NCBI RefSeq assembly: GCF_004168255.1
Contig: NZ_SEWG01000003.1
Location: forward strand, 372,001-436,000
Direction: 5' to 3'
DNA: 64,000 bases
DNA from: Mucilaginibacter terrigena
GTDB taxonomy: Bacteria; Bacteroidota; Bacteroidia; Sphingobacteriales; Sphingobacteriaceae
Both the position numbers and the translations under genes were made by a program. The notes under the pieces were generated by a model that was given only the letters and a program-made list of their open reading frames with translations, ran no database searches and had not been told where the DNA came from. This document shows, piece by piece, positions 1-64,000 of this stretch. Each line of letters starts with the position of its first letter. Within the stretch, counting starts at the first letter, position 1.

Positions 1-432
1 GCAACAGGTAATCAGTGGCTGCTTAATGGCGTAGTGATAGATGGTGCTGTTGAAGCTACTTACACCCCGCTGGTGAGCGGTAATTACCAGGTGCAGGTTA
101 CATTAGATAATGGTTGCACGGCTTTATCAGATGTGTTTGCCTATGCGCTTATCGCCAAAAACCCCGATAAAACAACAGATATTGGTTTAACCATATTCCC
201 GGTGCCGGCCAATACCTATTTTAATGTACTTTTTGAAGCTAAAGCCGCGGGTAACCTACAGCTGTCGCTGGTTAATAGCAGCGGCCAGATAGTATACCAA
301 ATATCACAAAAGGTGGCTGCCGGCAATTTTAGTACCGTGGTAAATACGGTTAACCGTTTACCGGGCACATACATCCTAAAAATAAATCTTGGCGATAAGC
401 TGTACTCCAGGAAGATAATCATCACTAAATAA
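1..432 (+). CDS. Secreted protein C-terminus with T9SS sorting domain (5' truncated)
   Basis: The frame is open from the first base of the window, so the true start lies upstream. The visible ~143 residues begin with an Ig/PKD-like strand region (motif GNQWLLNG, then SGNYQVQVTLDNGC) of the type that precedes sorting domains. They end in a type A T9SS C-terminal domain with the FPVPANTYFNV motif, an NSSGQIV strand, a GTYILKI strand and a basic SRKIIITK end. Family knowledge says such proteins cross the outer membrane by the type IX system and lose this domain. The catalytic or binding part is outside the window, so its role cannot be stated. Confidence 0.85.
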   Translation, partial: ATGNQWLLNGVVIDGAVEATYTPLVSGNYQVQVTLDNGCTALSDVFAYALIAKNPDKTTDIGLTIFPVPANTYFNVLFEAKAAGNLQLSLVNSSGQIVYQISQKVAAGNFSTVVNTVNRLPGTYILKINLGDKLYSRKIIITK

Positions 433-435
433 AAC

Positions 436-467
436 AAGAAAGGCGGCGCACATGCACCGCCTTTCTT
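436..467. terminator. Bidirectional hairpin terminator
   Basis: Perfect 11-bp arms (AAGAAAGGCGG and its complement) enclose a 10-base spacer that can pair further. The hairpin lies between two converging genes, 4 bases after the stop of the T9SS protein and 21 bases beyond the stop of the minus-strand gene. A-rich and T-rich flanks suit termination from both sides. Confidence 0.75.
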
Positions 468-487
468 ATTTACAATGGATGTTTTTT

Positions 488-979
488 TTAAAAAGTATAT
501 TTTAAACCTAAGCCGGGCGCCAGGTCAAAGAATGGGCCGGTGGCCAGTTCAACACGTGGGTTTAGGTCAAGGCTAAAAGCAATAGGCGCATCGGGCAGTT
601 TGTATTCAAGCCCCAAAACGGCATCGGCACCAAGCAATACGCGGCTGTCGCTATAATAGTTATCATCACCAAAGCGTTTGTAAATGCCGCTGCCCACAGC
701 GCCAACGTGGGCGCCAAAGCCGTAATAAAATTTCAATTTTGGCGTATTAAAAGCGGGCTGATGAATTTCGTATAAGCCGGTTACCACAAGGCCGTGGTTA
801 CGTATACCTAAGATCCCCTCAAGGGCAGTATTGCTGTTCATGAAATATTTAATAGATGGGCCATTTTCGTAACCGCCAAATTTTATGCCAACGGCGGTTT
901 TGTAATCCTGCGCGTGTGACCGGTTAGCAAGCAGCAAAAAGGATGTTAATAATACTGCGACGAAGGTAAATTTTTTCAT
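488..979 (-). CDS. Small secreted protein, probable outer-membrane beta-barrel
   Basis: A 163-residue protein with a clear Sec signal peptide (MKKFTFVAVLLTSFLLLANRSHAQ, cut after AQ at about 24). The mature part alternates hydrophobic and polar residues, is rich in Gly and Tyr, and ends in a terminal aromatic (GLKYTF), as in 8-stranded barrel proteins. No enzymatic motif is visible. It stands alone, converging on the T9SS gene. Barrel topology is inferred from pattern only; the exact family is not recognised. Confidence 0.6.
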   Translation of the reverse strand: MKKFTFVAVLLTSFLLLANRSHAQDYKTAVGIKFGGYENGPSIKYFMNSNTALEGILGIRNHGLVVTGLYEIHQPAFNTPKLKFYYGFGAHVGAVGSGIYKRFGDDNYYSDSRVLLGADAVLGLEYKLPDAPIAFSLDLNPRVELATGPFFDLAPGLGLKYTF

Positions 980-1206
980 AGTTTAATTTTTTGTTTGTTG
1001 CGGCCCGTTCGTAAATGGCCGCATACTTCGGATAAATGATTTAATAGTTATGTAATTAACGGCATAAATAGCGTTTTATGCTGATTTTATAAATATGATA
1101 CTGCAATAATATATTATGGAACTGATTTTCAACCGGAAAATAATCAACATATCCACATTGTATTTGTAAACCGAAATACCTTAAATTGCCGGGATATTTA
1201 CCTGTT

Positions 1207-2907
1207 ATGATGAATTTTAAGCCAATAACAGCTTACATAGCTACGATATTATTTATTGCCGTAAGTATTGCCGGGTATGCCCAACAGCAAACTGCAGCAA
1301 ATGACAAGTATAAAAATGGCATGGTAGTTTGCGCCTACCCCGATGCTGCAAAAGCCGGGCTGGATGTGCTTAAAAAAGGGGGCAACGCTGTAGATGCTGC
1401 CGTTGCCGTGCAGTTTGCATTGGCGGTTACGCACCCGCAGGCAGGTAACATTGGGGGCGGCGGCTTTATGGTTTATCGGTCTGCAAAGGGGGTTTCAACT
1501 ACGTTGGATTTTAGGGAGAAAGCCCCCGCAAAAGCAAGCGCGGATATGTACCTGGATGCGGCTGGCAATGTTATCCCTGATATGAGCCTTTATACTCACC
1601 AGGCATCGGGTGTACCGGGTTCTGTAGACGGTATGGTACAGGCACATAAAAAATATGGCAGGCTTAAATGGGCCACACTGGTACAGCCTGCCATCAATCT
1701 TGCATTAAAGGGGTTTAAAATGACCAAGCGCCTGGCGGCTGATATCAACCGTAGCGATTCGGTTTTTAAAAGCCTGAACCCCGGAAAAAAATATTTAATT
1801 GGAGACAGACCCTGGCAGGAGGGTGATACCCTGATACAGCACGACCTGGGCGAAACGCTGGCGCTGATACGCGATAAAGGCCGCGCCGGCTTTTACGAAG
1901 GTAAAGTAGCCGGTTTGATGATAGCAGAAATGAAACGGGGCAATGGCTTGTTCACCAGGGCCGATCTGCAAAACTACCATGCTGTATGGCGCAAACCGGT
2001 TATCGGTACTTATAAAAACTATAAAGTTATTACCATGCCGCCGCCATCAAGCGGGGGCATAGCGTTGCTGCAATTGCTTAAATCGGTAGAGCCGTACCCT
2101 TTGCACCGTTATGGTTTTAACAGCGATAGCACCGTACAATTAATGGTAGAGGCCGAGCGCCGGGTATACGCGGACCGATCTAAATACCTGGGCGACCCAG
2201 ATTATTATAAGGTACCTGTTGATAGCCTGCTTAGGCCAAAGTATATAAAAAGCCGGATGCAAAGTTTTAACTGGGATGCCGCTACCCCCAGCGCCAGCAT
2301 ACAGCCCGGCACCTTTATAGGTTACGAAAGCGACCAAACCACGCACTATTCTATTGTAGATAAGGATGGAAACGCGGTAGCTATCACCACTACGCTAAAT
2401 GACACATTCGGTTCTAAAATATTTGTAGCAGGGGCCGGCTTTTTGCTGAACAATGAGATGGACGACTTTAGCTCGAAGCCCGGTGTACCCAATATGTATG
2501 GGCTGGTAGGGGGCAAGGCTAATAGTATACAGCCCGGCAAGCGCATGTTATCGTGCATGACGCCTACCATCGTCGAAAAAAACAATCGCTTATATATGGT
2601 TGTGGGTACCCCCGGCGGGTCAACTATCATAACCTCGGTATTTCAAGCGGTGCTTAATGTTATCGAATTTGATATGGATATGCAGCAGGCTGTTAGCGCC
2701 AAACGTTTCCATCATCAATGGCTGCCCGATGATATCCAGAGCGAGGCAGGGGCTTTAAACGATGCAACAAAGGATAAGCTGGTAAAAAAAGGTTACAAGC
2801 TAACCAAAAGAGGCGCCATTGGCCGGGTAGATGGGATATTAAAAACAAGTACAGGCTACGAGGGCGGTGCCGACCCCAGAGGGGATGATACAAAGTTAGG
2901 ATATTAA
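1207..2907 (+). CDS. ggt: Gamma-glutamyltranspeptidase
   Basis: A 566-residue secreted enzyme that transfers or hydrolyses the gamma-glutamyl group of glutathione and related compounds in the periplasm. After a signal peptide ending near AGYAQ come the family blocks GGNAVDAAVA, HPQAGNIGGGGFMVY and DFREKAPAKA of the large subunit. The autocleavage motif is QTTHYS with the N-terminal nucleophile Thr at about residue 378, followed by DKDGNAVAIT of the small subunit. Later blocks are LNNEMDDF and GTPGGSTIIT. All landmark regions are present, so it is probably active. The frame extends to a TTG at 1186, but ATG at 1207 places the signal peptide correctly; ATG at 1210 is also possible. Confidence 0.95.
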   Translation: MMNFKPITAYIATILFIAVSIAGYAQQQTAANDKYKNGMVVCAYPDAAKAGLDVLKKGGNAVDAAVAVQFALAVTHPQAGNIGGGGFMVYRSAKGVSTTLDFREKAPAKASADMYLDAAGNVIPDMSLYTHQASGVPGSVDGMVQAHKKYGRLKWATLVQPAINLALKGFKMTKRLAADINRSDSVFKSLNPGKKYLIGDRPWQEGDTLIQHDLGETLALIRDKGRAGFYEGKVAGLMIAEMKRGNGLFTRADLQNYHAVWRKPVIGTYKNYKVITMPPPSSGGIALLQLLKSVEPYPLHRYGFNSDSTVQLMVEAERRVYADRSKYLGDPDYYKVPVDSLLRPKYIKSRMQSFNWDAATPSASIQPGTFIGYESDQTTHYSIVDKDGNAVAITTTLNDTFGSKIFVAGAGFLLNNEMDDFSSKPGVPNMYGLVGGKANSIQPGKRMLSCMTPTIVEKNNRLYMVVGTPGGSTIITSVFQAVLNVIEFDMDMQQAVSAKRFHHQWLPDDIQSEAGALNDATKDKLVKKGYKLTKRGAIGRVDGILKTSTGYEGGADPRGDDTKLGY

Positions 2908-2971
2908 TTCATAGGGAATAGTTGATGGTTCATGGCGGTTACTATGAACCATTATCTATGAACCATGAACT
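2908..2971. repeat. Short-word inverted repeat (ATGGTTCAT family)
   Basis: The words ATGGTTCAT and ATGAACCAT recur here as a degenerate inverted repeat (clear arms 2925-2933 and 2944-2952, a further copy at 2958-2969). The same words occur at 7206-7321. It lies between ggt and the MarR gene. Confidence 0.7.
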
Positions 2972-2982
2972 AAAAAAAATGT

Positions 2983-2990
2983 TATGTTTG
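2983..2990 (+). promoter_or_regulatory. Bacteroidota -7 element for the MarR gene
   Basis: TATGTTTG matches the TAnnTTTG -7 consensus of the Bacteroidota primary sigma factor and ends 6 bases before the ATG, implying a very short leader. No clean -33 TTTG was seen. Confidence 0.45.
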
Positions 2991-2996
2991 TGAGTT

Positions 2997-3437
2997 ATGC
3001 GAAGCAGTGTAAAACACCAGGAAACAATTGATTATTTTTTAAAGATAGTTTGGCAAACTGTAGCGAACCGTTATAACCAGTTGGTTACCGAATTTGGGAT
3101 TACGCAGTCTATTGGTTATTTATTGATAAATATAGATGAAGAAGGAACTACAGTATCGCAGGCTGCTGCGTTACTGGGCCTTAAATCAACCAGTTTATCG
3201 CGTATGCTAAACCAATTGGAGCAAACAGGGCTTATTTACCGCGAATCCAACAAAGGGGATAAACGATCGGTAAAAATTTACCTGACCGAGCTGGGTAAAG
3301 AGAAGCGGCAATTGGCAAAAAACGTTGTAAAACAGTTTAATAACTACCTTAATGCGCATATAAGTGATGCTGATAAACAGTATTTAACCGAGATGCTTAA
3401 AAAAATAAATCAGCTAACCCTCAACTATAAGCCATAA
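2997..3437 (+). CDS. MarR-family transcriptional regulator
   Basis: A 146-residue winged-helix protein. Residues ~51-75 (TVSQAAALLGLKSTSLSRML) form the helix-turn-helix, followed by the wing with the family's basic/acidic signature (ESNKGDKRSVKIYLT). Flanking helices would make the dimer interface. Members bind short palindromes and respond to small aromatic compounds or oxidants. The gene stands alone after ggt and upstream of the FKBP lipoproteins; its targets are unknown, although autoregulation is usual in the family. Confidence 0.85.
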   Translation: MRSSVKHQETIDYFLKIVWQTVANRYNQLVTEFGITQSIGYLLINIDEEGTTVSQAAALLGLKSTSLSRMLNQLEQTGLIYRESNKGDKRSVKIYLTELGKEKRQLAKNVVKQFNNYLNAHISDADKQYLTEMLKKINQLTLNYKP

Positions 3438-3505
3438 AACATACTTTTTAACGTTATGCTAAGTGTTAAAAAGTGTTAAGCTGCTGATTTTGCCATATAA
3501 AACAA

Positions 3506-3514
3506 TAAATTTGC
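3506..3514 (+). promoter_or_regulatory. Bacteroidota -7 element for the FKBP lipoprotein genes
   Basis: TAAATTTGC fits the TAnnTTTG(C) consensus and ends 14 bases before the ATG at 3529. It lies inside the longer reading frame that could begin at 3463, which argues for the later start. No convincing -33 box. Confidence 0.45.
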
Positions 3515-3528
3515 CTTTTGAAAATTGG

Positions 3529-4038
3529 ATGAACAGGATACTGTTGATATTATTTTTGTGTGTGGTTTGTTTGTCTGCCTGCAAAAAGGGTTATGACCCT
3601 ATTGCCGAAGAGCGGGTACAGGCAGAGAAGGATGACAAAATAATACAGGACTATATTGCTGCTACACCAGGCTTAGGCGCGGTAATTAAGCGGGTTGACA
3701 GCGCAGGTATAGCAACAGGTGTTTACTATGTAGAACTGGCGCCGGGAAGCGGGAATGAATTGTTCACAAACTCCACACGGATAACAATTGATTATACCAG
3801 CAAAGTACTTACAACAGGGGAGGTATTTGCCGAAAGTAATAATTTTCACCCCTCGTTTACTTTGGGCGAAGTGTTAAGGGCTTGGAAACTGGGTATCCCG
3901 CAAATAAAAAAAGGTGGTAAAATACGGATAATATCAGCATCGAAATATGCTTATGGTCCGTATGACCAGCCCCAAATTAATTTACCAAAAAATTCGGTGG
4001 TAGATTTTGAGATTGAACTTTTAGATGTAACGAACTGA
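3529..4038 (+). CDS. FKBP-type peptidyl-prolyl isomerase-like lipoprotein
   Basis: A 169-residue lipoprotein: short hydrophobic leader with lipobox LSAC (Cys at residue 18), then one FKBP-like domain (GTGVYYVELAPGSG, TIDYTSKVL, FHPSFTLGEVLRAWKLGIPQIKKGGKIRIISASKYAYGP in pieces). The fold predicts cis-trans isomerisation of prolyl bonds or a chaperone role at a membrane surface. Several active-site aromatics of canonical FKBPs are replaced, so catalysis is uncertain. The start at 3529 gives a proper lipoprotein leader; an upstream start at 3463 would add 22 residues before it. The next gene encodes a related protein 5 bases downstream. Confidence 0.8.
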   Translation: MNRILLILFLCVVCLSACKKGYDPIAEERVQAEKDDKIIQDYIAATPGLGAVIKRVDSAGIATGVYYVELAPGSGNELFTNSTRITIDYTSKVLTTGEVFAESNNFHPSFTLGEVLRAWKLGIPQIKKGGKIRIISASKYAYGPYDQPQINLPKNSVVDFEIELLDVTN

Positions 4039-4043
4039 TTTAG

Positions 4044-4979
4044 ATGAAACAAAAGATTTTTACTTTTTTATTAATTGCAGCCGCAGGTTTAACCGCCTGT
4101 AAAAAAAATAACGATAACCAACCGGATATCAGGGAGTACGACCAGCAGCAAATACAAGCTTATATAAGTGCCAATGGCTTATCAGACTTTAGCGCGGATA
4201 CTACTAAAGATGGTACAGGCACCACCGGCATGTATTATAAAATTATAACCCAGGGTACCGGCGATACCCTTAAATATGCTGATAAAGTATCTATGGTTTA
4301 CACCTTAAGATCTTTTGACGGTAAATACATTTCATCAGATACCATAGCAAACCACTATAACGATTATTTAGGCCATTTGGTTAACGGTAACCTGCCTAAA
4401 GGTTTACAACTGGCTATTCACAACATCCTTCAATATAAAGGCAGCAGCATGCGCCTGTTGATACCATCGCGTTTGGCATATGGTGTAAATGGTTTTGGTT
4501 CGGGCAGTATAACCAACGTTAATACCCGCATAGCCGGTAACCAAAGCCTCGATTATTATGTGCACATCATTGGCGACCAGGACGTTTATGACGATAAGGT
4601 TATTAATAATTACCTTACTGCAAACAATTTAACAGGTTATACCAAGGATGTATTGGGCTATTATTATAAAATAATAACACCCGGTACCGGGCAAAGCGGC
4701 GAAATAACGGATTATGCCACTATTACCACCACATATTCGGGTTCCCTGTTAAATGGTTTTGCATTTGATGAATCGGCTAAAACCACGGCAACCACTTTGA
4801 ACCCGTATTCGCTGATATCAGGAATTCAAAACGCGCTTACAAAATATGCTAAAACAGGAACATCTATTTCGGTTATAGTACCGTCATCCTTAGGGTATGG
4901 TACCAATATCCAAAACTCTATTCCGGCAAACTCTGTACTTAGGTTCGAGTTTCAGATAACCGAAGTTAAGCAGCCTTAA
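4044..4979 (+). CDS. Two-domain FKBP-like lipoprotein
   Basis: A 311-residue lipoprotein with lipobox LTAC (Cys at ~19). It holds two FKBP-like domains: residues ~55-185 (GMYYKIITQGTGD ... GLQLAIHNILQYKGSSMRLLIPSRLAYG) and ~195-311 (GYYYKIITPGTGQ ... GIQNALTKYAKTGTSISVIVPSSLGYG). The YYKIITxGTG words show internal duplication. It sits 5 bases after a single-domain relative and is probably co-transcribed. The family role is periplasmic folding help; substrate and activity are not visible. Confidence 0.8.
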   Translation: MKQKIFTFLLIAAAGLTACKKNNDNQPDIREYDQQQIQAYISANGLSDFSADTTKDGTGTTGMYYKIITQGTGDTLKYADKVSMVYTLRSFDGKYISSDTIANHYNDYLGHLVNGNLPKGLQLAIHNILQYKGSSMRLLIPSRLAYGVNGFGSGSITNVNTRIAGNQSLDYYVHIIGDQDVYDDKVINNYLTANNLTGYTKDVLGYYYKIITPGTGQSGEITDYATITTTYSGSLLNGFAFDESAKTTATTLNPYSLISGIQNALTKYAKTGTSISVIVPSSLGYGTNIQNSIPANSVLRFEFQITEVKQP

Positions 4980-6296
4980 TTATTTGCTTAAAGCCGCTTT
5001 AAAAGCTTTTAAACATCTTTCGCGCGCAAAAGCATGGTCTACAATGGGTTTTGGATATTTGCTAAAGTCGGCATATTCCGGCACCCATTTTTTTATGTAC
5101 TCTAATTTCGGGTCAAACTTTTTAAGCTGGCTATCGGGGTTAAATATCCTGAAGTAAGGTGCGGCATCAGTGCCGCTGCCGGCTGCCCATTGCCAGCCGC
5201 CCACGTTACTGGCCATTTCATAATCCAATAATTTCCGGGCAAAATAACGCTCGCCCCAGCGCCAGTCAATCAGCAGGTCCTTACTTAAAAAACTGGCGGT
5301 AACCATGCGTACACGGTTATGCATAAACCCGGTAGCGTTCAATTCGCGCATGCCGGCATCTACTAAGGGGAAACCGGTTTCGCCTTTGCACCAGGCCTCA
5401 AATTGTTCCTCATTGTTCAGCCAGTGAATCCGGTCATACTCCGGCCTGAACGCGTGGTCCATCGTTTGCGGGAAATGATAGAGTATCATCATATAAAACT
5501 CGCGCCATATCAATTCGTTCAGCCAGGTTTTTTCGTGCGATGCATGTGCATCCCGGGCGCACTGGCGAATACTTACCGTACCAAAACGCAAATGCAACCC
5601 AATATGCGATGTACCCCTTATGGCCGGGAAATCGCGCTTTTCGGCATAATCGGTTATAACTTCTTTATAATCTTTCCCGGGGAAATCCATGCCGCTTTCT
5701 GCAAAGCCCATTTTTTTTAAAGCGGGCATTGCAGGTGCTTTAAATTTGAGCAGGTTGCCCAGGTATTTTTCGACAGGGTAGGCCTTCAGGTAAAATGGTT
5801 TCAGCTTTTGATACCACTTGTTTTTATAGGGGGTAAATACGGTGTAAGGCTTGCCGTCATCTTTGGTCACCTCGTCTTTTTCAAATATAACCTGGTCTTT
5901 GTAAGTGTTAAATTCAATATCGTGGTTAGCTAACAACTCTTTTATATCGCTGTCGCGATTTTTGGCGTAGGCCGGTTCATAATCATGATTAGTATAAACC
6001 GCTTTGATGTTGTATTCTTTGATAAGCTTTTTCCAGGCGTGTTCGGGCTTATCATAAAACACCAGTAAGCTGCTGTGGTGTTTATGGCATTGCTTATTCA
6101 ACTCTTCAATAGCTTTGTAAATAAACGTTACGCGGGCATCATCTTTATCTTCAAGCTTATCCAGTATCTCTTTATCAAAAATAAAAATGGGCATTACCGG
6201 GTTGCCGCTTTTTAAGGCGTGGTACAGGCCCGCGTTATCCTCCACGCGCAGATCGCGGCGAAACCAAAAAATATTTACCAGGGTATGCTTATCCAT
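4980..6296 (-). CDS. phrB: Class I deoxyribodipyrimidine photolyase
   Basis: A 438-residue flavoprotein that repairs cyclobutane pyrimidine dimers using blue light. The N-terminal antenna domain (FWFRRDLRVEDNAGLYHAL) is followed by the alpha-helical FAD domain: SHIGLHLRFGTVSIR, ELIWREFYMMIL, TGFPLVDAGMREL, TGFMHNRVRMVTASFL and SNVGGWQWAAGSGTDA, with the Asn and Trp residues expected for FAD and electron transfer. Its start overlaps the stop of the upstream TIGR01777 gene by 8 bases, so the two are probably translationally coupled. A second photolyase-family gene lies 6 kb away, and the surrounding genes are of types often found near photolyases. Confidence 0.93.
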   Translation of the reverse strand: MDKHTLVNIFWFRRDLRVEDNAGLYHALKSGNPVMPIFIFDKEILDKLEDKDDARVTFIYKAIEELNKQCHKHHSSLLVFYDKPEHAWKKLIKEYNIKAVYTNHDYEPAYAKNRDSDIKELLANHDIEFNTYKDQVIFEKDEVTKDDGKPYTVFTPYKNKWYQKLKPFYLKAYPVEKYLGNLLKFKAPAMPALKKMGFAESGMDFPGKDYKEVITDYAEKRDFPAIRGTSHIGLHLRFGTVSIRQCARDAHASHEKTWLNELIWREFYMMILYHFPQTMDHAFRPEYDRIHWLNNEEQFEAWCKGETGFPLVDAGMRELNATGFMHNRVRMVTASFLSKDLLIDWRWGERYFARKLLDYEMASNVGGWQWAAGSGTDAAPYFRIFNPDSQLKKFDPKLEYIKKWVPEYADFSKYPKPIVDHAFARERCLKAFKAALSK

Positions 6297-7194
6297 ATAT
6301 TTCTTTTAGTGCCGTGGCAATATCAGGGTATTTAAATTTAAAGCCCGCATCCTCAATTTTTTGTGCCGATGCTTTTGTGCTGCCCAAAACAAGGCTGCCC
6401 ATTTGCCCAAAAAGCAGCTTAATAACAAACGCCGGCACGTTTGGCGCCCAAAGCAGCCTGTGTAATTGCCGGGCCACAGCTACTGTCATCTGCGTATTGG
6501 TTACCGGTATTGGCGCAACCATATTATAAACACCGGTTAGCTGAGCATTATCCAGGCCATAAAGGTACATGTCAATAGTATCCTGGTGGTGGATCCACGG
6601 CACCCATTGTTTGCCTGTGCCCAGCGGAGACCCCACAGCCAGTTTTATGGGCATAGCCAGCTGAGGTAACGCACCACCTTCGGTAGTCAACACAACCCCC
6701 GTGCGGAATTTTAAGATCCGCAAGTCAAACTGTTTACCTTCATCAACCGCTTTTTCCCATTCTATGCAGCAGGTACCTATGAAATCATGCGCAGGCGGGC
6801 TATCCTCGGTAAGTAATTCATCGCCCCGGCTGCCATAATAATTAATGCCCGACGCCGATATTACGGTGTTTATCTTATGTGCCTTGTTTTTCATCAGCCC
6901 ATAAACAAGGCCGATAGATCTGGTGCGGCTTTCTATTATCTCTTTTTTACGCTCCCCGGTCCAGCGTTTATCGGCAATACCCGCGCCTGCCAGGTGAATG
7001 ATAGTATCAACACCATCAATGCAATGCTCATCTATCTGTCCTTTCTCTACATCCCACAAAAAAGTTTTTACCCGCGGGTTTTTGCCCGGACTGCGGCTTA
7101 AGTGGCTTACCGTATGCCCCAAACCCATCAAGGCAACGGTTAAATGCCTGCCTAATAAACCCGAGCCGCCGGTGATGAGAATATTTTTGTTCAT
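6289..7194 (-). CDS. TIGR01777-family NAD-dependent epimerase-like protein
   Basis: A 301-residue protein of the extended short-chain dehydrogenase fold. It starts with the dinucleotide motif ITGGSGLLGRHL (residues ~6-17), then IIHLAGAGIADKRW, SASGINYYG (the YfcH/TIGR01777 version of the active site), ILKFRTGVVL and VPWIHHQDTIDMYLYGL, with the DUF1731 C-terminal region (TKASAQKIEDAGFKFKYP). Substrate is unknown for the family. It overlaps phrB by 8 bases. In other bacteria the family is recurrently found with photolyases, which supports a role in a light or UV response. Confidence 0.88.
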   Translation of the reverse strand: MNKNILITGGSGLLGRHLTVALMGLGHTVSHLSRSPGKNPRVKTFLWDVEKGQIDEHCIDGVDTIIHLAGAGIADKRWTGERKKEIIESRTRSIGLVYGLMKNKAHKINTVISASGINYYGSRGDELLTEDSPPAHDFIGTCCIEWEKAVDEGKQFDLRILKFRTGVVLTTEGGALPQLAMPIKLAVGSPLGTGKQWVPWIHHQDTIDMYLYGLDNAQLTGVYNMVAPIPVTNTQMTVAVARQLHRLLWAPNVPAFVIKLLFGQMGSLVLGSTKASAQKIEDAGFKFKYPDIATALKEIYG

Positions 7195-7205
7195 TAGTTT
7201 TTTAG

Positions 7206-7321
7206 TTCATAGTTGATAGATCATGGTTCATAGTCAGAGCTATAGTCAATGGATAATAGTTCATGTACGAGATTATACTTGATAAATTTATTGATGAGCG
7301 TTTACCATGAACTATGAACTA
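7206..7321. repeat. Short-word inverted repeat (AGTTCATAG family)
   Basis: Repeated words AGTTCATAG, ATGGTTCATAG and ATAGTTCATG on the left face their complements ACCATGAACTATGAACT on the right. It fills the whole gap between two minus-strand genes and shares words with 2908-2971. Confidence 0.75.
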
Positions 7322-8764
7322 TTACCCCTCTTTAAAATCAGTTATCCGTTTGGCCATGCCCTTAAATATAAAAAGGTGAAATGGCCACATTAAATACCAG
7401 TACAGCCTACCCCATAGGCCCCTTGGCCTAAAGGTAGCAACCTGGCTTAAAAAAGTTTTACCGTGGCGTTCAATAATTTTAAACTCCAGCCATGCTTCGC
7501 CGGGAAGTTTCATTTCGGCGTAGAGTAAAAGCCGGTTATTTATTTTATCAGCAAGTAAAACCCGCCAAAAATCAATAACATCACCCGGCGAAACGCTTAT
7601 GTTGCTGGTGCGCCCACGGCGCGAGCCTACCCCGCCAAACAGTTTATCCAAAAAACCGCGGATGTTCCAGATCCAGTCCCAGTAATACCAGCCACGGCTG
7701 CCGCCAATGGCCATAATATTGCTGAGCACCTCGGCGCTCTCGCGTTTAAAAGGTTGTTTAACCTTGTACTCCAGCGTGCCGTTTTGCGGTACTTTTATCT
7801 GGTCCATAAAGCCGGCGGTAAGGTAGCCATTGTTCAGCGCATCCTTCCAACTGCTAACTATGGAGTTTTGTTCTATTTTGGTAAAGGCCAGTTTAAGGGC
7901 GTCTTCATACGTTAAGCATGTACGTTTAACCACGGTATCAATATCGTGGTTTTTCATAATGGTTTCGTTTTTCATACTATCCACCAGGCTTTGGGCCAGC
8001 GAGTAGCTTGTAGATGTAACAAAGTAAAGCCAGTACGACGAAATGCGCGGCGACAGGAACGGAATGGTTATAATATACCTTTTAAGGTTGCGCACCTTTG
8101 CATAACTAAGCATCATTTGCTTAAAGGTAAGTACATCGGGCCCGCCTATATCAAATGTTTTATGGAAAGATAGCTCGTTTAACAGTACGCCTTCCAGGTA
8201 TCCAAGCACATCGCGGATGGCAATAGGCTGGCATTTGGTGTTTACCCATCGCGGCACGGTCATGATGGGGAGTTTTTCGGTAAGGTCGCGGATGATCTCG
8301 AACGACGAACTGCCCGAGCCAATAATGATAGCCGCCCTTAGTACAGTTAGCGCGGTCTTGCTTTCCCGCAGCACATCCTCTACATGCCTGCGCGACAGCA
8401 GGTGGTTTGACAGGCCGGTATCGTTAGTAATACCGCTTAAATATATCAGCTGTTTGCAATTCGTTTTATCAAGCGCCGATACAAAATTATGTGCCGATAA
8501 GGCTTCAAGAGCGGCAAAATCATCGGCCTGCGTCATAGAGTGTACAAGGTAATACGCGGCATCTATATCGGCAGGGATAGTTTCGATACTTTGCTCCTTT
8601 AGCAGGTCGCCGGTAAGCAGGGTAACGCGGTCGCTGTAATCGCTTTGCTCGTGAAAGCGGCGCTTATCGCGCACAAGGCACACTACAGTATGCCCTTTCT
8701 GTAGTAACACCGGGATTAGCCGGGTCCCAATATATCCGTTGGCGCCTGCCAGTAACACCTTCAT
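7322..8764 (-). CDS. SDR-family NAD(P)-binding protein with C-terminal DUF2867
   Basis: A 480-residue two-part protein. Residues ~1-300 are an atypical SDR Rossmann domain (GANGYIGTRLIPVLL near the start, YYLVHSMTQADDF, LIYLSGITND, VLRAAIIIGSGSSSFE). Residues ~350-480 match the DUF2867 type (RGWYYWDWIWNIRG, RGRTSNISVSPGDVIDFWRV, LPGEAWLEFKI). The second part resembles polyketide-cyclase/START-like folds, suggesting a lipid-like ligand, but this is inference. It precedes the TIGR01777-phrB pair on the same strand; the gap holds a repeat. Confidence 0.85.
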   Translation of the reverse strand: MKVLLAGANGYIGTRLIPVLLQKGHTVVCLVRDKRRFHEQSDYSDRVTLLTGDLLKEQSIETIPADIDAAYYLVHSMTQADDFAALEALSAHNFVSALDKTNCKQLIYLSGITNDTGLSNHLLSRRHVEDVLRESKTALTVLRAAIIIGSGSSSFEIIRDLTEKLPIMTVPRWVNTKCQPIAIRDVLGYLEGVLLNELSFHKTFDIGGPDVLTFKQMMLSYAKVRNLKRYIITIPFLSPRISSYWLYFVTSTSYSLAQSLVDSMKNETIMKNHDIDTVVKRTCLTYEDALKLAFTKIEQNSIVSSWKDALNNGYLTAGFMDQIKVPQNGTLEYKVKQPFKRESAEVLSNIMAIGGSRGWYYWDWIWNIRGFLDKLFGGVGSRRGRTSNISVSPGDVIDFWRVLLADKINNRLLLYAEMKLPGEAWLEFKIIERHGKTFLSQVATFRPRGLWGRLYWYLMWPFHLFIFKGMAKRITDFKEG

Positions 8765-8967
8765 GATAGGTGCAACAACAGAAAGGGGCAGGGTGTTTTA
8801 GTGCCTGCTATATACAGTTTTTGAACAGCCATGATACCCGTCAAAGTTATTGGCCCACAGTATTTTGTAACATTTTTGTTGTTGTTCAGTCAACTTGCTT
8901 AAAAAGCAACAAAGCGCATAAACCTTTTCAATTTGAAAATGTTAAAGGTGTAGTAATAAATAATACC

Positions 8968-9183
8968 ATGTTTACACAGAGTTTTCAACTAATTTTAATT
9001 TTTTCTTGTATCGCCATAACCGGTTCTTTAGCAGTTTACGGTTTGTATTGCCGTAACCGGGCCAATTCGTTTGTAGGCACAGGGAGGTTAACCGATATAG
9101 AAAGCTGGGCCATGAGAGCCACGCTGAGTTGGATAGCCACATTTGTACTTGTATTTGCAATGTTAATACCGTTTATAATTTGA
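8968..9183 (+). CDS. Small two-helix membrane protein, paralogue A
   Basis: A 71-residue protein with two hydrophobic segments (~8-27 and ~50-71) joined by a polar loop carrying YCRNRANSFVGTGRLTDIESW. The next plus-strand gene is clearly its paralogue: both share the pattern YCRxRxxSxxGTGRxxxIxxWxxxATxxW. Conservation of the loop but not of the helices argues that this is a real gene. The frame extends upstream to 8770, but the ATG at 8968 matches the paralogue start (MFTQSFQ against MLTNSFQ). The family is not recognised and no function is proposed. Confidence 0.7.
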   Translation: MFTQSFQLILIFSCIAITGSLAVYGLYCRNRANSFVGTGRLTDIESWAMRATLSWIATFVLVFAMLIPFII

Positions 9184-9371
9184 ATTAAGGGTTACTATAT
9201 TTCCCCATAATGTTCAATTTTTCCACGGTACTTATTGTAAAATAAGCAACCATTAACCGGTTATAACCGTAAAAACGTGTAATACAGGTTGATTGATGAT
9301 GCCGGATATCATTTGGTAAAGTTTTTGCCTGATTAGATCCGTTATCTAATAATCTCCTACTAAGTAGTATT

Positions 9372-9584
9372 ATGCTTACAAACAGCTTTCAGCAATTGGT
9401 TATAGGTTTATTATGCGTTTTTTTTGCAATGTTAATTGCTTTTGCCTTATACTGCCGACGTCGTTCTACATCATACATTGGCACCGGCCGGGTTGCCGAA
9501 ATAGACGCCTGGTATAACAAAGCTACAGTTACCTGGTTGTTTACCATATGCCTTTCGCTGGCGCTGATCATTAAACTTATATAA
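9372..9584 (+). CDS. Small two-helix membrane protein, paralogue B
   Basis: A 70-residue protein with the same plan as its upstream neighbour: N-terminal helix (QQLVIGLLCVFFAMLIAFAL), loop with YCRRRSTSYIGTGRVAEIDAW, then a second helix ending in LALIIKLI. Alignment needs no gap through the loop. It is separated from paralogue A by 188 bases without another gene, so the two may have separate promoters. The Arg-rich loop would lie on one face of the membrane. Function is unknown. Confidence 0.72.
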   Translation: MLTNSFQQLVIGLLCVFFAMLIAFALYCRRRSTSYIGTGRVAEIDAWYNKATVTWLFTICLSLALIIKLI

Positions 9585-9596
9585 ACGGGGTTTTTA

Positions 9597-10925
9597 CTAC
9601 CCTGTTACGGTTTCAACGTGCGGTTTGTAGGTATCTGTTTTAACCCTTGCTTTTAGTTCATGTAAAATATTGTACAAGCCAAAATTTGTACGGTTTACAT
9701 AAATAAAGTGTTTTACTCCACGAGCCTGTTTAAACTCGGGCATTTTTGAAACTTTTTCGCCAAAACCAAACAGATCGTCAAAAAAGGCTTTTTCGCCAAA
9801 ATCAAAAGTATTGGTGATGTAGGGTTTGGCAAACAAGCTTATCATCTGCTTAAACATGGTGTGATAAAACTCAATTTGCGCCGGGGTATCATTAGGCAAT
9901 ATCATTTCCAGCTTACGGAAGGCTTTTATGGTTTCCTGTTTATCGTCAAATAAATTTGTTGAGGTAAGCGAGAAGAAAGGATAATAAAAATCATCGGGCA
10001 TTACCTTAATACACCCAAAATCAATAACTCCCAACTTGCCTTCGGGCGTTATCATAAAATTACCGGGGTGGGGGTCGGCGTGTACCGCGCGCAGTTCGTG
10101 CTGCTGGTAATTGTAAAAATCCCAAAGCGCCTGGCCAATCTGGTCGCGCAAATGCTGCGAAGGGTTAGTAGCCAAAAACTCGCGCAGGTGCTGCCCATCC
10201 AGCCAATCCATCGTAATAATGCGCTTGCTGGACAGGTCGGGGTAATAGCCGGGAAACACCACGTTATCCAGGTTTTTGCAGGCGATAGAAAACTCTATCG
10301 AGCGGCGTACCTCCAGCTCATAATCGGTTTCTTCTAAAAGGCGCTCTTCCACCTCGCGCATGTATATGTCCAGTTCTTTTTCGCTCATGCCAAGCATCCG
10401 GAAAGCAAATGGTTTTACCAGTTTCAGATCAGATGATATGGAATCGCCAACGCCGGGATACTGGATCTTAACCGCCAGTTTTTTACCATTAAGCTCGGCC
10501 TGGTGTACCTGGCCTATTGATGCCGCGTTGGTTGAGCGGATGTTGAATTTATCGTAGATCTGGTCGGGGTTTTTGCCGAAGTATTTTTTAAAGGTTTGCA
10601 CAATAAGCGGCCCCGAAAGTGGCGGCGCGTTGTATTGCGATTGCGTAAACTTATCTACATAAGCCTGCGGCAGCAGGTTTTTATCCATGCTTAGCATTTG
10701 AGCTACTTTAAGCGCGCTGCCTTTTAGCTCGCTTAAGGACTGATAAATATCTGTAGCGTTATCTTCATTCAGTTCAGAGCGGTCCATCTCCGGGTTAAAC
10801 AGTTTTTTGGAGTAGTGCTTTATGTAATTGCCGCCAATTTTAAAGCCTGTTTTTACAAATTTGGCGCTACGTTCAACTTTGCTTGTGGGGATGCTGTTTT
10901 GCTCTTTAGCAGTATTATCACTCAT
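9597..10925 (-). CDS. ABC1/AarF/UbiB-family atypical kinase
   Basis: A 442-residue protein of the ABC1 (UbiB/ADCK) kinase-like family. Visible signatures are the KxGQ-like region replaced by LKGSALKVAQMLS, SIGQVHQAEL, LAVKIQYPGV with the ATP-binding Lys, VHADPHPGNFM of the catalytic loop and GVIDFGC for metal binding. Relatives support quinone or isoprenoid lipid metabolism and often have ATPase rather than kinase activity. The frame is open to 10991, but ATG at 10925 gives an MSDNT start and lies 1 base past the HAD stop, so the TetR-HAD-ABC1 run is probably one operon. Confidence 0.88.
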   Translation of the reverse strand: MSDNTAKEQNSIPTSKVERSAKFVKTGFKIGGNYIKHYSKKLFNPEMDRSELNEDNATDIYQSLSELKGSALKVAQMLSMDKNLLPQAYVDKFTQSQYNAPPLSGPLIVQTFKKYFGKNPDQIYDKFNIRSTNAASIGQVHQAELNGKKLAVKIQYPGVGDSISSDLKLVKPFAFRMLGMSEKELDIYMREVEERLLEETDYELEVRRSIEFSIACKNLDNVVFPGYYPDLSSKRIITMDWLDGQHLREFLATNPSQHLRDQIGQALWDFYNYQQHELRAVHADPHPGNFMITPEGKLGVIDFGCIKVMPDDFYYPFFSLTSTNLFDDKQETIKAFRKLEMILPNDTPAQIEFYHTMFKQMISLFAKPYITNTFDFGEKAFFDDLFGFGEKVSKMPEFKQARGVKHFIYVNRTNFGLYNILHELKARVKTDTYKPHVETVTG

Positions 10926-10926
10926 G

Positions 10927-11610
10927 TTAATCTTTATCAAATAATGCGGCCAGTTTATGCAGACTGATGTCTGCATAGTCGTTAATAGCAATATTGGCCA
11001 GTTTGCTTACAACTTCGGCAGGGTGCGCTGTGGTTATGCCTACAACCTTCATGCTCGCGTTATTGCCTGCCTTAAGTCCGGATGTCGAATCTTCAAATAC
11101 CACGCAATTTTCGGGCTTAGTATATAAATGCTCTGCGGCTTTTAAAAATATTTGCGGCGATGGCTTAGGCTGGCTAACCATGCTGCCGGTAACTATGGCA
11201 TCAAAATATTGGCGGATAGGTATGGTGTTGAAAATAAAATCAACATCATCCATATCTGAGGATGTGGCCAGCGCTATTTTAACGTCTGCATCCTTCAACT
11301 CCGCCAGGAAATTTTCTAAACCATTTATCGGCCGTAGGTTGGGTTGAAAGGCAACCTCGTATAGCTGCTGCTTTTCTTTTACCAATGTTTTCAACTCGGC
11401 GTCATCCACATCCTCCCCAAAAAAGCTTCTGATGGTATTTTGAATAGGTACACCGCTTATTTCGCCCAGGTAAGTTTCGTGGCTTAACTCGGGCAATCCT
11501 CGTTTTTTAAAAAGCTGTTGCCAAGCTTTGTAATGGAACGGTGTATTGTCTATCAGGGTGCCGTCCATATCAAATATGGCGGCGAAGGTTGCGTGCTTAA
11601 AAACTTCCAA
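10927..11610 (-). CDS. HAD-superfamily phosphatase, beta-phosphoglucomutase-like
   Basis: A 227-residue HAD subfamily IA protein. Motif I is FDMDGTLIDNTPFHYKAW with both catalytic Asp residues, motif II is ALATSSD, motif III is SQPKPSPQIFLKA with the Lys, and motif IV is CVVFEDSTSGLKAG. The helical cap and GVP word near ISGVPIQ suit beta-phosphoglucomutase-like or sugar-phosphate phosphatases; the substrate cannot be read from sequence. It overlaps the upstream TetR-like gene by 14 bases and is followed at once by the ABC1 kinase. Confidence 0.85.
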   Translation of the reverse strand: MEVFKHATFAAIFDMDGTLIDNTPFHYKAWQQLFKKRGLPELSHETYLGEISGVPIQNTIRSFFGEDVDDAELKTLVKEKQQLYEVAFQPNLRPINGLENFLAELKDADVKIALATSSDMDDVDFIFNTIPIRQYFDAIVTGSMVSQPKPSPQIFLKAAEHLYTKPENCVVFEDSTSGLKAGNNASMKVVGITTAHPAEVVSKLANIAINDYADISLHKLAALFDKD

Positions 11611-12256
11611 ATCCCATCTTTTCCTTCAGTCCGCCATTCTTAGCCAAAAACTTGCCATACTCAAACAGGTTATCAATTGGCGAACGCTGAAACAGGTCGA
11701 ACGTTACGTTTACACCTTTTTCAATGGCCTCGTCGGTTTTCTCAAACCCGGCCGAATCGTCATTTATCCAAAAATTCAGCACAAAGCCAAAGTGTACCCA
11801 GAGGGCATCTTTGTAACGTTTGCTAAAAAACTTGCGGTCGCTAAGCTCCTGTGTTTCTATGCCTTCATTCAATATCCCTTCTGCGAAGTTCTCAAAGATC
11901 TCTTTGGTTGGCTCCAATACTTTTGGTGTACCCAGGCTGCGGTTTTTTTTTATGCTGTAAACAGCAAAGCTGCGGTGGCTTTTCAATAATTCGAAAAAAC
12001 TGTAGAAGAATGACAATGCTTTTTCGCGCGATGAGTATTGCGCCCAAATTTCCTGTCCGCGTATTTCGCTCAGCGTTTTAAGCGTCAGGTCGGCCCAAAC
12101 GCTTTGCTCAACCGCATCAAACGACCCAAAAAAACGGTAAAACTCGTCCTCGGGCATTTTATTTTTTTTAGCAAACACGTAAACCGATTTTGGCTGCTGG
12201 CCTTCGGTAAGTACATAGTCTATATACGCTTTTTGGATGCTTTCGGTAGTTGCCAT
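11597..12256 (-). CDS. TetR-like regulator with TetR-type C-terminal domain
   Basis: A 219-residue helical protein. The first ~50 residues (SIQKAYIDYVLTEGQQPKSVYVFAKKNKMPEDEFYRFFGSF in pieces) have the spacing of a TetR helix-turn-helix, and the rest matches the C-terminal ligand/dimer domain seen in Bacteroidota proteins of this name. It is the first gene of an overlapping run with the HAD and ABC1 genes and is divergent from the cryptochrome gene. A palindrome lies between them. ATG at 12256 is preferred over the frame's start at 12274. DNA binding is inferred; the HTH is divergent from typical TetR. Confidence 0.7.
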   Translation of the reverse strand: MATTESIQKAYIDYVLTEGQQPKSVYVFAKKNKMPEDEFYRFFGSFDAVEQSVWADLTLKTLSEIRGQEIWAQYSSREKALSFFYSFFELLKSHRSFAVYSIKKNRSLGTPKVLEPTKEIFENFAEGILNEGIETQELSDRKFFSKRYKDALWVHFGFVLNFWINDDSAGFEKTDEAIEKGVNVTFDLFQRSPIDNLFEYGKFLAKNGGLKEKMGFGSF

Positions 12257-12433
12257 AGTGTTGGGTTTTAACATTTAAAGTTACGTTAAATAGGAGAAGC
12301 AAATATCATGCTTATGTTAATTAAACGAATTTGTATGGGCGTTATTTTCAGGGAAAAAACGTGTTATGTTGAGAAGATGTCAAATATTAAACCCGACGTT
12401 TCAGGGTTAATAAATAATTGCCATTTTTGTAAT

Positions 12434-12455
12434 TAATCTAAATAAGTTTAGATTA
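12434..12455. promoter_or_regulatory. Palindromic candidate operator
   Basis: Perfect 9-bp arms (TAATCTAAA and TTTAGATTA) around a 4-base centre TAAG, ending 9 bases before the cryptochrome ATG, in the 208-base gap between two divergent genes. Size and symmetry suit a dimeric repressor site. The TetR-like product next door is the obvious candidate, but this is inference. Confidence 0.5.
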
Positions 12456-12464
12456 GTTGTTCAT

Positions 12465-13766
12465 ATGAGTGAAAAGGTTATACTGGTCTGGTTTAGGAAT
12501 GATCTGCGCATACACGATAACGAAATATTATCTGAAGCGGTGCGCAGGGCTGATAAAGTATTACCCGTATATATATTCGATCCTTTTTACTTCCGCACCA
12601 ATGCCAGCGGGGCTTTAAAAACCGGAAGTTTCCGCGCCCGTTTCCTGTTAGAGGCAGTTGCTGATCTGCGCGAAAATTTAAAAAAGTATAATGCCGAACT
12701 CATTGTGCGCACAGGCGACCCTGCCGAAGTGCTTACCCAACTTGCCGAAGAATATCATATAAGCGAGGTTTACCACCACCGTGAAGTTGCACCCGATGAA
12801 ACAGATGTTTCTGAAAGGGTTGAGGCTGCTTTATGGAAAATGCAGCTTAACCTTAAGCATTTTATCGGGCACACCATGTATCATAAGGAAGACCTGCCCT
12901 TCCCGATAAAAGATATCCCTGATAGTTTTGTCACCTTTAAAAAGAAAGTAGAGCGCGATAGCACGGTAAGGCCAAGCGTGGTTAGCCCCGAACTTATATT
13001 GACCCCCGAAATTACCGACGCGGGCGAATTGCCCACATTGGAAGAGTTGGGTATACCCAACCCTGTTGACGATACGCGTGCGGGCGAAAAAGTTACAGGC
13101 GGCGAAACCGCTGCCTTAAAACAATTACACAAATACCTGGAAAACTGCATACAAAGCAGCCAGGGTAAAAATGTACGCAGCGCGTTGTGTAATTCATCTG
13201 GCTTAGGCCCATGGCTGGCGGTTGGCTGTATATCGCCGCGGCAGGTTTACTGGGAAGTGGTGAACTATCACCGCGATAACCATTTGCCAAATACCGACCC
13301 CATAATGCTGGAACTGCTATGGCGCGATTATTTCAGGTTTATGTTTAAAAAGCACGGTCAAAAATTCTTCCGGTCAGAAGGGTTTGGCGATGTACCTGAT
13401 GTGGCAGCTAACCAGGACGAACTTTTTGAGCAATGGAAAACCGGCCAAACCGGTGTGCCTTTTATTGATGCCGCCATGCACCAACTTAATGCAACAGGCT
13501 TTATTACCAATTACAGCAGGCAGGCGGTGGCAACCTACTTAACTAAAAACCTGCAGGTAGATTGGACAAAAGGGGCGCTTTATTTTGAAGAAAAGCTCAT
13601 CGATTACTCGCCCGCAAGTAACTGGGGCAACTGGGCATTTATAGCCGGTGTAGGTAACGATACCAAAAGCAACCGCTTTTTTAACGCCGCAAAACCTACC
13701 GACCAACTGGATAGTAAAAGTGATTTTATAACCACCTGGCTACCTGCTGCCGAAAGCATTAGTTAG
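12465..13766 (+). CDS. Cryptochrome-DASH photolyase
   Basis: A 433-residue photolyase/cryptochrome of the DASH class, which repairs single-stranded or looped cyclobutane dimers with FAD and a folate antenna. It shows WFRNDLRIHDNEILSEA at the N-terminus, LPFPIKDIPDSFVTFKKKVE (a DASH signature), SSGLGPWLAVGCISPRQVYW, ELLWRDYFRFM, GVPFIDAAMHQLNATGFI, NYSRQAVATYL and SNWGNWAFIAGVGNDTKSNR. It differs strongly from the class I enzyme at 4980-6296. The gene is divergent from the TetR-HAD-ABC1 run and a palindrome lies just upstream of its start. Confidence 0.93.
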   Translation: MSEKVILVWFRNDLRIHDNEILSEAVRRADKVLPVYIFDPFYFRTNASGALKTGSFRARFLLEAVADLRENLKKYNAELIVRTGDPAEVLTQLAEEYHISEVYHHREVAPDETDVSERVEAALWKMQLNLKHFIGHTMYHKEDLPFPIKDIPDSFVTFKKKVERDSTVRPSVVSPELILTPEITDAGELPTLEELGIPNPVDDTRAGEKVTGGETAALKQLHKYLENCIQSSQGKNVRSALCNSSGLGPWLAVGCISPRQVYWEVVNYHRDNHLPNTDPIMLELLWRDYFRFMFKKHGQKFFRSEGFGDVPDVAANQDELFEQWKTGQTGVPFIDAAMHQLNATGFITNYSRQAVATYLTKNLQVDWTKGALYFEEKLIDYSPASNWGNWAFIAGVGNDTKSNRFFNAAKPTDQLDSKSDFITTWLPAAESIS

Positions 13767-13778
13767 CCCTGGTAATGG

Positions 13779-13808
13779 TTTGTAAACGCAATAAAAACAA
13801 TATATTTG
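13779..13808 (+). promoter_or_regulatory. Bacteroidota promoter before a tiny ORF
   Basis: TTTG at 13779-13782 and TATATTTG at 13801-13808, 18 bases apart, match both the -33 and -7 elements of the Bacteroidota primary promoter. It is the cleanest promoter seen in the window. The nearest downstream start is the 33-residue ORF at 13824. Confidence 0.6.
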
Positions 13809-13823
13809 CGTATATATTTTATC

Positions 13824-13925
13824 ATGAACCCGTTTGAACAATTTACCATCATTATAGGCTTGCTGGCTGTGTTGTTTGAAGGTGTGGCCTATCTCCGTGG
13901 TTTCCTCCACAAATTATTGCATTAA
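13824..13925 (+). CDS. Possible 33-residue membrane protein
   Basis: A short ORF encoding 33 residues (MNPFEQFTIIIGLLAVLFEG, then VAYLRGFLHKLLH) with one hydrophobic segment and a basic, His-containing end. Support comes from a well-formed promoter ending 15 bases upstream and from the lack of any other plus-strand gene until sucA. It ends 6 bases from the stop of the converging DUF3667 gene. No homology is claimed; it could also be chance coding within a regulatory RNA. Confidence 0.4.
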   Translation: MNPFEQFTIIIGLLAVLFEGVAYLRGFLHKLLH

Positions 13926-13931
13926 GGTTTA

Positions 13932-14813
13932 TCAGGAAAGATGTATGCCGTATATGGTTTTGTAGAAAAGCATTAAACGGTAGCCGTATAACGATGCTGA
14001 GAAAAATAATATGGTCAGGATTGCCGCCACTACAGTATAAAACTTGCCTGTGTTATAAAATCTCCGGGCAGCTATGCCAAGGTAAACAGCAAAAACAGAC
14101 AGGTTGATCAGCGAACTTATTGCATCATATGAGCTTGAAAAATTGCTTTTATTAAGGGCATAAAATGGCGTGCTTATCAACAGCGTAAACAACGTAAAGT
14201 AAATAAGTATAAACGAAAAATAATGCGTTGCGAATACCAAATGCTCGGAAAAGTATTTTTTGCTGCGGATGAAAAGCAGGGCAAAGGCGGCGGCCATTAC
14301 AGGTATAAACAGTACGATGAACAGCTTCGATTCGGTACCAATATGCTCGTTGAAGGCAATGGCTAATTTTTCAAATTGTTTATCGTTTGATGCCTTCTCT
14401 AAAACAGCTTGTTTAGTGCCAAAAGAAATATAAGGCCTATAATGATAAAAAGCCCATAACGGTTGCGAAAAGATATTGAGCTTGCCCGCCAGCAAAAAGA
14501 AAAGCAGGTTGCATATCAGGAACAGTTGAAAAGGCTTTACAAAGTTTACGCGTTTGCCCGATGAAAAATTAACAGTTAGCAAACCTGGTTTTGTCGCCAA
14601 AACCTTTACCGACCTGAAAAATTTAGTATCGAAATGGGTAAGCCCTTCAAATGATTCTTCGATATAATGCTTCAGTACAAAATCACGGTCGGCTATCACT
14701 TTTTCGCCGCAAACATTACAATAAGTACCGCTAACAGCGTTGCCGCACGATACGCAGCTTACCGTTTTATGGGCCGTTTCCTGATCGTGTATGGTTAATA
14801 CAGGTTTATGCAT
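13932..14813 (-). CDS. DUF3667 membrane protein with N-terminal zinc ribbon
   Basis: A 293-residue protein: four Cys in a zinc-ribbon layout (CVSCGNAVSGTYCNVCGEKV, residues ~19-38), the DUF3667 core (HYIEESFEGLTHFDTKFFRS, LLTVNFSSGKRVNFVKPFQ), and about five transmembrane helices from ~115 onward. Function of the family is unknown. A longer frame starts at 14885, but ATG at 14813 lets the ribbon sit near the N-terminus as in relatives. The gene is divergent from sucA. Confidence 0.8.
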   Translation of the reverse strand: MHKPVLTIHDQETAHKTVSCVSCGNAVSGTYCNVCGEKVIADRDFVLKHYIEESFEGLTHFDTKFFRSVKVLATKPGLLTVNFSSGKRVNFVKPFQLFLICNLLFFLLAGKLNIFSQPLWAFYHYRPYISFGTKQAVLEKASNDKQFEKLAIAFNEHIGTESKLFIVLFIPVMAAAFALLFIRSKKYFSEHLVFATHYFSFILIYFTLFTLLISTPFYALNKSNFSSSYDAISSLINLSVFAVYLGIAARRFYNTGKFYTVVAAILTILFFSASLYGYRLMLFYKTIYGIHLS

Positions 14814-14901
14814 GTCAATTGCATTAATGTTTAAATGTAATAAATTGAAAAATGGATTAAAAGTAATGGCATATAATTTCAGCATTTAGTTCTATAATGC
14901 T

Positions 14902-14909
14902 TAATTTTG
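14902..14909 (+). promoter_or_regulatory. Probable -7 element for sucA
   Basis: TAATTTTG fits TAnnTTTG and lies 24 bases before the sucA ATG. The expected -33 position shows only TTTC (14877-14880), so the assignment is tentative. Confidence 0.4.
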
Positions 14910-14933
14910 TACCGTTTATAACATTGGTTTCTC

Positions 14934-17741
14934 ATGGATCGCCTCAATTACATTAATAGCGGAAACGCAGCCTACATTAACACACTATACGAAGCTTACA
15001 AACAAGACCCCGAATCGATAGATTTTGGCTGGCAAAAGTTTTTTGAAGGCTTTGATTTTGGTAAAGACAGCCAGGCAGCCCCGGCAGCAGAAAATGCTGC
15101 CACACCGGATCATTTTATCAAAGAGATCAATGTGATGAACATGATAAACGGATACCGTAACCGTGGCCATTTATTCACTAAGACAAATCCCGTACGCGAG
15201 CGTCGTAAATATTTCCCTGGAAAAGAGCTGGAAACCTTCGGCTTGAGCGAAGCCGATATGGATACTGTGTTTAATGCCGGTGTTGAAGTTGGCATTGGCC
15301 CCGCAAAACTGCGCGACATCCGCCAGTTACTGGAACAAACTTACTGCCAGTCAATCGGTGCTGAATATACCTACATCCGCAACCCTATCAAGCTCAAATG
15401 GTTTGAGGACAGGATGGAGAAGCAACGCAATACGCCAAGCTTTACGCTTGATGAAAAAAAACTGATGCTGGCCAAGTTGAACGAAGCCGTTGTTTTTGAA
15501 AACTTTTTGGGTACAAAGTTCCTGGGGCAGAAACGTTTCTCGTTAGAAGGCGCGGAAGCTTTGATTCCCGCCCTTAATTCGGTTATTAAAAAAGGATCGG
15601 ACCTGGGCATCGAGGAGTTTATCATCGGTATGGCGCACCGTGGCCGTTTGAATGTGCTTACCAACATTATGGAGAAAACCTATAAAGAGGTGTTCTCGGA
15701 GTTTGAAGGTAAAAACTTTGATTCAGGCTCTCCGTTTGGCGGCGACGTAAAATATCACCTGGGCTTTTCAACCGATGTGGAAACATCACAGGGTAAAAAA
15801 GTACATTTAAGCCTTTGCCCAAACCCATCGCACTTAGAAGCGGTTGACCCCGTTGTAGAAGGTATCACCCGGTCAAAAATCGATTTTAAACATAACGGCG
15901 ATCATTCAAAGATAGCCCCGATATTAATACACGGTGATGCATCTGTAGCCGGACAAGGAATTGTTTACGAGGTTTTGCAGATGGAAAAGCTTGACGGTTA
16001 CCGCACCGGTGGCACCATCCACCTGGTTATTAATAACCAGATAGGCTTTACCACCAATTATAAAGACGCCCGCTCAAGCACCTATTGTACTGATGTTGCC
16101 AAAACAGTGCTCTCGCCGGTGTTCCACGTAAATGGCGACGATGTTGAGGCACTGGTTTATGTGGTTAACCTGGCTATGGAATATCGCCAGGTGTTTAACG
16201 AGGATGTATTTATAGATATACTGTGCTACCGCCGCTACGGGCACAACGAGGCCGATGAGCCAAAATTTACCCAGCCGGTGTTGTACAAAGCTATCGAGGC
16301 GCACCCTAACCCACTGCAGATCTACAACAAAAAATTAATTGCCGAGGGCAGCATCGACGAGAAATACGCCAAACAGTTAGAAAAAGATTTTCGCGCGGAA
16401 CTTCAGCAAATGCTGGACGAAGCAAAGGCTGCCGACAGGTTTACCGATACTATACCAATGTTTGAAGGCGCATGGAGTGGCCTGCACCTGGCAAATCACA
16501 GCGAGCTGATCAGCACGGTAGATACTTCGGTTACAAATGAGGTTATTACCGAAATAGGTAATAAACTAACCGTACTGCCAAAAAATAAACAATTTTTTAA
16601 AAAAATAGAGAAACTGTTTCAGGACCGTAACGCAATGGTAAACCAAACCGGCGTGTTTGACTGGGCCATGGGCGAACTGCTGGCTTACGGTACGTTACTG
16701 CAAGAAGGTTTTCCGGTAAGGTTAAGCGGTGAAGATGTTAAACGCGGCACTTTCTCGCATCGCCACGCGGTACTTACCCTGGCCGATTCTGAAGACGAGT
16801 ACACCCCGCTGGAAACCATCGACACCAAAGCAAAACTGAGCATATTTAATTCGCTGTTATCTGAATATGGTGTTTTAGGTTTTGAATACGGCTACGCCTT
16901 AGCCAATCCTAAAGCCCTAACTATTTGGGAAGCGCAGTTTGGCGATTTCTTTAATGGTGCGCAGATCATAGTTGACCAATATATTGCCAGCGCCGAAACA
17001 AAATGGCAGCGTGGTAATGGTTTGGTAATGTTATTGCCTCATGGTTACGAAGGCCAGGGTCCCGAGCATTCATCGGCACGTGTAGAACGATTTTTAGAGC
17101 TTTGTGCTGACGATAATATCCAGGTGGCCAACTGTACAACGCCTGCAAACTTCTTTCATATATTAAGACGGCAAATGCACCGCAGTTTCCGCAAGCCGCT
17201 GATCATATTTACACCAAAGAGCTTGTTGCGCAGCCCTAATTGCGTATCGCCGCTGGAAGATTTTACCAACGGTAAGTTCCACGAACTGATAGACGACAGT
17301 TATGCTGATGTTAAAAAGGTAAAACGCGTATTACTTTGCACAGGCAAGGTTTATTACGATTTGCTGGAGAAACAGCAGGCCGATAAACGTAAGGATGTTG
17401 CCATAGTACGTGTAGAACAATTATATCCAACCCCTGTACAGCAGATCCTGAAAATTAAGGCCAGATACGAAAAGGCTACTGAGTTTTTTTGGGTACAGGA
17501 AGAGCCGGAGAACATGGGCGCGTGGCCGTATATCTGCCGCAAGTTCCACAGTGATAAATATTTGAACCTGAATGTAATATCGCGCCTTGAGGGAAGCAGC
17601 ACCGCTACTGGTTTTGCCAAACAGCACGCAGCGCAGCAATTGCATATTGTATCAAAGGCGTTTGAAGCGCCTGCCGGTAAAGCGGTTAAAGAGACTATAA
17701 AAAAAACAACCGAGAAAATGGCTAATGCCGGAGCGGATTGA
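14934..17741 (+). CDS. sucA: 2-oxoglutarate dehydrogenase E1 component
   Basis: A 935-residue thiamine-diphosphate enzyme that decarboxylates 2-oxoglutarate in the TCA cycle and passes the succinyl group to E2. The N-terminal arm (LNYINSGNAAYINTLYEAYK) binds E2. Core blocks are IGMAHRGRLNVLTNIM (~230-245), PSHLEAVDPVVEG, HGDASVAGQGIVYE (~333), NNQIGFTTN, VNGDDVEALVYV and YRRYGHNEADEPKFTQP for the cofactor, then FEYGYALANP, QFGDFFNGAQ and LPHGYEGQGPEHSSAR of the transketolase-like half. Length fits the family. It is followed after 103 bases by sucB, the usual pair. Confidence 0.97.
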   Translation: MDRLNYINSGNAAYINTLYEAYKQDPESIDFGWQKFFEGFDFGKDSQAAPAAENAATPDHFIKEINVMNMINGYRNRGHLFTKTNPVRERRKYFPGKELETFGLSEADMDTVFNAGVEVGIGPAKLRDIRQLLEQTYCQSIGAEYTYIRNPIKLKWFEDRMEKQRNTPSFTLDEKKLMLAKLNEAVVFENFLGTKFLGQKRFSLEGAEALIPALNSVIKKGSDLGIEEFIIGMAHRGRLNVLTNIMEKTYKEVFSEFEGKNFDSGSPFGGDVKYHLGFSTDVETSQGKKVHLSLCPNPSHLEAVDPVVEGITRSKIDFKHNGDHSKIAPILIHGDASVAGQGIVYEVLQMEKLDGYRTGGTIHLVINNQIGFTTNYKDARSSTYCTDVAKTVLSPVFHVNGDDVEALVYVVNLAMEYRQVFNEDVFIDILCYRRYGHNEADEPKFTQPVLYKAIEAHPNPLQIYNKKLIAEGSIDEKYAKQLEKDFRAELQQMLDEAKAADRFTDTIPMFEGAWSGLHLANHSELISTVDTSVTNEVITEIGNKLTVLPKNKQFFKKIEKLFQDRNAMVNQTGVFDWAMGELLAYGTLLQEGFPVRLSGEDVKRGTFSHRHAVLTLADSEDEYTPLETIDTKAKLSIFNSLLSEYGVLGFEYGYALANPKALTIWEAQFGDFFNGAQIIVDQYIASAETKWQRGNGLVMLLPHGYEGQGPEHSSARVERFLELCADDNIQVANCTTPANFFHILRRQMHRSFRKPLIIFTPKSLLRSPNCVSPLEDFTNGKFHELIDDSYADVKKVKRVLLCTGKVYYDLLEKQQADKRKDVAIVRVEQLYPTPVQQILKIKARYEKATEFFWVQEEPENMGAWPYICRKFHSDKYLNLNVISRLEGSSTATGFAKQHAAQQLHIVSKAFEAPAGKAVKETIKKTTEKMANAGAD

Positions 17742-17844
17742 TATAAGTTACCAGTGGTGGGAGCGAAGAGCGTGGAATAGCTCATCACCCCGCACTTTAC
17801 ACCCCGATCTCGCACCTAAATAAAAACACTACAACTACTAAAAT

Positions 17845-19428
17845 ATGAGTTTAGAAATAAAAGTTCCGCCGGTAGGCGAATCCATTACCGAAGTAACATT
17901 ATCAGCCTGGAAAAAAAAGGATGGTGAACATGTAGAGATGGACGAAGTGATAGCCGAGTTGGAATCAGACAAAGCAACCTTTGAGCTTACTGCCGAAAAG
18001 GCCGGAACTTTAAAAACAGTTGCATCCGAAGGCGACACATTAACTATCGGCGCGGTTGTAGCAACTGTTGAGGAAGGCGGCGCAGCTTCTGCGGATAAAG
18101 CGCCTGCCGCACCTATTGCTGCCAAAGACGAGCCTGCTAAAGCAGATAGCCCGGCAGCGCCTGCAAACGCGCCTGCCCCCGCACCTGCGCAAGGCGGTTC
18201 TTCGTCATTAGAGATAAAAGTACCTACGGTTGGTGAATCTATCACCGAAGTAACATTATCGCGCTGGATCAAAAAAGACGGTGAGACAGTTGAAATGGAC
18301 GAAGCCATTGCCGAACTGGAATCTGATAAAGCAACATTTGAGCTTACAGCCGAAAAAGCCGGAACATTAAAAACCATAGCTAAAGAAGGTGACACCCTTG
18401 CCATTGGCGCGGTGGTATGTACTATTGAAGGTAATGGCGCTACGGCCCCGGCTGCTGCACCCATCAGTCAGGCAATGGCCGATAAAGCGAATGAATCTCC
18501 GCAAACCGCCCCATCAAAAGGAACAACCTATGCATCGGGCACACCATCGCCTGCTGCTGCAAAAATTTTAGCTGAAAAAGGTGTTGAAACTTCATCAGTT
18601 AACGGCACCGGTGTTGATGGCCGTATCACCAAAGGTGATGCCCTTAATGCACAGGTAGAAAGTCAAAAGTCAAAAGTAGAAAGTCAAAAACCTGCCGCAC
18701 CTCAAACCCCGCAACCGGCACCTGGCGCAAGAAGCGATCGCAGGGAAAAGATGTCGTCGTTACGTAAAACAGTTGCCAAACGTTTGGTGGCTGTTAAAAG
18801 CGAAACAGCTATGCTAACTACTTTTAACGAAGTAGATATGGCACCGATAATGGAACTGCGCGGTAAATACAAGGATAAGTTTAAAGAAAAACACGGTGTT
18901 GGCCTTGGCTTTATGTCGTTTTTTACAAAGGCAGTTACCGAAGCTTTGAAAGAATGGCCTGCTGTTGGCGCGCGTATTGAGGGCGAAGAAATAGTTTACA
19001 GTAATTTTGCTGATATCTCTATCGCTGTATCAGCACCAAAAGGATTGGTAGTACCGGTTATCCGCAATGCGGAAAGCATGAGCCTTGCCGAAATTGAAAA
19101 GGCCATTGTGGTACTTGCAGGCAAAGCCCGCGAAAGCAAACTTACACTGGAAGAAATGACAGGCGGAACGTTCACTATCACTAACGGTGGTGTGTTTGGT
19201 TCCATGATGTCGACCCCGATATTAAACTCGCCGCAATCGGCTATTTTGGGTATGCACAATATTATCGAGCGCCCGGTTGCCGTAAACGGGCAAGTGGTTA
19301 TCCGCCCGATGATGTACCTGGCCCTGTCATACGATCACCGCATTATTGACGGCCGCGAATCGGTAAGCTTCCTGGTACGTGTAAAACAATTGCTGGAAGA
19401 CCCGGCGAGGTTACTGTTAGGAGTGTAA
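17845..19428 (+). CDS. sucB: 2-oxoglutarate dehydrogenase E2 with two lipoyl domains
   Basis: A 527-residue dihydrolipoyl succinyltransferase. It carries two nearly identical lipoyl domains (lipoyl Lys at ~43 and ~162 in ESDKATFEL), Ala/Pro linkers, the E1/E3-binding domain (~233-266, [13 protein letters not shown] and [10 protein letters not shown]), and the catalytic domain with [16 protein letters not shown] and [12 protein letters not shown] (catalytic His ~498). E. coli SucB has one lipoyl domain. The linker after the binding domain holds [12 protein letters not shown] (~271-282), encoded by a tandem repeat of the intergenic short-word type. A terminator follows. Confidence 0.96.
18655..18690 (+). 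repeat. In-frame short-word repeat inside sucB
   Basis: The DNA words AGTCAAAAGTCAAAAGTAG and GAAAGTCAAAAA form a degenerate tandem repeat read as [12 protein letters not shown]. Its base pattern differs from the Ala/Pro linker around it and matches the style of the intergenic short-word repeats of this window. Confidence 0.65.
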
Positions 19429-19451
19429 GTTTAATTCTAAAAATAATACAT

Positions 19452-19476
19452 AAGCCCGGTTTTGCCGGGCTTTTTT
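19452..19476 (+). terminator. Rho-independent terminator of sucAB
   Basis: Arms AAGCCCGG and CCGGGCTT with a 5-base loop, followed by a run of Ts, 23 bases after the sucB stop. Confidence 0.88.
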
Positions 19477-19504
19477 GTTTAATGTATATTGAATATATTT
19501 GTAT

Positions 19505-19678
19505 ATGGGCAAAGTAATAGAAATTGACAAAACCACTACCCGTAGCCAATTGGATAAAGAGCTCGATAAACTTCCTAATAAGAAAGACCCCATTGACTTA
19601 AATAAATATTTTGGTAAAGTTAAGTTTGGAGTTGACGGCCTGGAGTATCAATTAAAGAGCAGGGATGAGTGGAGATAG
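19505..19678 (+). CDS. Probable antitoxin of a PIN-domain module
   Basis: A 57-residue, highly charged protein (MGKVIEIDKTTTRSQLDKEL, later DPIDLNKYFGKVKFGVDG, ending SRDEWR). It overlaps the start of the PIN-domain toxin gene by 14 bases, the normal layout of VapBC-type pairs. No AbrB, RHH or Phd motif is obvious; the C-terminal YFGKVKFGVDG segment could be the toxin-binding part. Similar small ORFs precede PIN genes in Bacteroidota. The name rests on context. Confidence 0.65.
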   Translation: MGKVIEIDKTTTRSQLDKELDKLPNKKDPIDLNKYFGKVKFGVDGLEYQLKSRDEWR

Positions 19679-20036
19679 TATTGTTATTGATACCTCATTA
19701 ATAATAAATTTATTTAATGGTGTTGATGAAGTTAAAACCTTAATTAACGGGCGCAACTTATTTGTTTCTATAATTTCGGAAATAGAGGTTTTAAGTTTTT
19801 CCGGACTTTCGGTAACTGACAAAGATCTACTAAAAGATTTCCTATCTAAATGTCATATAGTAGATATTGAACCTGCAATAAAGGATTTGACTATAAATCT
19901 AAGATCTCAATCTAAAATAAAGTTACCCGATGCCGTTATTGCAGCCACAGCAATATATTACGATCTGCCTTTATTTACGATGGATAAAGGATTTAATAGG
20001 CTGCCTGATTTACAAGCCGTAATATTATCCCTTTAA
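19665..20036 (+). CDS. PIN-domain ribonuclease toxin, VapC-like
   Basis: A 123-residue PIN domain. The four acidic residues that bind Mg/Mn are present: Asp in IVIDTSLIINLF, Glu in IISEIEVL, Asp in IKLPDAVIAATAIY and Asp in LFTMDKGFNRL. Such toxins cut tRNA or other RNA when freed from their antitoxin. With all four residues intact it is likely active. The region is more AT-rich than its neighbours, consistent with acquired DNA. Confidence 0.85.
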   Translation: MSGDSIVIDTSLIINLFNGVDEVKTLINGRNLFVSIISEIEVLSFSGLSVTDKDLLKDFLSKCHIVDIEPAIKDLTINLRSQSKIKLPDAVIAATAIYYDLPLFTMDKGFNRLPDLQAVILSL

Positions 20037-20039
20037 AGT

Positions 20040-20498
20040 TTATACCAACCTCCTCAACGCCATTACATACCCAATGTGCATCCCATCGTGGAATGGTACA
20101 AAGTTAATTGCTTCTTCAATATTATTTATCTGTACGCCGTAGCGGGTTGCCCACGGGGTGTAATTGTCAAATAAATGGTTATTATAGTCGGCCCCTAACT
20201 GGTCAATACTTGATATCAGCAGGCTTTTAATTATCTCAACTTCGGCACTATCAATAAATCCGTTTGGTTTGGTATCCGGGCGGTATGGTGTGTAATATTT
20301 ATCGTCTACTACAAATGGCACATTGGCACGTGTATAGCAAACGCCTTGCTGGGCCGATATAACGTGTGCCACGTTCCATATTATATTATTGTTGAAACCA
20401 GCCGGCACTTTGTTCAATTGCTCGATTGTAAGGTTTTCTATCAAATGCAATAAATGCTGGCGGGTTACACGCAGTGTGGTTAAAGTATTGGTTATCAT
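20040..20498 (-). CDS. DinB-family protein
   Basis: A 152-residue four-helix protein of the DinB/YfiT type. Metal-binding His residues are likely in IIWNVAHVISAQQ (~45) and FHDGMHIGYVMALRRL (two His near ~140), matching the three-His layout. Members are thiol transferases or of unknown role. It converges on the PIN toxin, with 3 bases between the stops. Confidence 0.8.
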   Translation of the reverse strand: MITNTLTTLRVTRQHLLHLIENLTIEQLNKVPAGFNNNIIWNVAHVISAQQGVCYTRANVPFVVDDKYYTPYRPDTKPNGFIDSAEVEIIKSLLISSIDQLGADYNNHLFDNYTPWATRYGVQINNIEEAINFVPFHDGMHIGYVMALRRLV

Positions 20499-20588
20499 AA
20501 TTCAAATATTGATTTTTTACAGTGATAAATATTAATGCTAATGTAAATTAAGCTGTTTTAAGTTCGCGATAGCATATCGCTTTTATTT

Positions 20589-20597
20589 TACCTTTGC
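20589..20597 (+). promoter_or_regulatory. Bacteroidota -7 element for the GT39 gene
   Basis: TACCTTTGC is an exact match to TAnnTTTGC, 15 bases before the ATG. No clear -33 box. Confidence 0.5.
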
Positions 20598-20612
20598 ATT
20601 TCATTAAAAGCA

Positions 20613-22334
20613 ATGCCGCCAACAACTGTAAGCAACCCCGTCCAGTCAAATAAACCAATATGGTACTTCATATTGTGCTGGACGATACTAAACGCCATAC
20701 AAGCCTACACTTTAGAACTGCATGCCGACGAAGCCTATTACTGGATGTTTGCCCAAAAGCTCGACTGGGGATATTTCTACCATCCGCCGATGGTGGCGCT
20801 GTTCATCAAAATAGGGGATACGATTTTCCATAACGAGCTTGGCTTGCGGCTAATAACCGTACTTACAGATAGCCTTGCAATATACCTGCTTTGGCTCATT
20901 GTAAAAAAGTATACTGTAAGCGCAAAATGGTTTATTTTGCTGGTATCGGGTGTTTTGGTATTTCATGTTTATGGGTTTACCAGCACGCCCGATGCGCCCT
21001 TGTTTTTTTTCGCGGTGCTGTTTTACTACTTCTACCAGCGGTACATTGATAATGATAGCTGGCTAACGGCTTTAATTATAGGGCTGGTGGTTGCGTGTTT
21101 GCTTTATAGCAAGTATCATGGGGTATTGCTTGTTGGGTTTACCCTGCTATCAAACCTGAATTTATTTAAACGCAGAACATTTTACCTGGCTATATTAACG
21201 GGGCTGCTTGCCTATACGCCGCATATTTTATGGCAAATGCACCGGGGTTTCCCGGCGGTTAACTACCAGTTGTTCGAGCGGTCGGCAGCGTTAGGGTACG
21301 ATGTAAGTATAAGCACTACTTTTATTGTGGGGCAACTTTTATTGGGCGGAGCTTTAATAAGCTGGTACCTGTTTTATCGTGCGTTTACCACCAAAATAAC
21401 CAATATTTTTACCCGCTGTTTAATGGTAAATGCAATTGGCACATTTAGCTTTTTTTTGCTGAATACTTTAAAAGTTAACGTTCAGCCCCATTATACACTC
21501 ATTGGGTTTATACCTTTGACCTGCCTGGCGCTCATCAGCTTTCAGCGGCAAAATTTTAATGCCGGGTGGTTTCGCAGGCTGGCTATTGCCAACCTTGTAC
21601 TGATACTTGTTTTAAGGTTGACATTGATAGCAGGAATACCGATTGTAAAAAAGGCGGAAGCACTAAAAAGCTATTTTGGTTTCCACGAGTGGGCTAACCT
21701 GGTGCATAAAAAGGCGGGCAATGCCTTTGTGGTAATGGACGAAGGGTTTCAAAATCCATCCAAATACAGCTTTTACACCAATAGTTTAAAGGGATTCGCG
21801 TACGATTCGCGCTACTATGGCCGTACCATGTTTGATATCTGGCCCATGGAAGATAGCCTGCAGCACCAACGCGTTTATTACCTGCTTAAACATAAGGTGC
21901 CCGGTACTACAACCGATAGTATTAAATGCGAAGCAGGCACCTGGTATGGCGGTTGGGTTGATGATACACGCACCTATCAAAAAATTGCTATACAAACCCC
22001 AGCGACCGAAATTAAAGCCAAACCCGGCCAGGAATTGGAATTTGACCTTACTATAACTAACCCATACCCGTTTGCTGTTAACTTTACCAACATGGTTTAT
22101 AAGCACCCGGTAACACTGGAAGCCTGCTTTTTTACACACCTTACGCCTGTAAGTGTGCAGAAGGCCGATAGCACCTTTAATAATATTTGGCTGGGGGCAG
22201 GGCAGAGGGCGCGATTTAAAATGCTGGTAAATGCACCCAGGCAAAAAGGTACTTTCGATCTGTTTTTTTCGTTACGTACCGAACCATTCGCGGGCAGCAA
22301 AAACAGCGGGATAATAAAGTTTACAGTTGAATAA
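20613..22334 (+). CDS. GT39-type membrane glycosyltransferase, ArnT-like
   Basis: A 573-residue protein with about ten membrane helices over residues 15-350 and a soluble C-terminal domain (~360-573). The first extracytoplasmic loop holds LHADEAYYWMFAQKLDWGYFYHPPMVAL, the acidic/aromatic signature of GT39/ArnT enzymes that use polyprenyl-linked sugars. The acceptor (lipid A, protein or other glycan) cannot be told. The C-terminal part looks like a beta-sandwich. A putative outer-membrane protein follows 12 bases downstream. Confidence 0.85.
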   Translation: MPPTTVSNPVQSNKPIWYFILCWTILNAIQAYTLELHADEAYYWMFAQKLDWGYFYHPPMVALFIKIGDTIFHNELGLRLITVLTDSLAIYLLWLIVKKYTVSAKWFILLVSGVLVFHVYGFTSTPDAPLFFFAVLFYYFYQRYIDNDSWLTALIIGLVVACLLYSKYHGVLLVGFTLLSNLNLFKRRTFYLAILTGLLAYTPHILWQMHRGFPAVNYQLFERSAALGYDVSISTTFIVGQLLLGGALISWYLFYRAFTTKITNIFTRCLMVNAIGTFSFFLLNTLKVNVQPHYTLIGFIPLTCLALISFQRQNFNAGWFRRLAIANLVLILVLRLTLIAGIPIVKKAEALKSYFGFHEWANLVHKKAGNAFVVMDEGFQNPSKYSFYTNSLKGFAYDSRYYGRTMFDIWPMEDSLQHQRVYYLLKHKVPGTTTDSIKCEAGTWYGGWVDDTRTYQKIAIQTPATEIKAKPGQELEFDLTITNPYPFAVNFTNMVYKHPVTLEACFFTHLTPVSVQKADSTFNNIWLGAGQRARFKMLVNAPRQKGTFDLFFSLRTEPFAGSKNSGIIKFTVE

Positions 22335-22346
22335 TTACGACAGGGC

Positions 22347-23369
22347 ATGATCAGGAAGATATACATCATTTTACTAATAATCACACTAACAGCAGGGGCA
22401 GCAAGCGCACAAAACGTTGATTTTCATGTTAACGGCATGGGCTTTTTTGACAACCGCGAGTACAAGGAGTTTGTAACTCGCTCGCGAACGTACTCGGGTG
22501 TGCGTATAACTGCCGATGTTGGGTTTAATATCGATAGCAATAACCACTTTATTTTTGGTGCAAATGCCCTGCACGAGTTTGGCGGCAACCCGTTTTTTGT
22601 ACGCGTTAACCCGGTAGCCTATTACAGCCATACCGGTAAAAACTGGCTGTTTAACGCCGGCGCTTTCCCGCGCGAAGGCCTGTTGACCGATTACCCCCGC
22701 TCGATGCTGAACGATACCCTGCGCTATTTTCGACCCAATTTAGAAGGTTTGCTAACGCGATTTAAAAGCGACCATGTTACCGAAACCGTTTGGATTGATT
22801 GGGTTAGCCGCCAAACCAATGTGGATAGGGAGCAGTTCCTGTTCGGGTTTTCGGGTAAATACCAGCCATCGCTTAACGCGCCGTTTTACCTGGCGCATTA
22901 TTTCTTTTTGCTGCACGATGCCGGCCCCGCTATAGCCATTCCAAATGATCATATCCGCGATAACGGCGCGGCGCAGGTAAGGCTTGGCGCAAACCTAAGC
23001 CATAAAACCTTCCTCGATTCATTAAGCTTTGAAGCAGGTGGCATGCTATCGTTAGAACGCAGCAGGGGTATAGATGGCTGGCAGAAGCCAAAGGGTTTAG
23101 TAATAAGCGCCTACGCAAGCTATAAACGCTTTGCCCTTAACGATGAATTTTACAAAGGCGATGGCCATCACATTGCCTTTGGCGATGCCTATTACCAGTA
23201 CAAAACCTACAACAGGCTTGATATTATTTACACCCCGTTTATTGCCAAAGGGCTGAAAGGGCAGTTTGTGCTAAGCTTACATAATACGCCGGGCAATTTC
23301 AGTAACCAGGAGGCGTTCAGGCTAACCTACGATATAGGCAGAAAGAATTTGGTAAAGTTTAAGGATTAG
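22347..23369 (+). CDS. Conserved outer-membrane beta-barrel-like protein
   Basis: A 340-residue secreted protein with a Sec signal (MIRKIYIILLIITLTAGAASA, cut near SAQ). The mature chain is rich in aromatic residues with alternating strands (FIFGANALHEFGGNPFFVRVNPVAYYSH, LRYFRPNLEG, AYYQYKTYNRLDIIYTPF) but ends without a classical barrel aromatic. It follows the GT39 gene closely, so a joint envelope role is possible. The family is not recognised by name. Confidence 0.65.
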   Translation: MIRKIYIILLIITLTAGAASAQNVDFHVNGMGFFDNREYKEFVTRSRTYSGVRITADVGFNIDSNNHFIFGANALHEFGGNPFFVRVNPVAYYSHTGKNWLFNAGAFPREGLLTDYPRSMLNDTLRYFRPNLEGLLTRFKSDHVTETVWIDWVSRQTNVDREQFLFGFSGKYQPSLNAPFYLAHYFFLLHDAGPAIAIPNDHIRDNGAAQVRLGANLSHKTFLDSLSFEAGGMLSLERSRGIDGWQKPKGLVISAYASYKRFALNDEFYKGDGHHIAFGDAYYQYKTYNRLDIIYTPFIAKGLKGQFVLSLHNTPGNFSNQEAFRLTYDIGRKNLVKFKD

Positions 23370-23390
23370 GAAGATTACTTCAAAACCTGT

Positions 23391-23514
23391 CTGTTATTTC
23401 GAGCGTGCAGGGAGAGATTGTGCGTTGGGGCGATGAGAAATCTTATACACCGTGCATCCCGCTACTTATTGCTTTTATAAGATTTCTGCTGGTTCATCGT
23501 TCGAAATGGCATAG
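23391..23514. repeat. Dispersed inverted repeat, GAGAAATCTT family
   Basis: Outer arms TTATTTCGAGCG and CGTTCGAAATGGCATA and inner arms GAGAAATCTTATA and TATAAGATTTCTG form a nested imperfect palindrome. A close relative lies at 36116-36212, where it invades a coding start. Confidence 0.75.
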
Positions 23515-23547
23515 TTTTTTTATTTTCGCAATCCTATTTCAACCCCT

Positions 23548-24258
23548 ATGAAAAAAATACTGATTTTGCTTTCGCTGATTACCCTATTTGTTCCCTGCAA
23601 ACTTTTCGCGCAGAATAGCCGCTTTTCGGGCTGGGTGGGAGTATTCCATACACAAAAATTTTCGCCAAAATGGGGCGCGTCATTTGATGCGCAATTCCGT
23701 TCGGCAAACCATTACGATTATTTGCAGAACGTATTACTGCGCCCGTCGGTAAATTATTACTTTGGTAACAAAATGGCCGCTTTGGGATATGCTTATATTG
23801 CTACCAATAATCATTTAGATAACGGAACGGAAACCTTTCGGCCCGAGAGCCGCATATGGGAACAGCTTATCATCAATACTAAAATTGGCCGGGTAAGTAC
23901 TTTGCAGCACCGGTTTAGGTTAGAGCAGCGCTTTTTGGGTAATACCACTTCTAAAAACGATAACTACTTTGCCCAGCGGCTGCGATATTTTGCAAGGGCG
24001 GTTGTTCCCCTCAAAAAAACAGATGCATTTAGCAAAGGCGCGTTTGTAGGTTTGCAGAACGAGGTATTTGCCAACGTGCAGAATAGCAATAAGGTAAATA
24101 AGCACTTTTTTGATCAGAACCGTGCATACGTGGCCTTAGGTTATCGCCTGCATAAAAAAGCCGATGTGGAGTTTGGCTACCTTAACCAGTTTGTGCAACA
24201 AGCAACAGGTACCTACTTTAACCATGTTTTGCAGGCAGCGGTTTATACAAGATTTTAA
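23548..24258 (+). CDS. DUF2490-type outer-membrane protein
   Basis: A 236-residue protein with a signal peptide (MKKILILLSLITLFVPCKLF, cut near FAQ) and the DUF2490 pattern: SGWVGVFHTQKFSPKWGASFDAQFR, LLRPSVNYYFGNKMAALGYAY, TLQHRFRLEQRF, a QRLRYF strand and a final aromatic (AAVYTRF). This is the expected sequence of a 10-12-strand barrel. Function of the family is unknown. It stands alone behind a dispersed repeat. Confidence 0.82.
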   Translation: MKKILILLSLITLFVPCKLFAQNSRFSGWVGVFHTQKFSPKWGASFDAQFRSANHYDYLQNVLLRPSVNYYFGNKMAALGYAYIATNNHLDNGTETFRPESRIWEQLIINTKIGRVSTLQHRFRLEQRFLGNTTSKNDNYFAQRLRYFARAVVPLKKTDAFSKGAFVGLQNEVFANVQNSNKVNKHFFDQNRAYVALGYRLHKKADVEFGYLNQFVQQATGTYFNHVLQAAVYTRF

Positions 24259-24306
24259 CCGCGAAATAAGGCAGTATAATAAACGTTAAAGTTTATATCT
24301 TGCAAT

Positions 24307-25227
24307 ATGCCCACACTTAGTAACAACCAACATATAAGGCAGCTGGCCAATCTGGAATTGCTTGCCCGGCAGGTTGTTGAGGGGTTTATAACCGGGTTGC
24401 ACCAAAGCCCGTTTCATGGGTTTTCGGTTGAGTTTGCCGAGCACAGGCTGTATAACAACGGCGAATCCGTAAAAAATATCGACTGGAAGCTGCTTGCACG
24501 CACCGATAAGCTTTTTGTAAAACAGTTTGAGGAAGAAACCAACCTGCGTTGCTTTTTATTGCTGGATACCTCATCAAGCATGAACTTCCCGGCAGAGGGG
24601 ATTAATAAGCTGCAATTTTCTATTTATGCTACTGCCTCGCTCATGTACCTGTTTAAGAAACAGCGCGATGCTTTCGGGCTTTGCCTTTTCTCTGATAAGA
24701 TGGATTGGATGAGCCCGGCGCGGTCAACTTCAACACATCTTTTTCACCTTTATGCCGAACTGGAAAAAGCTTACGATAACCCTAAGCAAAGCACCGCTAC
24801 CAATATTACGCAGGTATTGCACCATATAGCAGCTGAGATCCATCAGCGCTCGATGGTGATCATTTTCAGCGATATGCTGGAGAATAGTTTAAACCCCGAA
24901 AAAACACAGCAGCTTTTTGCCGCCATACAGCATTTGAAGTTTAAAAAACACGAAGTGATCATTTTTAATGTAACCAGCAGGCAAAAGGAGCTGGACTTTG
25001 ATTTTGATAACCGCCCACATCATTTTGTTGATATTGAGACAGGCACCGAGGTTCGTGTGCATCCCAATAAGATCCGCGGCAGCTATCAATCGGCACTACG
25101 CGATTACCGCCACCAACTGCAACTGAAATGCGCCCAGCACCATATACAACTGGTAGATGCCGATATTGAGCAGGGATATAACGGCATTTTAAAAGAATAC
25201 CTGATCAAAAGGAATAGCATGATCTAA
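24307..25227 (+). CDS. DUF58 domain protein with VWA-like fold
   Basis: A 306-residue cytoplasmic protein. Residues ~30-65 hold the DUF58 core (HQSPFHGFSVEFAEHRLYNNG and VKNIDWKLLARTDKLFVKQFEEE in pieces), followed by a von Willebrand A-like domain with LLDTSSSMNF (MIDAS-like DxSxS) and SMVIIFSDMLEN. DUF58 proteins usually accompany MoxR ATPases and membrane VWA proteins, but no such neighbour is visible here, so it is an orphan member. Confidence 0.88.
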   Translation: MPTLSNNQHIRQLANLELLARQVVEGFITGLHQSPFHGFSVEFAEHRLYNNGESVKNIDWKLLARTDKLFVKQFEEETNLRCFLLLDTSSSMNFPAEGINKLQFSIYATASLMYLFKKQRDAFGLCLFSDKMDWMSPARSTSTHLFHLYAELEKAYDNPKQSTATNITQVLHHIAAEIHQRSMVIIFSDMLENSLNPEKTQQLFAAIQHLKFKKHEVIIFNVTSRQKELDFDFDNRPHHFVDIETGTEVRVHPNKIRGSYQSALRDYRHQLQLKCAQHHIQLVDADIEQGYNGILKEYLIKRNSMI

Positions 25228-25402
25228 AACTGCCCCGCCCAGGCAGGTAGCATTTACCAAATTAAATTAATGGAACATATTTTAAACTTTAAGCAATTAT
25301 TTGATTCCATTACGTAATATTTACACTTTATAACAAGGTTTGTGAAATTGCTGAAATCAATTTAGCAGGCGTGGTGTTAATGAATAAACGCATCTATTTA
25401 GT

Positions 25403-26872
25403 ATGAGACTTTCTGTAGAACGAAAACCAATAAGAGTAAATCCCGATCCGAAGCGTGTAATTGCAAGATTTTTCTTTAACGGAAACGACAGGGCGAAAGA
25501 AGTTCTGCAACGTGTGATGGGTATTTCAGAAGATACCGCTTTTGGCATTGTATCACCTTTATTGCAGGAGTATTCTAAACGCCACCGTAATATTACCCGG
25601 GTATTAAACCGCCATTGCAGCAAGTTAAAGCCGCTTTTTAACGAATTGGGAATTGATTTTGATACGCTTACTGTGTACCGTAAGTTACTGATAGGGTCGT
25701 ACTTTACGCATGAATACTCTATTGAATCGGCCGCATTTTTTAACCCGTCTATTATTGAGGACCCCGACCAAACCGAGATGGAAGACGGGCAAAGGCGCGT
25801 TATTATCAGTTTTAGAGCGGTAGGCGAGGGGCACATCTCTTCAATTACGTTCCGCAGGGCGCTGATAGATAAGGATAACCAAATAACGGTTTTGCCTGCC
25901 GGCAGTTATATCGATGAGGCCGAAATTGTGCGAAACGCGGTTTACAATAAAAAACTGTTCCTTGAAAAAGCAGCCATCACCCAGATAAATATAAATGTAC
26001 TTAACGAACTGGAAGATAAGCTCGATCACCACTTTGAATACTCTAACCTACGCCGTATCATCCTCGACTCGCAGAAACTGCAGGAAAATGATATGATGCG
26101 GCTGGAATACGATAAAGTACTTTGGCTGGCCGATTCGTACTACGAAATCGTGTTTTCGCTGGATACCGATATCTCCGACAGGGTGATCTTCCCAATATCA
26201 GAATATGAGCGTAAGGGCATAGAAGATGCCCGCTTTGTTAAGTTTGTGAACGACGATGGCACATACGCTTACTATGCTACCTACACGGCTTACGACGGCT
26301 CGTTGATCATGCCTAAACTGCTGCAAACTACCGATTTTTACAACTTTAAAATAATGCCTTTATATGGTGCAGGGGCGCAGAACAAAAACCTGGCGCTGTT
26401 TCCTCGTAAAATAAACGGCAAATACGCTATGATCTCCCGTATCGATGGATGTAATAATTACATTATGTATTCGGATAAGATAAACATTTGGGAAAAACCC
26501 GTATTGCTGCAACAGCCTAAGTTTACCTGGGAGTTTGTACAGATAGGTAACTGCGGCTCGCCTATCGAAACCAAAGATGGCTGGATAGTAATAACCCACG
26601 GGGTTGGCCCAATGCGGCGCTACGTACTGGGTGCAAGCTTGCTTAAACTGGATGACCCAACTGTAGAAATTGGCCGTTTGAAGGAACCGTTATTAGTGCC
26701 AAACAGTGATGAGCGTGAAGGTTATGTACCAAACGTGCTGTACTCCTGCGGATCCATGATCCATAATAATAAGCTTATTATACCTTACGGAATCTCTGAT
26801 TCATCAACCTCGTTCGCCGAAGTTGACCTGGACGAGTTGCTGGCTAAGTTTAAGGAAGACGGGATAGATTAA
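25403..26872 (+). CDS. GH130 family beta-mannoside phosphorylase-like enzyme
   Basis: A 489-residue protein with the five-bladed propeller motifs of GH130: GIEDARFVKFVNDDGTYAYYATYTAYDG (E-D-x-R with the catalytic Asp), MISRIDGCNNYIMYSD, IGNCGSPIETKDGWIVITHG, MRRYVLGASLLKLDDPT and GYVPNVLYSCGSMI. GH130 enzymes phosphorolyse or hydrolyse beta-mannosides (beta-1,2 or beta-1,4). There is no signal peptide, so it acts in the cytoplasm. It converges on two coupled GT4 genes, suggesting that a mannose-containing oligosaccharide or glycogen-like store is made and broken down here. Confidence 0.88.
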   Translation: MRLSVERKPIRVNPDPKRVIARFFFNGNDRAKEVLQRVMGISEDTAFGIVSPLLQEYSKRHRNITRVLNRHCSKLKPLFNELGIDFDTLTVYRKLLIGSYFTHEYSIESAAFFNPSIIEDPDQTEMEDGQRRVIISFRAVGEGHISSITFRRALIDKDNQITVLPAGSYIDEAEIVRNAVYNKKLFLEKAAITQININVLNELEDKLDHHFEYSNLRRIILDSQKLQENDMMRLEYDKVLWLADSYYEIVFSLDTDISDRVIFPISEYERKGIEDARFVKFVNDDGTYAYYATYTAYDGSLIMPKLLQTTDFYNFKIMPLYGAGAQNKNLALFPRKINGKYAMISRIDGCNNYIMYSDKINIWEKPVLLQQPKFTWEFVQIGNCGSPIETKDGWIVITHGVGPMRRYVLGASLLKLDDPTVEIGRLKEPLLVPNSDEREGYVPNVLYSCGSMIHNNKLIIPYGISDSSTSFAEVDLDELLAKFKEDGID

Positions 26873-26915
26873 TTTAAGCTGAAAAGTAGCCGCACGTGGC
26901 GACAAAATTAACCAA

Positions 26916-27011
26916 CTTGTCATCCTGAACGCAGTGAAGGATCTAATGGAGAACTGTGCAATCGGCTACATGTATGGCGGTGAGATGCTTCACTAAGTTC
27001 AGCATCACAAG
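26916..27011. repeat. Dispersed inverted repeat, GTCATCCTGAACGCAGTG family
   Basis: Left arm TTGTCATCCTGAACGCAGTG and AAGGATCT face GATGCTTCACTAAGTTCAGC and ATCACAAG on the right. This unit fills the gap between the converging GH130 and GT4 genes and could act as a bidirectional terminator. Confidence 0.7.
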
Positions 27012-27017
27012 CGGCGA

Positions 27018-28022
27018 TTAGCCCAATATCTTCTCGTACAACTTAAAATAGTCCTCCGCCATTTTCTCTTTAGAGAATTGAGAACTGGCCCATTCGCGGC
27101 AATAGGCACGGTTTATTGAACCCAGCTGACCGGTCACATCTGCAGCCTCGTCAACAGTATTCACTAAAAAACCTGTTTTTTCATGCTGGATAAGTTCCGG
27201 CATCGAACCTTTATTGAACGCTATAACCGGCGTACCGCAAAGCATGGCTTCGGCAACGCTCATTCCAAACGGCTCGGCAAAATTTATGGGGTGTAATAGG
27301 GCCAGGGCGTTTCCTAAAAGCTCGTTACGTTTATCCGGGCCGGCGGGGCCAATGTACTCTATCTGGTCGCTCAGGTGTGGTTCTACACGGTCCTTAAAGT
27401 AATCCTCATCCTGAATAATGCCCGCAATGATCAGTTTTTTATTAGTTCTTTTAGCTATTTCAATCGCCTCTACCGGGCCTTTATCATGGTGGATACGGCC
27501 GAAGTAGAGCAGGTAGTCCTGCGGCTCTTCCGTAAATTTAAAATCTTTAGTGTCAAGTCCGTTATAAACTGTAGCTATGTAATCTAACTCATCTCTGCGG
27601 TCGGCATTGCTAATGGAAACATAATATCCGCGCGAATTATATTTTTTGTAAACCGGTATAATACGTGGCGACGAAAAACCATGTATAGTTGTTATCATCG
27701 GGGTATTAATAAGCGCAGTATAGGTAAGCGGCAAAAAATCAAAGTTGTTGTGTATTATGTCAAAATCGCTGGCTTGCTCCATCAGGTTGCTGATGTGCAG
27801 GCACTCCAGCACTTTTGCATCTTGTGTACGGTCTTCCTCGTAACCTTGTTTGCAAATGGATTGTAGTTTGCCTTCGGTGATCGAATCGCCGGTGGCAAAA
27901 AGGGTAACGTCAACGCCCAGTTTAATAAGTCCTTCGGCAATATTCGATGCAACCTGTTCCCAGGGACCATAGTGCCTGGGTGGTGTGCGCCAGGCAACGG
28001 GGGCTAAAATCGCGGCCTTCAT
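27018..28022 (-). CDS. GT4-family glycosyltransferase
   Basis: A 334-residue GT-B retaining glycosyltransferase. The N-terminal domain begins KAAILAPVAWRTPPRHYGPW with the acceptor-loop glycine region and TIHGFSSPRIIPVYKKY; the donor domain has LLYFGRIHHDKGP, and the nucleotide-sugar E-x7-E motif is EPFGMSVAEAM. GH130 stands opposite. Its ATG shares one base with the stop of the upstream GT gene (TAATG), so the two are translationally coupled. The frame extends six bases further to 28028. Confidence 0.88.
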   Translation of the reverse strand: MKAAILAPVAWRTPPRHYGPWEQVASNIAEGLIKLGVDVTLFATGDSITEGKLQSICKQGYEEDRTQDAKVLECLHISNLMEQASDFDIIHNNFDFLPLTYTALINTPMITTIHGFSSPRIIPVYKKYNSRGYYVSISNADRRDELDYIATVYNGLDTKDFKFTEEPQDYLLYFGRIHHDKGPVEAIEIAKRTNKKLIIAGIIQDEDYFKDRVEPHLSDQIEYIGPAGPDKRNELLGNALALLHPINFAEPFGMSVAEAMLCGTPVIAFNKGSMPELIQHEKTGFLVNTVDEAADVTGQLGSINRAYCREWASSQFSKEKMAEDYFKLYEKILG

Positions 28023-30298
28023 TAACACACTTTAACCTGTGTTTCCATCTTATTGTACTCGTATTCCAACTCGAAGGCTTTTAACACGGTAAGGTGCGAT
28101 ATCAGGTAGGCCAGTGTACTTTCGGCGCCCTGGTTACGGTTAATACCTGTAGGCAGCAATCCGTCGCAGCAGCCTTTGGTTTCATGGTCGTATAACGGTG
28201 CCCGCAGGGTGTTTTCGCCAAGGAACCATTTATAGCTCAGGAACATTTTTTCGATATACTGCGGTTTGCGGAAGATCTGGTAAGCCTGGAAATGCATCAG
28301 TACCATAGCCATGGTTTCGATGGCCTGCTGGTCGAACGTAGGGAACCTGCCACCGCGATAATACCATCCATCGTTACCAACCGGGCTTAAATAACCGTTG
28401 GATAAGGTCAGCTTATCTAAAAATGCCATGGTTTTAAGCGCTATATCCTTCGCTTTTTGGTTACCGGTGATCTCACATGAGTGCAGCAAGGCCAGCGGAA
28501 GGATGGCATTATCATAGGTCATACTTTCTTCAAACCATTCCCAATCATCAGACCGGGTGTTTTCGTAAGCATCAATTAAAGGCTGGGTTAAACGCACCAG
28601 TTCGGCAACCATACCTTCATCGGTAGGGAAGGCCTGCAGGTATAAAGCAATACCTATAATGGTATTTGCCTGCCCGCGGATGTGTTTTAATGCTTTAAAG
28701 TGCGGGTACGATTTATGGAAGATCTCCATCGCAAACTCGCGGTATGAATTACTTGCCGCGCAGCTGATCAAATGGCCCAATGCCCATATGGTACGCCCGA
28801 AAGAATCTTCGGAACCCACTTCATCCAGGTATTGCCTGCTAAAGCTTAAGAAATTACGGAAGTTACCATCATCCGTTTGCATGTAGTGAATGTAGCTTAG
28901 GTATATTGGCAATAATTTAAAAGCGTCGTTGCTTTTATTACGCTGATAAGCCATAAGCGCCATAATAAGCGCACGGGAGTTATCATCAAGGCAGTAACCC
29001 TCTTTTAAATTGGGGATGCCATATTTAGCGTGTTGCACAATACCGGTATCATCCGTTAAACGCATAACATGCGTAAGGCTGAATTTGGGCAATATCTCAG
29101 GGTCAACAATGCTGTTCTTTAATATTTTATCACTAAAGTCGTGGTTAGCGGCAGCTTCCTGGGCTACGCGTATAAATTCGGCGCCAATAACAGGCCAGCG
29201 TAAATGCAGGCCATATTCGTAAGCGTTTTCTTTTAATTCGTTAAGTGCAGCATCATCGTCTAATAGTTCGTTCACTATCTCGGCCAGCGCATCCGCATTT
29301 TTAAAATCAAATAAACGGCCTCGGCCATCATCCAGCAATTCGGTAGCGTGCCAGTATGGGGTTGATACTACTGCGGCTCCAGCGCCCACTGCATATGATA
29401 ATGTACCACTGGTAATTTGCGCTTCGTTTAAATAGGGTGTAACATATACTTCGGCAGCTGTAAGGTAATCAATCAGTTCATCCTCGGCCACAAATTTATT
29501 GATGAACGATAAATGCTGCGATACTTTTAACTGTGCCGCCAGCGATTTCAGGTGGTCGCGGTATTCCTCGCCCGAGTTTTTAATAACGCCCGGGTGTGTA
29601 TTGCCTAATACCACATACATAACATCGGGGTGCTTGGCTACAATCTGCGGCAATGCTTTTACAACGGTTTCTAAACCTTTGTTACGGCTTAATAGCCCAA
29701 ATGTTAATAATACACGATGGTTTTTAAACTGGCTTAAGCTTTTAACAGGGTTAACTTCCGGTTCTTCCACATCAGGCACACCATGCTCTATGATCTGTAT
29801 CTTTTCTGCAGGGATATCGTAAATGGTAGTCAGGAACTCTACCGCGCGTTTGCTCATCACGATGATCTTTGACGATTGCTCGGCAATTTCGCGGATGATG
29901 ATGCGCTGTACATAACTTGGGTCTTTAAGTATCGTATGCAGGATAGAGATCAGCGGTTTCTCTAAACGGTTTATCAAGGGTAAAATATAGATACCGCTTT
30001 CGCCACCATAAATGCCGAATTCGTGTTCTAAAATAACGGAGTCGACATTGCTTGTATTGATAAAATTAGCGGCGCGGATATAATCCTTTTGATGATTCTG
30101 GCGAATAACATATTTAACATGGGCCGGGTATTCATATTCCTGTAAATTCTCCGAATCGTTAAGGGCAACCACAAAGCCACCATCAAGCGGGCTTTTCCTG
30201 TCGGAAAAATTGGCGTTAATGGCGTTCATTAAATTATGGTTAAAGGTAGCGATCCCGCATTCGCGGGGAGGATAGGTTGATATGTATGCGATTTTCAT
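28022..30298 (-). CDS. GT4 glycosyltransferase fused to an alpha-helical C-terminal domain
   Basis: A 758-residue two-part protein. Residues ~1-395 are a GT4 enzyme (STYPPRECGIATFNHNL, EHEFGIYGGESGIYILPL, LTFGLLSRNKGLETVVKAL, PYLNEAQITSGTLSYAVGAG in place of the E-x7-E motif). Residues ~420-758 are helical with repeated aromatic/acidic words (GYCLDDNSRALIMAL, EWFEESMTYDNAILPLALL, DGWYYRGGRFPTFDQQAIET) like (alpha/alpha)6 glycosidase folds. ATG at 30298 is preferred over an extension to 30352 because it gives the normal MKIAYIS start of the fold. It is the first gene of the coupled GT pair. Confidence 0.85.
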   Translation of the reverse strand: MKIAYISTYPPRECGIATFNHNLMNAINANFSDRKSPLDGGFVVALNDSENLQEYEYPAHVKYVIRQNHQKDYIRAANFINTSNVDSVILEHEFGIYGGESGIYILPLINRLEKPLISILHTILKDPSYVQRIIIREIAEQSSKIIVMSKRAVEFLTTIYDIPAEKIQIIEHGVPDVEEPEVNPVKSLSQFKNHRVLLTFGLLSRNKGLETVVKALPQIVAKHPDVMYVVLGNTHPGVIKNSGEEYRDHLKSLAAQLKVSQHLSFINKFVAEDELIDYLTAAEVYVTPYLNEAQITSGTLSYAVGAGAAVVSTPYWHATELLDDGRGRLFDFKNADALAEIVNELLDDDAALNELKENAYEYGLHLRWPVIGAEFIRVAQEAAANHDFSDKILKNSIVDPEILPKFSLTHVMRLTDDTGIVQHAKYGIPNLKEGYCLDDNSRALIMALMAYQRNKSNDAFKLLPIYLSYIHYMQTDDGNFRNFLSFSRQYLDEVGSEDSFGRTIWALGHLISCAASNSYREFAMEIFHKSYPHFKALKHIRGQANTIIGIALYLQAFPTDEGMVAELVRLTQPLIDAYENTRSDDWEWFEESMTYDNAILPLALLHSCEITGNQKAKDIALKTMAFLDKLTLSNGYLSPVGNDGWYYRGGRFPTFDQQAIETMAMVLMHFQAYQIFRKPQYIEKMFLSYKWFLGENTLRAPLYDHETKGCCDGLLPTGINRNQGAESTLAYLISHLTVLKAFELEYEYNKMETQVKVC

Positions 30299-30550
30299 AG
30301 TTATATAGCAGAATGTGTTATTCCTGTTAGTGAGATACTTGCTGTTAAACAATTTTTAAATCTTACTGACCCGAAAAGTATGCACCAGTGACCTCAAAAA
30401 CAGTATTTACAGACCCGGGATGCATAAATTACATGGGTATCTATCATTGTGCATAAACTATACCAATAAAGCTTAAAGAGAAACCGTAACTTTCTTTTTA
30501 CAGTTAAATTATTAATTATAATTTAAAAACGAAAGAGATTAAAACCCAAA

Positions 30551-31747
30551 TTACACCGTATGTGTTTGAAATTCAATAGCCTCCATTATAATATCGCAGG
30601 CGTGGATCAGTTCAGTTGGTGTTATGATGAGCGGAGGGGCAACGCGCATAGCATTACTGCAATGCAGGAACCAATCGGTTATTACACCATTTTCTATACA
30701 GCGGTCGATTATTTTTTTGTTCAGCTCAAAACTTTCAAATTCAATGGCCAGCATAAGGCCTTTGCCTCTTATTTGTTTAATAGCCGGGTGGATGAGGCGT
30801 TTGCGGACAATGGCTTCTTTTTCGGCTACCTGGGCTAACAGCTTTTCTTCTATCAGCACTTCCAGCGCTGCCAGGCCTGCCGCGCAGCATACGGGGTGAC
30901 CGCCAAAGGTGGTTATATGCCCCAGGATAGGGTTTTCTTTAAAAGCCGACATGATGTGTACCGGCGCTATAAAAGCGCCCACAGGCATGCCACCGCCCAG
31001 GGCTTTGGCCAGCAGCAAAATGTCGGGTAAAATATCAAAATGTTCAAAGGCGAATAATTTACCGGTACGGCCAAACGCAGCCTGGATCTCGTCCAGGATC
31101 AGTAACGCGCCTGTTTCGGTACAGCGTTTACGTAAAGCCTGCATATAAGCGGCATCTGGTACCCGTATACCGGCTTCGCCTTGTATGGTTTCGAGGATAA
31201 CACAGGCCGTTTGATCAGTAATGAGTTCAAGATCGGGGATGGAGTTTAGGCTGATAAAATTTACCCCCGGCAGCAGCGGGCGGTAGGCCTGTTTATATTC
31301 CTCGTTACCCATAACGCTTAGGGCACCATGTGTGCTGCCGTGGTACGAACCATTAAAAGCCACTACCTGCTGCCTGCCGGTAAAGCGTTTGGCCAGCTTT
31401 AGTGCACCTTCAACCGCCTCGGTTCCCGAATTGGTGAAATAAACAGAGTTTAATGATGACGGCAAAACGGAAACCAGCTTTTCGGCAAAGCGCACCTGCG
31501 GGGTTTGCACATATTCGCCGTACACCATCAGGTGCATATATTTATCAACCTGATCTTTTACTGCCTGCACAACTTTTGGATTGCTGTGGCCCAGGTTGCT
31601 TACGCCAATGCCCGATATCAGATCGATATATGGTTTGCCCTCCGCGTCGTAGATGTAAACCCCTTCCGCGCGCTCAAACTCCAGCAATAAAGGGAAGTGT
31701 GTTGTTTGGGCGTTATTGTTCAGAAAAAGCTGGCGCAGGGTTAGCAT
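30551..31747 (-). CDS. Class III pyridoxal-phosphate aminotransferase
   Basis: A 398-residue fold-type I aminotransferase of the acetylornithine/ornithine group. It shows DLISGIGVSNLGHSNPKVVQA, YFTNSGTEAVEGALKLAKRFTGR, FNGSYHGSTHGALS, ALLILDEIQAAFGRTGKLFAFEHF and LLAKALGGGMPVGAF, which carries the Schiff-base Lys. Substrate specificity is not readable; ornithine, acetylornithine, GABA and lysine enzymes look alike. ATG at 31747 is preferred over the TTG at 31753. Repeats lie on its upstream side. Confidence 0.9.
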   Translation of the reverse strand: MLTLRQLFLNNNAQTTHFPLLLEFERAEGVYIYDAEGKPYIDLISGIGVSNLGHSNPKVVQAVKDQVDKYMHLMVYGEYVQTPQVRFAEKLVSVLPSSLNSVYFTNSGTEAVEGALKLAKRFTGRQQVVAFNGSYHGSTHGALSVMGNEEYKQAYRPLLPGVNFISLNSIPDLELITDQTACVILETIQGEAGIRVPDAAYMQALRKRCTETGALLILDEIQAAFGRTGKLFAFEHFDILPDILLLAKALGGGMPVGAFIAPVHIMSAFKENPILGHITTFGGHPVCCAAGLAALEVLIEEKLLAQVAEKEAIVRKRLIHPAIKQIRGKGLMLAIEFESFELNKKIIDRCIENGVITDWFLHCSNAMRVAPPLIITPTELIHACDIIMEAIEFQTHTV

Positions 31748-31754
31748 GGGCAAG

Positions 31755-31871
31755 TAGTGAATTAGTGATTGACTGATTTAGCGATTTATGGAGTTGGTTT
31801 AGAAAGCATAGTGCAAAAATCAGCAATCTATCCCATAGTTAGGTAATCACTAATTCACTAAATCGCTAAAT
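31755..31871. repeat. Short-word inverted repeat (TAGTGAATTAGTGATT)
   Basis: Arms TAGTGAATTAGTGATT (31755-31770) and AATCACTAATTCACTA (31845-31860) are exact complements. Inner words TTTAGCGATTT and AAATCGCTAAA pair too. The repeat fills the gap between two minus-strand genes. Confidence 0.8.
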
Positions 31872-31872
31872 A

Positions 31873-32349
31873 TTAGTTCCCTGCCCGGATGCTGCGTTCG
31901 CTTAGTTGTTTGATAACCTCGTCGGTAAATTCGCGTTCGCTTTTGTAAAGCATGCTCACTTTTGCAGGGGGCAGTATCTTCATAAATTCATCGCGGTAGC
32001 GCTTACGGATATTCACTATCTGGTTATCGTACTCTATCTCTTTATCTATCTGCTCGGTACCGTTGGCCTGCGAGTTGGAATTGTTTAAGCGTTTTAAAAT
32101 ACTTACAGCGGTAAGTTCCTGCCGGTACTGGCGGTATATGGGCCAAAACTTGGCGGATTCTTCGTTGGTAAGGGATAATTGCTGACTGATAAACCTATCG
32201 TGCGCGGCATCTAATTTAGGATTACGCCTTTTAAAACGGGTATTGGGGATGGTGGTACGGCGAAGGTTATTCACCTGCGCAAACAAATCGTCGTTACCGG
32301 TACAAATGATAATTAAAATAAAAAATATATATCTGAGCAGTTTGTTCAT
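31873..32349 (-). CDS. Small secreted protein, Spy/CpxP-like
   Basis: A 158-residue protein with a signal peptide (RYIFFILIIICTGNDDLFAQ). The mature part is helical and charged, with SLTNEESAKFWPIYRQYRQEL and a LPPAKVSMLYKSEREF region reminiscent of LTxxQ/Spy-type periplasmic chaperones or metal sensors. It is the third gene behind an ECF sigma factor and a membrane protein on the same strand, typical of Bacteroidota stress operons, where it could be a target or sensor. Confidence 0.7.
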   Translation of the reverse strand: MNKLLRYIFFILIIICTGNDDLFAQVNNLRRTTIPNTRFKRRNPKLDAAHDRFISQQLSLTNEESAKFWPIYRQYRQELTAVSILKRLNNSNSQANGTEQIDKEIEYDNQIVNIRKRYRDEFMKILPPAKVSMLYKSEREFTDEVIKQLSERSIRAGN

Positions 32350-32362
32350 GAATAAGTATCAA

Positions 32363-33184
32363 TTAATTAACATCGATATAGTCCTGCAGATCTGCATCAA
32401 GCGCATCTATATTAATGGCCTTACCATCTTCAACCAGGCCCTGTGTATCGGTCGCATCCATATGCAGCTCAAGATAATCTTTTATTTCGTCAACCGGCAC
32501 TTCTGATAACTGTGTATGCAGGTAGCTTTGTGTATGTACGGGCGGTGCCTGTGCCTGCCTTAAAAAGGCACCCGCGCCAATTATTAAAGCTAAACAAGCC
32601 GCAGTAGCATATTTAAAAGTATTTGATGCCCATAGCTTGCGTACAATGGTTTTGCGCAGTACAACTTCCTGGTTAACGGTTTTATTTAAAATATCGCGGT
32701 TAAGCTTTTCAAAATAATTATCCGGAACGGTAAACTCAGGGGTGTTTACTTCCAGCATTTCCTCAACGGCAATGCGGCTTGTTATTTGCTGCTGCAGGTT
32801 CTCAAAATAATCCTGCGGAACGGTAAAGCCTGTTTCTCCATTGTTTACAGTTGCCTCAATATTTATGCGGCTTTGTATATTATTGGTAAGATGGTCAAAA
32901 TAGCCTTCGGGTACGGTAAAACCTTTTTCACCGGTACCTGCAATGCTTTCAATATTTATCCTGCTTTGAATATTAGCGTTTAATTCATCAAAGTAATTTT
33001 GCGGCACAGCAAATCCCTGCGCCATATCATCACTCTTTAATTCGTTTAATTTTATAAGTGACAGAATGCGCTGGCCGGCATCTTCGAAATAGCCGGATGG
33101 CACTGTAAACGGGGTTTCTTTCGAAAACCGTTTAAGTGACATTTCTTCGTCCGCCCGTTCATTATTCTCCATATCGCTTTTCAT
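32363..33184 (-). CDS. Membrane protein with five FTVPxxYFExL repeats, sigma-factor partner
   Basis: A 273-residue protein lacking a signal peptide. Five tandem units of ~31 residues start at Phe 26, 58, 89, 120 and 151, each with the core FxVPxxYFxxLxxxI, then a single membrane helix (~191-208, YATAACLALIIGAG) and a short periplasmic tail with conserved acidic residues. Position between an ECF sigma gene and a Spy-like protein suggests an anti-sigma factor. Single copies of the core motif are common in this family; five copies are unusual. ATG at 33184 and 33172 are both possible. Confidence 0.72.
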   Translation of the reverse strand: MKSDMENNERADEEMSLKRFSKETPFTVPSGYFEDAGQRILSLIKLNELKSDDMAQGFAVPQNYFDELNANIQSRINIESIAGTGEKGFTVPEGYFDHLTNNIQSRINIEATVNNGETGFTVPQDYFENLQQQITSRIAVEEMLEVNTPEFTVPDNYFEKLNRDILNKTVNQEVVLRKTIVRKLWASNTFKYATAACLALIIGAGAFLRQAQAPPVHTQSYLHTQLSEVPVDEIKDYLELHMDATDTQGLVEDGKAINIDALDADLQDYIDVN

Positions 33185-33244
33185 ACACTGTTATAGATGA
33201 ATAAAGTTCCAAAAGGTTTAACGCTAATTTAAAAATTCTGCTAA

Positions 33245-33799
33245 TTAATCGGTATTGGTTATAAACGACTCTATTTTTTTAACCGCCAAATGGTACGATG
33301 CCTTTAAAGCGCCCACGCTGGTGCCTAAAACATCACTCATTTCCTCGTATTTCATATCATCAAAATACTTCATATTAAATACCAGGCGCTGTTTATCGGG
33401 CAAAGTTAATATTGCTTCCTGTAATTTACGCTGGATCTGGTCGCCGCTAAAATGGTCTGAACCCGACAGGGTATCCGCCAGTTCAAAATCTACATCATCA
33501 AGCGATACGTTGTTTTTTTGCTTTTTCTTGTTCAGAAAAGTGATGCACTCGTTAGTGGCAATGCGGTACATCCAAGTGTACAACTGCGCATCGTTACGGA
33601 AACCCGGAAGGTTTTTCCAGATCTTAATGAATACGTCCTGCACAATATCATCGGCATCGTCGTGGTCAATAACCATGCGGCGCACGTGCCAGTATATTTT
33701 TTGCTGATACTTTTTCAGCAAAAGGTTAAACGCTTCGTTCCGGGTACTTTCGTCCCTAAACTTGCTGAGTATTTCTTCGTCTTCTGCCTGAATGGCCAT
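33245..33799 (-). CDS. ECF RNA polymerase sigma factor
   Basis: A 184-residue sigma-70 family ECF factor: region 2 (DDADDIVQDVFIKIWKNLPGF, YTWMYRIATNECI) and region 4 (LPDKQRLVFNMKYFDDMKYEEMSDVLGTSVGALKASYHLAVKKI in pieces). The downstream membrane protein and Spy-like protein are on the same strand 60 and 895 bases away, so they are likely in one operon. Target promoters are unknown; autoregulation is usual for such sets. Confidence 0.92.
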   Translation of the reverse strand: MAIQAEDEEILSKFRDESTRNEAFNLLLKKYQQKIYWHVRRMVIDHDDADDIVQDVFIKIWKNLPGFRNDAQLYTWMYRIATNECITFLNKKKQKNNVSLDDVDFELADTLSGSDHFSGDQIQRKLQEAILTLPDKQRLVFNMKYFDDMKYEEMSDVLGTSVGALKASYHLAVKKIESFITNTD

Positions 33800-33872
33800 C
33801 TATTAAAATTTATCTTTTAAATAAATATAAAGCGTTTTTGTTTGATATATGTTTTACGGACCTTCTAAAAGC

Positions 33873-33946
33873 CCTCTCTAAATCTCCCCCGATAGGGGAG
33901 ACTTTTATTTTAAAGCCCTCCCTTACGGGGAGGGTTTGGGTGGGGC
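33873..33946. repeat. Dispersed repeat, CTCTAAATCTCCCCC family (copy 1)
   Basis: Two hairpins side by side: CTCCCC..GGGGAG and CCCTCCC..GGGAGGG, in the order CCTCTAAATCTCCCCC, TAGGGGAGA, CCTCCCTTACGGGGAGGG. A nearly identical copy lies at 62690-62765. Here it touches the stop codon of the thiol peroxidase gene. Confidence 0.85.
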
Positions 33947-34404
33947 TACAATAGGTCTAATACCTGTTGCGATGAATTTTTTGTATCAACCTTATCAATC
34001 ACTTTATCAATAATACCATCGCCGTTAATGATAAAGGTGGTGCGGACGGTACCCATATATTTTTTACCATACATGTTCTTTTCTGCCCAAACACCGTAGG
34101 CTTCCACAATGCTGTGGCCGGTATCGGCAACAAGTGTAAAGGGCAACTGGTACTTGGTCTCGAATTTTTTATGCGATCTTTCGTCATCCACACTCACGCC
34201 AATAACCTCAAAGCCCTTGCTTAAAAGCGACTGGTAATTATCCCTGAAATCGCAGCTTTCGGCGGTGCAGCCGGGAGTATCATCCTTTGGGTAAAAGTAA
34301 AGGATCACATTTTTGCCTTTAAAATCACTTAACGAAACGGCTTTGCCGTTCTGGTCGTTAGCTGTAAAACCGGGGGCTTTATCGCCTTGCTTTAGTGTAG
34401 CCAT
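33946..34404 (-). CDS. bcp: Thioredoxin-dependent thiol peroxidase
   Basis: A 152-residue peroxiredoxin of the BCP/PrxQ type that reduces peroxides in the cytoplasm. Its motif PGCTAESCDFRD carries the peroxidatic Cys and, five residues on, the resolving Cys of the alpha-2 type. Other landmarks are LYFYPKDDTPGCT and FTLVADTGHSIVEAYGVW. The M23 peptidase gene ends 2 bases upstream of its start, so the pair may be co-transcribed. Confidence 0.93.
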   Translation of the reverse strand: MATLKQGDKAPGFTANDQNGKAVSLSDFKGKNVILYFYPKDDTPGCTAESCDFRDNYQSLLSKGFEVIGVSVDDERSHKKFETKYQLPFTLVADTGHSIVEAYGVWAEKNMYGKKYMGTVRTTFIINGDGIIDKVIDKVDTKNSSQQVLDLL

Positions 34405-34406
34405 TT

Positions 34407-36236
34407 TTACCTGTTAAATTCTGCCGTAAAGGTAGATACGTTATTTTTTATATCGCTAACTGCTAATTCAAAAGTATGTTTCCCCGCAGTTATTGTATCA
34501 TCAAATGTATAACTTAATACCTTAGTTTTATAATCCCACTCCATAAGTACCCATTTACCATCAATTTTACCTGTGTAACTTTTTATACCGCTCAGGTTAT
34601 CGGTCATACGCAGCTTAATAGCCCTTATAGCATGCATATTACTACCGTTACGTATATTAACAGCTGTGATGACAGGTGCAACGGTATCCAGCTTAATATA
34701 ATAATCGCCAAATGCACGGGCCTTTGATTTAACGTAGCCATCTTCGTAAACACCGCCTATGCTGCCGGTGGCCGCATTAACAATTACCGCTTTATCTGCA
34801 TCGGCTCCCGGGTTTACATCGGGCTTTATCCACAGGTCGTACTCATCATGTATGGGCGTAAGTTTGTTGTGGATATGGTGCGTTTGCGATAGCGCCCCTG
34901 GTTTAGCGGGTGTGGTTGAATAGATGAAATCAAGGTCGTCGTACAAGTTGCCGGGCATAATGGTCACTTTAACCTTATCGTTGGCAAACTCGCTTTTCTT
35001 GTCGTAATGGAACAGCGTACCTGCAGGCCTCTCGGGCGCAATGTTACTTGAAGAGGTATTGGATTTAACTTTTAATGTTAAGGTAGATGTATTGCCGGCA
35101 ATATCTTTTACAATGTATTGCACCTCGTGCAGGGCATCATCATTAAAAGCTATTACACCACGGTTGATAGATTGCGGGTATAACGAGATGCGGCTACCGG
35201 GCAGTATAAAGCACTTTTGCATCCAGCGGCGCGCGGTAATGAACGCCGGGTAATCGATGTAGGCGTTAATGGCATGGGTTTGATCGAACGCGAAACGCTC
35301 AACCGCGAAAGTATACATGGTGATGCCATCCAGTTTTAACTCCAGCGAGTAAATGCCGTTGCGGTTAATAGACGCGCTGTTTTGATCGATCACCGAAATG
35401 CCGAAGCCCGTATTGCCGCTAAGATCTAATACCTGTGGTTTTGTTAAATGGTAGTTGCCGTTTGCGCCGGTTACCGCTAAAAATTCTTTTGGGGTTTTAT
35501 CACTAAACGGGTTGCCATTTAAATGATAGATGCCAATGGCTGTAATAGCTGGTGGTTTTGCGTCCGGAATGGTTAGGCCAAATAATTGTGGGTTTATGGT
35601 TTCCTGGGTAAGAGTGTCCCTGATCTCGAAATGCAGGTGCGGCCCTGCCGATGCGCCCCTGTTACCCGATATGGCTACCACATCGCTTTTATTTACTTTA
35701 AACAACCCGATAGGAACGGCGATATCTGCTTCGTAAGTTTGGTTTTTATACTGGTAATCGCGGATGTATTTGGCAACTTCGGGTGTAAAACTATCTATAT
35801 GGCCGTACACGGTGGTAAAGCCGTTGGGGTGGGTAATATATAAGGCATGGCCAAAACCGCCAAACTGTATCCTAACCCTTGATATATAACCATCGTATGC
35901 GGCATGTACCGGGAAGCCAATACGCTGGTTTGTCTTAAAATCGAGTCCCGAGTGGAAATGGTTTGCCCGCAGCTCGCCAAATGAACCTGCAGTGCTCGGC
36001 GACAGATCTAACGGGTAACGGAACTGGTTTTTGGGATATTGTTTGCTTTGGATAACATCCTGGGCGTGTGTGGCGGTGGCAAAAAATATCGCGATAGCGA
36101 TCAAACAAAAGGAGATGTCATTTCGAACGACAGAGAGAAATCTTGTTCGACCTGAATAGTTCGTCTTGCATATTGAACAAGATTTCTCCTCGTCCCTCGT
36201 TCGAAAGGACATTTCGTGTGGTAGTTTATTTAACAT
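34407..36236 (-). CDS. M23-family metallopeptidase with repeat-derived N-terminus
   Basis: A ~609-residue peptidoglycan-type endopeptidase. Its Zn site is NHFHSGLDFKTN (HxxxD) and PHLHFEIRD (HxH) in residues ~75-200 with GFGHALYITHPNGFTTVYGHID between; the rest is beta-rich. The ATG at 36236 overlaps the upstream hydrolase stop by 11 bases. A dispersed repeat supplies residues ~9-41, so a charged stretch precedes the hydrophobic export signal (LIAIAIFFATATHA), which otherwise lacks a nearby ATG. The real start is uncertain; the longer frame opens at 36257. Confidence 0.8.
   Translation of the reverse strand: MLNKLPHEMSFRTRDEEKSCSICKTNYSGRTRFLSVVRNDISFCLIAIAIFFATATHAQDVIQSKQYPKNQFRYPLDLSPSTAGSFGELRANHFHSGLDFKTNQRIGFPVHAAYDGYISRVRIQFGGFGHALYITHPNGFTTVYGHIDSFTPEVAKYIRDYQYKNQTYEADIAVPIGLFKVNKSDVVAISGNRGASAGPHLHFEIRDTLTQETINPQLFGLTIPDAKPPAITAIGIYHLNGNPFSDKTPKEFLAVTGANGNYHLTKPQVLDLSGNTGFGISVIDQNSASINRNGIYSLELKLDGITMYTFAVERFAFDQTHAINAYIDYPAFITARRWMQKCFILPGSRISLYPQSINRGVIAFNDDALHEVQYIVKDIAGNTSTLTLKVKSNTSSSNIAPERPAGTLFHYDKKSEFANDKVKVTIMPGNLYDDLDFIYSTTPAKPGALSQTHHIHNKLTPIHDEYDLWIKPDVNPGADADKAVIVNAATGSIGGVYEDGYVKSKARAFGDYYIKLDTVAPVITAVNIRNGSNMHAIRAIKLRMTDNLSGIKSYTGKIDGKWVLMEWDYKTKVLSYTFDDTITAGKHTFELAVSDIKNNVSTFTAEFNR
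36116..36212. repeat. Dispersed inverted repeat, GAGAAATCTT family, inside a coding start
   Basis: Outer arms TGTCATTTCGAACGA and TCGTTCGAAAGGACA with inner arms GAGAAATCTTGTTC and GAACAAGATTTCTC give a long nested palindrome. It is related to 23391-23514 and is translated as part of the N-terminus of the M23 peptidase frame. Confidence 0.85.
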
Positions 36237-36837
36237 AAAAGTCCAAAAGCTTTTCACCCTCCAAAAACCCTTCCAATTTGTCGCCTACGGCAACTTTGCC
36301 TACACCTTCGGGCGTGCCGGTAAAAATAAGGTCGCCTTTTTTTAGGGTAATATACTGCGAAACAAAGGCGATAATTCGTTCAAACGAAAAAAGCAGGTTT
36401 TTGGTGTTGCCTTGCTGGCGAGTTTGGCCGTTTATATCTAAATTAAAACTGATGTTATATATATCGGCAAATTTGGCCTTTGGTAAAAAGTTACTTACCG
36501 GGGCCGAATTATCAAAGGCCTTTGCAAGCTCCCACGGCAAGCCCTTTTCTTTATGTCGGGATTGGATATCGCGCGCTGTAAAATCAACGCCAAGGGCAAT
36601 TTCTTCATAGTAACCGGCTGCGAATTTCTCGCTGATGTGCTTGCCTTCCTTGCTCACCTTTAATACTATCTCAATTTCGTGATGTATATCCTGAGAAAAA
36701 TCTGGGTGATAAAAGGGCTTGTTATCCTTTAGCAGGGCGGTATCCGGCTTCATGAATATTACCGGCGTAATAGGCACCGGGTTATTTAATTCTTTGGCAT
36801 GCTCGGCATAGTTACGGCCAATGGCTATTATTTTCAT
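36226..36837 (-). CDS. Fumarylacetoacetate hydrolase-family protein
   Basis: A 203-residue FAH-fold protein with IGRNYAEHAKELNNP at the N-terminus, the metal ligands in HHEIEIVL (E-x-E) and GVDFTARDIQ (Asp), and IFTGTPEGVGKVAVGD at the end. Members are small acylpyruvases, oxaloacetate tautomerases or decarboxylases; the exact reaction is not readable. It precedes the M23 gene with an overlap of 11 bases and probably shares a transcript. Confidence 0.88.
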   Translation of the reverse strand: MKIIAIGRNYAEHAKELNNPVPITPVIFMKPDTALLKDNKPFYHPDFSQDIHHEIEIVLKVSKEGKHISEKFAAGYYEEIALGVDFTARDIQSRHKEKGLPWELAKAFDNSAPVSNFLPKAKFADIYNISFNLDINGQTRQQGNTKNLLFSFERIIAFVSQYITLKKGDLIFTGTPEGVGKVAVGDKLEGFLEGEKLLDFYVK

Positions 36838-36852
36838 AGAAGCCGAAATTAT

Positions 36853-36900
36853 AAACTCTAAATCCTAAATCCTAAAATCTGAGGGTTTAAATTCTAAAAA
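36853..36900. repeat. Short-word repeat (CTAAATCCTAAATC)
   Basis: The words CTAAATCCTAAATCCTAAAA and TTTAAATTCTAAAA form a degenerate tandem repeat upstream of the FAH gene. It fits the short-word class seen elsewhere here. Confidence 0.55.
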
Positions 36901-36978
36901 GAAGAATGCAGGGGTGAAGAAAAAGCCGATATTATGAACTATGTTAATCGAAAGCTCTGCTTTCAGGAGGGTGAGGGG

Positions 36979-37485
36979 CTAAAGAACCGAGATCCTTTTA
37001 TTTACCGATTCGGTACCAACCACTATTCGTATAAAATAAAAACCGCGCGATAGTTTGTTGCTTATGTTGTAGGTAATGTTCTGATCGCCAAATTCAACGC
37101 GCTGCGAAAGCAGGGTTAACACATTATTGCCCAAAATGTCCATCACATTTACATTAACATAGGCATTGCGCGCTATGGTGTACTTAACATTAATTACCTG
37201 GTCGGTAACGGGGTTTGGATAAACCTGTACATTGGTTAGCAGTTTATCATCAGGCCTTGAAAGGTTTATTTTAGCGGTTGAAACAGCCGCGGGTTTTAAT
37301 GGCGGTAAGGCCAGGTGCAGGCCATTTTTTAAATAAGATGTTTTTGCCGACTTTGCTTTAAGTGTGCGCAGGTACGAAGTATCACTTTTTTGAGCGCTAA
37401 CCCCTCTTGCAAGCGCAAAGTTTACCGCTATTGCAAGTACAATTACAGTAAACCAGGAATTAACAAAAGTAGATCTTCGCCCCAT
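36979..37485 (-). CDS. Small T9SS-sorted secreted protein
   Basis: A 168-residue protein with an N-terminal signal (SWFTVIVLAIAVNFALARGV, cut near SAQ), a short variable region (~35-80), and a type A sorting domain (NVQVYPNPVTDQVINVKYTI, DILGNNVL, RGFYFIRIVV, KRISVL). Since the cargo region is so short, it may be a small surface peptide or adaptor; no enzymatic motif is visible. It is divergent from the first kup gene. Confidence 0.85.
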   Translation of the reverse strand: MGRRSTFVNSWFTVIVLAIAVNFALARGVSAQKSDTSYLRTLKAKSAKTSYLKNGLHLALPPLKPAAVSTAKINLSRPDDKLLTNVQVYPNPVTDQVINVKYTIARNAYVNVNVMDILGNNVLTLLSQRVEFGDQNITYNISNKLSRGFYFIRIVVGTESVNKRISVL

Positions 37486-37501
37486 AGTATTATATTCTTT
37501 G

Positions 37502-37528
37502 CAAAAGTATAAATAATGCGCTCATCAA
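37502..37528 (-). promoter_or_regulatory. Promoter of the small T9SS protein
   Basis: On the minus strand, TACTTTTG (37502-37509) with a following C fits the -7 consensus, and TTG (37526-37528) lies 16 bases upstream as a -33 candidate. It is 16 bases before the ATG. Confidence 0.5.
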
Positions 37529-37632
37529 TTCATATAGTTACGAATTAATAAATAGTTTTAACAAATTTTAACAAAATAAGATTTTATTAGTTGTTGTAAG
37601 TTATAGACTTATACGATTGTTTATAGTTTAAG

Positions 37633-37660
37633 TTGTTAATGGATTTTTTTAATAGTTTTG
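37633..37660 (+). promoter_or_regulatory. Promoter of the first kup gene
   Basis: TTG (37633-37635) and TAGTTTTG (37653-37660), 17 bases apart, fit -33 and -7 elements. The GTG start follows after 18 bases. Confidence 0.5.
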
Positions 37661-37678
37661 TATCCTTTTTAAATCAGC

Positions 37679-39634
37679 GTGTCAAACCATAAAGATCTGC
37701 AGAAACTATCAGCCTCGGGGCTGCTTATTAGTTTAGGAATAATCTACGGTGATATAGGTACATCCCCTTTGTATGTATTTAAAGCTATCATTGGCACAAA
37801 CCGCATCTCCGAAACTTTGGTGCTGGGGGGCGTATCGCTCATCTTCTGGACACTCACCCTGCAAACTACACTTAAGTACGTTGTAATAACCCTAAGGGCA
37901 GATAACAAGGGCGAAGGTGGCGTTTTTTCGTTGTTCTCGCTGGTTAGGCGCAGGGCCAAATGGCTTATTATACCCGCTATTATCGGGTGGTGCGCGCTAC
38001 TGGCCGATGGTATTATTACCCCGCCAATTACCATATCCGCGGCTATAGAAGGCTTAAGCTCGCGCTATCATAACCTGCCCACATTTTATATAGTGGTAGG
38101 TATCATCACCTTTTTGTTTTTTATACAGCAGTACGGCTCATCTATTGTAGGACGGGCTTTTGGGCCAATTATGTTTTTGTGGTTTACCATGATGGGGGTT
38201 TTGGGCATAAGCTATATAGTGCAAATGCCCTCTATATTAAAAGGATTAAACCCCTATTATGCCTACCAACTGCTTAGCAGCGATTATAATGCTTTTGTTA
38301 TTTTGGGTGCAGTTTTCCTGTGTACAACCGGGGCCGAAGCCTTATACTCCGACCTGGGGCATTGTGGCAGGCCAAACATACGGGCTACCTGGTTATACGT
38401 TAAGCCATGCTTGCTGCTAAACTATTTTGGGCAGGCTGTATGGCTTTTGCAGCGTAACGGCCGTAACGATATCGACCTGAATGTATTTAACCCTTTTTAC
38501 CAGATCATGCCCTCGTGGTTCCTCATATTTGGTATAGGTATAGCTACGGTGGCGGCGGTTATTGCCTGCCAGGCGGTAATATCAAGTTCATTCACATTAA
38601 TAGCCGAGGCAGTGCGGTTGAACTTATGGCCCAAGGTTAAAATAGTTTACCCAAGCGACCAAAAGGGCCAGCTTTACGTACCCAGTATTAACTGGATACT
38701 TTTTGCAGGATGCCTGGGCGTGATGTGGCTGTTTAAAAAATCGGAAGCTATGGAAGCGGCTTATGGCTTAAGTATAACCGTAGCCATGATGATGACTACC
38801 ATACTTATCTCTAATTTTTTAAAGCGAAAGAAGGTGCCTACTTACATCATTGTGATGTTTTTTGTAATGTATATTGTAATTGAGGGGGCATTTTTATTGG
38901 GAAACCTGCATAAGTTTATTGATGGGGGTTGGTTTACACTATCAATAGGTGTGGTATTATTTATCGTGATGTGGACATGGTACTCGGCCCGTAAGATCAA
39001 AAACCGCTTTGTAAAGTTTATCGAGATAGACGACTACTTTAACATCATCAAAGAAATGAGCGAAGACCATACGGTGCCCAAATACGCATCGCAATTGGTT
39101 TACATGACCAGCGCCAACTTTAACTCGGAGATAGAATCAAAAATTATTTATTCGATACTTCAAAAGAAACCCAAACGCGCCGATGTTTACTGGCTGGTGC
39201 ACGTAGATGTGGTGGACGAGCCATACAAACGCGATTACGAGGTGGATTTTTTAGTGCCGGGTAAACTGATCCGTATCGACTTTAAACTTGGGTTTAGGGT
39301 AGAGCAGCAAATAAACCTGCTGTTCCGCAAAGTGGTGGAAGATCTGGTGAAGAACGGCGAGGTGGATATTACCAGCCGGTACGAATCGTTAAATAAGCAC
39401 AAAATTGTGGGCGATTTTAGGTTTGTGGTGATTGAGAAGGTGTTATCGCGCTCGCATAACCTATCGCTTTACGAGCGTTTTATCATGTTCATATACGTAC
39501 AATTGAAAAAGGTGAGCTTATCAGAAGAGCGCAATTTTGGCCTCGACCTAAGCTTTGTAACTGTAGAAAAAGTACCGTTAATGCTTACATCGCCCGATAG
39601 TGTTGAAATACACAGGGTAGATGTATCATCATAA
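37679..39634 (+). CDS. kup: Kup-family potassium transporter, copy 1
   Basis: A 651-residue inner-membrane K+ uptake protein (KUP/HAK/KT family, proton-coupled) with about 12 membrane helices over residues 1-430 and a cytoplasmic C-terminal domain. Signatures are GIIYGDIGTSPLYVFKAI, LTLQTTLKYV, ADGIITPPITISAAIEGL and TTGAEALYSDLGHCG. It begins with GTG (no ATG nearby). Another Kup gene with the same plan and start follows after 62 bases and a terminator, so the pair is a tandem duplication with separately ended transcripts. Confidence 0.95.
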   Translation: MSNHKDLQKLSASGLLISLGIIYGDIGTSPLYVFKAIIGTNRISETLVLGGVSLIFWTLTLQTTLKYVVITLRADNKGEGGVFSLFSLVRRRAKWLIIPAIIGWCALLADGIITPPITISAAIEGLSSRYHNLPTFYIVVGIITFLFFIQQYGSSIVGRAFGPIMFLWFTMMGVLGISYIVQMPSILKGLNPYYAYQLLSSDYNAFVILGAVFLCTTGAEALYSDLGHCGRPNIRATWLYVKPCLLLNYFGQAVWLLQRNGRNDIDLNVFNPFYQIMPSWFLIFGIGIATVAAVIACQAVISSSFTLIAEAVRLNLWPKVKIVYPSDQKGQLYVPSINWILFAGCLGVMWLFKKSEAMEAAYGLSITVAMMMTTILISNFLKRKKVPTYIIVMFFVMYIVIEGAFLLGNLHKFIDGGWFTLSIGVVLFIVMWTWYSARKIKNRFVKFIEIDDYFNIIKEMSEDHTVPKYASQLVYMTSANFNSEIESKIIYSILQKKPKRADVYWLVHVDVVDEPYKRDYEVDFLVPGKLIRIDFKLGFRVEQQINLLFRKVVEDLVKNGEVDITSRYESLNKHKIVGDFRFVVIEKVLSRSHNLSLYERFIMFIYVQLKKVSLSEERNFGLDLSFVTVEKVPLMLTSPDSVEIHRVDVSS

Positions 39635-39643
39635 TAAACAGAG

Positions 39644-39672
39644 GAGCCTGGTTGCCATAACCAGGCTCTTTT
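39644..39672 (+). terminator. Terminator between the two kup genes
   Basis: Perfect 10-bp arms (GAGCCTGGTT and AACCAGGCTC) with a 5-base loop, then TTTT. It begins 10 bases after the first kup stop. Confidence 0.85.
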
Positions 39673-39696
39673 GCTGGATAATAAATAAGTAAAAAA

Positions 39697-41664
39697 GTGT
39701 CGCATCAAAAAGACTTACAGAAACTAACCGCCGCCGGGCTGCTGATTAGTTTAGGAATAATTTACGGTGATATTGGTACATCGCCGTTATATGTGTTTAA
39801 AGCAATAGTAGGGTTAGGGCATACCAACTTCTCGCAGCGTATTTCAGAAACACTGGTAGTAGGTGGCGTATCCCTTATTATTTGGACGCTTACATTGCAA
39901 ACAACGTTAAAGTATGTGGTGATAACGCTGCGGGCAGATAACAAAGGTGAGGGGGGCATATTCTCGCTTTTTTCCCTGGTACGCCGTAAGGCCAAATGGT
40001 TAATTGTGCCGGCCGTTTTAGGTGGCTGTGCGCTGCTTGCCGATGGTATTATTACCCCGCCTATAACCATATCATCGGCTATCGAGGGGCTTACTACCTA
40101 CTATCCGAATTTGCCAACGGTACAAATTGTGATTGCCATTATAGCGGTGCTGTTTATTATACAGCAGTTTGGTACATCGCTGGTAGGTAAGGCTTTTGGG
40201 CCGATGATGTTTATATGGTTTAGTATGATGGGTGTTTTAGGTATAAACTATATTATAAAAATGCCCGAAATATTAAAGGCGCTTAATCCCTATTACGCTT
40301 ATCATTTACTCACCAGCGATTATAACGCGTTTATTATACTGGGCGCGGTGTTCCTGTGTACTACCGGTGCCGAAGCCCTGTATTCCGACCTGGGGCACTG
40401 CGGGCGTAAAAACATCCAGATAAGCTGGATCTATGTAAAAACCTGCCTGGTGCTAAATTACCTGGGGCAGGCTGTTTGGCTGCTACAGCACAAAGGCCAG
40501 TCTATCGATCTGAGCATTAACAACCCCTTTTACAAAATAATGCCCGATTGGTTCCTAATATTTGGGATAGGCATAGCTACTATTGCGGCGGTTATTGCCA
40601 GCCAGGCGTTAATATCGGGCTCGTTCACGCTCATAGCCGAAGCCGTGCGGCTTAATTTATGGCCTAAGGTGCGCATCAATTATCCGTCTGAACAAAAGGG
40701 GCAATTATATGTACCCAGTGTAAACTGGCTGCTTTGTTTTGGTTGTATTGGGGTGGTGTTACTATTTAGGCACGAGGCTAAAATGCAGGCTGCATACGGG
40801 CTTAGTATTACGGTAGCCATGCTAATGACCACCATATTGGTATCAAAATACCTGCAACGTAAAAAGGTGCCTGCCTATCTTATTGGCATATTTTTAGCCA
40901 TTTATTTGACTATCGAGGGGATCTTCCTGGTGGGTAACCTGCATAAGTTTATGGAAGGCGGCTGGTTTACCCTATCGATAGGCTTAGTGCTGTTCACCAT
41001 CATGTGGACCTGGTTCACCGCCCGCAAGATCAAGAACCGGTATGTTAAGTTTATCGAGATAGATGATTACTTTAACATCATTAAAGAAATGAGCGAGGAC
41101 GATAGCGTACCCAAATATGCTTCGCAGCTGGTTTATTTAACCAGTGCCAATTTTAACTCCGAGATAGAATCAAAGATCATTTACTCCATATTACAAAAGC
41201 AGCCCAAACGTGCTGATGTTTACTGGCTGGTACACGTAGATGTGGTGGACGAGCCTTACAAAAGCGAATACGAGGTTGACTTTTTAGTGCCGGGCAAATT
41301 AATCCGTGTAGATTTTAAACTGGGCTTTAGGGTAGAGCAGCAAATAAACCTGCTGTTTCGCAAAGTAGTGGAAGACCTGGTGAAAAATGGCGAGATAGAT
41401 ATTACCAGCACCTACAAATCGTTAAACAAGCACAAAATTGTTGGCGACTTTAGGTTTGTGGTGATAGAGAAGGTTTTGTCGCGATCACACTACCTGTCGC
41501 TTTACGAGAAGATCATCATGTTCATCTACCGCGAACTGAAAAAGATCAGCCTATCTGAAGAGCGCAACTTTGGCCTGGACCTGAGCTTTGTAACGGTAGA
41601 AAAAGTACCGCTGATGCTCACATCGCCCGAGAGCGTTAAACTTGAACGGGTTAATCATCATTAA
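39697..41664 (+). CDS. kup: Kup-family potassium transporter, copy 2
   Basis: A 655-residue paralogue of the preceding gene with the same signatures (GIIYGDIGTSPLYVFKAI, ADGIITPPITISSAIEGL, TTGAEALYSDLGHCG) and the same length of cytoplasmic domain, including ITSTYKSLNKHKIVGDFRFV. It has a few extra residues (LGHTNFSQ) near position 37 that copy 1 lacks. It also starts with GTG. Long stretches are identical, so the duplication is recent or maintained by conversion. A terminator follows. Confidence 0.95.
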   Translation: MSHQKDLQKLTAAGLLISLGIIYGDIGTSPLYVFKAIVGLGHTNFSQRISETLVVGGVSLIIWTLTLQTTLKYVVITLRADNKGEGGIFSLFSLVRRKAKWLIVPAVLGGCALLADGIITPPITISSAIEGLTTYYPNLPTVQIVIAIIAVLFIIQQFGTSLVGKAFGPMMFIWFSMMGVLGINYIIKMPEILKALNPYYAYHLLTSDYNAFIILGAVFLCTTGAEALYSDLGHCGRKNIQISWIYVKTCLVLNYLGQAVWLLQHKGQSIDLSINNPFYKIMPDWFLIFGIGIATIAAVIASQALISGSFTLIAEAVRLNLWPKVRINYPSEQKGQLYVPSVNWLLCFGCIGVVLLFRHEAKMQAAYGLSITVAMLMTTILVSKYLQRKKVPAYLIGIFLAIYLTIEGIFLVGNLHKFMEGGWFTLSIGLVLFTIMWTWFTARKIKNRYVKFIEIDDYFNIIKEMSEDDSVPKYASQLVYLTSANFNSEIESKIIYSILQKQPKRADVYWLVHVDVVDEPYKSEYEVDFLVPGKLIRVDFKLGFRVEQQINLLFRKVVEDLVKNGEIDITSTYKSLNKHKIVGDFRFVVIEKVLSRSHYLSLYEKIIMFIYRELKKISLSEERNFGLDLSFVTVEKVPLMLTSPESVKLERVNHH

Positions 41665-41685
41665 AAAAAGCTATATCACATTTAC

Positions 41686-41717
41686 AAGGGTACCCGTTAA
41701 CGGGTGCCCTTTTTTTG
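41686..41717 (+). terminator. Terminator after the second kup gene
   Basis: Arms AAGGGTACCCG and CGGGTGCCCTT (one G-U pair) with loop TTAA, followed by seven Ts. Confidence 0.88.
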
Positions 41718-41726
41718 TTTTGTCAC

Positions 41727-41853
41727 TTTCGCAGTCGCTCGGCTCCAGCCGAGTGACCATTATTATAAGGCCTCTGGCCGCACTACTTAAATCTACAGCG
41801 GCAAGATGCCGCCAAATAGTCGTCACTCGGCTGGAGCCGAGCGACTGCGGAAA
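41727..41853. repeat. Long inverted repeat with 30-bp arms
   Basis: Left arm (41727-41756) and right arm (41822-41853) are complements over about 30 bases with one missing C; the core is GTCGCTCGGCTCCAGCCGAG. The 65-base centre contains lesser pairings. It sits between two terminators and belongs to no gene. Confidence 0.85.
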
Positions 41854-41884
41854 CAAGGCTATAATGACAGGTGGTTTAAACAAA

Positions 41885-41911
41885 AAATGCCGGCATTAAT
41901 GCCGGCATTTT
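41885..41911. terminator. Bidirectional terminator before the APC permease stop
   Basis: Perfect arms AAATGCCGGCA and TGCCGGCATTT around loop TTAA, with A-run and T-run flanks. It serves the converging permease gene and possibly the long inverted repeat. Confidence 0.8.
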
Positions 41912-41933
41912 TGTTGATGAGATGATCATCAGA

Positions 41934-43652
41934 TTATCTTTCTAAATGTGCGTTCTCCGGCTTGCCAAGCTTACTATGTTTGTAGCCGTAGCTAAAATAA
42001 ATAACAAGGCCTATTATAAGCCATGCCAGGAAACGGATCCAGCTTTCATATTCCAACTCGGCCATTAGGTAAAAGCAGCTTACAAGGCCTAATACAGGGA
42101 TAAGCGATAGTTTTTTTACAAATGCCAGCACAGCTAAAGTTGCCGATAACAGGATAAACAAAAAGTATGGAAATTTATGGTGCAGATCGGTACCGCTAAA
42201 CAGGTTCATGATATTATTCCTGAAAAAGTACGCGCCTACAACAAAAAGCACGGGCACTATCCATTGCGAATTAATGTATGGCAGATGAAATTTGCCTTTA
42301 ACAGCAGCTTCGCGCGGTAATAACAACACACCGCCGCACACCAGCACAAACGCGAATAACGTACCTATACTGGTTAGGTTGGTTACTTCGGTAAGGTTAA
42401 GGAATAAGGCGGGGACGGCTACCACAAACCCGGTTACTATAGTAGCAAACGATGGTGTATGAAATCTTGGGTGGATGCGCGAGAACGCCTTTGGTAATAA
42501 CCCATCACGACTCATGCTCATCCAGATACGGGGTTGGCCCAACTGGAATATAAGCAACACGCTGGCAGTAGCCACCACCGCGCTGATAGAGATAACATAG
42601 CTTATATTCTTTAACCCAACCTTAGCAAACACATAAGCCAATGGGTCGCCAACTCTAAGGTCTTTATAATTGACCATTCCGGTTAAAACAAGGGCTATCA
42701 GGATATATAAAACAGTGCAAATAATTAAGGAGTAGATCATACCGCGAGGCAGGTCCTTCTGTGGGTTCTTACATTCTTCGGCAGTGGTAGATATGGCATC
42801 GAAACCAATGTAGGCGAAGAATACACCGGATACGCCCTTCATCACCCCGCTAAAGCCGTTTGGCAAAAATGGGTGCCAGTTGGCCGGTGTAACGTAGAAA
42901 AAGCCGATAACGATAACCGCAATTACAATGGCTATTTTTAAATAAACCATAGCGTTGGTTGCTTTTTTTGTTTCGCGGATGCCTATATAAACCAGGTAGG
43001 TAATTACAAATACAATAGCTAAAGCAGGTATGTTGGCTATAAATTTAATATTGCCGCTACCCGGGGCGGTTGCCCATGCCGAGGCTGCAATGCGCATACG
43101 GTCGGTAATTTCGGCAAGGTTGCCACTGGCTGTAAGCTCCTGTATCTTCTCGTGCGCGGTAAACGCCGAGAAATAATCCATAGTTAAAAACGTGGGCATG
43201 TGGATATTAAACCCTTCGAGCAGGTTCACAAAGTATTCGCTCCAGGAGATGGCTACGGCTATATTTCCTATGGCATACTCCATCAGCAGGTCCCAGCCTA
43301 TTATCCAGGCTATTAGCTCGCCAAAAGACGCGTAAGCATAAGTATAGGCGCTGCCCGCAACGGGTATGCGCGATGCAAACTCAGCATAGCAAAGGGCAGA
43401 AAATCCGCAGGTAATGGCTGTAATAACAAATAAGATGCTTACGCCCGGCCCCCCTTGGAAGGAGGCTTCGCCAATGGTTGAAAAGATCCCTGCGCCAACT
43501 ACGGCGGCTATACCCATCAGGGTAAGATCTTTAACATTTAGCGCTTTTTCAAGCCGGGATGCGGTGCCCGGGTGTTCACTGTCACTAAAACCGCTGGCAA
43601 CATCAGCTAAGATCTTAGTGACTGATTTTCTGCGAAATATACTTCTCGACAT
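41934..43652 (-). CDS. APC-family amino acid permease
   Basis: A 572-residue inner-membrane transporter with about 13 helices. Signatures are DLTLMGIAAVVGAGIFSTIG near residue 45 (TM1 with the unwound GAG motif), YAEFASRIPVAGSAYTYAY and FFAYIGFDAISTTAEECKNPQKDLPRG. This fits cationic amino acid transporter-like members of the APC superfamily; the substrate is not readable. It is divergent from the PAP2 gene and ends at a bidirectional terminator. Confidence 0.92.
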   Translation of the reverse strand: MSRSIFRRKSVTKILADVASGFSDSEHPGTASRLEKALNVKDLTLMGIAAVVGAGIFSTIGEASFQGGPGVSILFVITAITCGFSALCYAEFASRIPVAGSAYTYAYASFGELIAWIIGWDLLMEYAIGNIAVAISWSEYFVNLLEGFNIHMPTFLTMDYFSAFTAHEKIQELTASGNLAEITDRMRIAASAWATAPGSGNIKFIANIPALAIVFVITYLVYIGIRETKKATNAMVYLKIAIVIAVIVIGFFYVTPANWHPFLPNGFSGVMKGVSGVFFAYIGFDAISTTAEECKNPQKDLPRGMIYSLIICTVLYILIALVLTGMVNYKDLRVGDPLAYVFAKVGLKNISYVISISAVVATASVLLIFQLGQPRIWMSMSRDGLLPKAFSRIHPRFHTPSFATIVTGFVVAVPALFLNLTEVTNLTSIGTLFAFVLVCGGVLLLPREAAVKGKFHLPYINSQWIVPVLFVVGAYFFRNNIMNLFSGTDLHHKFPYFLFILLSATLAVLAFVKKLSLIPVLGLVSCFYLMAELEYESWIRFLAWLIIGLVIYFSYGYKHSKLGKPENAHLER

Positions 43653-43734
43653 ATAATTAGATCAGTTTGGTCTTTTTCCAAACCAAACATAACCATTTTT
43701 TTGCATTGAAAAACTATATGCTTACTTTGTGCCG

Positions 43735-44397
43735 ATGAACGCAGGCGCAAAAGATGTTTTGTTTAAAATACGATACCTTTTTTTACCTTATATAGCTGTT
43801 TTATGCGCCTGCTTAGTTATCAAAATCCTCTTTACCCGGTCTGAGATCTACTTCGCTGTCAACGGTTTTCACAGCGATCTTGCCGACGGTGTTGAACCTT
43901 ATATCACTCATATTGGCGATGGCCTTACTGTTGTTGCATTATCGGTAATACTGGTACTGTTTAATTACCGGGCATCGTTTTTAATGATAACCAGTTACGC
44001 GTTAACCTCGCTTACCGCTCAAATTTTAAAGTATAGTTTTGATATGCCACGGCCCAAGTTATACTTTGGCGATCAGTTGGATAAAATTCATTTTGTAAAA
44101 GGGTTGTATATTTTAACCTATCACAGTTTCCCATCGGGCCATACGGTAACGGCGTTTTCGGCAGGGGTGGTAATTACTTATCTGGTTAAAAATAAAGCGT
44201 GGGGGGCTGTGCTGTTGTTTATATGCCTGATGGTAGGCTACTCGCGCATGTACTTAAGCCAGCATTTTTTTGAGGATGTAACGGTTGGCTCGGTAGTGGG
44301 GGTTTTAATAACCGTGATATGGCTGAGTTATATCGACCGCAAAAATTTTATAAACAGCCCCCGCTGGAACGGGGGGCTGCTTACAAGGTCAAAATAA
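43735..44397 (+). CDS. PAP2-family membrane phosphatase
   Basis: A 220-residue membrane phosphatase with all three acid-phosphatase motifs: KYSFDMPRP (KxxxxxxRP), YHSFPSGHTVTAF (PSGH) and YSRMYLSQHFFEDVTVG (SRxxxxxHxxxD). About five helices surround an active site on the outer face. Members dephosphorylate undecaprenyl, phosphatidate or lipid A phosphates. ATG at 43735 is chosen over a GTG at 43729. It converges on the next gene with 2 bases between stops. Confidence 0.9.
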   Translation: MNAGAKDVLFKIRYLFLPYIAVLCACLVIKILFTRSEIYFAVNGFHSDLADGVEPYITHIGDGLTVVALSVILVLFNYRASFLMITSYALTSLTAQILKYSFDMPRPKLYFGDQLDKIHFVKGLYILTYHSFPSGHTVTAFSAGVVITYLVKNKAWGAVLLFICLMVGYSRMYLSQHFFEDVTVGSVVGVLITVIWLSYIDRKNFINSPRWNGGLLTRSK

Positions 44398-44399
44398 CC

Positions 44400-45044
44400 T
44401 TATTTTTTCTTTTTCCTGCGTGCTATTAGCACAACGATGAGGATAAGCAGCACTGCGCCGCCGCCGTATATACCTATTTTAGCGGTAGGCGACAAGCCTT
44501 TAGCATTAGACAGGTATTGATCGGTACGCTTTAATTCCTGTGATAGTTTTATTGAACTGGAGTAGGCTTTATACTCCTCCTTAATTACGTCTTTCCTTAG
44601 CTCCTCATAATAATATTCAACGGTGTAAGTTACATCCTGCGTGTATATTACAATAAAGTTACGGATCTGAAGGCCTGCGCCCTGGTCGGTCTGTAATTCA
44701 AAAGTTTTTGCCTTTAGGTGGCCAATGGTGGTATCGCGTACATTTAAGGTGCTGCCGTCTGATTGGCCTTTAATGCCCTTTATGTAATCCTGCAAAACCT
44801 TATTCAGGTCGCGTTCTTTTTTTAAAGGCTTGTTATTATCGGCATTAGGGGCGCGGATAACTACCATATAACCATATTGGCCATTACCTGAAAAGATGGA
44901 TTGACCAAGCGTATCTTTTTTGGTATATTTTTCGGGTAGCGAAATGGTAACCAGGCTATCAATTTTAACCGGTTTTAAAGCTGTTTGTGCAAAGCTGCTT
45001 GTTGCAAACAACACAAGGCTAAATATTACAAGTATCTTTTTCAT
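44400..45044 (-). CDS. Secreted protein with C-terminal membrane anchor
   Basis: A 214-residue protein with a signal peptide (MKKILVIFSLVLFATSSFAQ) and a terminal hydrophobic helix followed by RRKKKK (~190-214). The domain between has mixed alpha/beta pattern (SIFSGNGQYGYMVVIRAPN, GHLKAKTFELQTDQGAGLQI, IVIYTQDVTYTVEYYYEE) like DUF4367/DcrB-type lipoprotein folds, but no match is claimed. It faces the periplasm with a cytoplasmic basic tail. No partner is visible nearby. Confidence 0.6.
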   Translation of the reverse strand: MKKILVIFSLVLFATSSFAQTALKPVKIDSLVTISLPEKYTKKDTLGQSIFSGNGQYGYMVVIRAPNADNNKPLKKERDLNKVLQDYIKGIKGQSDGSTLNVRDTTIGHLKAKTFELQTDQGAGLQIRNFIVIYTQDVTYTVEYYYEELRKDVIKEEYKAYSSSIKLSQELKRTDQYLSNAKGLSPTAKIGIYGGGAVLLILIVVLIARRKKKK

Positions 45045-45120
45045 AGATGGTTAAACCTATAAAACACATATAAGTTTTAACATATATCAAAATAATAAGG
45101 TAATAATAGGACTAAACCGC

Positions 45121-45609
45121 TTACTTATAGAGTCTTAGAACCCTTGTACGGTTATATTGCTGTAATAGGATAGGGCATACATTATACACAACATTGGCTA
45201 TAAGAATAATTGCAAAAAAAGCATATTGCCTGCTAATAACGGCGTAAACACCGGTTAGCAGGAAAAAGGTAAAGCAAAGGAAATGAAACCGCTCGTACAT
45301 TACAATGGTGCGCATATACTGCGCCGCATGGGCCTTATCTTTTATCAATTTATACTGCGGATCTTTTTTGCGGAGCAGCCTGTTGGCCAACTCGCCGTTC
45401 TGCACAAACTTGCGGATGAATTTAATACCAAAACCTTCATAAAACTTTGGGTTATTGCTTAGCTGTAAAAGCCTTGCGGGTATTACCAGGCTTAAAAAAC
45501 TGATAAAAATAAGCAGGTAAAGCAACTGCATGGCACCAGCACCAATCCAGAAACCAACAACCGGGATAAAGCACAAAATCGTCCAAAAGAAATTTATTGC
45601 CTGGTTCAT
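45121..45609 (-). CDS. Membrane protein, possibly CrtO-like acyltransferase
   Basis: A 162-residue protein with about four membrane helices (~5-25, 27-47, 105-125, 128-145). The C-terminal PILLQQYNRTRVLRL and the mid-protein FYEGFGIKFIRKFV recall the small glycosyl-4,4'-diaponeurosporenoate acyltransferase CrtO family, whose members end in a similar QRYNRxR motif. This likeness is from memory and weak. No carotenoid genes adjoin it. Confidence 0.4.
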   Translation of the reverse strand: MNQAINFFWTILCFIPVVGFWIGAGAMQLLYLLIFISFLSLVIPARLLQLSNNPKFYEGFGIKFIRKFVQNGELANRLLRKKDPQYKLIKDKAHAAQYMRTIVMYERFHFLCFTFFLLTGVYAVISRQYAFFAIILIANVVYNVCPILLQQYNRTRVLRLYK

Positions 45610-45622
45610 ATGGTTCGCTGTA

Positions 45623-45729
45623 AATTCCCTCCCTTGAGAGGGGTGTGCCGGCCTGTGAAATTGGGGGGAGGGGGTAGCCGTTCAATTCATTATGCCTACC
45701 CCTATGCACCCCTCCCCAAGGAGGAAATT
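45623..45729. repeat. Inverted repeat, CCCCTCCCTT class
   Basis: AATTCCCTCCCTTGAGAGGG and GTGTGC on the left face GCACCCCTCCCCAAGGAGG and AAATT on the right, with GGGGGGAGGGGGTAG between. It resembles the families at 33873, 55291 and 62690 in its C-run/G-run style. Confidence 0.7.
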
Positions 45730-45737
45730 ATATAGGT

Positions 45738-47438
45738 TTATATCTTATCCATCTCCGCTTTTACAAATTCGGCAAGCTCTTTTACATAACCTGCGCTAAA
45801 ATCAAATTTGATACCCGCTGTTTCGTAAATCTCGGTAATGGTTTTGGTGTAACCCAGTTTCAGGGCATCCAGGTATTGCTGAAGGCCTTTCTCGGGGTTC
45901 TCTTTGTAATTCTTCCAAACGGCTATGGCGCCAAGTTGGGCCATACCATATTCAATGTAGTAGAACGGCACCTCGAAAATGTGCAGTTGCTTTTGCCACA
46001 GGTTTTGCTCGGCCTGCGGGTGTTCGCTCCAATCGGCGAAGCCTGCACCGAATGGCTCGTATATTTTTAACCAGGCCTCGGTGCGCTCGGTATCGGTATG
46101 GTCGGGGTTGGTGTAGATCCAGTGCTGAAACTGGTCGACAACTGCCACCCAAGGCAGGGTTTTCAATACATCAAAAAGTTGATCGCGTTTGGCGCGTTTC
46201 AGGTCTTCCTCGTTTTCAAAATAAACATCCCAGTTATCCATCGAGATCAATTCCATTGACATGGAAGCCAACTCTGCAACCTCACTCGGGCAGTGTTTAA
46301 AATCGTTCAGCTCCAGGTCGGCAGTAAGGAAGGTATGTACCGCGTGGCCGCCTTCGTGCACCATGGTGGTCAAATCGCGAAAGGTGTTGGCCGAGTTCAT
46401 GAAGATGAAAGGCGCGCCCGTTTCAGACAGCGGGTAGTTGTAACCGCCTGGTGCTTTGCCTTTGCGGCTTTCCACATCAAACAGGTTGTTATCTTTCATG
46501 ATCTCTAAACGCTCGCCCAGGTAGCGGTTAATGTTGCTGAAACACTGGATAGATTTCTCCACCAGTTCGGCACCGCTGTTAAATGGTTTCAACGCCGGTT
46601 TGCCCGAAACATCAACATCCATATCCCATGGCTTTAAAGCATCAAGGCCTAAAGCTTCCTTGCGTTTTTCGGCCTGTTCGCGTAGTATGGGTACTATCTC
46701 GGTTTCTATCGCCGCGTGGAAAGCGTAACAATCCTGTGGGGTGTAATCAAAACGGCCAAGCGCCTGGAACATGTAATCCCTAAAATTCTCGAACCCGGCG
46801 TTCAAAGCAACCTTATGGCGAAGCGCTCGCAGATGATCGAACAGGGTATCCAATACTGTTTTTTCCTGCAGGCGTCGGGCGGTGATCTTCTCCCAAACTT
46901 CCTGTCGTTTGCTGCGGTCGGTATCTTTCAGGAAAACGGATGCCTGTTCCAGCGTGTATTCCTTTTCGCCAATATGCACGCTCATAGCACCTGTTATCGA
47001 CTGATATTTTTGCTGCTCTACCTGGATCTCGGTTTGCAGCGGGATGTTCTCCTCGCGGAAAAGCTCCAGCGATTTTTTTACCGCGCGCAGCATAATGTAA
47101 AATTTCTCCTCACTTAGCTTATCTACAAACTCGCTGTCAACAAGCTTTTTGTTCAATTCGTTATTGTAGGGTGCGGTGTTTGGCTCAATCTCAGTAGCAA
47201 AGTACTGGAAGCTGGCCAGCAATTCCTCGCTATTGGTATCGCAGGTCATGCGGATGTAGCGCCATGCAAAATCCTCTTCAAGCGCTGCCTGTAGTTCGCT
47301 GCCGTCCTTTAGCCACTGCTCCAGTTCTTCAACCGAATTGATGGGGCGGGCCAAAAGTTCTTTGTAAATAGGCTCCAGCGTTTCCCATTTAATTTCAAGG
47401 TTGACCGGGATATATGTTCTTGTTTTTTTGTGGATCAT
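45738..47438 (-). CDS. pepF: M3-family oligoendopeptidase
   Basis: A 566-residue cytoplasmic zinc peptidase. The active site is MVHEGGHAVHTF (HExxH, ~residue 358) with the third ligand Glu in CPSEVAELASMSMEL. Ahead lie the helical lid (FENFRDYMFQALGRFDYTP) and after it YYIEYGMAQLGAIAVW near the C-terminus, usual for M3B oligoendopeptidase F. It cuts short peptides inside the cell. ATG at 47438 is preferred to the 47471 start, which lies in a repeat. Confidence 0.92.
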   Translation of the reverse strand: MIHKKTRTYIPVNLEIKWETLEPIYKELLARPINSVEELEQWLKDGSELQAALEEDFAWRYIRMTCDTNSEELLASFQYFATEIEPNTAPYNNELNKKLVDSEFVDKLSEEKFYIMLRAVKKSLELFREENIPLQTEIQVEQQKYQSITGAMSVHIGEKEYTLEQASVFLKDTDRSKRQEVWEKITARRLQEKTVLDTLFDHLRALRHKVALNAGFENFRDYMFQALGRFDYTPQDCYAFHAAIETEIVPILREQAEKRKEALGLDALKPWDMDVDVSGKPALKPFNSGAELVEKSIQCFSNINRYLGERLEIMKDNNLFDVESRKGKAPGGYNYPLSETGAPFIFMNSANTFRDLTTMVHEGGHAVHTFLTADLELNDFKHCPSEVAELASMSMELISMDNWDVYFENEEDLKRAKRDQLFDVLKTLPWVAVVDQFQHWIYTNPDHTDTERTEAWLKIYEPFGAGFADWSEHPQAEQNLWQKQLHIFEVPFYYIEYGMAQLGAIAVWKNYKENPEKGLQQYLDALKLGYTKTITEIYETAGIKFDFSAGYVKELAEFVKAEMDKI

Positions 47439-47440
47439 GG

Positions 47441-47608
47441 TGTATAGATGTGCAAATATGCAGATATGCAAATGTGCAGATTATTTGGGATTTGGTAAAG
47501 ATGTAAGATAGAAAAGACAGTGGCGTGAAGAAATCCGGAAGTCGGAAAGACCGGAAATCCGGACTTATCTTTCGGACTTTATTGACTTATGCGGACTTTC
47601 GGACTAAT
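47441..47608. repeat. Short-word repeat cluster (ATGTGCAAATATGCAG; CCGGAAATCCGGAC)
   Basis: Two runs of near-repeated words: ATGTGCAAATATGCAGATAT (47450-47487 region), then TCCGGAAGTCGGAAAGACCG and CGGACTTTCGGACT. The words recur with small shifts, as in the other short-word repeats. The repeat fills the gap between two minus-strand genes. Confidence 0.65.
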
Positions 47609-47611
47609 GAA

Positions 47612-48466
47612 TTACCTCATCCACAACCTATCCAGTAAGAAGAACGCTGCGAAAACTACGCTGGCAATGCCGTTTGTTGTCATAAAAGCAAAGGTTACGC
47701 GGCTTAGATCGTTTGGTTTTACAAGGGTGTGCTGATAGATGAGCATGGCGCAAAAGAATGCGATACCGATGTAATACAGTAAGCCAACGTTTGTATAAAA
47801 TATCGGCATCAGCACAAATGCCGCCGAAAATACATGCAGTACTGACGATAGCCGCAAAGCATTTACCTTACCGAGCCATGCGGGAATAGAGTGCAGCTTT
47901 TGGTCGCGGTCAAAATCCTCATCCTGCAATGCGTAAATGATATCAAACCCACTTACCCAGCATAGCACCGATAGCGAGAAGAAGATAGGTGTTAGCGCGA
48001 ACGCGCCTGTTACCACCAAATAAGCGCCGATAGGGGCAAGCGATAAGCCAAGGCCCAATACCATATGGCAAAGCGCGGTAAAGCGTTTAGTAGCACTATA
48101 TCCCAAAACCACCAGCAAAGCTATTGGCGATAGGTAAAAGCAAAGCGGGTTAATGAACCAAGTTGTTAAGATGAACAAACCACAATTTGTTAAAGTAAAT
48201 GTTAAAGCTGCCGCCGGAGAAATTCTCCCTGCCGGGATATCGCGCTGTTTGGTGCGGGGGTTTTTGGCGTCGATGTTACGGTCGAGGTAGCGGTTAAACG
48301 CCATGGCCGAGTTACGGGCAAATACCATACACAAAAGCATCATTACCAGTTTTTGCCATTCAAATTTATGATCGGTAGTGGTAACCGCCAAAAAGAAACC
48401 GATAAAGGCAAACGGCATCGCAAATATGGTATGCGTAAACGTTACTAATGATAAATACTTTTTCAT
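47612..48466 (-). CDS. UbiA-type prenyltransferase
   Basis: A 284-residue membrane enzyme with about nine helices. Both metal-binding motifs are present: NRYLDRNIDAKNPRTKQRDIPAG (NxxxDxxxD, ~residue 60) and YALQDEDFDRDQKLHSIP (DxxxD). It attaches a polyprenyl chain to an aromatic ring. Sequence style is that of 4-hydroxybenzoate polyprenyltransferase, but related Bacteroidota make menaquinone, so the acceptor is not certain. It lies between engB and a repeat, all on the minus strand. Confidence 0.88.
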   Translation of the reverse strand: MKKYLSLVTFTHTIFAMPFAFIGFFLAVTTTDHKFEWQKLVMMLLCMVFARNSAMAFNRYLDRNIDAKNPRTKQRDIPAGRISPAAALTFTLTNCGLFILTTWFINPLCFYLSPIALLVVLGYSATKRFTALCHMVLGLGLSLAPIGAYLVVTGAFALTPIFFSLSVLCWVSGFDIIYALQDEDFDRDQKLHSIPAWLGKVNALRLSSVLHVFSAAFVLMPIFYTNVGLLYYIGIAFFCAMLIYQHTLVKPNDLSRVTFAFMTTNGIASVVFAAFFLLDRLWMR

Positions 48467-48504
48467 CTGTTATTTAGGGCTCCCCCCTTGAGAAGGGAAC
48501 TAAT

Positions 48505-49137
48505 TTACTTACTATATCTCTCCTCGTCAAACTCGGGGATCTCAAAACTATTGTTAATGCCGCCAATAAAACCCAGCACCTCATCTCGGCCAAGCATCAA
48601 CTCGGATGAGGTTACAAAATGCTGAGGTGCTTCTTCAAAAAAGGCCAGCATCGCTTTGCGAAATTTGGCAATATTCTGGTCGGTTTTAAGGTTACTTTGT
48701 TTATCTGCCTTGGTGAATACCAGTACAAAGGGCAGGCCTTTTTCACCCAGCCAGCTGCAAAACTCAAGGTCTATCTTTTGCGGTTCAAGGCGGCTGTCTA
48801 TCAAAACCATTACGCATTGCAGGCTTTCGCGCTTATCCAGGTAGGTTTGGATAAATTTATTCCAGTCGGCTTTTTTGCTTTTGGAGGCACGGGCGTAACC
48901 ATAACCGGGCAGATCGACGATGTACCAGTTCTCGTTCACCAAAAAGTGATTGATAAGTTGGGTTTTACCCGGTGTTTGCGATGTTTTTGCCAGGCCCTTT
49001 TTTTGAAGTAGCATATTTATCAGCGATGATTTACCTACATTACTGCGGCCGATAAAAGCATATTCGGGCTTTATGGGCGGCGGCAATTTCGATACCTGGG
49101 TATTGCTGCAAATAAAGTCGGCAGATTTTATGATCAT
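48505..49137 (-). CDS. engB: Ribosome biogenesis GTP-binding protein EngB
   Basis: A 210-residue TRAFAC GTPase needed for large-subunit assembly. G1 is FIGRSNVGKSSLI, the G2 region is TPGKTQLINH, G3 is IVDLPGYGYA, G4 is FTKADK, and the C-terminal FVTSSE is near G5. The frame extends to 49215 through short-word repeats, but ATG at 49137 gives the normal MIIKSADFI start. A TACCTTTGC -7 element lies 4 bases upstream. Confidence 0.94.
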   Translation of the reverse strand: MIIKSADFICSNTQVSKLPPPIKPEYAFIGRSNVGKSSLINMLLQKKGLAKTSQTPGKTQLINHFLVNENWYIVDLPGYGYARASKSKKADWNKFIQTYLDKRESLQCVMVLIDSRLEPQKIDLEFCSWLGEKGLPFVLVFTKADKQSNLKTDQNIAKFRKAMLAFFEEAPQHFVTSSELMLGRDEVLGFIGGINNSFEIPEFDEERYSK

Positions 49138-49141
49138 GCTG

Positions 49142-49149
49142 CAAAGGTA
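49142..49149 (-). promoter_or_regulatory. -7 element of the engB gene
   Basis: TACCTTTG followed by C is an exact consensus match on the minus strand, ending 4 bases before the ATG; this implies a very short leader. It supports the 49137 start. Confidence 0.55.
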
Positions 49150-49164
49150 GGGTTTATTTTGTTT

Positions 49165-49294
49165 GAAGGTTGTAAGGTTGTAAGGTTGTAAGGTTGTAAG
49201 GTTGTAGAGCGACAAGTAAAAAGATGTTTAAACATCTTTTTACTTGTCGCTGATAGAAAAAACTTTACAACCTTATAACTTTACAACATTACAA
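49165..49294. repeat. Tandem and inverted repeat block between engB and the VOC gene
   Basis: Five tandem 9-base words (TTGTAAGGT type) lie at 49165-49206 and related complements (ACTTTACAACCTTATAAC) at 49263-49294. Between them is a perfect 42-base palindrome (49209-49250, arms GCGACAAGTAAAAAGATGTTT). The block sits in the divergent promoter region of two genes. Confidence 0.85.
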
Positions 49295-49304
49295 CAAATT
49301 TATC

Positions 49305-49793
49305 ATGAGCGATTATAAGATCCCGGCCCAAACCCGCATTGGCCACGTGCACTTAAAAGTAAGCGATCTGCAAAAATCGATGGCTTTTTATTGCGACCTG
49401 CTTGGTTTTGAACTGGTAACCATGTATGGCGATCAGGCGGCGTTTGTATCCGCAGGCGGATACCATCACCATATAGGACTGAACACCTGGCAAAGCAAAG
49501 GCGCGCCGCCTGCCCCGCAATATGCGCCGGGCTTGTTCCACACCGCTATCGTATACCCCGAGCGCAAAGACCTTGCAGCTATTTTACAGCGTTTAATAGA
49601 TAATGGCTACCCGCTTACCGGCGCATCGGACCACGGCGTATCCGAAGCCTTATACCTTGACGACCCCGATGGTAACGGCGTTGAACTATACTGGGATAGG
49701 CCAAAGGCCGAATGGCCGACAGATGAGCATGGCAACCTTACCATGTACACACGCCAGCTTGATATCCCCGGATTGCTTGCGTTGCTTAAGTAA
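49305..49793 (+). CDS. VOC-superfamily protein
   Basis: A 162-residue vicinal-oxygen-chelate protein (glyoxalase/bleomycin-resistance/dioxygenase fold) with two beta-alpha-beta-beta-beta units: VHLKVSDLQKSMAFYCDLLG and ALYLDDPDGNGVELYWDRP. Metal ligands His and Glu are likely (residues near 12, 60, 115). The C-terminal DPDGNGVELYWDR matches catechol-2,3-dioxygenase-type members. Substrate unknown. Its promoter region holds the palindrome and tandem repeats. Confidence 0.87.
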   Translation: MSDYKIPAQTRIGHVHLKVSDLQKSMAFYCDLLGFELVTMYGDQAAFVSAGGYHHHIGLNTWQSKGAPPAPQYAPGLFHTAIVYPERKDLAAILQRLIDNGYPLTGASDHGVSEALYLDDPDGNGVELYWDRPKAEWPTDEHGNLTMYTRQLDIPGLLALLK

Positions 49794-49794
49794 G

Positions 49795-50703
49795 TTACTC
49801 GTTAAGCATATATTTATCTACCCCGGCAGCAGGTTTCCACTTGCTGTTGGGCTCGAAATAATGCCATAACAGGGCTGATACTTTTTTGATAAGCAAGCCG
49901 GCCTCGTTATCCGGTGCCCAACGCTGGTCCTTGTTGTTTTTGGTGATGATAGAGAACACGTAATCGCCATGCGGGGCGTTCACCATAACGGTTTCGCTTT
50001 TTGATGCATCAACTGCCCCCTGCTTGGATATAGCCTGCACATAAGGCGGTATCTGCGATAAGGCTTTGTCATCCCAATAAATTCGGTTCAGCATGCGGTA
50101 CATGCGCTCGCTTGCTGCAGTGCTTACCACTTTACCTTCCCTTATCATCGTAAATAAGCGGCACATTTCGCGTGGTGTGGTAACACCCCAGCCATATACC
50201 TCCCAAATTGGCCGGCGCGTCGGGATGCGCGAGTTTACCCGCATTACCTTAAAGCCGTTCTGCTCCAGCCAGGTGTTGATGTAATCACCGCCTACTAGTT
50301 TTTGCAGCCAGGTGCTGGCGGTATTATCGCTCATGGTGATCATCAGCATGGCAACCTTACTAAGCTGAATGGTATCCTTATCTTTAAACGATCCCAAAAT
50401 ATCCTCGCCGGGGTACAGCAGCGAATCGCGGTAAACAAGCTTTTGGTTATATTGCATTACGTCTTTCTCAATCTTATCCATCAACCCGCCTAAAATGCTC
50501 ACTTTGATCATGCTGGCCGTAGGGAATAAGGTATCGGCATTTATCTCTACAGTTCTCCCCGTTTTTAAGTTTTGCACATAAATGCCAGCCTGCCCGTTAA
50601 ATTTTTTGGTTAAGCTTTGCAATTGCGCGGTTAGCTTTTGATCGGTTTGGGCGAAGGTGGTTAGGGTGGTGAGGAGCAGGAGGATAGATAGCAGTTGTTT
50701 CAT
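49795..50703 (-). CDS. Serine hydrolase of the class A beta-lactamase fold
   Basis: A 302-residue periplasmic protein with a signal peptide (MKQLLSILLLLTTLTTFAQ). Catalytic motif 1 is SMIK (Ser 64, Lys 67), motif 2 is SDN (124-126), and the usual KTG is replaced by KQG near residue 230. The omega-loop Glu is not evident. Members may be beta-lactamases or peptidoglycan/peptide hydrolases; the changed third motif argues for a non-antibiotic role, without proof. It converges on the VOC gene. Confidence 0.8.
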   Translation of the reverse strand: MKQLLSILLLLTTLTTFAQTDQKLTAQLQSLTKKFNGQAGIYVQNLKTGRTVEINADTLFPTASMIKVSILGGLMDKIEKDVMQYNQKLVYRDSLLYPGEDILGSFKDKDTIQLSKVAMLMITMSDNTASTWLQKLVGGDYINTWLEQNGFKVMRVNSRIPTRRPIWEVYGWGVTTPREMCRLFTMIREGKVVSTAASERMYRMLNRIYWDDKALSQIPPYVQAISKQGAVDASKSETVMVNAPHGDYVFSIITKNNKDQRWAPDNEAGLLIKKVSALLWHYFEPNSKWKPAAGVDKYMLNE

Positions 50704-50748
50704 AGGTGATGATTTTTATACATAATTAAAGTTATGTATCTTTATGAT

Positions 50749-50988
50749 ATGAATGTTCATCAAGTTATCAATATCGACAACAATATTTTAAGCGGGCAAC
50801 CTGTTTTCACAGGGACACGTGTGCCCGTTGACTCTCTTTTTGATCATTTGGAAGCGGGTGTGTCCTTAGATGAATTTTTGGAAGATTTTCCATCTGTTAC
50901 CAAAGATCAGGCGGTTGCTTTGCTGGATATGGCTAATAAAATCGTCACCTCAAAAGATATAGCTAAACTTTATGAAGCTGTTGCTTGA
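50749..50988 (+). CDS. DUF433-family antitoxin
   Basis: A 79-residue DUF433 protein: HQVINIDNNILSGQPVFTGTRVPVDSL (family core with GQPxxxGTRVPV), then LEDFPSVTKDQAVALLDMA. It overlaps the next frame by 17 bases. DUF433/DUF5615 pairs form toxin-antitoxin modules in which this protein neutralises a PIN-like partner. ATG at 50749 is used; 50734 is possible. The module appears broken because the toxin frame has a stop. Confidence 0.82.
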   Translation: MNVHQVINIDNNILSGQPVFTGTRVPVDSLFDHLEAGVSLDEFLEDFPSVTKDQAVALLDMANKIVTSKDIAKLYEAVA

Positions 50989-51298
50989 CGAAAATCTGCC
51001 TAAAAAACTTAAGCTCGATTTTTCTGAACATGAAATTTATACTGTTAGTGATAAAGGATGGAATGGTGTGTAAAACGGGAAACTATTGAAACTCCTGATC
51101 GCAGAAGGCTTTGATGCACTAATTACGTTTGACAAAAATCTTCAATATCAACAAAATTTTAAGAAATATACAGTAACCGTATTTGTGCTCACAGCTTCAA
51201 TAAATACCTATTCGGAATTAACAAAGCTAAGCCCAAAAGTTAGAGCATATTTAAACAGCAACAATGTTTCTGACGGGCCGGTAATTGTTATCTCTTAA
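50972..51298 (+). pseudogene. DUF5615-type PIN-like toxin interrupted by a stop codon
   Basis: In one frame the sequence reads MKLLLDENLPKKLK, EHEIYTVSDKGWNGV, then a TAA at 51071-51073, then NGKLLKLLIAEGFDALITFD, followed by a QYQQNFKKYTVTVF segment. Family members have Lys at this place (GVKNGxLL), so AAA to TAA is the likely change. Both halves keep the PIN-like acidic residues (DEN, TFDKN). No frameshift is needed. Restart after the stop (51086) would leave a truncated domain. Confidence 0.8.
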
Positions 51299-51339
51299 CT
51301 TTTACCCTCTTAAACCCTTTTCCTATCTTTACGCCATAT

Positions 51340-52395
51340 ATGCAACACCTGCGCTGGCTTTTGTTACCGTTTTCGTTGGTTTATGGTTTGGTGGTTATCA
51401 TCCGTAACTGGTTTTACGATGCCGGGTTGTTTAAAAGCCACGAGTTTGAGTTGCCGGTAATTTGCGTGGGCAACCTTGAAATTGGCGGCGCCGGCAAAAG
51501 CCCCATGACGGAGTACCTGGTGCGATTATTGAAAGATCAATATAACCTGGCCACCCTTAGCCGTGGATACGGCCGCAATAGTAAAGGCTTTATAACTGCC
51601 ACCGCCACTGCTACCGCCACTGAAATAGGCGATGAGCCATCCCAGTTCAAACACAAATTCCCGGATGTCACTGTTGCCGTTTGCGAGGACAGGGTAGCGG
51701 GCATTCAACAATTAAAAACGGAGCATAACCTCATAATCCTTGATGATGCCTTTCAGCACCGCGCGGTAAAGGCAGGGTTAAATGTTTTATTGTTCGACTA
51801 CAACCATTTGCAAAAGCCAAAATTTGTTTTGCCCGCAGGCAACCTGCGCGAGCCTTTTAGCGGCCGCTGGCGGGCAGATATGATGGTGGTAACCAAATGC
51901 CCGGATGGTTTAACGGAGCAGCAAATAACCAAAAGCTATGAGCAGATCTCGCCATTAAACTGGCAGCCTTTATTTTTTACATCCATAGCTTACCAGCCAT
52001 TACAGGATCTGCAGGGCAAGTTAACAGATACAGTTATCGATGCGGATACCACAATCTTCCTGCTTACAGGTATCGCTAACCCGAAACCATTGGTGCAGCA
52101 CATCAGGCAATCCACAACAAATATTATCCACCATAATTATCCCGATCATCACCGGTTTACGTTAAAAAATATCGCTAAACTTGCGTGTGAGTTTTTTGCC
52201 TGTAGGTCGCAAAAAAAACTGATCATCACAACAGAAAAGGATGCACAGCGTTTAGGGGTACAAGAGTTAATACCCACCCTTGCGCAACTGCCAATTTTGG
52301 TACAGCCAATAGGCATCGAATTTTTAAATAACGGGCGGCAAGCATTTGATACATTATTATTGAACTATGTTAGAGAGCATACACAATACAACTGA
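51340..52395 (+). CDS. lpxK: Tetraacyldisaccharide 4'-kinase LpxK
   Basis: A 351-residue membrane-associated P-loop kinase that phosphorylates the 4' position of the lipid A precursor. The N-terminal membrane helix is followed by Walker A GGAGKSP (49-55), [35 protein letters not shown] and [18 protein letters not shown]. Residues ~86-94 are an odd TATATATAT run encoded by a short period-12 repeat, located in a variable loop. It overlaps punA by 29 bases. Confidence 0.92.
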
Positions 52396-53182
52396 GTATA
52401 TTAAAAAACGCATCGGCGATTTTGAGCCGGAAGCAGGTATAATTTTGGGCACCGGCCTTGGCGCTTTGGTAAACGAAATTGAGGTTGAAAAACAACTGAT
52501 GTACTCTAACATCCCCGACTTCCCGATGTCGACGCTGGAGTTTCATTCCGGTAAATTGATATTTGGTACACTGGGTGGTAAAAAAGTAGTCGCCATGCAG
52601 GGACGTTTGCATTATTACGAAGGGTATACAATGCAGCAGATCACCTTCCCGGTTAGGGTGATGAAAATGCTGGGTATTAAAACGCTTTTTGTATCAAATG
52701 CAAGCGGCTCGCTTAACCCCGATATAAAAAAGGGCGACCTGATGGTCATCGAAGATCACATCAACCTGCAGCCCATGAACCCGCTTACCGGCCGTAACGA
52801 CGAGGAGCTTGGCCCGCGCTTTCCGGATATGAGCGAGCCCTACCGCCACGACCTGATAAAAAAGGGGCTTGATATCGCGAAAGCAAACAATATTACCTGC
52901 CATAAGGGAGTTTATGTTGCGGTTACCGGCCCAAATTTAGAAACCCGTGCCGAATATAAATACCTGCGCGTAATTGGCGGCGATATTGTTGGTATGAGCA
53001 CCGTGCCCGAGGTTATTGTGGCAAACCATATGGGCTTGCCTGTATTTGCCATATCTGTAATTACAGATGAAGGTTTCCCCGAAGTGCTAAAACCGGTATC
53101 GCTTGAAGAGATACTGGCTGTTGCAAGGGAGGCTGAGCCGAAACTGACCGTTATACTGAAAGAATTAATAGCGCGGCTTTAA
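52367..53182 (+). CDS. punA: Purine-nucleoside phosphorylase
   Basis: A 271-residue type I PNP (trimeric) that cleaves inosine and guanosine to base plus ribose 1-phosphate. Motifs are [91 protein letters not shown] in pieces, and [11 protein letters not shown]. Its start overlaps lpxK by 29 bases and its stop shares one base with the next start. Confidence 0.94.
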
Positions 53183-55290
53183 TGGCGAATAAGCTTAAAT
53201 ATTTACTTATTTTATTCATCTGCGCAGCGGTGCAGGATGTTTTTGCACAGGTAGGCAACCAGCGGTTCCCGGGCCAAAGAACGGGCGAACCTGTTTACTC
53301 GCGTGATACATCACGTAATGTACGGCGGAACGGAGAATCGCAAAACCTCGACTCGGTGCGGATGCGCGAAGAGAACCGTAAAGATTCCATCGTATTTACC
53401 TCAAAATTTATAAAAGTTACCAGCGAGCGCTTGCTTATGGATAGCATCCAGTTGTTTCCGCTGGATACAGGGCTGGTTAACTTTGAAAATTACAGTCCGC
53501 TTAACCAGCCGCGCAACCCAAAAATTAGTTTAGGCTATCCCGGTGTATCGCAGCGCGACCTGCTGTTTAACCCACGTAAAACTATTGGTTTTGACGAAGG
53601 CATGCACGCGCTTGATGCCTACATGATAAACCCCCAGGATATTAATTACTTTAATGCCCGCGCACCGTATACGCTGCTATCCTTATACAGTTCGCTTGGC
53701 GGCTCTAAAGAACAACTTTTTAAAACACTGCACACCCAAAATATTAAACCCAACTGGAACATCGGCTTTATGCTGAATTTTAACGGGTCGCGGGGGTATT
53801 ACAGTACTAACGGCATCCTGGCGCAGAATGTAAGCGATTTTACCGCAGGTATTTTCAGCTGGTATCATAGTGTTAATAAAAGGTATAACCTTTTGGCCAA
53901 CGTTTTATTTAACAACCTTAAAGCCCCCGAAACGGGTTCTATTTTAAAGGATACGATATTTAACAGCAAACAATCATCGTTTGATAAAACCGGCGAACCG
54001 GTGCGCCTGCCAAGCAGTTTTACCAACTGGAAAAGCACCGGCTTTTACATTAAGCAGTTTTATTACATTGGCCACATAGATAGCCTTAACAGGGGGAAGG
54101 CGGGTAATAAAAACGTGCTGCCTACACAGCGCGTGGCTTACACATTTTATTACAACCAGCGCAAATACAATTATCTGCAAAATGATCTGGACAGGAACGG
54201 TGTATTCCCCGATTATTATTTCAGCGCGGGCAGGTCACGCGATTCATTAAATGTTTTGCACCTGCAAAACGAGTTTTCGTACAGTTTTTACCTGAGGGGG
54301 AAATCCTTAAAAATGGTAAAGAACGAGTTGAAGCTGGATGTTGGGCTAACCCAGGATTTTTATAAAGTGAGCCAGTTTGTAGCCGATACACTTATTAATG
54401 AATTTGGCCGAAAGGAGATCAAACCGTCCAGGGTGCAGAATGAAACTTTCCAGAATATTACGCTAAAAGCCAGGCTTGGTTACAGGTTTAGCGATCGGAT
54501 AAACCTGGATGGCGATATACGGCAAATTGTACAGGGCCGCAATTTTGGCGATTTGCTGTACGATGCAAAGCTTACCCTTGCAGGCGGGAAAAAAGCCGGG
54601 AGGATTGTTTTGGGCGCTTATTTGCAAAGCAGTTCGCCGGGGATGGTTTACACCAACTGGATATCAAACCATTACATTTTTAACAACAATTTTAGTAATC
54701 AAAAAACCACCAACCTGTCTTTTAATTACATAAACGACATGTTGCAGGTTGACCTAAAGGCCGAATATTTCCTGATAACCGATTACCTGTATTTTGCCGC
54801 GCAGCCCGGTGGTATTGATGCCACGCCAAAGCAATATGGCGCGGGTATAAATATGCTTAAGGTAAGCCTGGGTAAAAATTTGCAGTGGCGCAAGTTTCAC
54901 TTTGATAATTATGTGGTTTATCAAAAAACTGATAACGCCAATATTTTACGCACACCCGAAGTTTATACGTACAGTAGTTTATATTATGGTACTGTACTTT
55001 TTAACGTGCTTAACTCGCAGTTTGGTGTAAACGTTAGGTATAATACGCCGTACCTTGCCCCGTCATACGCGGTAGGCTTAGGGCAGTTTTATAATGGGCC
55101 AAATATCACTTTTACATCGTACCCTATTGCAACAGTATTTTTTAAAGCCACGCTTGATCGTACCAACCTTTTTATCCAGTACGACTATATAAACCAGGGG
55201 TTACTGAGCAACGGTTTTTATACAGTAAACCGCTACCCGCAAATGGATAAAATGATAAAATTCGGCGTAGCATGGACGTTCTATAATTAG
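53182..55290 (+). CDS. Putative outer-membrane porin
   Basis: A 702-residue protein with a signal peptide ([20 protein letters not shown], cut near FAQ) and a large beta-barrel body of alternating strands (TYNLLANVLFNNLK type, SYSFYLRGKSL, TNLSFNYINDML, AYFLITDYLYFA, FVVYQKTDN type) ending in an aromatic (GVAWTFYN). This is the Bacteroidota putative porin family. It begins with ATG sharing its A with the punA stop, so it is coupled to the metabolic genes upstream. Transported solute is unknown. Confidence 0.85.
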   Translation: MANKLKYLLILFICAAVQDVFAQVGNQRFPGQRTGEPVYSRDTSRNVRRNGESQNLDSVRMREENRKDSIVFTSKFIKVTSERLLMDSIQLFPLDTGLVNFENYSPLNQPRNPKISLGYPGVSQRDLLFNPRKTIGFDEGMHALDAYMINPQDINYFNARAPYTLLSLYSSLGGSKEQLFKTLHTQNIKPNWNIGFMLNFNGSRGYYSTNGILAQNVSDFTAGIFSWYHSVNKRYNLLANVLFNNLKAPETGSILKDTIFNSKQSSFDKTGEPVRLPSSFTNWKSTGFYIKQFYYIGHIDSLNRGKAGNKNVLPTQRVAYTFYYNQRKYNYLQNDLDRNGVFPDYYFSAGRSRDSLNVLHLQNEFSYSFYLRGKSLKMVKNELKLDVGLTQDFYKVSQFVADTLINEFGRKEIKPSRVQNETFQNITLKARLGYRFSDRINLDGDIRQIVQGRNFGDLLYDAKLTLAGGKKAGRIVLGAYLQSSSPGMVYTNWISNHYIFNNNFSNQKTTNLSFNYINDMLQVDLKAEYFLITDYLYFAAQPGGIDATPKQYGAGINMLKVSLGKNLQWRKFHFDNYVVYQKTDNANILRTPEVYTYSSLYYGTVLFNVLNSQFGVNVRYNTPYLAPSYAVGLGQFYNGPNITFTSYPIATVFFKATLDRTNLFIQYDYINQGLLSNGFYTVNRYPQMDKMIKFGVAWTFYN

Positions 55291-55403
55291 AAGCCCCCTA
55301 ACCCCCTGAAGGGGGAACAGAATAGAAGAAGCCCAAACTGTTCAAGTTTGGGCTTCTTTGCGTTATGCGTTTCAAGAACTCCCCCTTTAGGGGATTGGGG
55401 GCC
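55291..55403. repeat. Inverted repeat with central terminator hairpin
   Basis: Outer arms CCCCCTAACCCCCTGAAGGG and GG (left) and CCCCCTTTAGGGGATTGGGG and GC (right) surround a perfect inner hairpin (55326-55358, arms AAGAAGCCCAAACT and complement). The inner hairpin probably ends both converging transcripts. Confidence 0.8.
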
Positions 55404-55407
55404 TGGC

Positions 55408-56715
55408 TTACGTTTTCTGTTTCTTCTTTTTGGCCGCCGGGAAAAGCACGTTATTTAATATCAGCCTGTAACCGGGCGAGTTGGGGTGAAGCTTAAGATC
55501 GGTGGGCGGGTCGCCAACGGCGTGTTGGTAGTCTTCGGGGTCGTGGCCGCCGTAAAAGGTCCACTGCCCTTTGCCGTACTCGCCATGTATGTACCGGGCT
55601 TCGTTGGCGGTTTTCATTTCGCCCATAATAGTAACGCCTGGCTTTAATTTATTTTTATTGTAGGCAGTTGTAAGCCCCATAAAACCTTTTATTACCTTAT
55701 CGTGGTCCTGTGTAAGCATGCTGGGCACTACATCCCACTTGGCCGAAAAATCAAACAGTGTAAAAAAGTCGCGGCTGCGCTCTATCTGCCTTACCGGGGT
55801 AACATCAATGTTTGCAAACTGGTGCGATGTTGGGTTTTGGTCCAAAGTAAAATTCTGAAAAGCGAAAGTCTGTGTAAAGTCAAGTTTGGATTGCGCATCC
55901 GGGTCGGCGGGGTCGCCATCGAACATGCTTTCAACAATATCCGTGTTTGAGGCCGCAAGTGCAATATCAAAGGTATCGGTACCGCTGCACATAGCAAACA
56001 GGAAACCCCCGCCGGCGCAAAAATCGCGGATGTGCTGCACCACTGCCAATTTCATCTGCGATACCTTTTTAAAACCCAGCTTAGCAGCCATGGCCTGCTG
56101 GCTTTTTACATCATCGTTATACCATTGAGCGTAGCGGTAAATCCCGTAAAACTTGCTGAACTGACCGGTAAAATCCTCGTGGTGCATGTGCAGCCAGTCG
56201 TACTTAGGCAGGTCGCCGCGTATCACTTCTTCGTCGTAAATCACATCGTAAGGGATCTCGGCATATTTTAAAACCAGGGTAACGGCATCATCCCAGGGTA
56301 GTTTGTTCTTGGGCGAGTATACCGCCATTTTGGGCGCTTTCTCCAGCTTTACCATATCCATATTGACTGATGGATCGCTAACTTCGGTCAATATTTCGTT
56401 AGCCTTTGCATCGGGTAAAACCTGGTAGCTCACTCCTCTTATCTTGCACTCATCCTCCAGCCGCTTATCATACTTCATCATAAAGCTGCCACCACGATAA
56501 TTAAGCAGCCAGTCTACCGTTTCGCCGTTCTTCAGCGTCCAGAACGCAATGCCGTACGACTTTAGGTGGTCTTTCTGTTCTTCATCCATGGGGATAAGGA
56601 TAGAGGCAGCCCTGGTTAGAAAAGGTAGAAAGCATAATGCTAAAAGCAGAAAGCTTTTTCTTTTAGGTAAAAGGTAAAAGGTAAAAGGTAAAAGGAACTT
56701 TTTTAAATTATTCAT
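55408..56715 (-). CDS. Secreted protein with GATase-like fold, often named asparagine synthetase B
   Basis: A 435-residue protein with a signal peptide region unusually built from repeated codons (LLPFTFYLLP) followed by a second hydrophobic stretch (LLLALCFLPFLTRAAS). The mature domain has a Rossmann/GATase-like pattern (KMAVYSPKNKLPWDDAVTLVLKYAEIPYDVIYDE, GGGFLFAMCSGTDTFDIAL, GQWTFYGGHDPEDYQH in pieces). True asparagine synthetase residues are absent, so that name is misleading. Function is unknown. ATG at 56715 preferred over an upstream one. Confidence 0.7.
   Translation of the reverse strand: MNNLKKFLLPFTFYLLPKRKSFLLLALCFLPFLTRAASILIPMDEEQKDHLKSYGIAFWTLKNGETVDWLLNYRGGSFMMKYDKRLEDECKIRGVSYQVLPDAKANEILTEVSDPSVNMDMVKLEKAPKMAVYSPKNKLPWDDAVTLVLKYAEIPYDVIYDEEVIRGDLPKYDWLHMHHEDFTGQFSKFYGIYRYAQWYNDDVKSQQAMAAKLGFKKVSQMKLAVVQHIRDFCAGGGFLFAMCSGTDTFDIALAASNTDIVESMFDGDPADPDAQSKLDFTQTFAFQNFTLDQNPTSHQFANIDVTPVRQIERSRDFFTLFDFSAKWDVVPSMLTQDHDKVIKGFMGLTTAYNKNKLKPGVTIMGEMKTANEARYIHGEYGKGQWTFYGGHDPEDYQHAVGDPPTDLKLHPNSPGYRLILNNVLFPAAKKKKQKT
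56669..56700 (-). repeat. Tandem 7-base repeat inside a signal-peptide coding region
   Basis: The unit CCTTTTA is repeated about 4.5 times and is translated LLPFTFYLLP. Its seven-base period changes frame each unit, yielding a hydrophobic peptide in every register. Confidence 0.75.
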
Positions 56716-56801
56716 GGCCGTTACCAAATGTAACGATTAATTGGGAATGGTATTATCTGTGTAGCTTTTAGCTTTCTGCTTTTAGCCTTAAGCTTTTTTA
56801 T

Positions 56802-56810
56802 TAACTTTGC
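56802..56810 (+). promoter_or_regulatory. -7 element of the cyclophilin gene
   Basis: TAACTTTGC is an exact TAnnTTTGC match, 23 bases before the ATG. No clear -33. Confidence 0.5.
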
Positions 56811-56833
56811 CACCTGTTTAAAATTTAAAACAA

Positions 56834-57271
56834 ATGAGCAAAGCAATAATTAAAACCGAAAAAGGCGACATGACCGTTCAATTTTATGATAAGGATGCGC
56901 CAAACACTGTAGCAAACTTTTTAGGGTTAGCTAAATCAGGTTTTTACGATAACGTAACTTTTCACCGTGTTATTCCAAATTTTGTAGTACAGGGCGGCGA
57001 CCCAACCGGTACCGGTGCAGGTGGCAGCGGCAAACGCATCGACTGTGAACTTACGGGCGATAACCAATACCACGACCGCGGTGTGCTATCAATGGCGCAT
57101 GCAGGCCGTAACACCGGCAGCTCGCAATTTTTTATCTGCCACAGCCGAGATAATACCGCTCACCTCGACCGTAACCACACCGTTTTTGGTAAAGTGGTTG
57201 AGAACGTTGACGTGGTTGACGATATACGCCAGGGCGATAAAATTTTAGGAATAGAAGTTATTGAAGATTAG
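56834..57271 (+). CDS. Cyclophilin-type peptidyl-prolyl isomerase
   Basis: A 145-residue cyclophilin without signal peptide, so cytoplasmic. Active-site words are NVTFHRVIPNFVVQGGDPTGTG (catalytic Arg in FHRVI), SMAHAGRNTGSSQFFIC (Gln/Phe) and HTVFGKVVENVDVVDDI. Length is that of the compact bacterial type. The promoter and the repeat at 57265 flank it. Confidence 0.94.
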   Translation: MSKAIIKTEKGDMTVQFYDKDAPNTVANFLGLAKSGFYDNVTFHRVIPNFVVQGGDPTGTGAGGSGKRIDCELTGDNQYHDRGVLSMAHAGRNTGSSQFFICHSRDNTAHLDRNHTVFGKVVENVDVVDDIRQGDKILGIEVIED

Positions 57272-57350
57272 TTAAAGAAGTTGAAGATGTTGTAAATGTT
57301 GCGGGGTTTAACCCTTGCAATTTTTACAACCTTTATAACCATTACAACAT
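57265..57350. repeat. Short-word inverted repeat (GTTGTAAATGTTG)
   Basis: AAGTTGAAGATGTTGTAAAT and GTTGC on the left face GCAATTTTTACAACCTTTAT and AACCATTACAAC on the right. The same words occur at 49165-49294. Confidence 0.7.
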
Positions 57351-57355
57351 AAAGA

Positions 57356-57850
57356 ATGAATTTACAGGGAATTGTTGCGGTATCGGGTAAACCGGGTTTA
57401 TGGAGGGCGCTTGCGCAAAACAAAACCGGTTATGTTTTAGAGAGCCTTGATGCGCAAAAAACTAAGTTGGTAGTAAACCTATCAACCGCTAAGCTGGCCG
57501 CATTAAACGAGATCACTATTTTTGGCCTTGAAGATGATATAAAGCTTGTTGACGTTTTTGAGCGTATGAAAGCCACAACCGTACCTGCGGTTAAGGACGA
57601 TGGCAAAAAACTCCGTGAGTTTTTCTACGAAGTTGCTGCCGACCATGATGAGGAAAAAGTATATTCATCAGATATTAAAAAGATCATTAACTGGTACCTG
57701 ATATTAAAAGACATGCCTTTGTTTAACGAAGAGCCTGCTGCTGCACCGGTTGCCGAAGAAGCACCGGCCGCCGAACCGGTAAAGGAAGCAGCGCCTGCCG
57801 CCGAAGCCCCTAAAGCGAAAGCAAAGAAAGCACCAGCTAAAAAAGCGTAG
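57356..57850 (+). CDS. DUF5606 protein with histone-like tail
   Basis: A 164-residue cytoplasmic protein of the DUF5606 family (MNLQGIVAVSGKPGLWRALA at the start, FFYEVAADHDEEKVYSSDIKK in the core, then NWYLILKD). Its last ~35 residues are a low-complexity Ala/Pro/Lys tail (EAPKAKAKKAPAKKA) like histone H1 or HU tails, which suggests nucleic-acid contact. Function of the family is unknown. A strong terminator follows. Confidence 0.85.
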   Translation: MNLQGIVAVSGKPGLWRALAQNKTGYVLESLDAQKTKLVVNLSTAKLAALNEITIFGLEDDIKLVDVFERMKATTVPAVKDDGKKLREFFYEVAADHDEEKVYSSDIKKIINWYLILKDMPLFNEEPAAAPVAEEAPAAEPVKEAAPAAEAPKAKAKKAPAKKA

Positions 57851-57871
57851 GTTTTACGGCCAAGAAATATT

Positions 57872-57907
57872 AAGCCCCGATAGGATTGATCCTGTCGGGG
57901 CTTTGTT
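57872..57907 (+). terminator. Rho-independent terminator after the DUF5606 gene
   Basis: Arms AAGCCCCGA and TCGGGGCTT with a further AGGAT/ATCCT pairing inside, then TTG TTTG. It begins 21 bases after the stop. Confidence 0.85.
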
Positions 57908-57921
57908 TGTTATATAAAACT

Positions 57922-58020
57922 ATGTCAATTGCGAGGAGCGTAGCGACGTGGCAACCTCGTCGTAAGCAATGCGGCTATGCATTAGTGACGAGGTTGCCGC
58001 GCTATCGCTCGCAATAACAT
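57922..58020. repeat. Dispersed inverted repeat, GCAACCTCGTC family
   Basis: ATGTCAATTGCGAGGAGCG on the left with GCAACCTCGTC, facing GACGAGGTTGC and CGCTCGCAATAACAT on the right. It is a nested palindrome between converging genes and belongs to the larger class of GTCAnnnCGA repeats. Confidence 0.75.
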
Positions 58021-58044
58021 GGTGTTTATAATTACTGTAATTAC

Positions 58045-58467
58045 CTATGCGTCCACCGCATCATAAACCACAACCTTTTCCCAAAGGTGGCTATGGTCTT
58101 TAATAAATTGTTGGTGAATGGGGTGGCTTTGATAGGTAGCTTGGCCTTCCAGGTCGGCGAAGAACATTACTTCTGATACCCCCCAGCTGTTATCAACCAC
58201 GTCGCGTTTTTCGGTGCTGGCAACAACGCCTACGTGCAGTTCCTTAATGGTTTCTATTTTGCCGAGCGACTTTACGCCGGCCACCAGTTTATCGCGGTCT
58301 TCTTTCGAATTGGGATTTTTCAACCAGAAAAGCGCGTGGTGTACAATTGGATATCTGTTTATCATGGTAGTATTTTTTAATATTGATGGAATTGCCGATG
58401 CAACCGCCGTGCCTGCGGCAACGGTAGCTGCGGTTGCTATAAATTTACGTCGGTTGGTTGTGTTCAT
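58045..58467 (-). CDS. Tat-exported Dabb-family protein
   Basis: A 140-residue protein with a twin-arginine signal (NRRKFIATAATVAAGTAVAS) and a Dabb (stress-responsive alpha/beta barrel) domain: HHALFWLKNPNSKEDRDKLV, LHVGVVAST, DVVDNSWGVSEVMFFADLEG, PIHQQFIKDHSHLW. Dabb proteins are small ferredoxin-like dimers. Export by Tat suggests that it folds, perhaps with a cofactor, before export. It overlaps no gene; the next gene ends 3 bases upstream. Confidence 0.88.
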   Translation of the reverse strand: MNTTNRRKFIATAATVAAGTAVASAIPSILKNTTMINRYPIVHHALFWLKNPNSKEDRDKLVAGVKSLGKIETIKELHVGVVASTEKRDVVDNSWGVSEVMFFADLEGQATYQSHPIHQQFIKDHSHLWEKVVVYDAVDA

Positions 58468-58470
58468 GAA

Positions 58471-58794
58471 CTAATTGTTATTCGAAGTTACACTTGGGTT
58501 TAATACATGCTCTAAATCACCTTTTTTTAATAGGTCTTCAATAACTTTTCCAATGCAATCTCTTGTCAATTCTTTAACAAAAAGATCCGGCGGGGTTATA
58601 TACAAGCCATTCAAATTATCGCCTTCTAATTTGTTTAAACTATTGGCAGTTTTCAAAAAATTGAAGGTCCATACATTGATCCCATATTTTCTACCATCGG
58701 GTAACTCAACTTGGATATTACAAAACTCATTTTCGATGTCCCAATTACCTGGTTCAACAACTTCAAATTCGAGCCAAAGTTTAAATTCTGTCAT
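58471..58794 (-). CDS. Hypothetical protein, possibly immunity-like
   Basis: A 107-residue cytoplasmic protein of mixed alpha/beta pattern (EFEVVEPGNWDIENEFCNIQVELPDGRKYGINVWTF in pieces, then DLFVKELTRDCIGKVIEDLL). The base composition is more AT-rich than the flanking genes, and the order (strands followed by terminal helices) recalls small immunity proteins, but no toxin lies nearby. I do not recognise the family. It lies between the Dabb and CDF genes on the same strand. Confidence 0.55.
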   Translation of the reverse strand: MTEFKLWLEFEVVEPGNWDIENEFCNIQVELPDGRKYGINVWTFNFLKTANSLNKLEGDNLNGLYITPPDLFVKELTRDCIGKVIEDLLKKGDLEHVLNPSVTSNNN

Positions 58795-58800
58795 AATATC

Positions 58801-59709
58801 TTAACAATCCGGCTGTTCGCATTTCTCATTACTAAACTCCGGCTCAAAGGTGCTGTGGCTGATGGACAGGTGCTCCAGCCTGTGGCGCAGATCGTGTTTT
58901 ATGTCGTCGAAGATGCCCATGTTCTCGGGCTTTACCACCAGGTGGGCGGTTAAGGCGTTCTCAGTAGTGCTTAGCGCCCAAACGTGCATGTGATGGATAT
59001 TTACCACACCCTCGGTTTTCATCAGTTCGGCTTTTATTTTTTTCAGGTCGATATCTTTTGGTACGCCATCCATCTCCAGTCGCAGGCTGTCCTTAAGCAA
59101 ATTCCAGGTGCCGGTTAAAATTACGATGCCGATGATGATACTTACGGCGCTGTCTATCCAGGTAAGGTGTGTAAAGTAAATGATAATACCCGATACCACA
59201 ACCCCAAGCGATACAATGGCATCTACCGCCATGTGCAGGTAAGCACCTTTAACGTTAAGGTCGCTGTCTTTATCCTTTACAAAAAGCCATGCCGTAAAGC
59301 CATTAATAGCTATACCCACAAAGGCCACCCAGGCAACGGTGCCGCCGGCAATGGGTTCGGGATGTATAAAGCGCATCACGGCCTCGTACACTATAAAGCC
59401 AACGGCAACAATCAGGATCATGGCGTTAAAAAACGACACGATAATGGTTGAGCGTTTATAACCGTAGGTATATACCTTGTTTGATTTTGCCTTGGCGAGT
59501 TTAAAGGCCAGTAAGGCTAACGCTAATGAAGCCACATCACTCAGGTTATGCCCGGCATCCGTAAGCAGCGATAACGAACCGCTGATGAAACCGTAAACCA
59601 CCTCGATAACCACAAAAGCCGAGTTAAGCACAATTCCCCATATAAAGGCCGCGTTCAGGTGGTCGATCTTTGGTGCGTGATCGTGGTGATGGTGCGAGTG
59701 GTCGTGCAT
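58801..59709 (-). CDS. Cation diffusion facilitator transporter
   Basis: A 302-residue CDF exporter for Zn or similar divalent metals. It starts with a His-rich stretch (HDHSHHHHDHAPKIDH), has six helices with HNLSD (LTDAGHNLSDVASL) and the second site in AYLHMAVDAIVSL (HxxxD), and ends in the cytoplasmic dimer domain with VVNIHHMHVWAL and a Cys-rich tail. CDF proteins export metal from the cytoplasm. A TAACTTTA -7-like element lies just upstream on the minus strand. Confidence 0.93.
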   Translation of the reverse strand: MHDHSHHHHDHAPKIDHLNAAFIWGIVLNSAFVVIEVVYGFISGSLSLLTDAGHNLSDVASLALALLAFKLAKAKSNKVYTYGYKRSTIIVSFFNAMILIVAVGFIVYEAVMRFIHPEPIAGGTVAWVAFVGIAINGFTAWLFVKDKDSDLNVKGAYLHMAVDAIVSLGVVVSGIIIYFTHLTWIDSAVSIIIGIVILTGTWNLLKDSLRLEMDGVPKDIDLKKIKAELMKTEGVVNIHHMHVWALSTTENALTAHLVVKPENMGIFDDIKHDLRHRLEHLSISHSTFEPEFSNEKCEQPDC

Positions 59710-59839
59710 GGTGGTAAAGTTAGGGAAAAAGATGTTTCAATTTCGAACGAGGTAAAAAGTAGTCTGGGTTGACAGTTTGTGATTTAGTTCTTTGTTGGGG
59801 TTGGCAGTGAAGTATATGAACAGTCAGTGGATGTTACGT

Positions 59840-59990
59840 TTTTCGCGTTTTTTTTATCGTTTTGGCGCTCAAGAGGGCTTCGCCGTTTTTTTCTCTCAAA
59901 AGAAAGTAACCAAAGAAAAATCGTGGCTGCGTCCTGCTCTGTGAAAGTTGGTGCTAAGGCAGGTGCTGTGCTATCCGAACAGGCCAATGC
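59840..59990. repeat. Repeat-rich gap (CTTTGGTTACTTTC type) between CDF and rlmH genes
   Basis: This 357-base gap (59710-60066) holds no credible gene. It contains a block GCGCTCAAGAGGGCTTCGCC followed by TTTTTCTCTCAAAAGAAAG and TAACCAAAGAAAAAT, the type of repeat widespread in bacterial genomes. A 67-residue open frame on the minus strand runs through it and is not considered coding. Confidence 0.6.
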
Positions 59991-60066
59991 AGCATTTTGA
60001 GGTTACGTTCTGTCCGTCAGGCTCATTAAAAATCCTGTTAATCCCATAAATCCGCTTCATCCCGGT

Positions 60067-60540
60067 TCACTGGTGATGATACGGCTCGCCCTTTATAATG
60101 CTGTATGCCCGATAAAGCTGCTCTACAAAAAACAGGCGTACCATTTGGTGCGAAAAGGTCATGCGGCTAAGCGAGATCTTGTCGTTAGCGCGCTGGTAAA
60201 CGGATTGGTCGAAGCCATATGGGCCGCCTACTACGAATATGAGATTGGCTGATGATGAAACTGAACGCTTATTGATATAATTGGCAAACTGTACCGAAGT
60301 AAACTCCATGCCGTTCTCGTCCAGCAGTATCACATGATCCTGAGCGGTGATTTTTTTGAGGATCAGTTCTGCCTCTTTGGTTTTTTGCTGTTCTTCGGTG
60401 AGGGCTTTGGTGTTTTTAAGCTCGGGGATGTCGGTCATTTCCAACTTGGTATAATGCTTCAATCGTTTTACATACTTTTCAATGCCATCCTTTAAGTAGG
60501 CATCCTCGGTTTTGCCAACGGTTATAAATGTAATTTTCAT
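60067..60540 (-). CDS. rlmH: 23S rRNA (pseudouridine1915-N3)-methyltransferase
   Basis: A 157-residue SPOUT-type methyltransferase that uses S-adenosylmethionine to methylate the pseudouridine in helix 69. The knot region is FVVGGPYGFDQSVYQRAND followed by ISLSRMTFSHQMVRLFFVEQLYRAYSIIKGEPYHHQ in pieces. The C-terminal His-rich end (EPYHHQ) and length match RlmH. It is divergent from the MutS-like gene. Confidence 0.95.
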   Translation of the reverse strand: MKITFITVGKTEDAYLKDGIEKYVKRLKHYTKLEMTDIPELKNTKALTEEQQKTKEAELILKKITAQDHVILLDENGMEFTSVQFANYINKRSVSSSANLIFVVGGPYGFDQSVYQRANDKISLSRMTFSHQMVRLFFVEQLYRAYSIIKGEPYHHQ

Positions 60541-60626
60541 CGGGCCATGTAACTTATAAAGTAGAAATGTGCTCTTATTGTTGTAACATTGAACGCAAAA
60601 TTACCTATTAAAAGCTGCAAAGCTAC

Positions 60627-62435
60627 ATGGAACAAGATATTATAAACAATTACATGCAAGCTGCGGCGCTGGCAAAGCAAGAGGCAGATAAATATAAAGG
60701 GCTGGCTAATTACTATTCGCTGTTAAGGCTGGGTGTTTTTGCGCTGATGATCTATGTGATATACCTCACCATTGCGCAGGATAACTTTACCATTATGGCT
60801 GTTGGGTTTGTGGTGCTGCTGGCCGGTTTTGCATGGCTGGTTGCCCGCCAGGGCGAGTACGAGCGCCAGCGCGATTACTACCTTGATCTTGAAAAAATAA
60901 ACCTGAACGAGATAAACAGCCTGCAAAGCAATACTAACTTATATAACAATGGGCAACGTTACAGTAACGAGAAGCACTTTTATAGTTCCGATCTGGATAT
61001 CTTCGGCAACGCGTCGTTGTTTCAGTTGATAAACCGTGCAGCTACCTCGGCCGGGAACGATAAACTGGCCGCATGGTTAAATGCCCCGGCTGATAAGCCT
61101 ACCGTATTGTCGCGCCAGGAGGCGTTTAAGGAAGTAGCTGCCAACAACGATTGGAAGGTAAATACCCAAACCAAGCTGCTGTTTGCCACTAAAGAGGATA
61201 CTGACCAGATGAAACGCCTTTTTATTTACCTGGGCATCCCGTTAGAACTATCGGGCGAAAAGTGGTTAAGCCCCTACATTAAAATAGCACCTTATTTACT
61301 ACTCGCTACAATATTGGCCGGCATATTCTTACATCCGGTTTTTGTATTTATTGCTGTCGCGATAGCGTTTTTTAATACGCTTATACTGCTTGCCAAGGGG
61401 AGTTTTATATTAAAAGGAGGCGCCATAGCCGATAAAATCGGTAGCGTGCTGGCTAATTATGCCATTGTGTTTAAGGCAATAGAAAACCAGCAATGGCAAT
61501 CAAAACGCTGCACGGAACTGAATGAGAAACTCCGGGTAAATCAAACCTCAAAAAATATCGAGGAGCTATCAAAGCTTATTAATAAACTTAGCTATAGCCT
61601 AATTATGATAGTAGGGTTTATACTAAATGTATTCTTTTTATGGGCGCTAAAGCAAATCCTGCTTATCGAAAAATGGAAGCGTAATAATCAACACAATTTT
61701 GAAGAAGCCTTTGATGTAATTGCCGAATTTGAGGCATTGATGAGTATTGCCGTACCATCTATCAACTACCCAGACTGGACAACCCCAATTATTGCCGATA
61801 CCAAAGGTTACACCGTTATCGCCAAAAATATCGCCCACCCGCTTATCCGTGGCAAAAGGGTTGATAACGATTACAACTTACAGGACGCTTATAACATCGA
61901 TATTATTACCGGCAGTAATATGGCCGGTAAAAGTACTTTTCTGCGCACCATCGGTATCAACACAGTGCTGGCGCTTGCCGGGTCTAAAGTTTGCGCATCG
62001 GCGATGGAGGTTTCGGTTATCACGATAGTAAGCTATATGCGCATAAAGGATTCGCTGAACGAAAGCACATCAACCTTTAAAGCCGAGCTTGACCGCCTGC
62101 AGATGCTGCTGGCAGCCGTTGAAAATGAATACCGTGTTTTCTTTTTAATAGACGAGATGCTGCGCGGAACCAACTCTATGGATAAATACCTGGGCAGCAA
62201 AGCGGTGATAGAGCAGCTCATCAGCAAAAAAGGCGTAGGCATGGTTGCCACACACGATCTGCAAATTGCCCGGCTGGAAGATAAGTACCCTAACTATGTG
62301 CGCAATTACTACTTCGACATCCAGGTGATAGACGGCGAAATGCTGTTTGATTATAAGATAAAGCATGGCGAGTGCAAAACCTTTAACGCATCGTTATTGC
62401 TTAAACGGATAGGGATAAATGTTGGTGAAGAGTAA
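60627..62435 (+). CDS. Membrane-anchored MutS-related ATPase
   Basis: A 602-residue protein with two N-terminal membrane helices (~32-49, 55-72), two to three more near residues 215-260 and 325-345, and a C-terminal MutS-type ATPase: Walker A GSNMAGKST (429-437), RIKDSLNESTSTFKAELDRL, FLIDEMLRGTNS (Walker B), GVGMVATHDLQI. The mismatch-recognition domain of MutS is absent, and the ATPase is tied to the membrane. Relatives are known in Bacteroidota; their role is not established. It is divergent from rlmH. Confidence 0.85.
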   Translation: MEQDIINNYMQAAALAKQEADKYKGLANYYSLLRLGVFALMIYVIYLTIAQDNFTIMAVGFVVLLAGFAWLVARQGEYERQRDYYLDLEKINLNEINSLQSNTNLYNNGQRYSNEKHFYSSDLDIFGNASLFQLINRAATSAGNDKLAAWLNAPADKPTVLSRQEAFKEVAANNDWKVNTQTKLLFATKEDTDQMKRLFIYLGIPLELSGEKWLSPYIKIAPYLLLATILAGIFLHPVFVFIAVAIAFFNTLILLAKGSFILKGGAIADKIGSVLANYAIVFKAIENQQWQSKRCTELNEKLRVNQTSKNIEELSKLINKLSYSLIMIVGFILNVFFLWALKQILLIEKWKRNNQHNFEEAFDVIAEFEALMSIAVPSINYPDWTTPIIADTKGYTVIAKNIAHPLIRGKRVDNDYNLQDAYNIDIITGSNMAGKSTFLRTIGINTVLALAGSKVCASAMEVSVITIVSYMRIKDSLNESTSTFKAELDRLQMLLAAVENEYRVFFLIDEMLRGTNSMDKYLGSKAVIEQLISKKGVGMVATHDLQIARLEDKYPNYVRNYYFDIQVIDGEMLFDYKIKHGECKTFNASLLLKRIGINVGEE

Positions 62436-62576
62436 ACGGTAAACAGCAACCGTCAAAATGCCGATGCTTAATTGTAATAAGAATACATTTACCGACAATT
62501 TGCATTCGTTCACCTAAAAACCCTGTTAAAAAGTTTGGTTTTGATACACTTTTGTGGTGTTAAAACACTAAACATC

Positions 62577-62675
62577 ATGACAACCTTACTTTCACTACCT
62601 ATACTTACTATGATAGTTGCTTTGCTCACAAAAGTGATTGTTTTCATCAGCCTCTTGGGCCATCTCATTTTCTAA
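62577..62675 (+). CDS. Possible 32-residue membrane peptide
   Basis: ATG at 62577 opens a 32-residue ORF (MTTLLSLPILTMIVALLTKV, then IVFISLLGHLIF), almost wholly hydrophobic with one Lys. It lies alone between two genes, like the ORF at 13824, which has similar length and one basic site. Only hydrophobic pattern and isolation support it; no conserved motif is seen. Confidence 0.35.
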   Translation: MTTLLSLPILTMIVALLTKVIVFISLLGHLIF

Positions 62676-62689
62676 TATAACCCCGGCCA

Positions 62690-62765
62690 CCTCTAAATCT
62701 CCCCCGGTAGGGGAGAATTTTTCCTTAAAAGCCCTCCCTTCCGGGGAGGGTTTGGGTGGGGCTGC
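62690..62765. repeat. Dispersed repeat, CTCTAAATCTCCCCC family (copy 2)
   Basis: CCTCTAAATCTCCCCC, GTAGGGGAGA, then AAAGCCCTCCCTTCCGGGG and AGGGTTTGGGTGGGGCT match 33873-33946 almost base for base across both hairpins and the trailing GGGTTTGGGTGGGGCT. Confidence 0.85.
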
Positions 62766-62803
62766 TATTTGTATATTAAATTAATACACACCATATTTAT
62801 GCT

Positions 62804-63568
62804 ATGGCAAACCAACCTATTATTACAGTAAAAAACCTGGTTAAAAATTACGATGATTTCCAGGCGGTAAAGGGCATTAGTTTTGAAGTTTACGAAGGCG
62901 AGATCTTCGGGCTGCTTGGCCCCAACGGCGCCGGCAAAACCACCACGCTGGAAGTTATAGAAACCTTGCGCGACAAAACATCCGGCGAAATAACAGTGGA
63001 TGGCTTCAACATCGAAACAGATGCCGACAGTATTAAAAAGCGAATCGGCGTACAATTGCAGGCAGCCGGTTATTATCCCAACCTTAACTTATCCGAGCTG
63101 ATCGTATTGTTCTCGGGCTTGTATGGCGTTAACAAAACCCCTACAGAAATGCTGGAGAAGGTAGCTCTTACTGATAAAGCTAAGGCTAAATATAAAGACC
63201 TTAGCGGCGGGCAAAAGCAGCGGTTTTCTATCGCTACCACCCTTATCAACAACCCGCGCATTATTTTCCTGGACGAACCTACAACCGGCCTTGACCCGCA
63301 GGCCCGCCGTAACCTTTGGGATTTGATCCGCGAGATCCGCAATGCGGGTACTACCGTTGTGATCACTACCCACTATATGGACGAGGCTGAAGTGCTTTGC
63401 GACCGCGTGGCGTTTGTCGACGGCGGCCATATCATCGGTATAGATACTCCCGACCATTTTATTGACCAACTGGTTGCCACGGGTTTTGAACGCGCCAAAC
63501 AAACCAAAGGCGCCAACCTGGAAGATGTATTTATTAACCTTACCGGCAAGGAGTGGAGAGAAGGGTAG
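62804..63568 (+). CDS. ABC transporter ATP-binding protein
   Basis: A 254-residue ABC ATPase of the ABC-2 exporter (CcmA/NatA-like) class. Walker A is GLLGPNGAGKTTT, the Q-loop is GVQLQAAGYYPNL, the signature is LSGGQKQRFSIATTL, Walker B is IIFLDEPTTGLDPQ and the switch His is TTHYMDEAE. The companion permease starts 74 bases downstream. The substrate is not known; such pairs export drugs, polysaccharides or peptides. Confidence 0.94.
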   Translation: MANQPIITVKNLVKNYDDFQAVKGISFEVYEGEIFGLLGPNGAGKTTTLEVIETLRDKTSGEITVDGFNIETDADSIKKRIGVQLQAAGYYPNLNLSELIVLFSGLYGVNKTPTEMLEKVALTDKAKAKYKDLSGGQKQRFSIATTLINNPRIIFLDEPTTGLDPQARRNLWDLIREIRNAGTTVVITTHYMDEAEVLCDRVAFVDGGHIIGIDTPDHFIDQLVATGFERAKQTKGANLEDVFINLTGKEWREG

Positions 63569-63641
63569 GAGGAGTTGGCAGTTGCCTGTAGGTAGTTTGC
63601 AGTTTTTATAAACACCAATAAACTAATGAACGATTGAACCA

Positions 63642-64000
63642 ATGAACCAAAATTATAGCAATACCCGCGCAACGCTGGCCATAGCCAAAGCCAGTTTCCG
63701 TTCTATTTTACGCAGCCCCTCGGCGGTGGTGTTTAGTTTGGCTTTTCCGCTGATATTTATACTGGTGTTTGCCAATATCGGCGGCGGCGGTGTAGCTGTT
63801 GATGTTGGAGTAGCCAAAGGTGCCGATACGCTTAGTCCGGTTTACAAGGCGCTAAAAAAAGTTACGGTAATTAACCTGATAAAAGATCAAACCGCCGACG
63901 AAATGGCCAAAAACCTCTCTAAAGGAAGCATAGACGCTATAATTGATATCAAAACAAACACCGGCGATCTTACTATTTATCCGCCTTTATCTTCCTTGCC
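63642..64000 (+). CDS. ABC-2 type permease (3' truncated)
   Basis: The first ~119 residues of a permease: TRATLAIAKASFRSILRSPS, a first membrane helix (AVVFSLAFPLIFILVFANI), then the beginning of the large extracytoplasmic loop (GVAKGADTLSPVYKALKK, LIKDQTADEMAKNLSKGSID). This arrangement fits ABC2_membrane_3-type proteins paired with the ATPase upstream. The rest lies beyond the window. Confidence 0.85.
   Translation, partial: MNQNYSNTRATLAIAKASFRSILRSPSAVVFSLAFPLIFILVFANIGGGGVAVDVGVAKGADTLSPVYKALKKVTVINLIKDQTADEMAKNLSKGSIDAIIDIKTNTGDLTIYPPLSSL

Follow-up and report, generated by a model that had tools for sequence, protein, structure and literature searches.

Organization of the locus

The DNA analysed here (the window) is a stretch of 64,000 nucleotides from Mucilaginibacter terrigena, and three neighbouring genes within it are the subject of this study. 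A GH130 open reading frame on the forward strand (25403-26872) encodes 489 amino acids and scores 104.8 bits with PF04041, whose cut-off is 26. Facing it on the reverse strand are two GT4 genes. The shorter, GT4s (27018-28022), encodes 334 amino acids from an ATG at 28022, with an in-frame GTG at 28028 as an alternative start, and matches PF00534 with 87.9 bits. The longer, GT4L (28022-30298), encodes 758 amino acids from an ATG at 30298, with an in-frame TTG at 30352 as a longer alternative; its PF00534 match (73.6 bits) lies in the N-terminal half. The two are joined on the reverse strand by a TAATG junction (28022..28024) at which the GT4L stop overlaps the GT4s start by one base, the final A of the TAA being the first base of the ATG. 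The original prediction described just this layout, a GH130 gene converging on a GT4 gene and a GT4 gene with an added helical domain, the latter two coupled by TAATG, and it is borne out to the base. No signal peptide was apparent in any of the three proteins when their sequences were judged by eye.

The convergent stops are separated by 145 bases (26873..27017) that contain an imperfect inverted repeat and that, as RNA, fold with -44.3 kcal/mol (z -2.41 relative to 200 shuffled sequences). The region is not enriched in terminator-like sites (5, shuffle mean 5.8), and a promoter scan (8 sites, 12.7 expected) was uninformative. An intergenic repeat family at 26919-26944 was considered and rejected, the sequence being single-copy in the window and the genome.

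A long form of GH130

By profile and predicted fold, the forward-strand gene product is a GH130 protein. Its AlphaFold2 model (mean pLDDT 88.8) is a five-bladed propeller, and it belongs to a long form that carries an N-terminal helical extension (approximately residues 28-100) and a helical insert (approximately 183-244). The model matches GH130 structures with Z scores of 30.5-36.3, most closely the beta-1,2-mannobiose phosphorylase 7fir (Z 36.3, rmsd 1.8, 282 residues aligned) and 5b0p (Z 36.1). With Teth514_1789, Lin0857 and Teth514_1788 the window protein shares the fold (Z 35.6-36.3), the ED motif, Lys328, Arg346 and His399, though it differs from them in its extension and insert, in having Gln380 for Lys or Arg, and in overall sequence (26-33% identity by structural alignment). 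It falls well below the NCBIfam cut-offs for NF050092 (152 against 550 bits) and NF052550 (135.8 against 450). Six short GH130 proteins examined with the same models were likewise under the cut-offs (150-244 and 188-208 bits), their top-scoring models being those for beta-1,2-mannobiose phosphorylase.

The candidate active site comprises the acid motif E274-D275 together with K328, R346, Q380 and H399. D275 falls on the ED motif's Asp, the catalytic one, and is Asp in all 70 long forms that have a letter there; Lys at 328 and Arg at 346 are each found in 69 of 69, and His at 399 in 70 of 70. Position 380 belongs to a set of columns that we take to be phosphate-binding. It is Gln in 64 of 69 long forms and Lys in the other 5, while the same third putative phosphate position in 53 short GH130 proteins is occupied by Lys (40), Tyr (7), His (4) or Arg (2), and the beta-1,2-mannoside phosphorylases compared have Lys or Arg. 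Given Gln380, phosphorolysis itself is not certain for the window enzyme.

In our own alignment K328 is equivalent to Lys199 of BT3780, which the available part of the BT3780 study describes as a determinant of beta-1,2 specificity (PMC4599007). A BT3780-type beta-mannosidase was nonetheless rejected for the window protein: the glutamates are absent, with R346 and H399 in their place (the equivalence to BT3780 Glu227 again being that of our alignment). Plant beta-mannan utilization was also rejected for this locus; elsewhere the genome carries a GH130 gene (L004) with, next after it, a gene whose translation, judged by eye, resembles cellobiose 2-epimerase. A further GH130 of the same genome (L002) resembles the BT3780 type, also by eye.

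Two GT4 glycosyltransferases, one with a helical barrel

GT4s is placed in GT4 by the Glycos_transf_1 profile and, to judge from a full-length alignment (262 bits to 7fg9/8x3q over residues 1-333), is related to the UDP-glucose:sucrose alpha-1,2-glucosyltransferase TeGSS. Five residues, Y18, R176, K181, E250 and E258, are kept in 54-55 of 55 sequences. Y18 (54 of 55, one gap) and R176 (55 of 55) are the equivalents of the catalytic Tyr18 and Arg179 of TeGSS, and E250 and E258 (54 of 55, one gap) make up an EX7E motif. Unlike TeGSS, which stacks fructose on Trp10, GT4s has Ala10, a position that is Ala in 48 of 55 sequences and is followed directly by an invariant Trp; it also differs in gene context, and in the window's genome no sucrose-phosphate synthase exceeded the cut-off.

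GT4L has two parts. Residues 1-395 (29114..30298, reverse strand) form a divergent GT4-type glycosyltransferase domain of the GT-B class, an assignment that rests on the Glycos_transf_1 profile and on the GT-B fold of the model. Its phmmer matches are to PimA and MshA, and by predicted fold it is closest to SPS (6kih, Z 35.4), MshA (34.7) and PimA (34.1). The EX7E motif is common but not universal in GT4, and GT4L lacks it; at the usual place of the motif Q294, S297 and G298 are found in 127 of 127 sequences and Y302 in 120 of 127.

Residues 396-758 (28022..29113, reverse strand) are an unannotated (alpha/alpha)6-barrel domain, modelled with pLDDT mostly above 85 over residues 410-740. These last 363 residues gave no Pfam match even at E 10. 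The best structural match, and the only significant sequence relative (E 4.9e-9), is YPO2471 of Yersinia pestis (7tem; Z 39.5, rmsd 2.5, 335 aligned), which has the DD and NxN/QGAEST motifs in common with the barrel but is annotated as a putative exported protein and has no fused glycosyltransferase. Eleven residues (D439, R442, D498, R541, W586, W588, Q658, D712, N722, E726 and S727) are invariant in all 127 sequences, and together look like an enzyme-like set. By fold the barrel is also a candidate AGE/cellobiose 2-epimerase (Z 31.5 to 9l8i, 31.4 to 3wkf), although other barrels of this type, GH76 among them, reach Z 29 as well. Those epimerases act through catalytic histidines; no barrel His is invariant in the 127 rows, H410 being present in 122 and H423 in 111.

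Co-occurrence and spread

The original prediction called for a neighbourhood search, and the genes are indeed found together widely and often with operon-like spacing, so that the refuting condition it named, absence of the trio from other genomes, does not hold. GH130 shares a stretch of up to 20 kb with GT4L at 110 of 131 loci, GT4s does so at 55, and all three families are together at 51; the named part of these loci is the best 80 of 582 confirmed and so leans to close relatives. GH130 lies in the fetched stretch round GT4L at 69 of those 80 and at 40 of 50 loci in an even sample of Bacteroidota, from which a fragment match without GT4L (L086) was excluded. For comparison, GH130 is matched 5 times in the 4.28 Mb of the window's genome, so by our arithmetic one would turn up in about 2% of random 16-kb stretches of it. 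Across the whole set, GT4L occurs in at least 15 phylum-level groups and GH130 beside it in at least 14.

The order of the genes is shuffled between loci, and their spacing is tight: the same-strand gap from GT4L to GT4s, measured between domain ends, does not exceed 60 bases at 30 of the 35 loci that have both in that order. GH130 lies within 24 of 27 recorded gene strings, some of which reflect fragments. Beyond the three gene families that recur at 124, 106 and 54 loci, none is seen near GT4L at more than 17.

Of 296 Bacteroidota genomes, 55 contain GT4L, either whole or as two separate parts. Close relatives of GT4s (at least 57% identity) are found in 19, all of which have GT4L, and the full-length long GH130 in 31, of which 29 have it. 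Neighbourhoods of GT4L were fetched for all but five of the 55 (G008, G058, G155, G170 and G025), G155 being examined round GT4s only. Several genomes (the Flavobacterium-like g8 genomes and G003) carry the long GH130 or GT4s away from GT4L. The 21 of 131 loci with no GH130 in the stretch include a four-member Planctomycetes clade (L136, L138, L139 and L144) and three short contigs (L103, L135 and L155). The tree of GT4L has 79 rows, those of 650 residues or fewer being excluded.

Distances in GT4L correlate with those in the long GH130 (0.69), GT4s (0.79) and the short GH130 (0.76), values reached in 0 of 200 shuffles each, though these correlations also track the kinship of the organisms. 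The correlation between long and short GH130 is weak, being reached in 14 of 200 shuffles.

Two Firmicutes bins (L165 and L162) have a fused mannose-1-phosphate guanylyltransferase/phosphomannomutase inside or beside the module, an arrangement that fits mannose recycling. These are the only GDP-mannose genes among 76 flanking genes scanned at non-Bacteroidota loci, and both were known before the scan, which covered 76 of 147 genes chosen by nearness and partly by earlier scan results, after 20 had been picked by eye. At the window, no guanylyltransferase adjoins GH130 and GT4 as it does at L165 and L162; the guanylyltransferase beta-helix family PF22640 has its only match in the genome on contig C1, while the window lies on C3.

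What the module may make

The chances seem to us about even that these genes represent one version of a mobile module which, in the cytoplasm, puts together and breaks down an oligosaccharide or small glycoconjugate containing mannose. What we observe is the set of genes, how widely, in what orders and how closely spaced they recur, the fold assignments, the conserved residues and the GDP-mannose genes in the module of two genomes; every substrate, linkage and reaction direction, and the role of the barrel domain, is inferred. GT4s and the transferase domain of GT4L would lay alpha-linked sugars onto a common cell metabolite, drawing on nucleotide sugars (UDP-glucose and/or GDP-mannose), and the (alpha/alpha)6 domain might trim, edit or otherwise process the product of the transferase on the same polypeptide. 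The GH130 enzymes would remove beta-mannosyl units, probably beta-1,2-linked, or in reverse add them, with alpha-mannose 1-phosphate as the exchange partner; the latter would be connected to GDP-mannose by mannose-1-phosphate guanylyltransferase. The product would be a mixed alpha/beta oligosaccharide, probably one bearing beta-1,2-mannose.

This modifies the original prediction of a closed cycle for making and recovering a beta-mannoside. Wide co-occurrence and the GDP-mannose-forming enzymes of two Firmicutes modules favour a make-and-recover cycle as such, but not one in which GT4 and GH130 act on the same bond. GT4 is a retaining family, giving alpha products from alpha-sugar nucleotides. 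GH130 enzymes are inverting and act on beta-mannosides, as far as the accessible parts of two reports describe them (PMC8950772, PMC4599007), so the two families cannot respectively form and recover one and the same bond. The prediction as worded is further weakened by Gln380, with the doubt it casts on phosphorolysis, and by the nearest characterised relative of GT4s, TeGSS, which uses UDP-glucose according to the portion of its description at hand (PMC9909042).

Among the closest described systems is that of Thermoanaerobacter sp. X-514, where Teth514_1785-1796 comprises two GH130 beta-1,2-mannoside phosphorylases, a guanylyltransferase, a GT4 and an ABC importer in the part of the report available (PMC4264767). 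Its cytoplasmic GH130s adjoin a GT4 and a mannose-1-phosphate guanylyltransferase, and genes of these kinds are also present at L162 and L165. In the window no transporter or guanylyltransferase flanks the module, and that part of the account does not describe an (alpha/alpha)6 domain on a GT4. There the GH130s are presented, with the transporter, as enzymes of import and salvage. The same may be asked of the present module: GH130s could phosphorolyse imported beta-mannosides to feed GDP-mannose, which the GT4s would spend on an unrelated product. Sugar ABC importer genes (a solute-binding protein and two permeases) do lie upstream of the module at L055, and at L066 this position is taken by genes from the same clusters. 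We consider salvage alone rather unlikely, however, as no transporter appears among the 25 of 91 families listed (from the 76 non-Bacteroidota flanking genes; at most two members each), and the glycosyltransferase genes are the most constant part of the module (GT4L by selection, GT4s at 55 of 131 loci).

GT4 members often work in envelope pathways, and PimA and PimB' are among the enzymes that the GT4L domain resembles, as are enzymes with soluble products. A lipid-linked or surface oligosaccharide built by the GT4s and edited by GH130 is accordingly conceivable, yet the neighbour clusters, most of them unannotated, include no recurrent flippase, polymerase or membrane partner, and the closest solved relatives of GT4s use small soluble acceptors; we regard an envelope product as quite unlikely. 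More doubtful still is a compatible solute, in which GT4s would make an alpha-1,2-glucosyl osmolyte like the cyanobacterial glucosylsucroses (on the part of PMC9909042 available) for GT4L and GH130 to modify or recycle: TeGSS is nearest to GT4s and the catalytic Tyr18 and Arg are kept, but Ala10 replaces the fructose-stacking Trp and the genome scan for sucrose-phosphate synthase was negative. That the neighbourhood is accidental deserves almost no credence, the 21 loci without GH130 being all that speaks for it and the co-occurrence of GT4L, GH130 and GT4s refuting it as a general account.

Implications

For a cytoplasmic module that assembles and dismantles a mannoside, the would-be functional parallel is the mannogen of Leishmania, a cytosolic beta-1,2-mannan that is made and recycled by GH130-like propellers, the GT108 mannosyltransferase-phosphorylases, as set out in the accessible part of PMC8950772. 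Those enzymes are described there as carrying out both steps themselves, unlike the window module. As a structural match, the window GH130 fits GT108 less well (6q50, Z 22.5) than it fits GH130 (Z 36). It is a bold and rather improbable extension of these results that bacteria have a counterpart of mannogen: a widespread cytosolic reserve or protectant oligosaccharide bearing beta-1,2-mannose. Alpha-linkages laid down by GT4s and by a bifunctional GT4L, which would carry an (alpha/alpha)6 editing enzyme of a new type, would prime it, and its turnover would fall to a GH130 subfamily acting perhaps as synthase or transferase instead of phosphorylase.

A literature search, conducted mostly at title level and with subscription papers outside its scope, found no description of a GH130-GT4L module. 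The module brings together four enzyme families, two forms of GH130 and two of GT4; they present candidate active sites, one of which sits in an unannotated domain. If the reading given here is true, many environmental bacteria of more than 12 phylum-level groups would share an intracellular mannoside metabolism, and uncharacterised GH130s would serve to make and turn over a glycan belonging to the cell itself and not to break down plant or yeast mannan.

The locus

A GH130 gene had been predicted to face two TAATG-coupled GT4 genes, and all three are present and intact. The GH130 gene (25403-26872, forward strand; 489 residues, hereafter the long form) converges on two reverse-strand genes that share a TAATG junction: GT4s (27018-28022; 334 residues) and GT4L (28022-30298; 758 residues, with a C-terminal helical domain). 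The genome measures 4.28 Mb, the window being part of its contig C3, and the closest named relative of GT4L among the matches listed is from Mucilaginibacter gilvus (91% identity). The outer neighbours are a 306-residue open reading frame without any NCBIfam match and an acetylornithine-type aminotransferase gene. The convergent gap (26873-27017) is predicted to fold into an extended, imperfectly paired hairpin (-44.3 kcal/mol, z -2.41); the pattern of its 24-base core is single-copy in the genome.

Linkage of the three genes

Of 296 evenly drawn Bacteroidota genomes, 97 gave some GT4L match at E 1e-10, for the most part to other GT4 genes. GT4L proper is present in 55 by our reading of the matches, two of them with the gene split in two. 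Fifty loci from 49 of these 55 genomes, the window apart, were each subjected to a six-frame profile search, and GH130 was found in 40 and GT4s in 13. Among named loci, taken as the best 80 of at least 582 confirmed GT4L matches, GH130 was found in 69, GT4s in 41 and both in 38. Thus the trio does recur elsewhere, as the original prediction would have it: pooled with the window (131 loci, including those best 80 of at least 582), GH130 accompanies GT4L in 110, GT4s in 55 and both in 51. The window's own arrangement, GT4L followed by GT4s with a convergent long GH130, is seen in 29 of the 131 including the window, and once more with a broken GH130.

Most same-strand gaps between adjoining module genes are under 60 bases (30/35 for GT4L-GT4s, 20/29 for GT4L and the short GH130, the module's second GH130 form). 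When neighbouring open reading frames from all loci were clustered, three families stood at 124, 106 and 54 loci and every other family at 17 or fewer. Close GT4s relatives (at least 57% identity, weaker ones of 34-40% in other genomes being left out of the count) occur in 19 of the 296 genomes, all 19 with GT4L. Full-length long GH130 occurs in 31, of which 29 have GT4L, the exceptions being G062 and G120. In G062, and in two genomes with a partial long-GH130 match (G064 and G158), GH130 adjoins a different GT4-like gene, some 420-430 residues long. Genome G003 has GT4s away from GT4L (L167:5128-9372), beside a single GH130 and a 737-residue protein with two tandem GH130 domains; a similar double GH130 adjoins GT4s in L168.

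Members of one more GT4-like family, roughly 420-446 residues long (57-93 bits to the GT4L profile), adjoin long and/or short GH130, even where GT4L is absent (L169:8111-9448, L170:5428-6714, L173:4834-6093, L176:8106-9428). A gene of similar size beside GH130, L055:5493-6782, had no Pfam match at 1e-5; in the same locus a sugar ABC importer (solute-binding protein and two permeases; 1438-4395) lies directly upstream of the module.

Spread and distance correlations

On a FastTree phylogeny of 79 GT4L rows, 15 phylum-level labels required 24 changes, against a minimum of 14 and a shuffled mean of 35.2; the labels are thus clustered yet interleaved. Horizontal transfer across phylum-level groups is likely on this pattern, many rows being metagenome bins in which contamination or paralogues are possible. 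By tally, 14 of the 15 groups have GH130 alongside GT4L, the exception being a single Lentisphaerota row on a 5.5-kb contig, and all three genes occur together in 10. Distances of GT4L and its partners are correlated (0.69-0.79, reached in 0 of 200 shuffles each), those of long and short GH130 weakly so (0.36; 14 of 200). GH130 is absent from the fetched stretches of a Planctomycetes GT4L clade (L136, L138, L139, L144); in L144, GT4L adjoins NAD/Fe-S biosynthesis-like genes.

The glycosyltransferases

GT4s matches TeGSS, a UDP-glucose:sucrose alpha-1,2-glucosyltransferase, over its entire length (262 bits). The next-best matches are tetrahydrobiopterin glucosyltransferases, all of these, like TeGSS, being UDP-glucose enzymes. 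GT4s retains the equivalents of TeGSS Tyr18 and Arg179, whose mutants have very low activity according to PMC9909042, and lacks that of Trp10. Sucrose is an unlikely acceptor, since no sucrose-phosphate synthase scored over the cut-off in the window's genome.

GT4L residues 1-395 form a GT-B domain, in the model about equally near SPS, MshA and PimA (Z 34-35); phmmer matches were PimA, MshA and PimB' (31-39 bits), and Q294 and Y302 occupy the EX7E place. Residues 404-747 are modelled as an (alpha/alpha)6 barrel, best matched by YPO2471 of Yersinia pestis (7tem, Z 39.5), then by epimerases and GH76. This barrel is probably an enzyme on its own, a prediction made because all 127 sequences compared share eleven polar or aromatic residues, namely D439, R442, D498, R541, W586, W588, Q658, D712, N722, E726 and S727 (E590 is kept in 123), and because three loci (L080, L081, L142) encode it as its own gene, adjacent to the transferase gene. 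L142 comes from a bin labelled Bathyarchaeota.

The GH130 protein

The GH130 model (pLDDT 88.8) has the GH130 propeller fold and is nearest to beta-1,2-mannobiose phosphorylases: 7fir (Z 36.3, rmsd 1.8, 282 aligned), 5b0p (Z 36.1) and Teth514_1788 (Z 35.8). Of 69 long forms, 64 have Gln and 5 have Lys at position 380, which we assign to a putative phosphate site; the 53 short forms have Lys (40), Tyr (7), His (4) or Arg (2) there. R346 and H399 are retained in the long form. Together, these residues mark the long form, as far as sequence can tell, as a separate GH130 branch, distinct from hydrolases of the BT3780 type and perhaps from standard phosphorylases as well. E274-D275 matches the ED motif; the catalytic residue of Uhgb_MP is Asp104 according to PMC10619541. 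K328 aligns with a Lys conserved in three compared beta-1,2 enzymes, and by our own alignment reading with Lys199 of the beta-mannosidase BT3780, the beta-1,2 determinant there (PMC4599007); it is Lys in all 69 long forms, and Lys in 36 and Arg in 16 of 52 short forms.

The window's genome has a separate GH130 (L001:1192-2241, contig C2) that comes near the beta-1,2-mannobiose phosphorylase model, at 411 bits to a cut-off of 550, and has a basic residue, as is usual, at the putative phosphate-site position. A fifth GH130-like match (L005, C5:439240-439962) scores low (41 bits) and has one in-frame TAA.

Possible function

Mannose genes adjoin some modules. In a Firmicutes bin (L165) a guanylyltransferase-phosphomannomutase fusion lies between the short and the long GH130; GT4s precedes the short form, and the long form is followed by GT4L, then GH77 and an alpha-amylase-family gene. 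In a Clostridiales bin (L162) a guanylyltransferase-isomerase-mutase fusion follows GT4L. Among the 25 families listed, of 91 matched by 76 flanking genes, these two fusions were the only GDP-mannose genes. L143 has a phosphomannose-isomerase-like gene ahead of GT4L, and L131 a phosphoglucose isomerase.

We found no description of the GH130-GT4s-GT4L module in the open-access literature. The nearest precedent, a Thermoanaerobacter cluster, is interpreted as salvage in PMC4264767. The glycosyltransferases are constant in the module, which argues for synthesis plus turnover. That the module is a functional unit we hold with high confidence; its proposed function, making and dismantling a mannose-containing oligosaccharide or small glycoconjugate, has about an even chance of being right. 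Since GT4 products are alpha-linked and GH130 substrates beta-linked, either the product would contain alpha and beta linkages alike, or GH130 would make its beta part.
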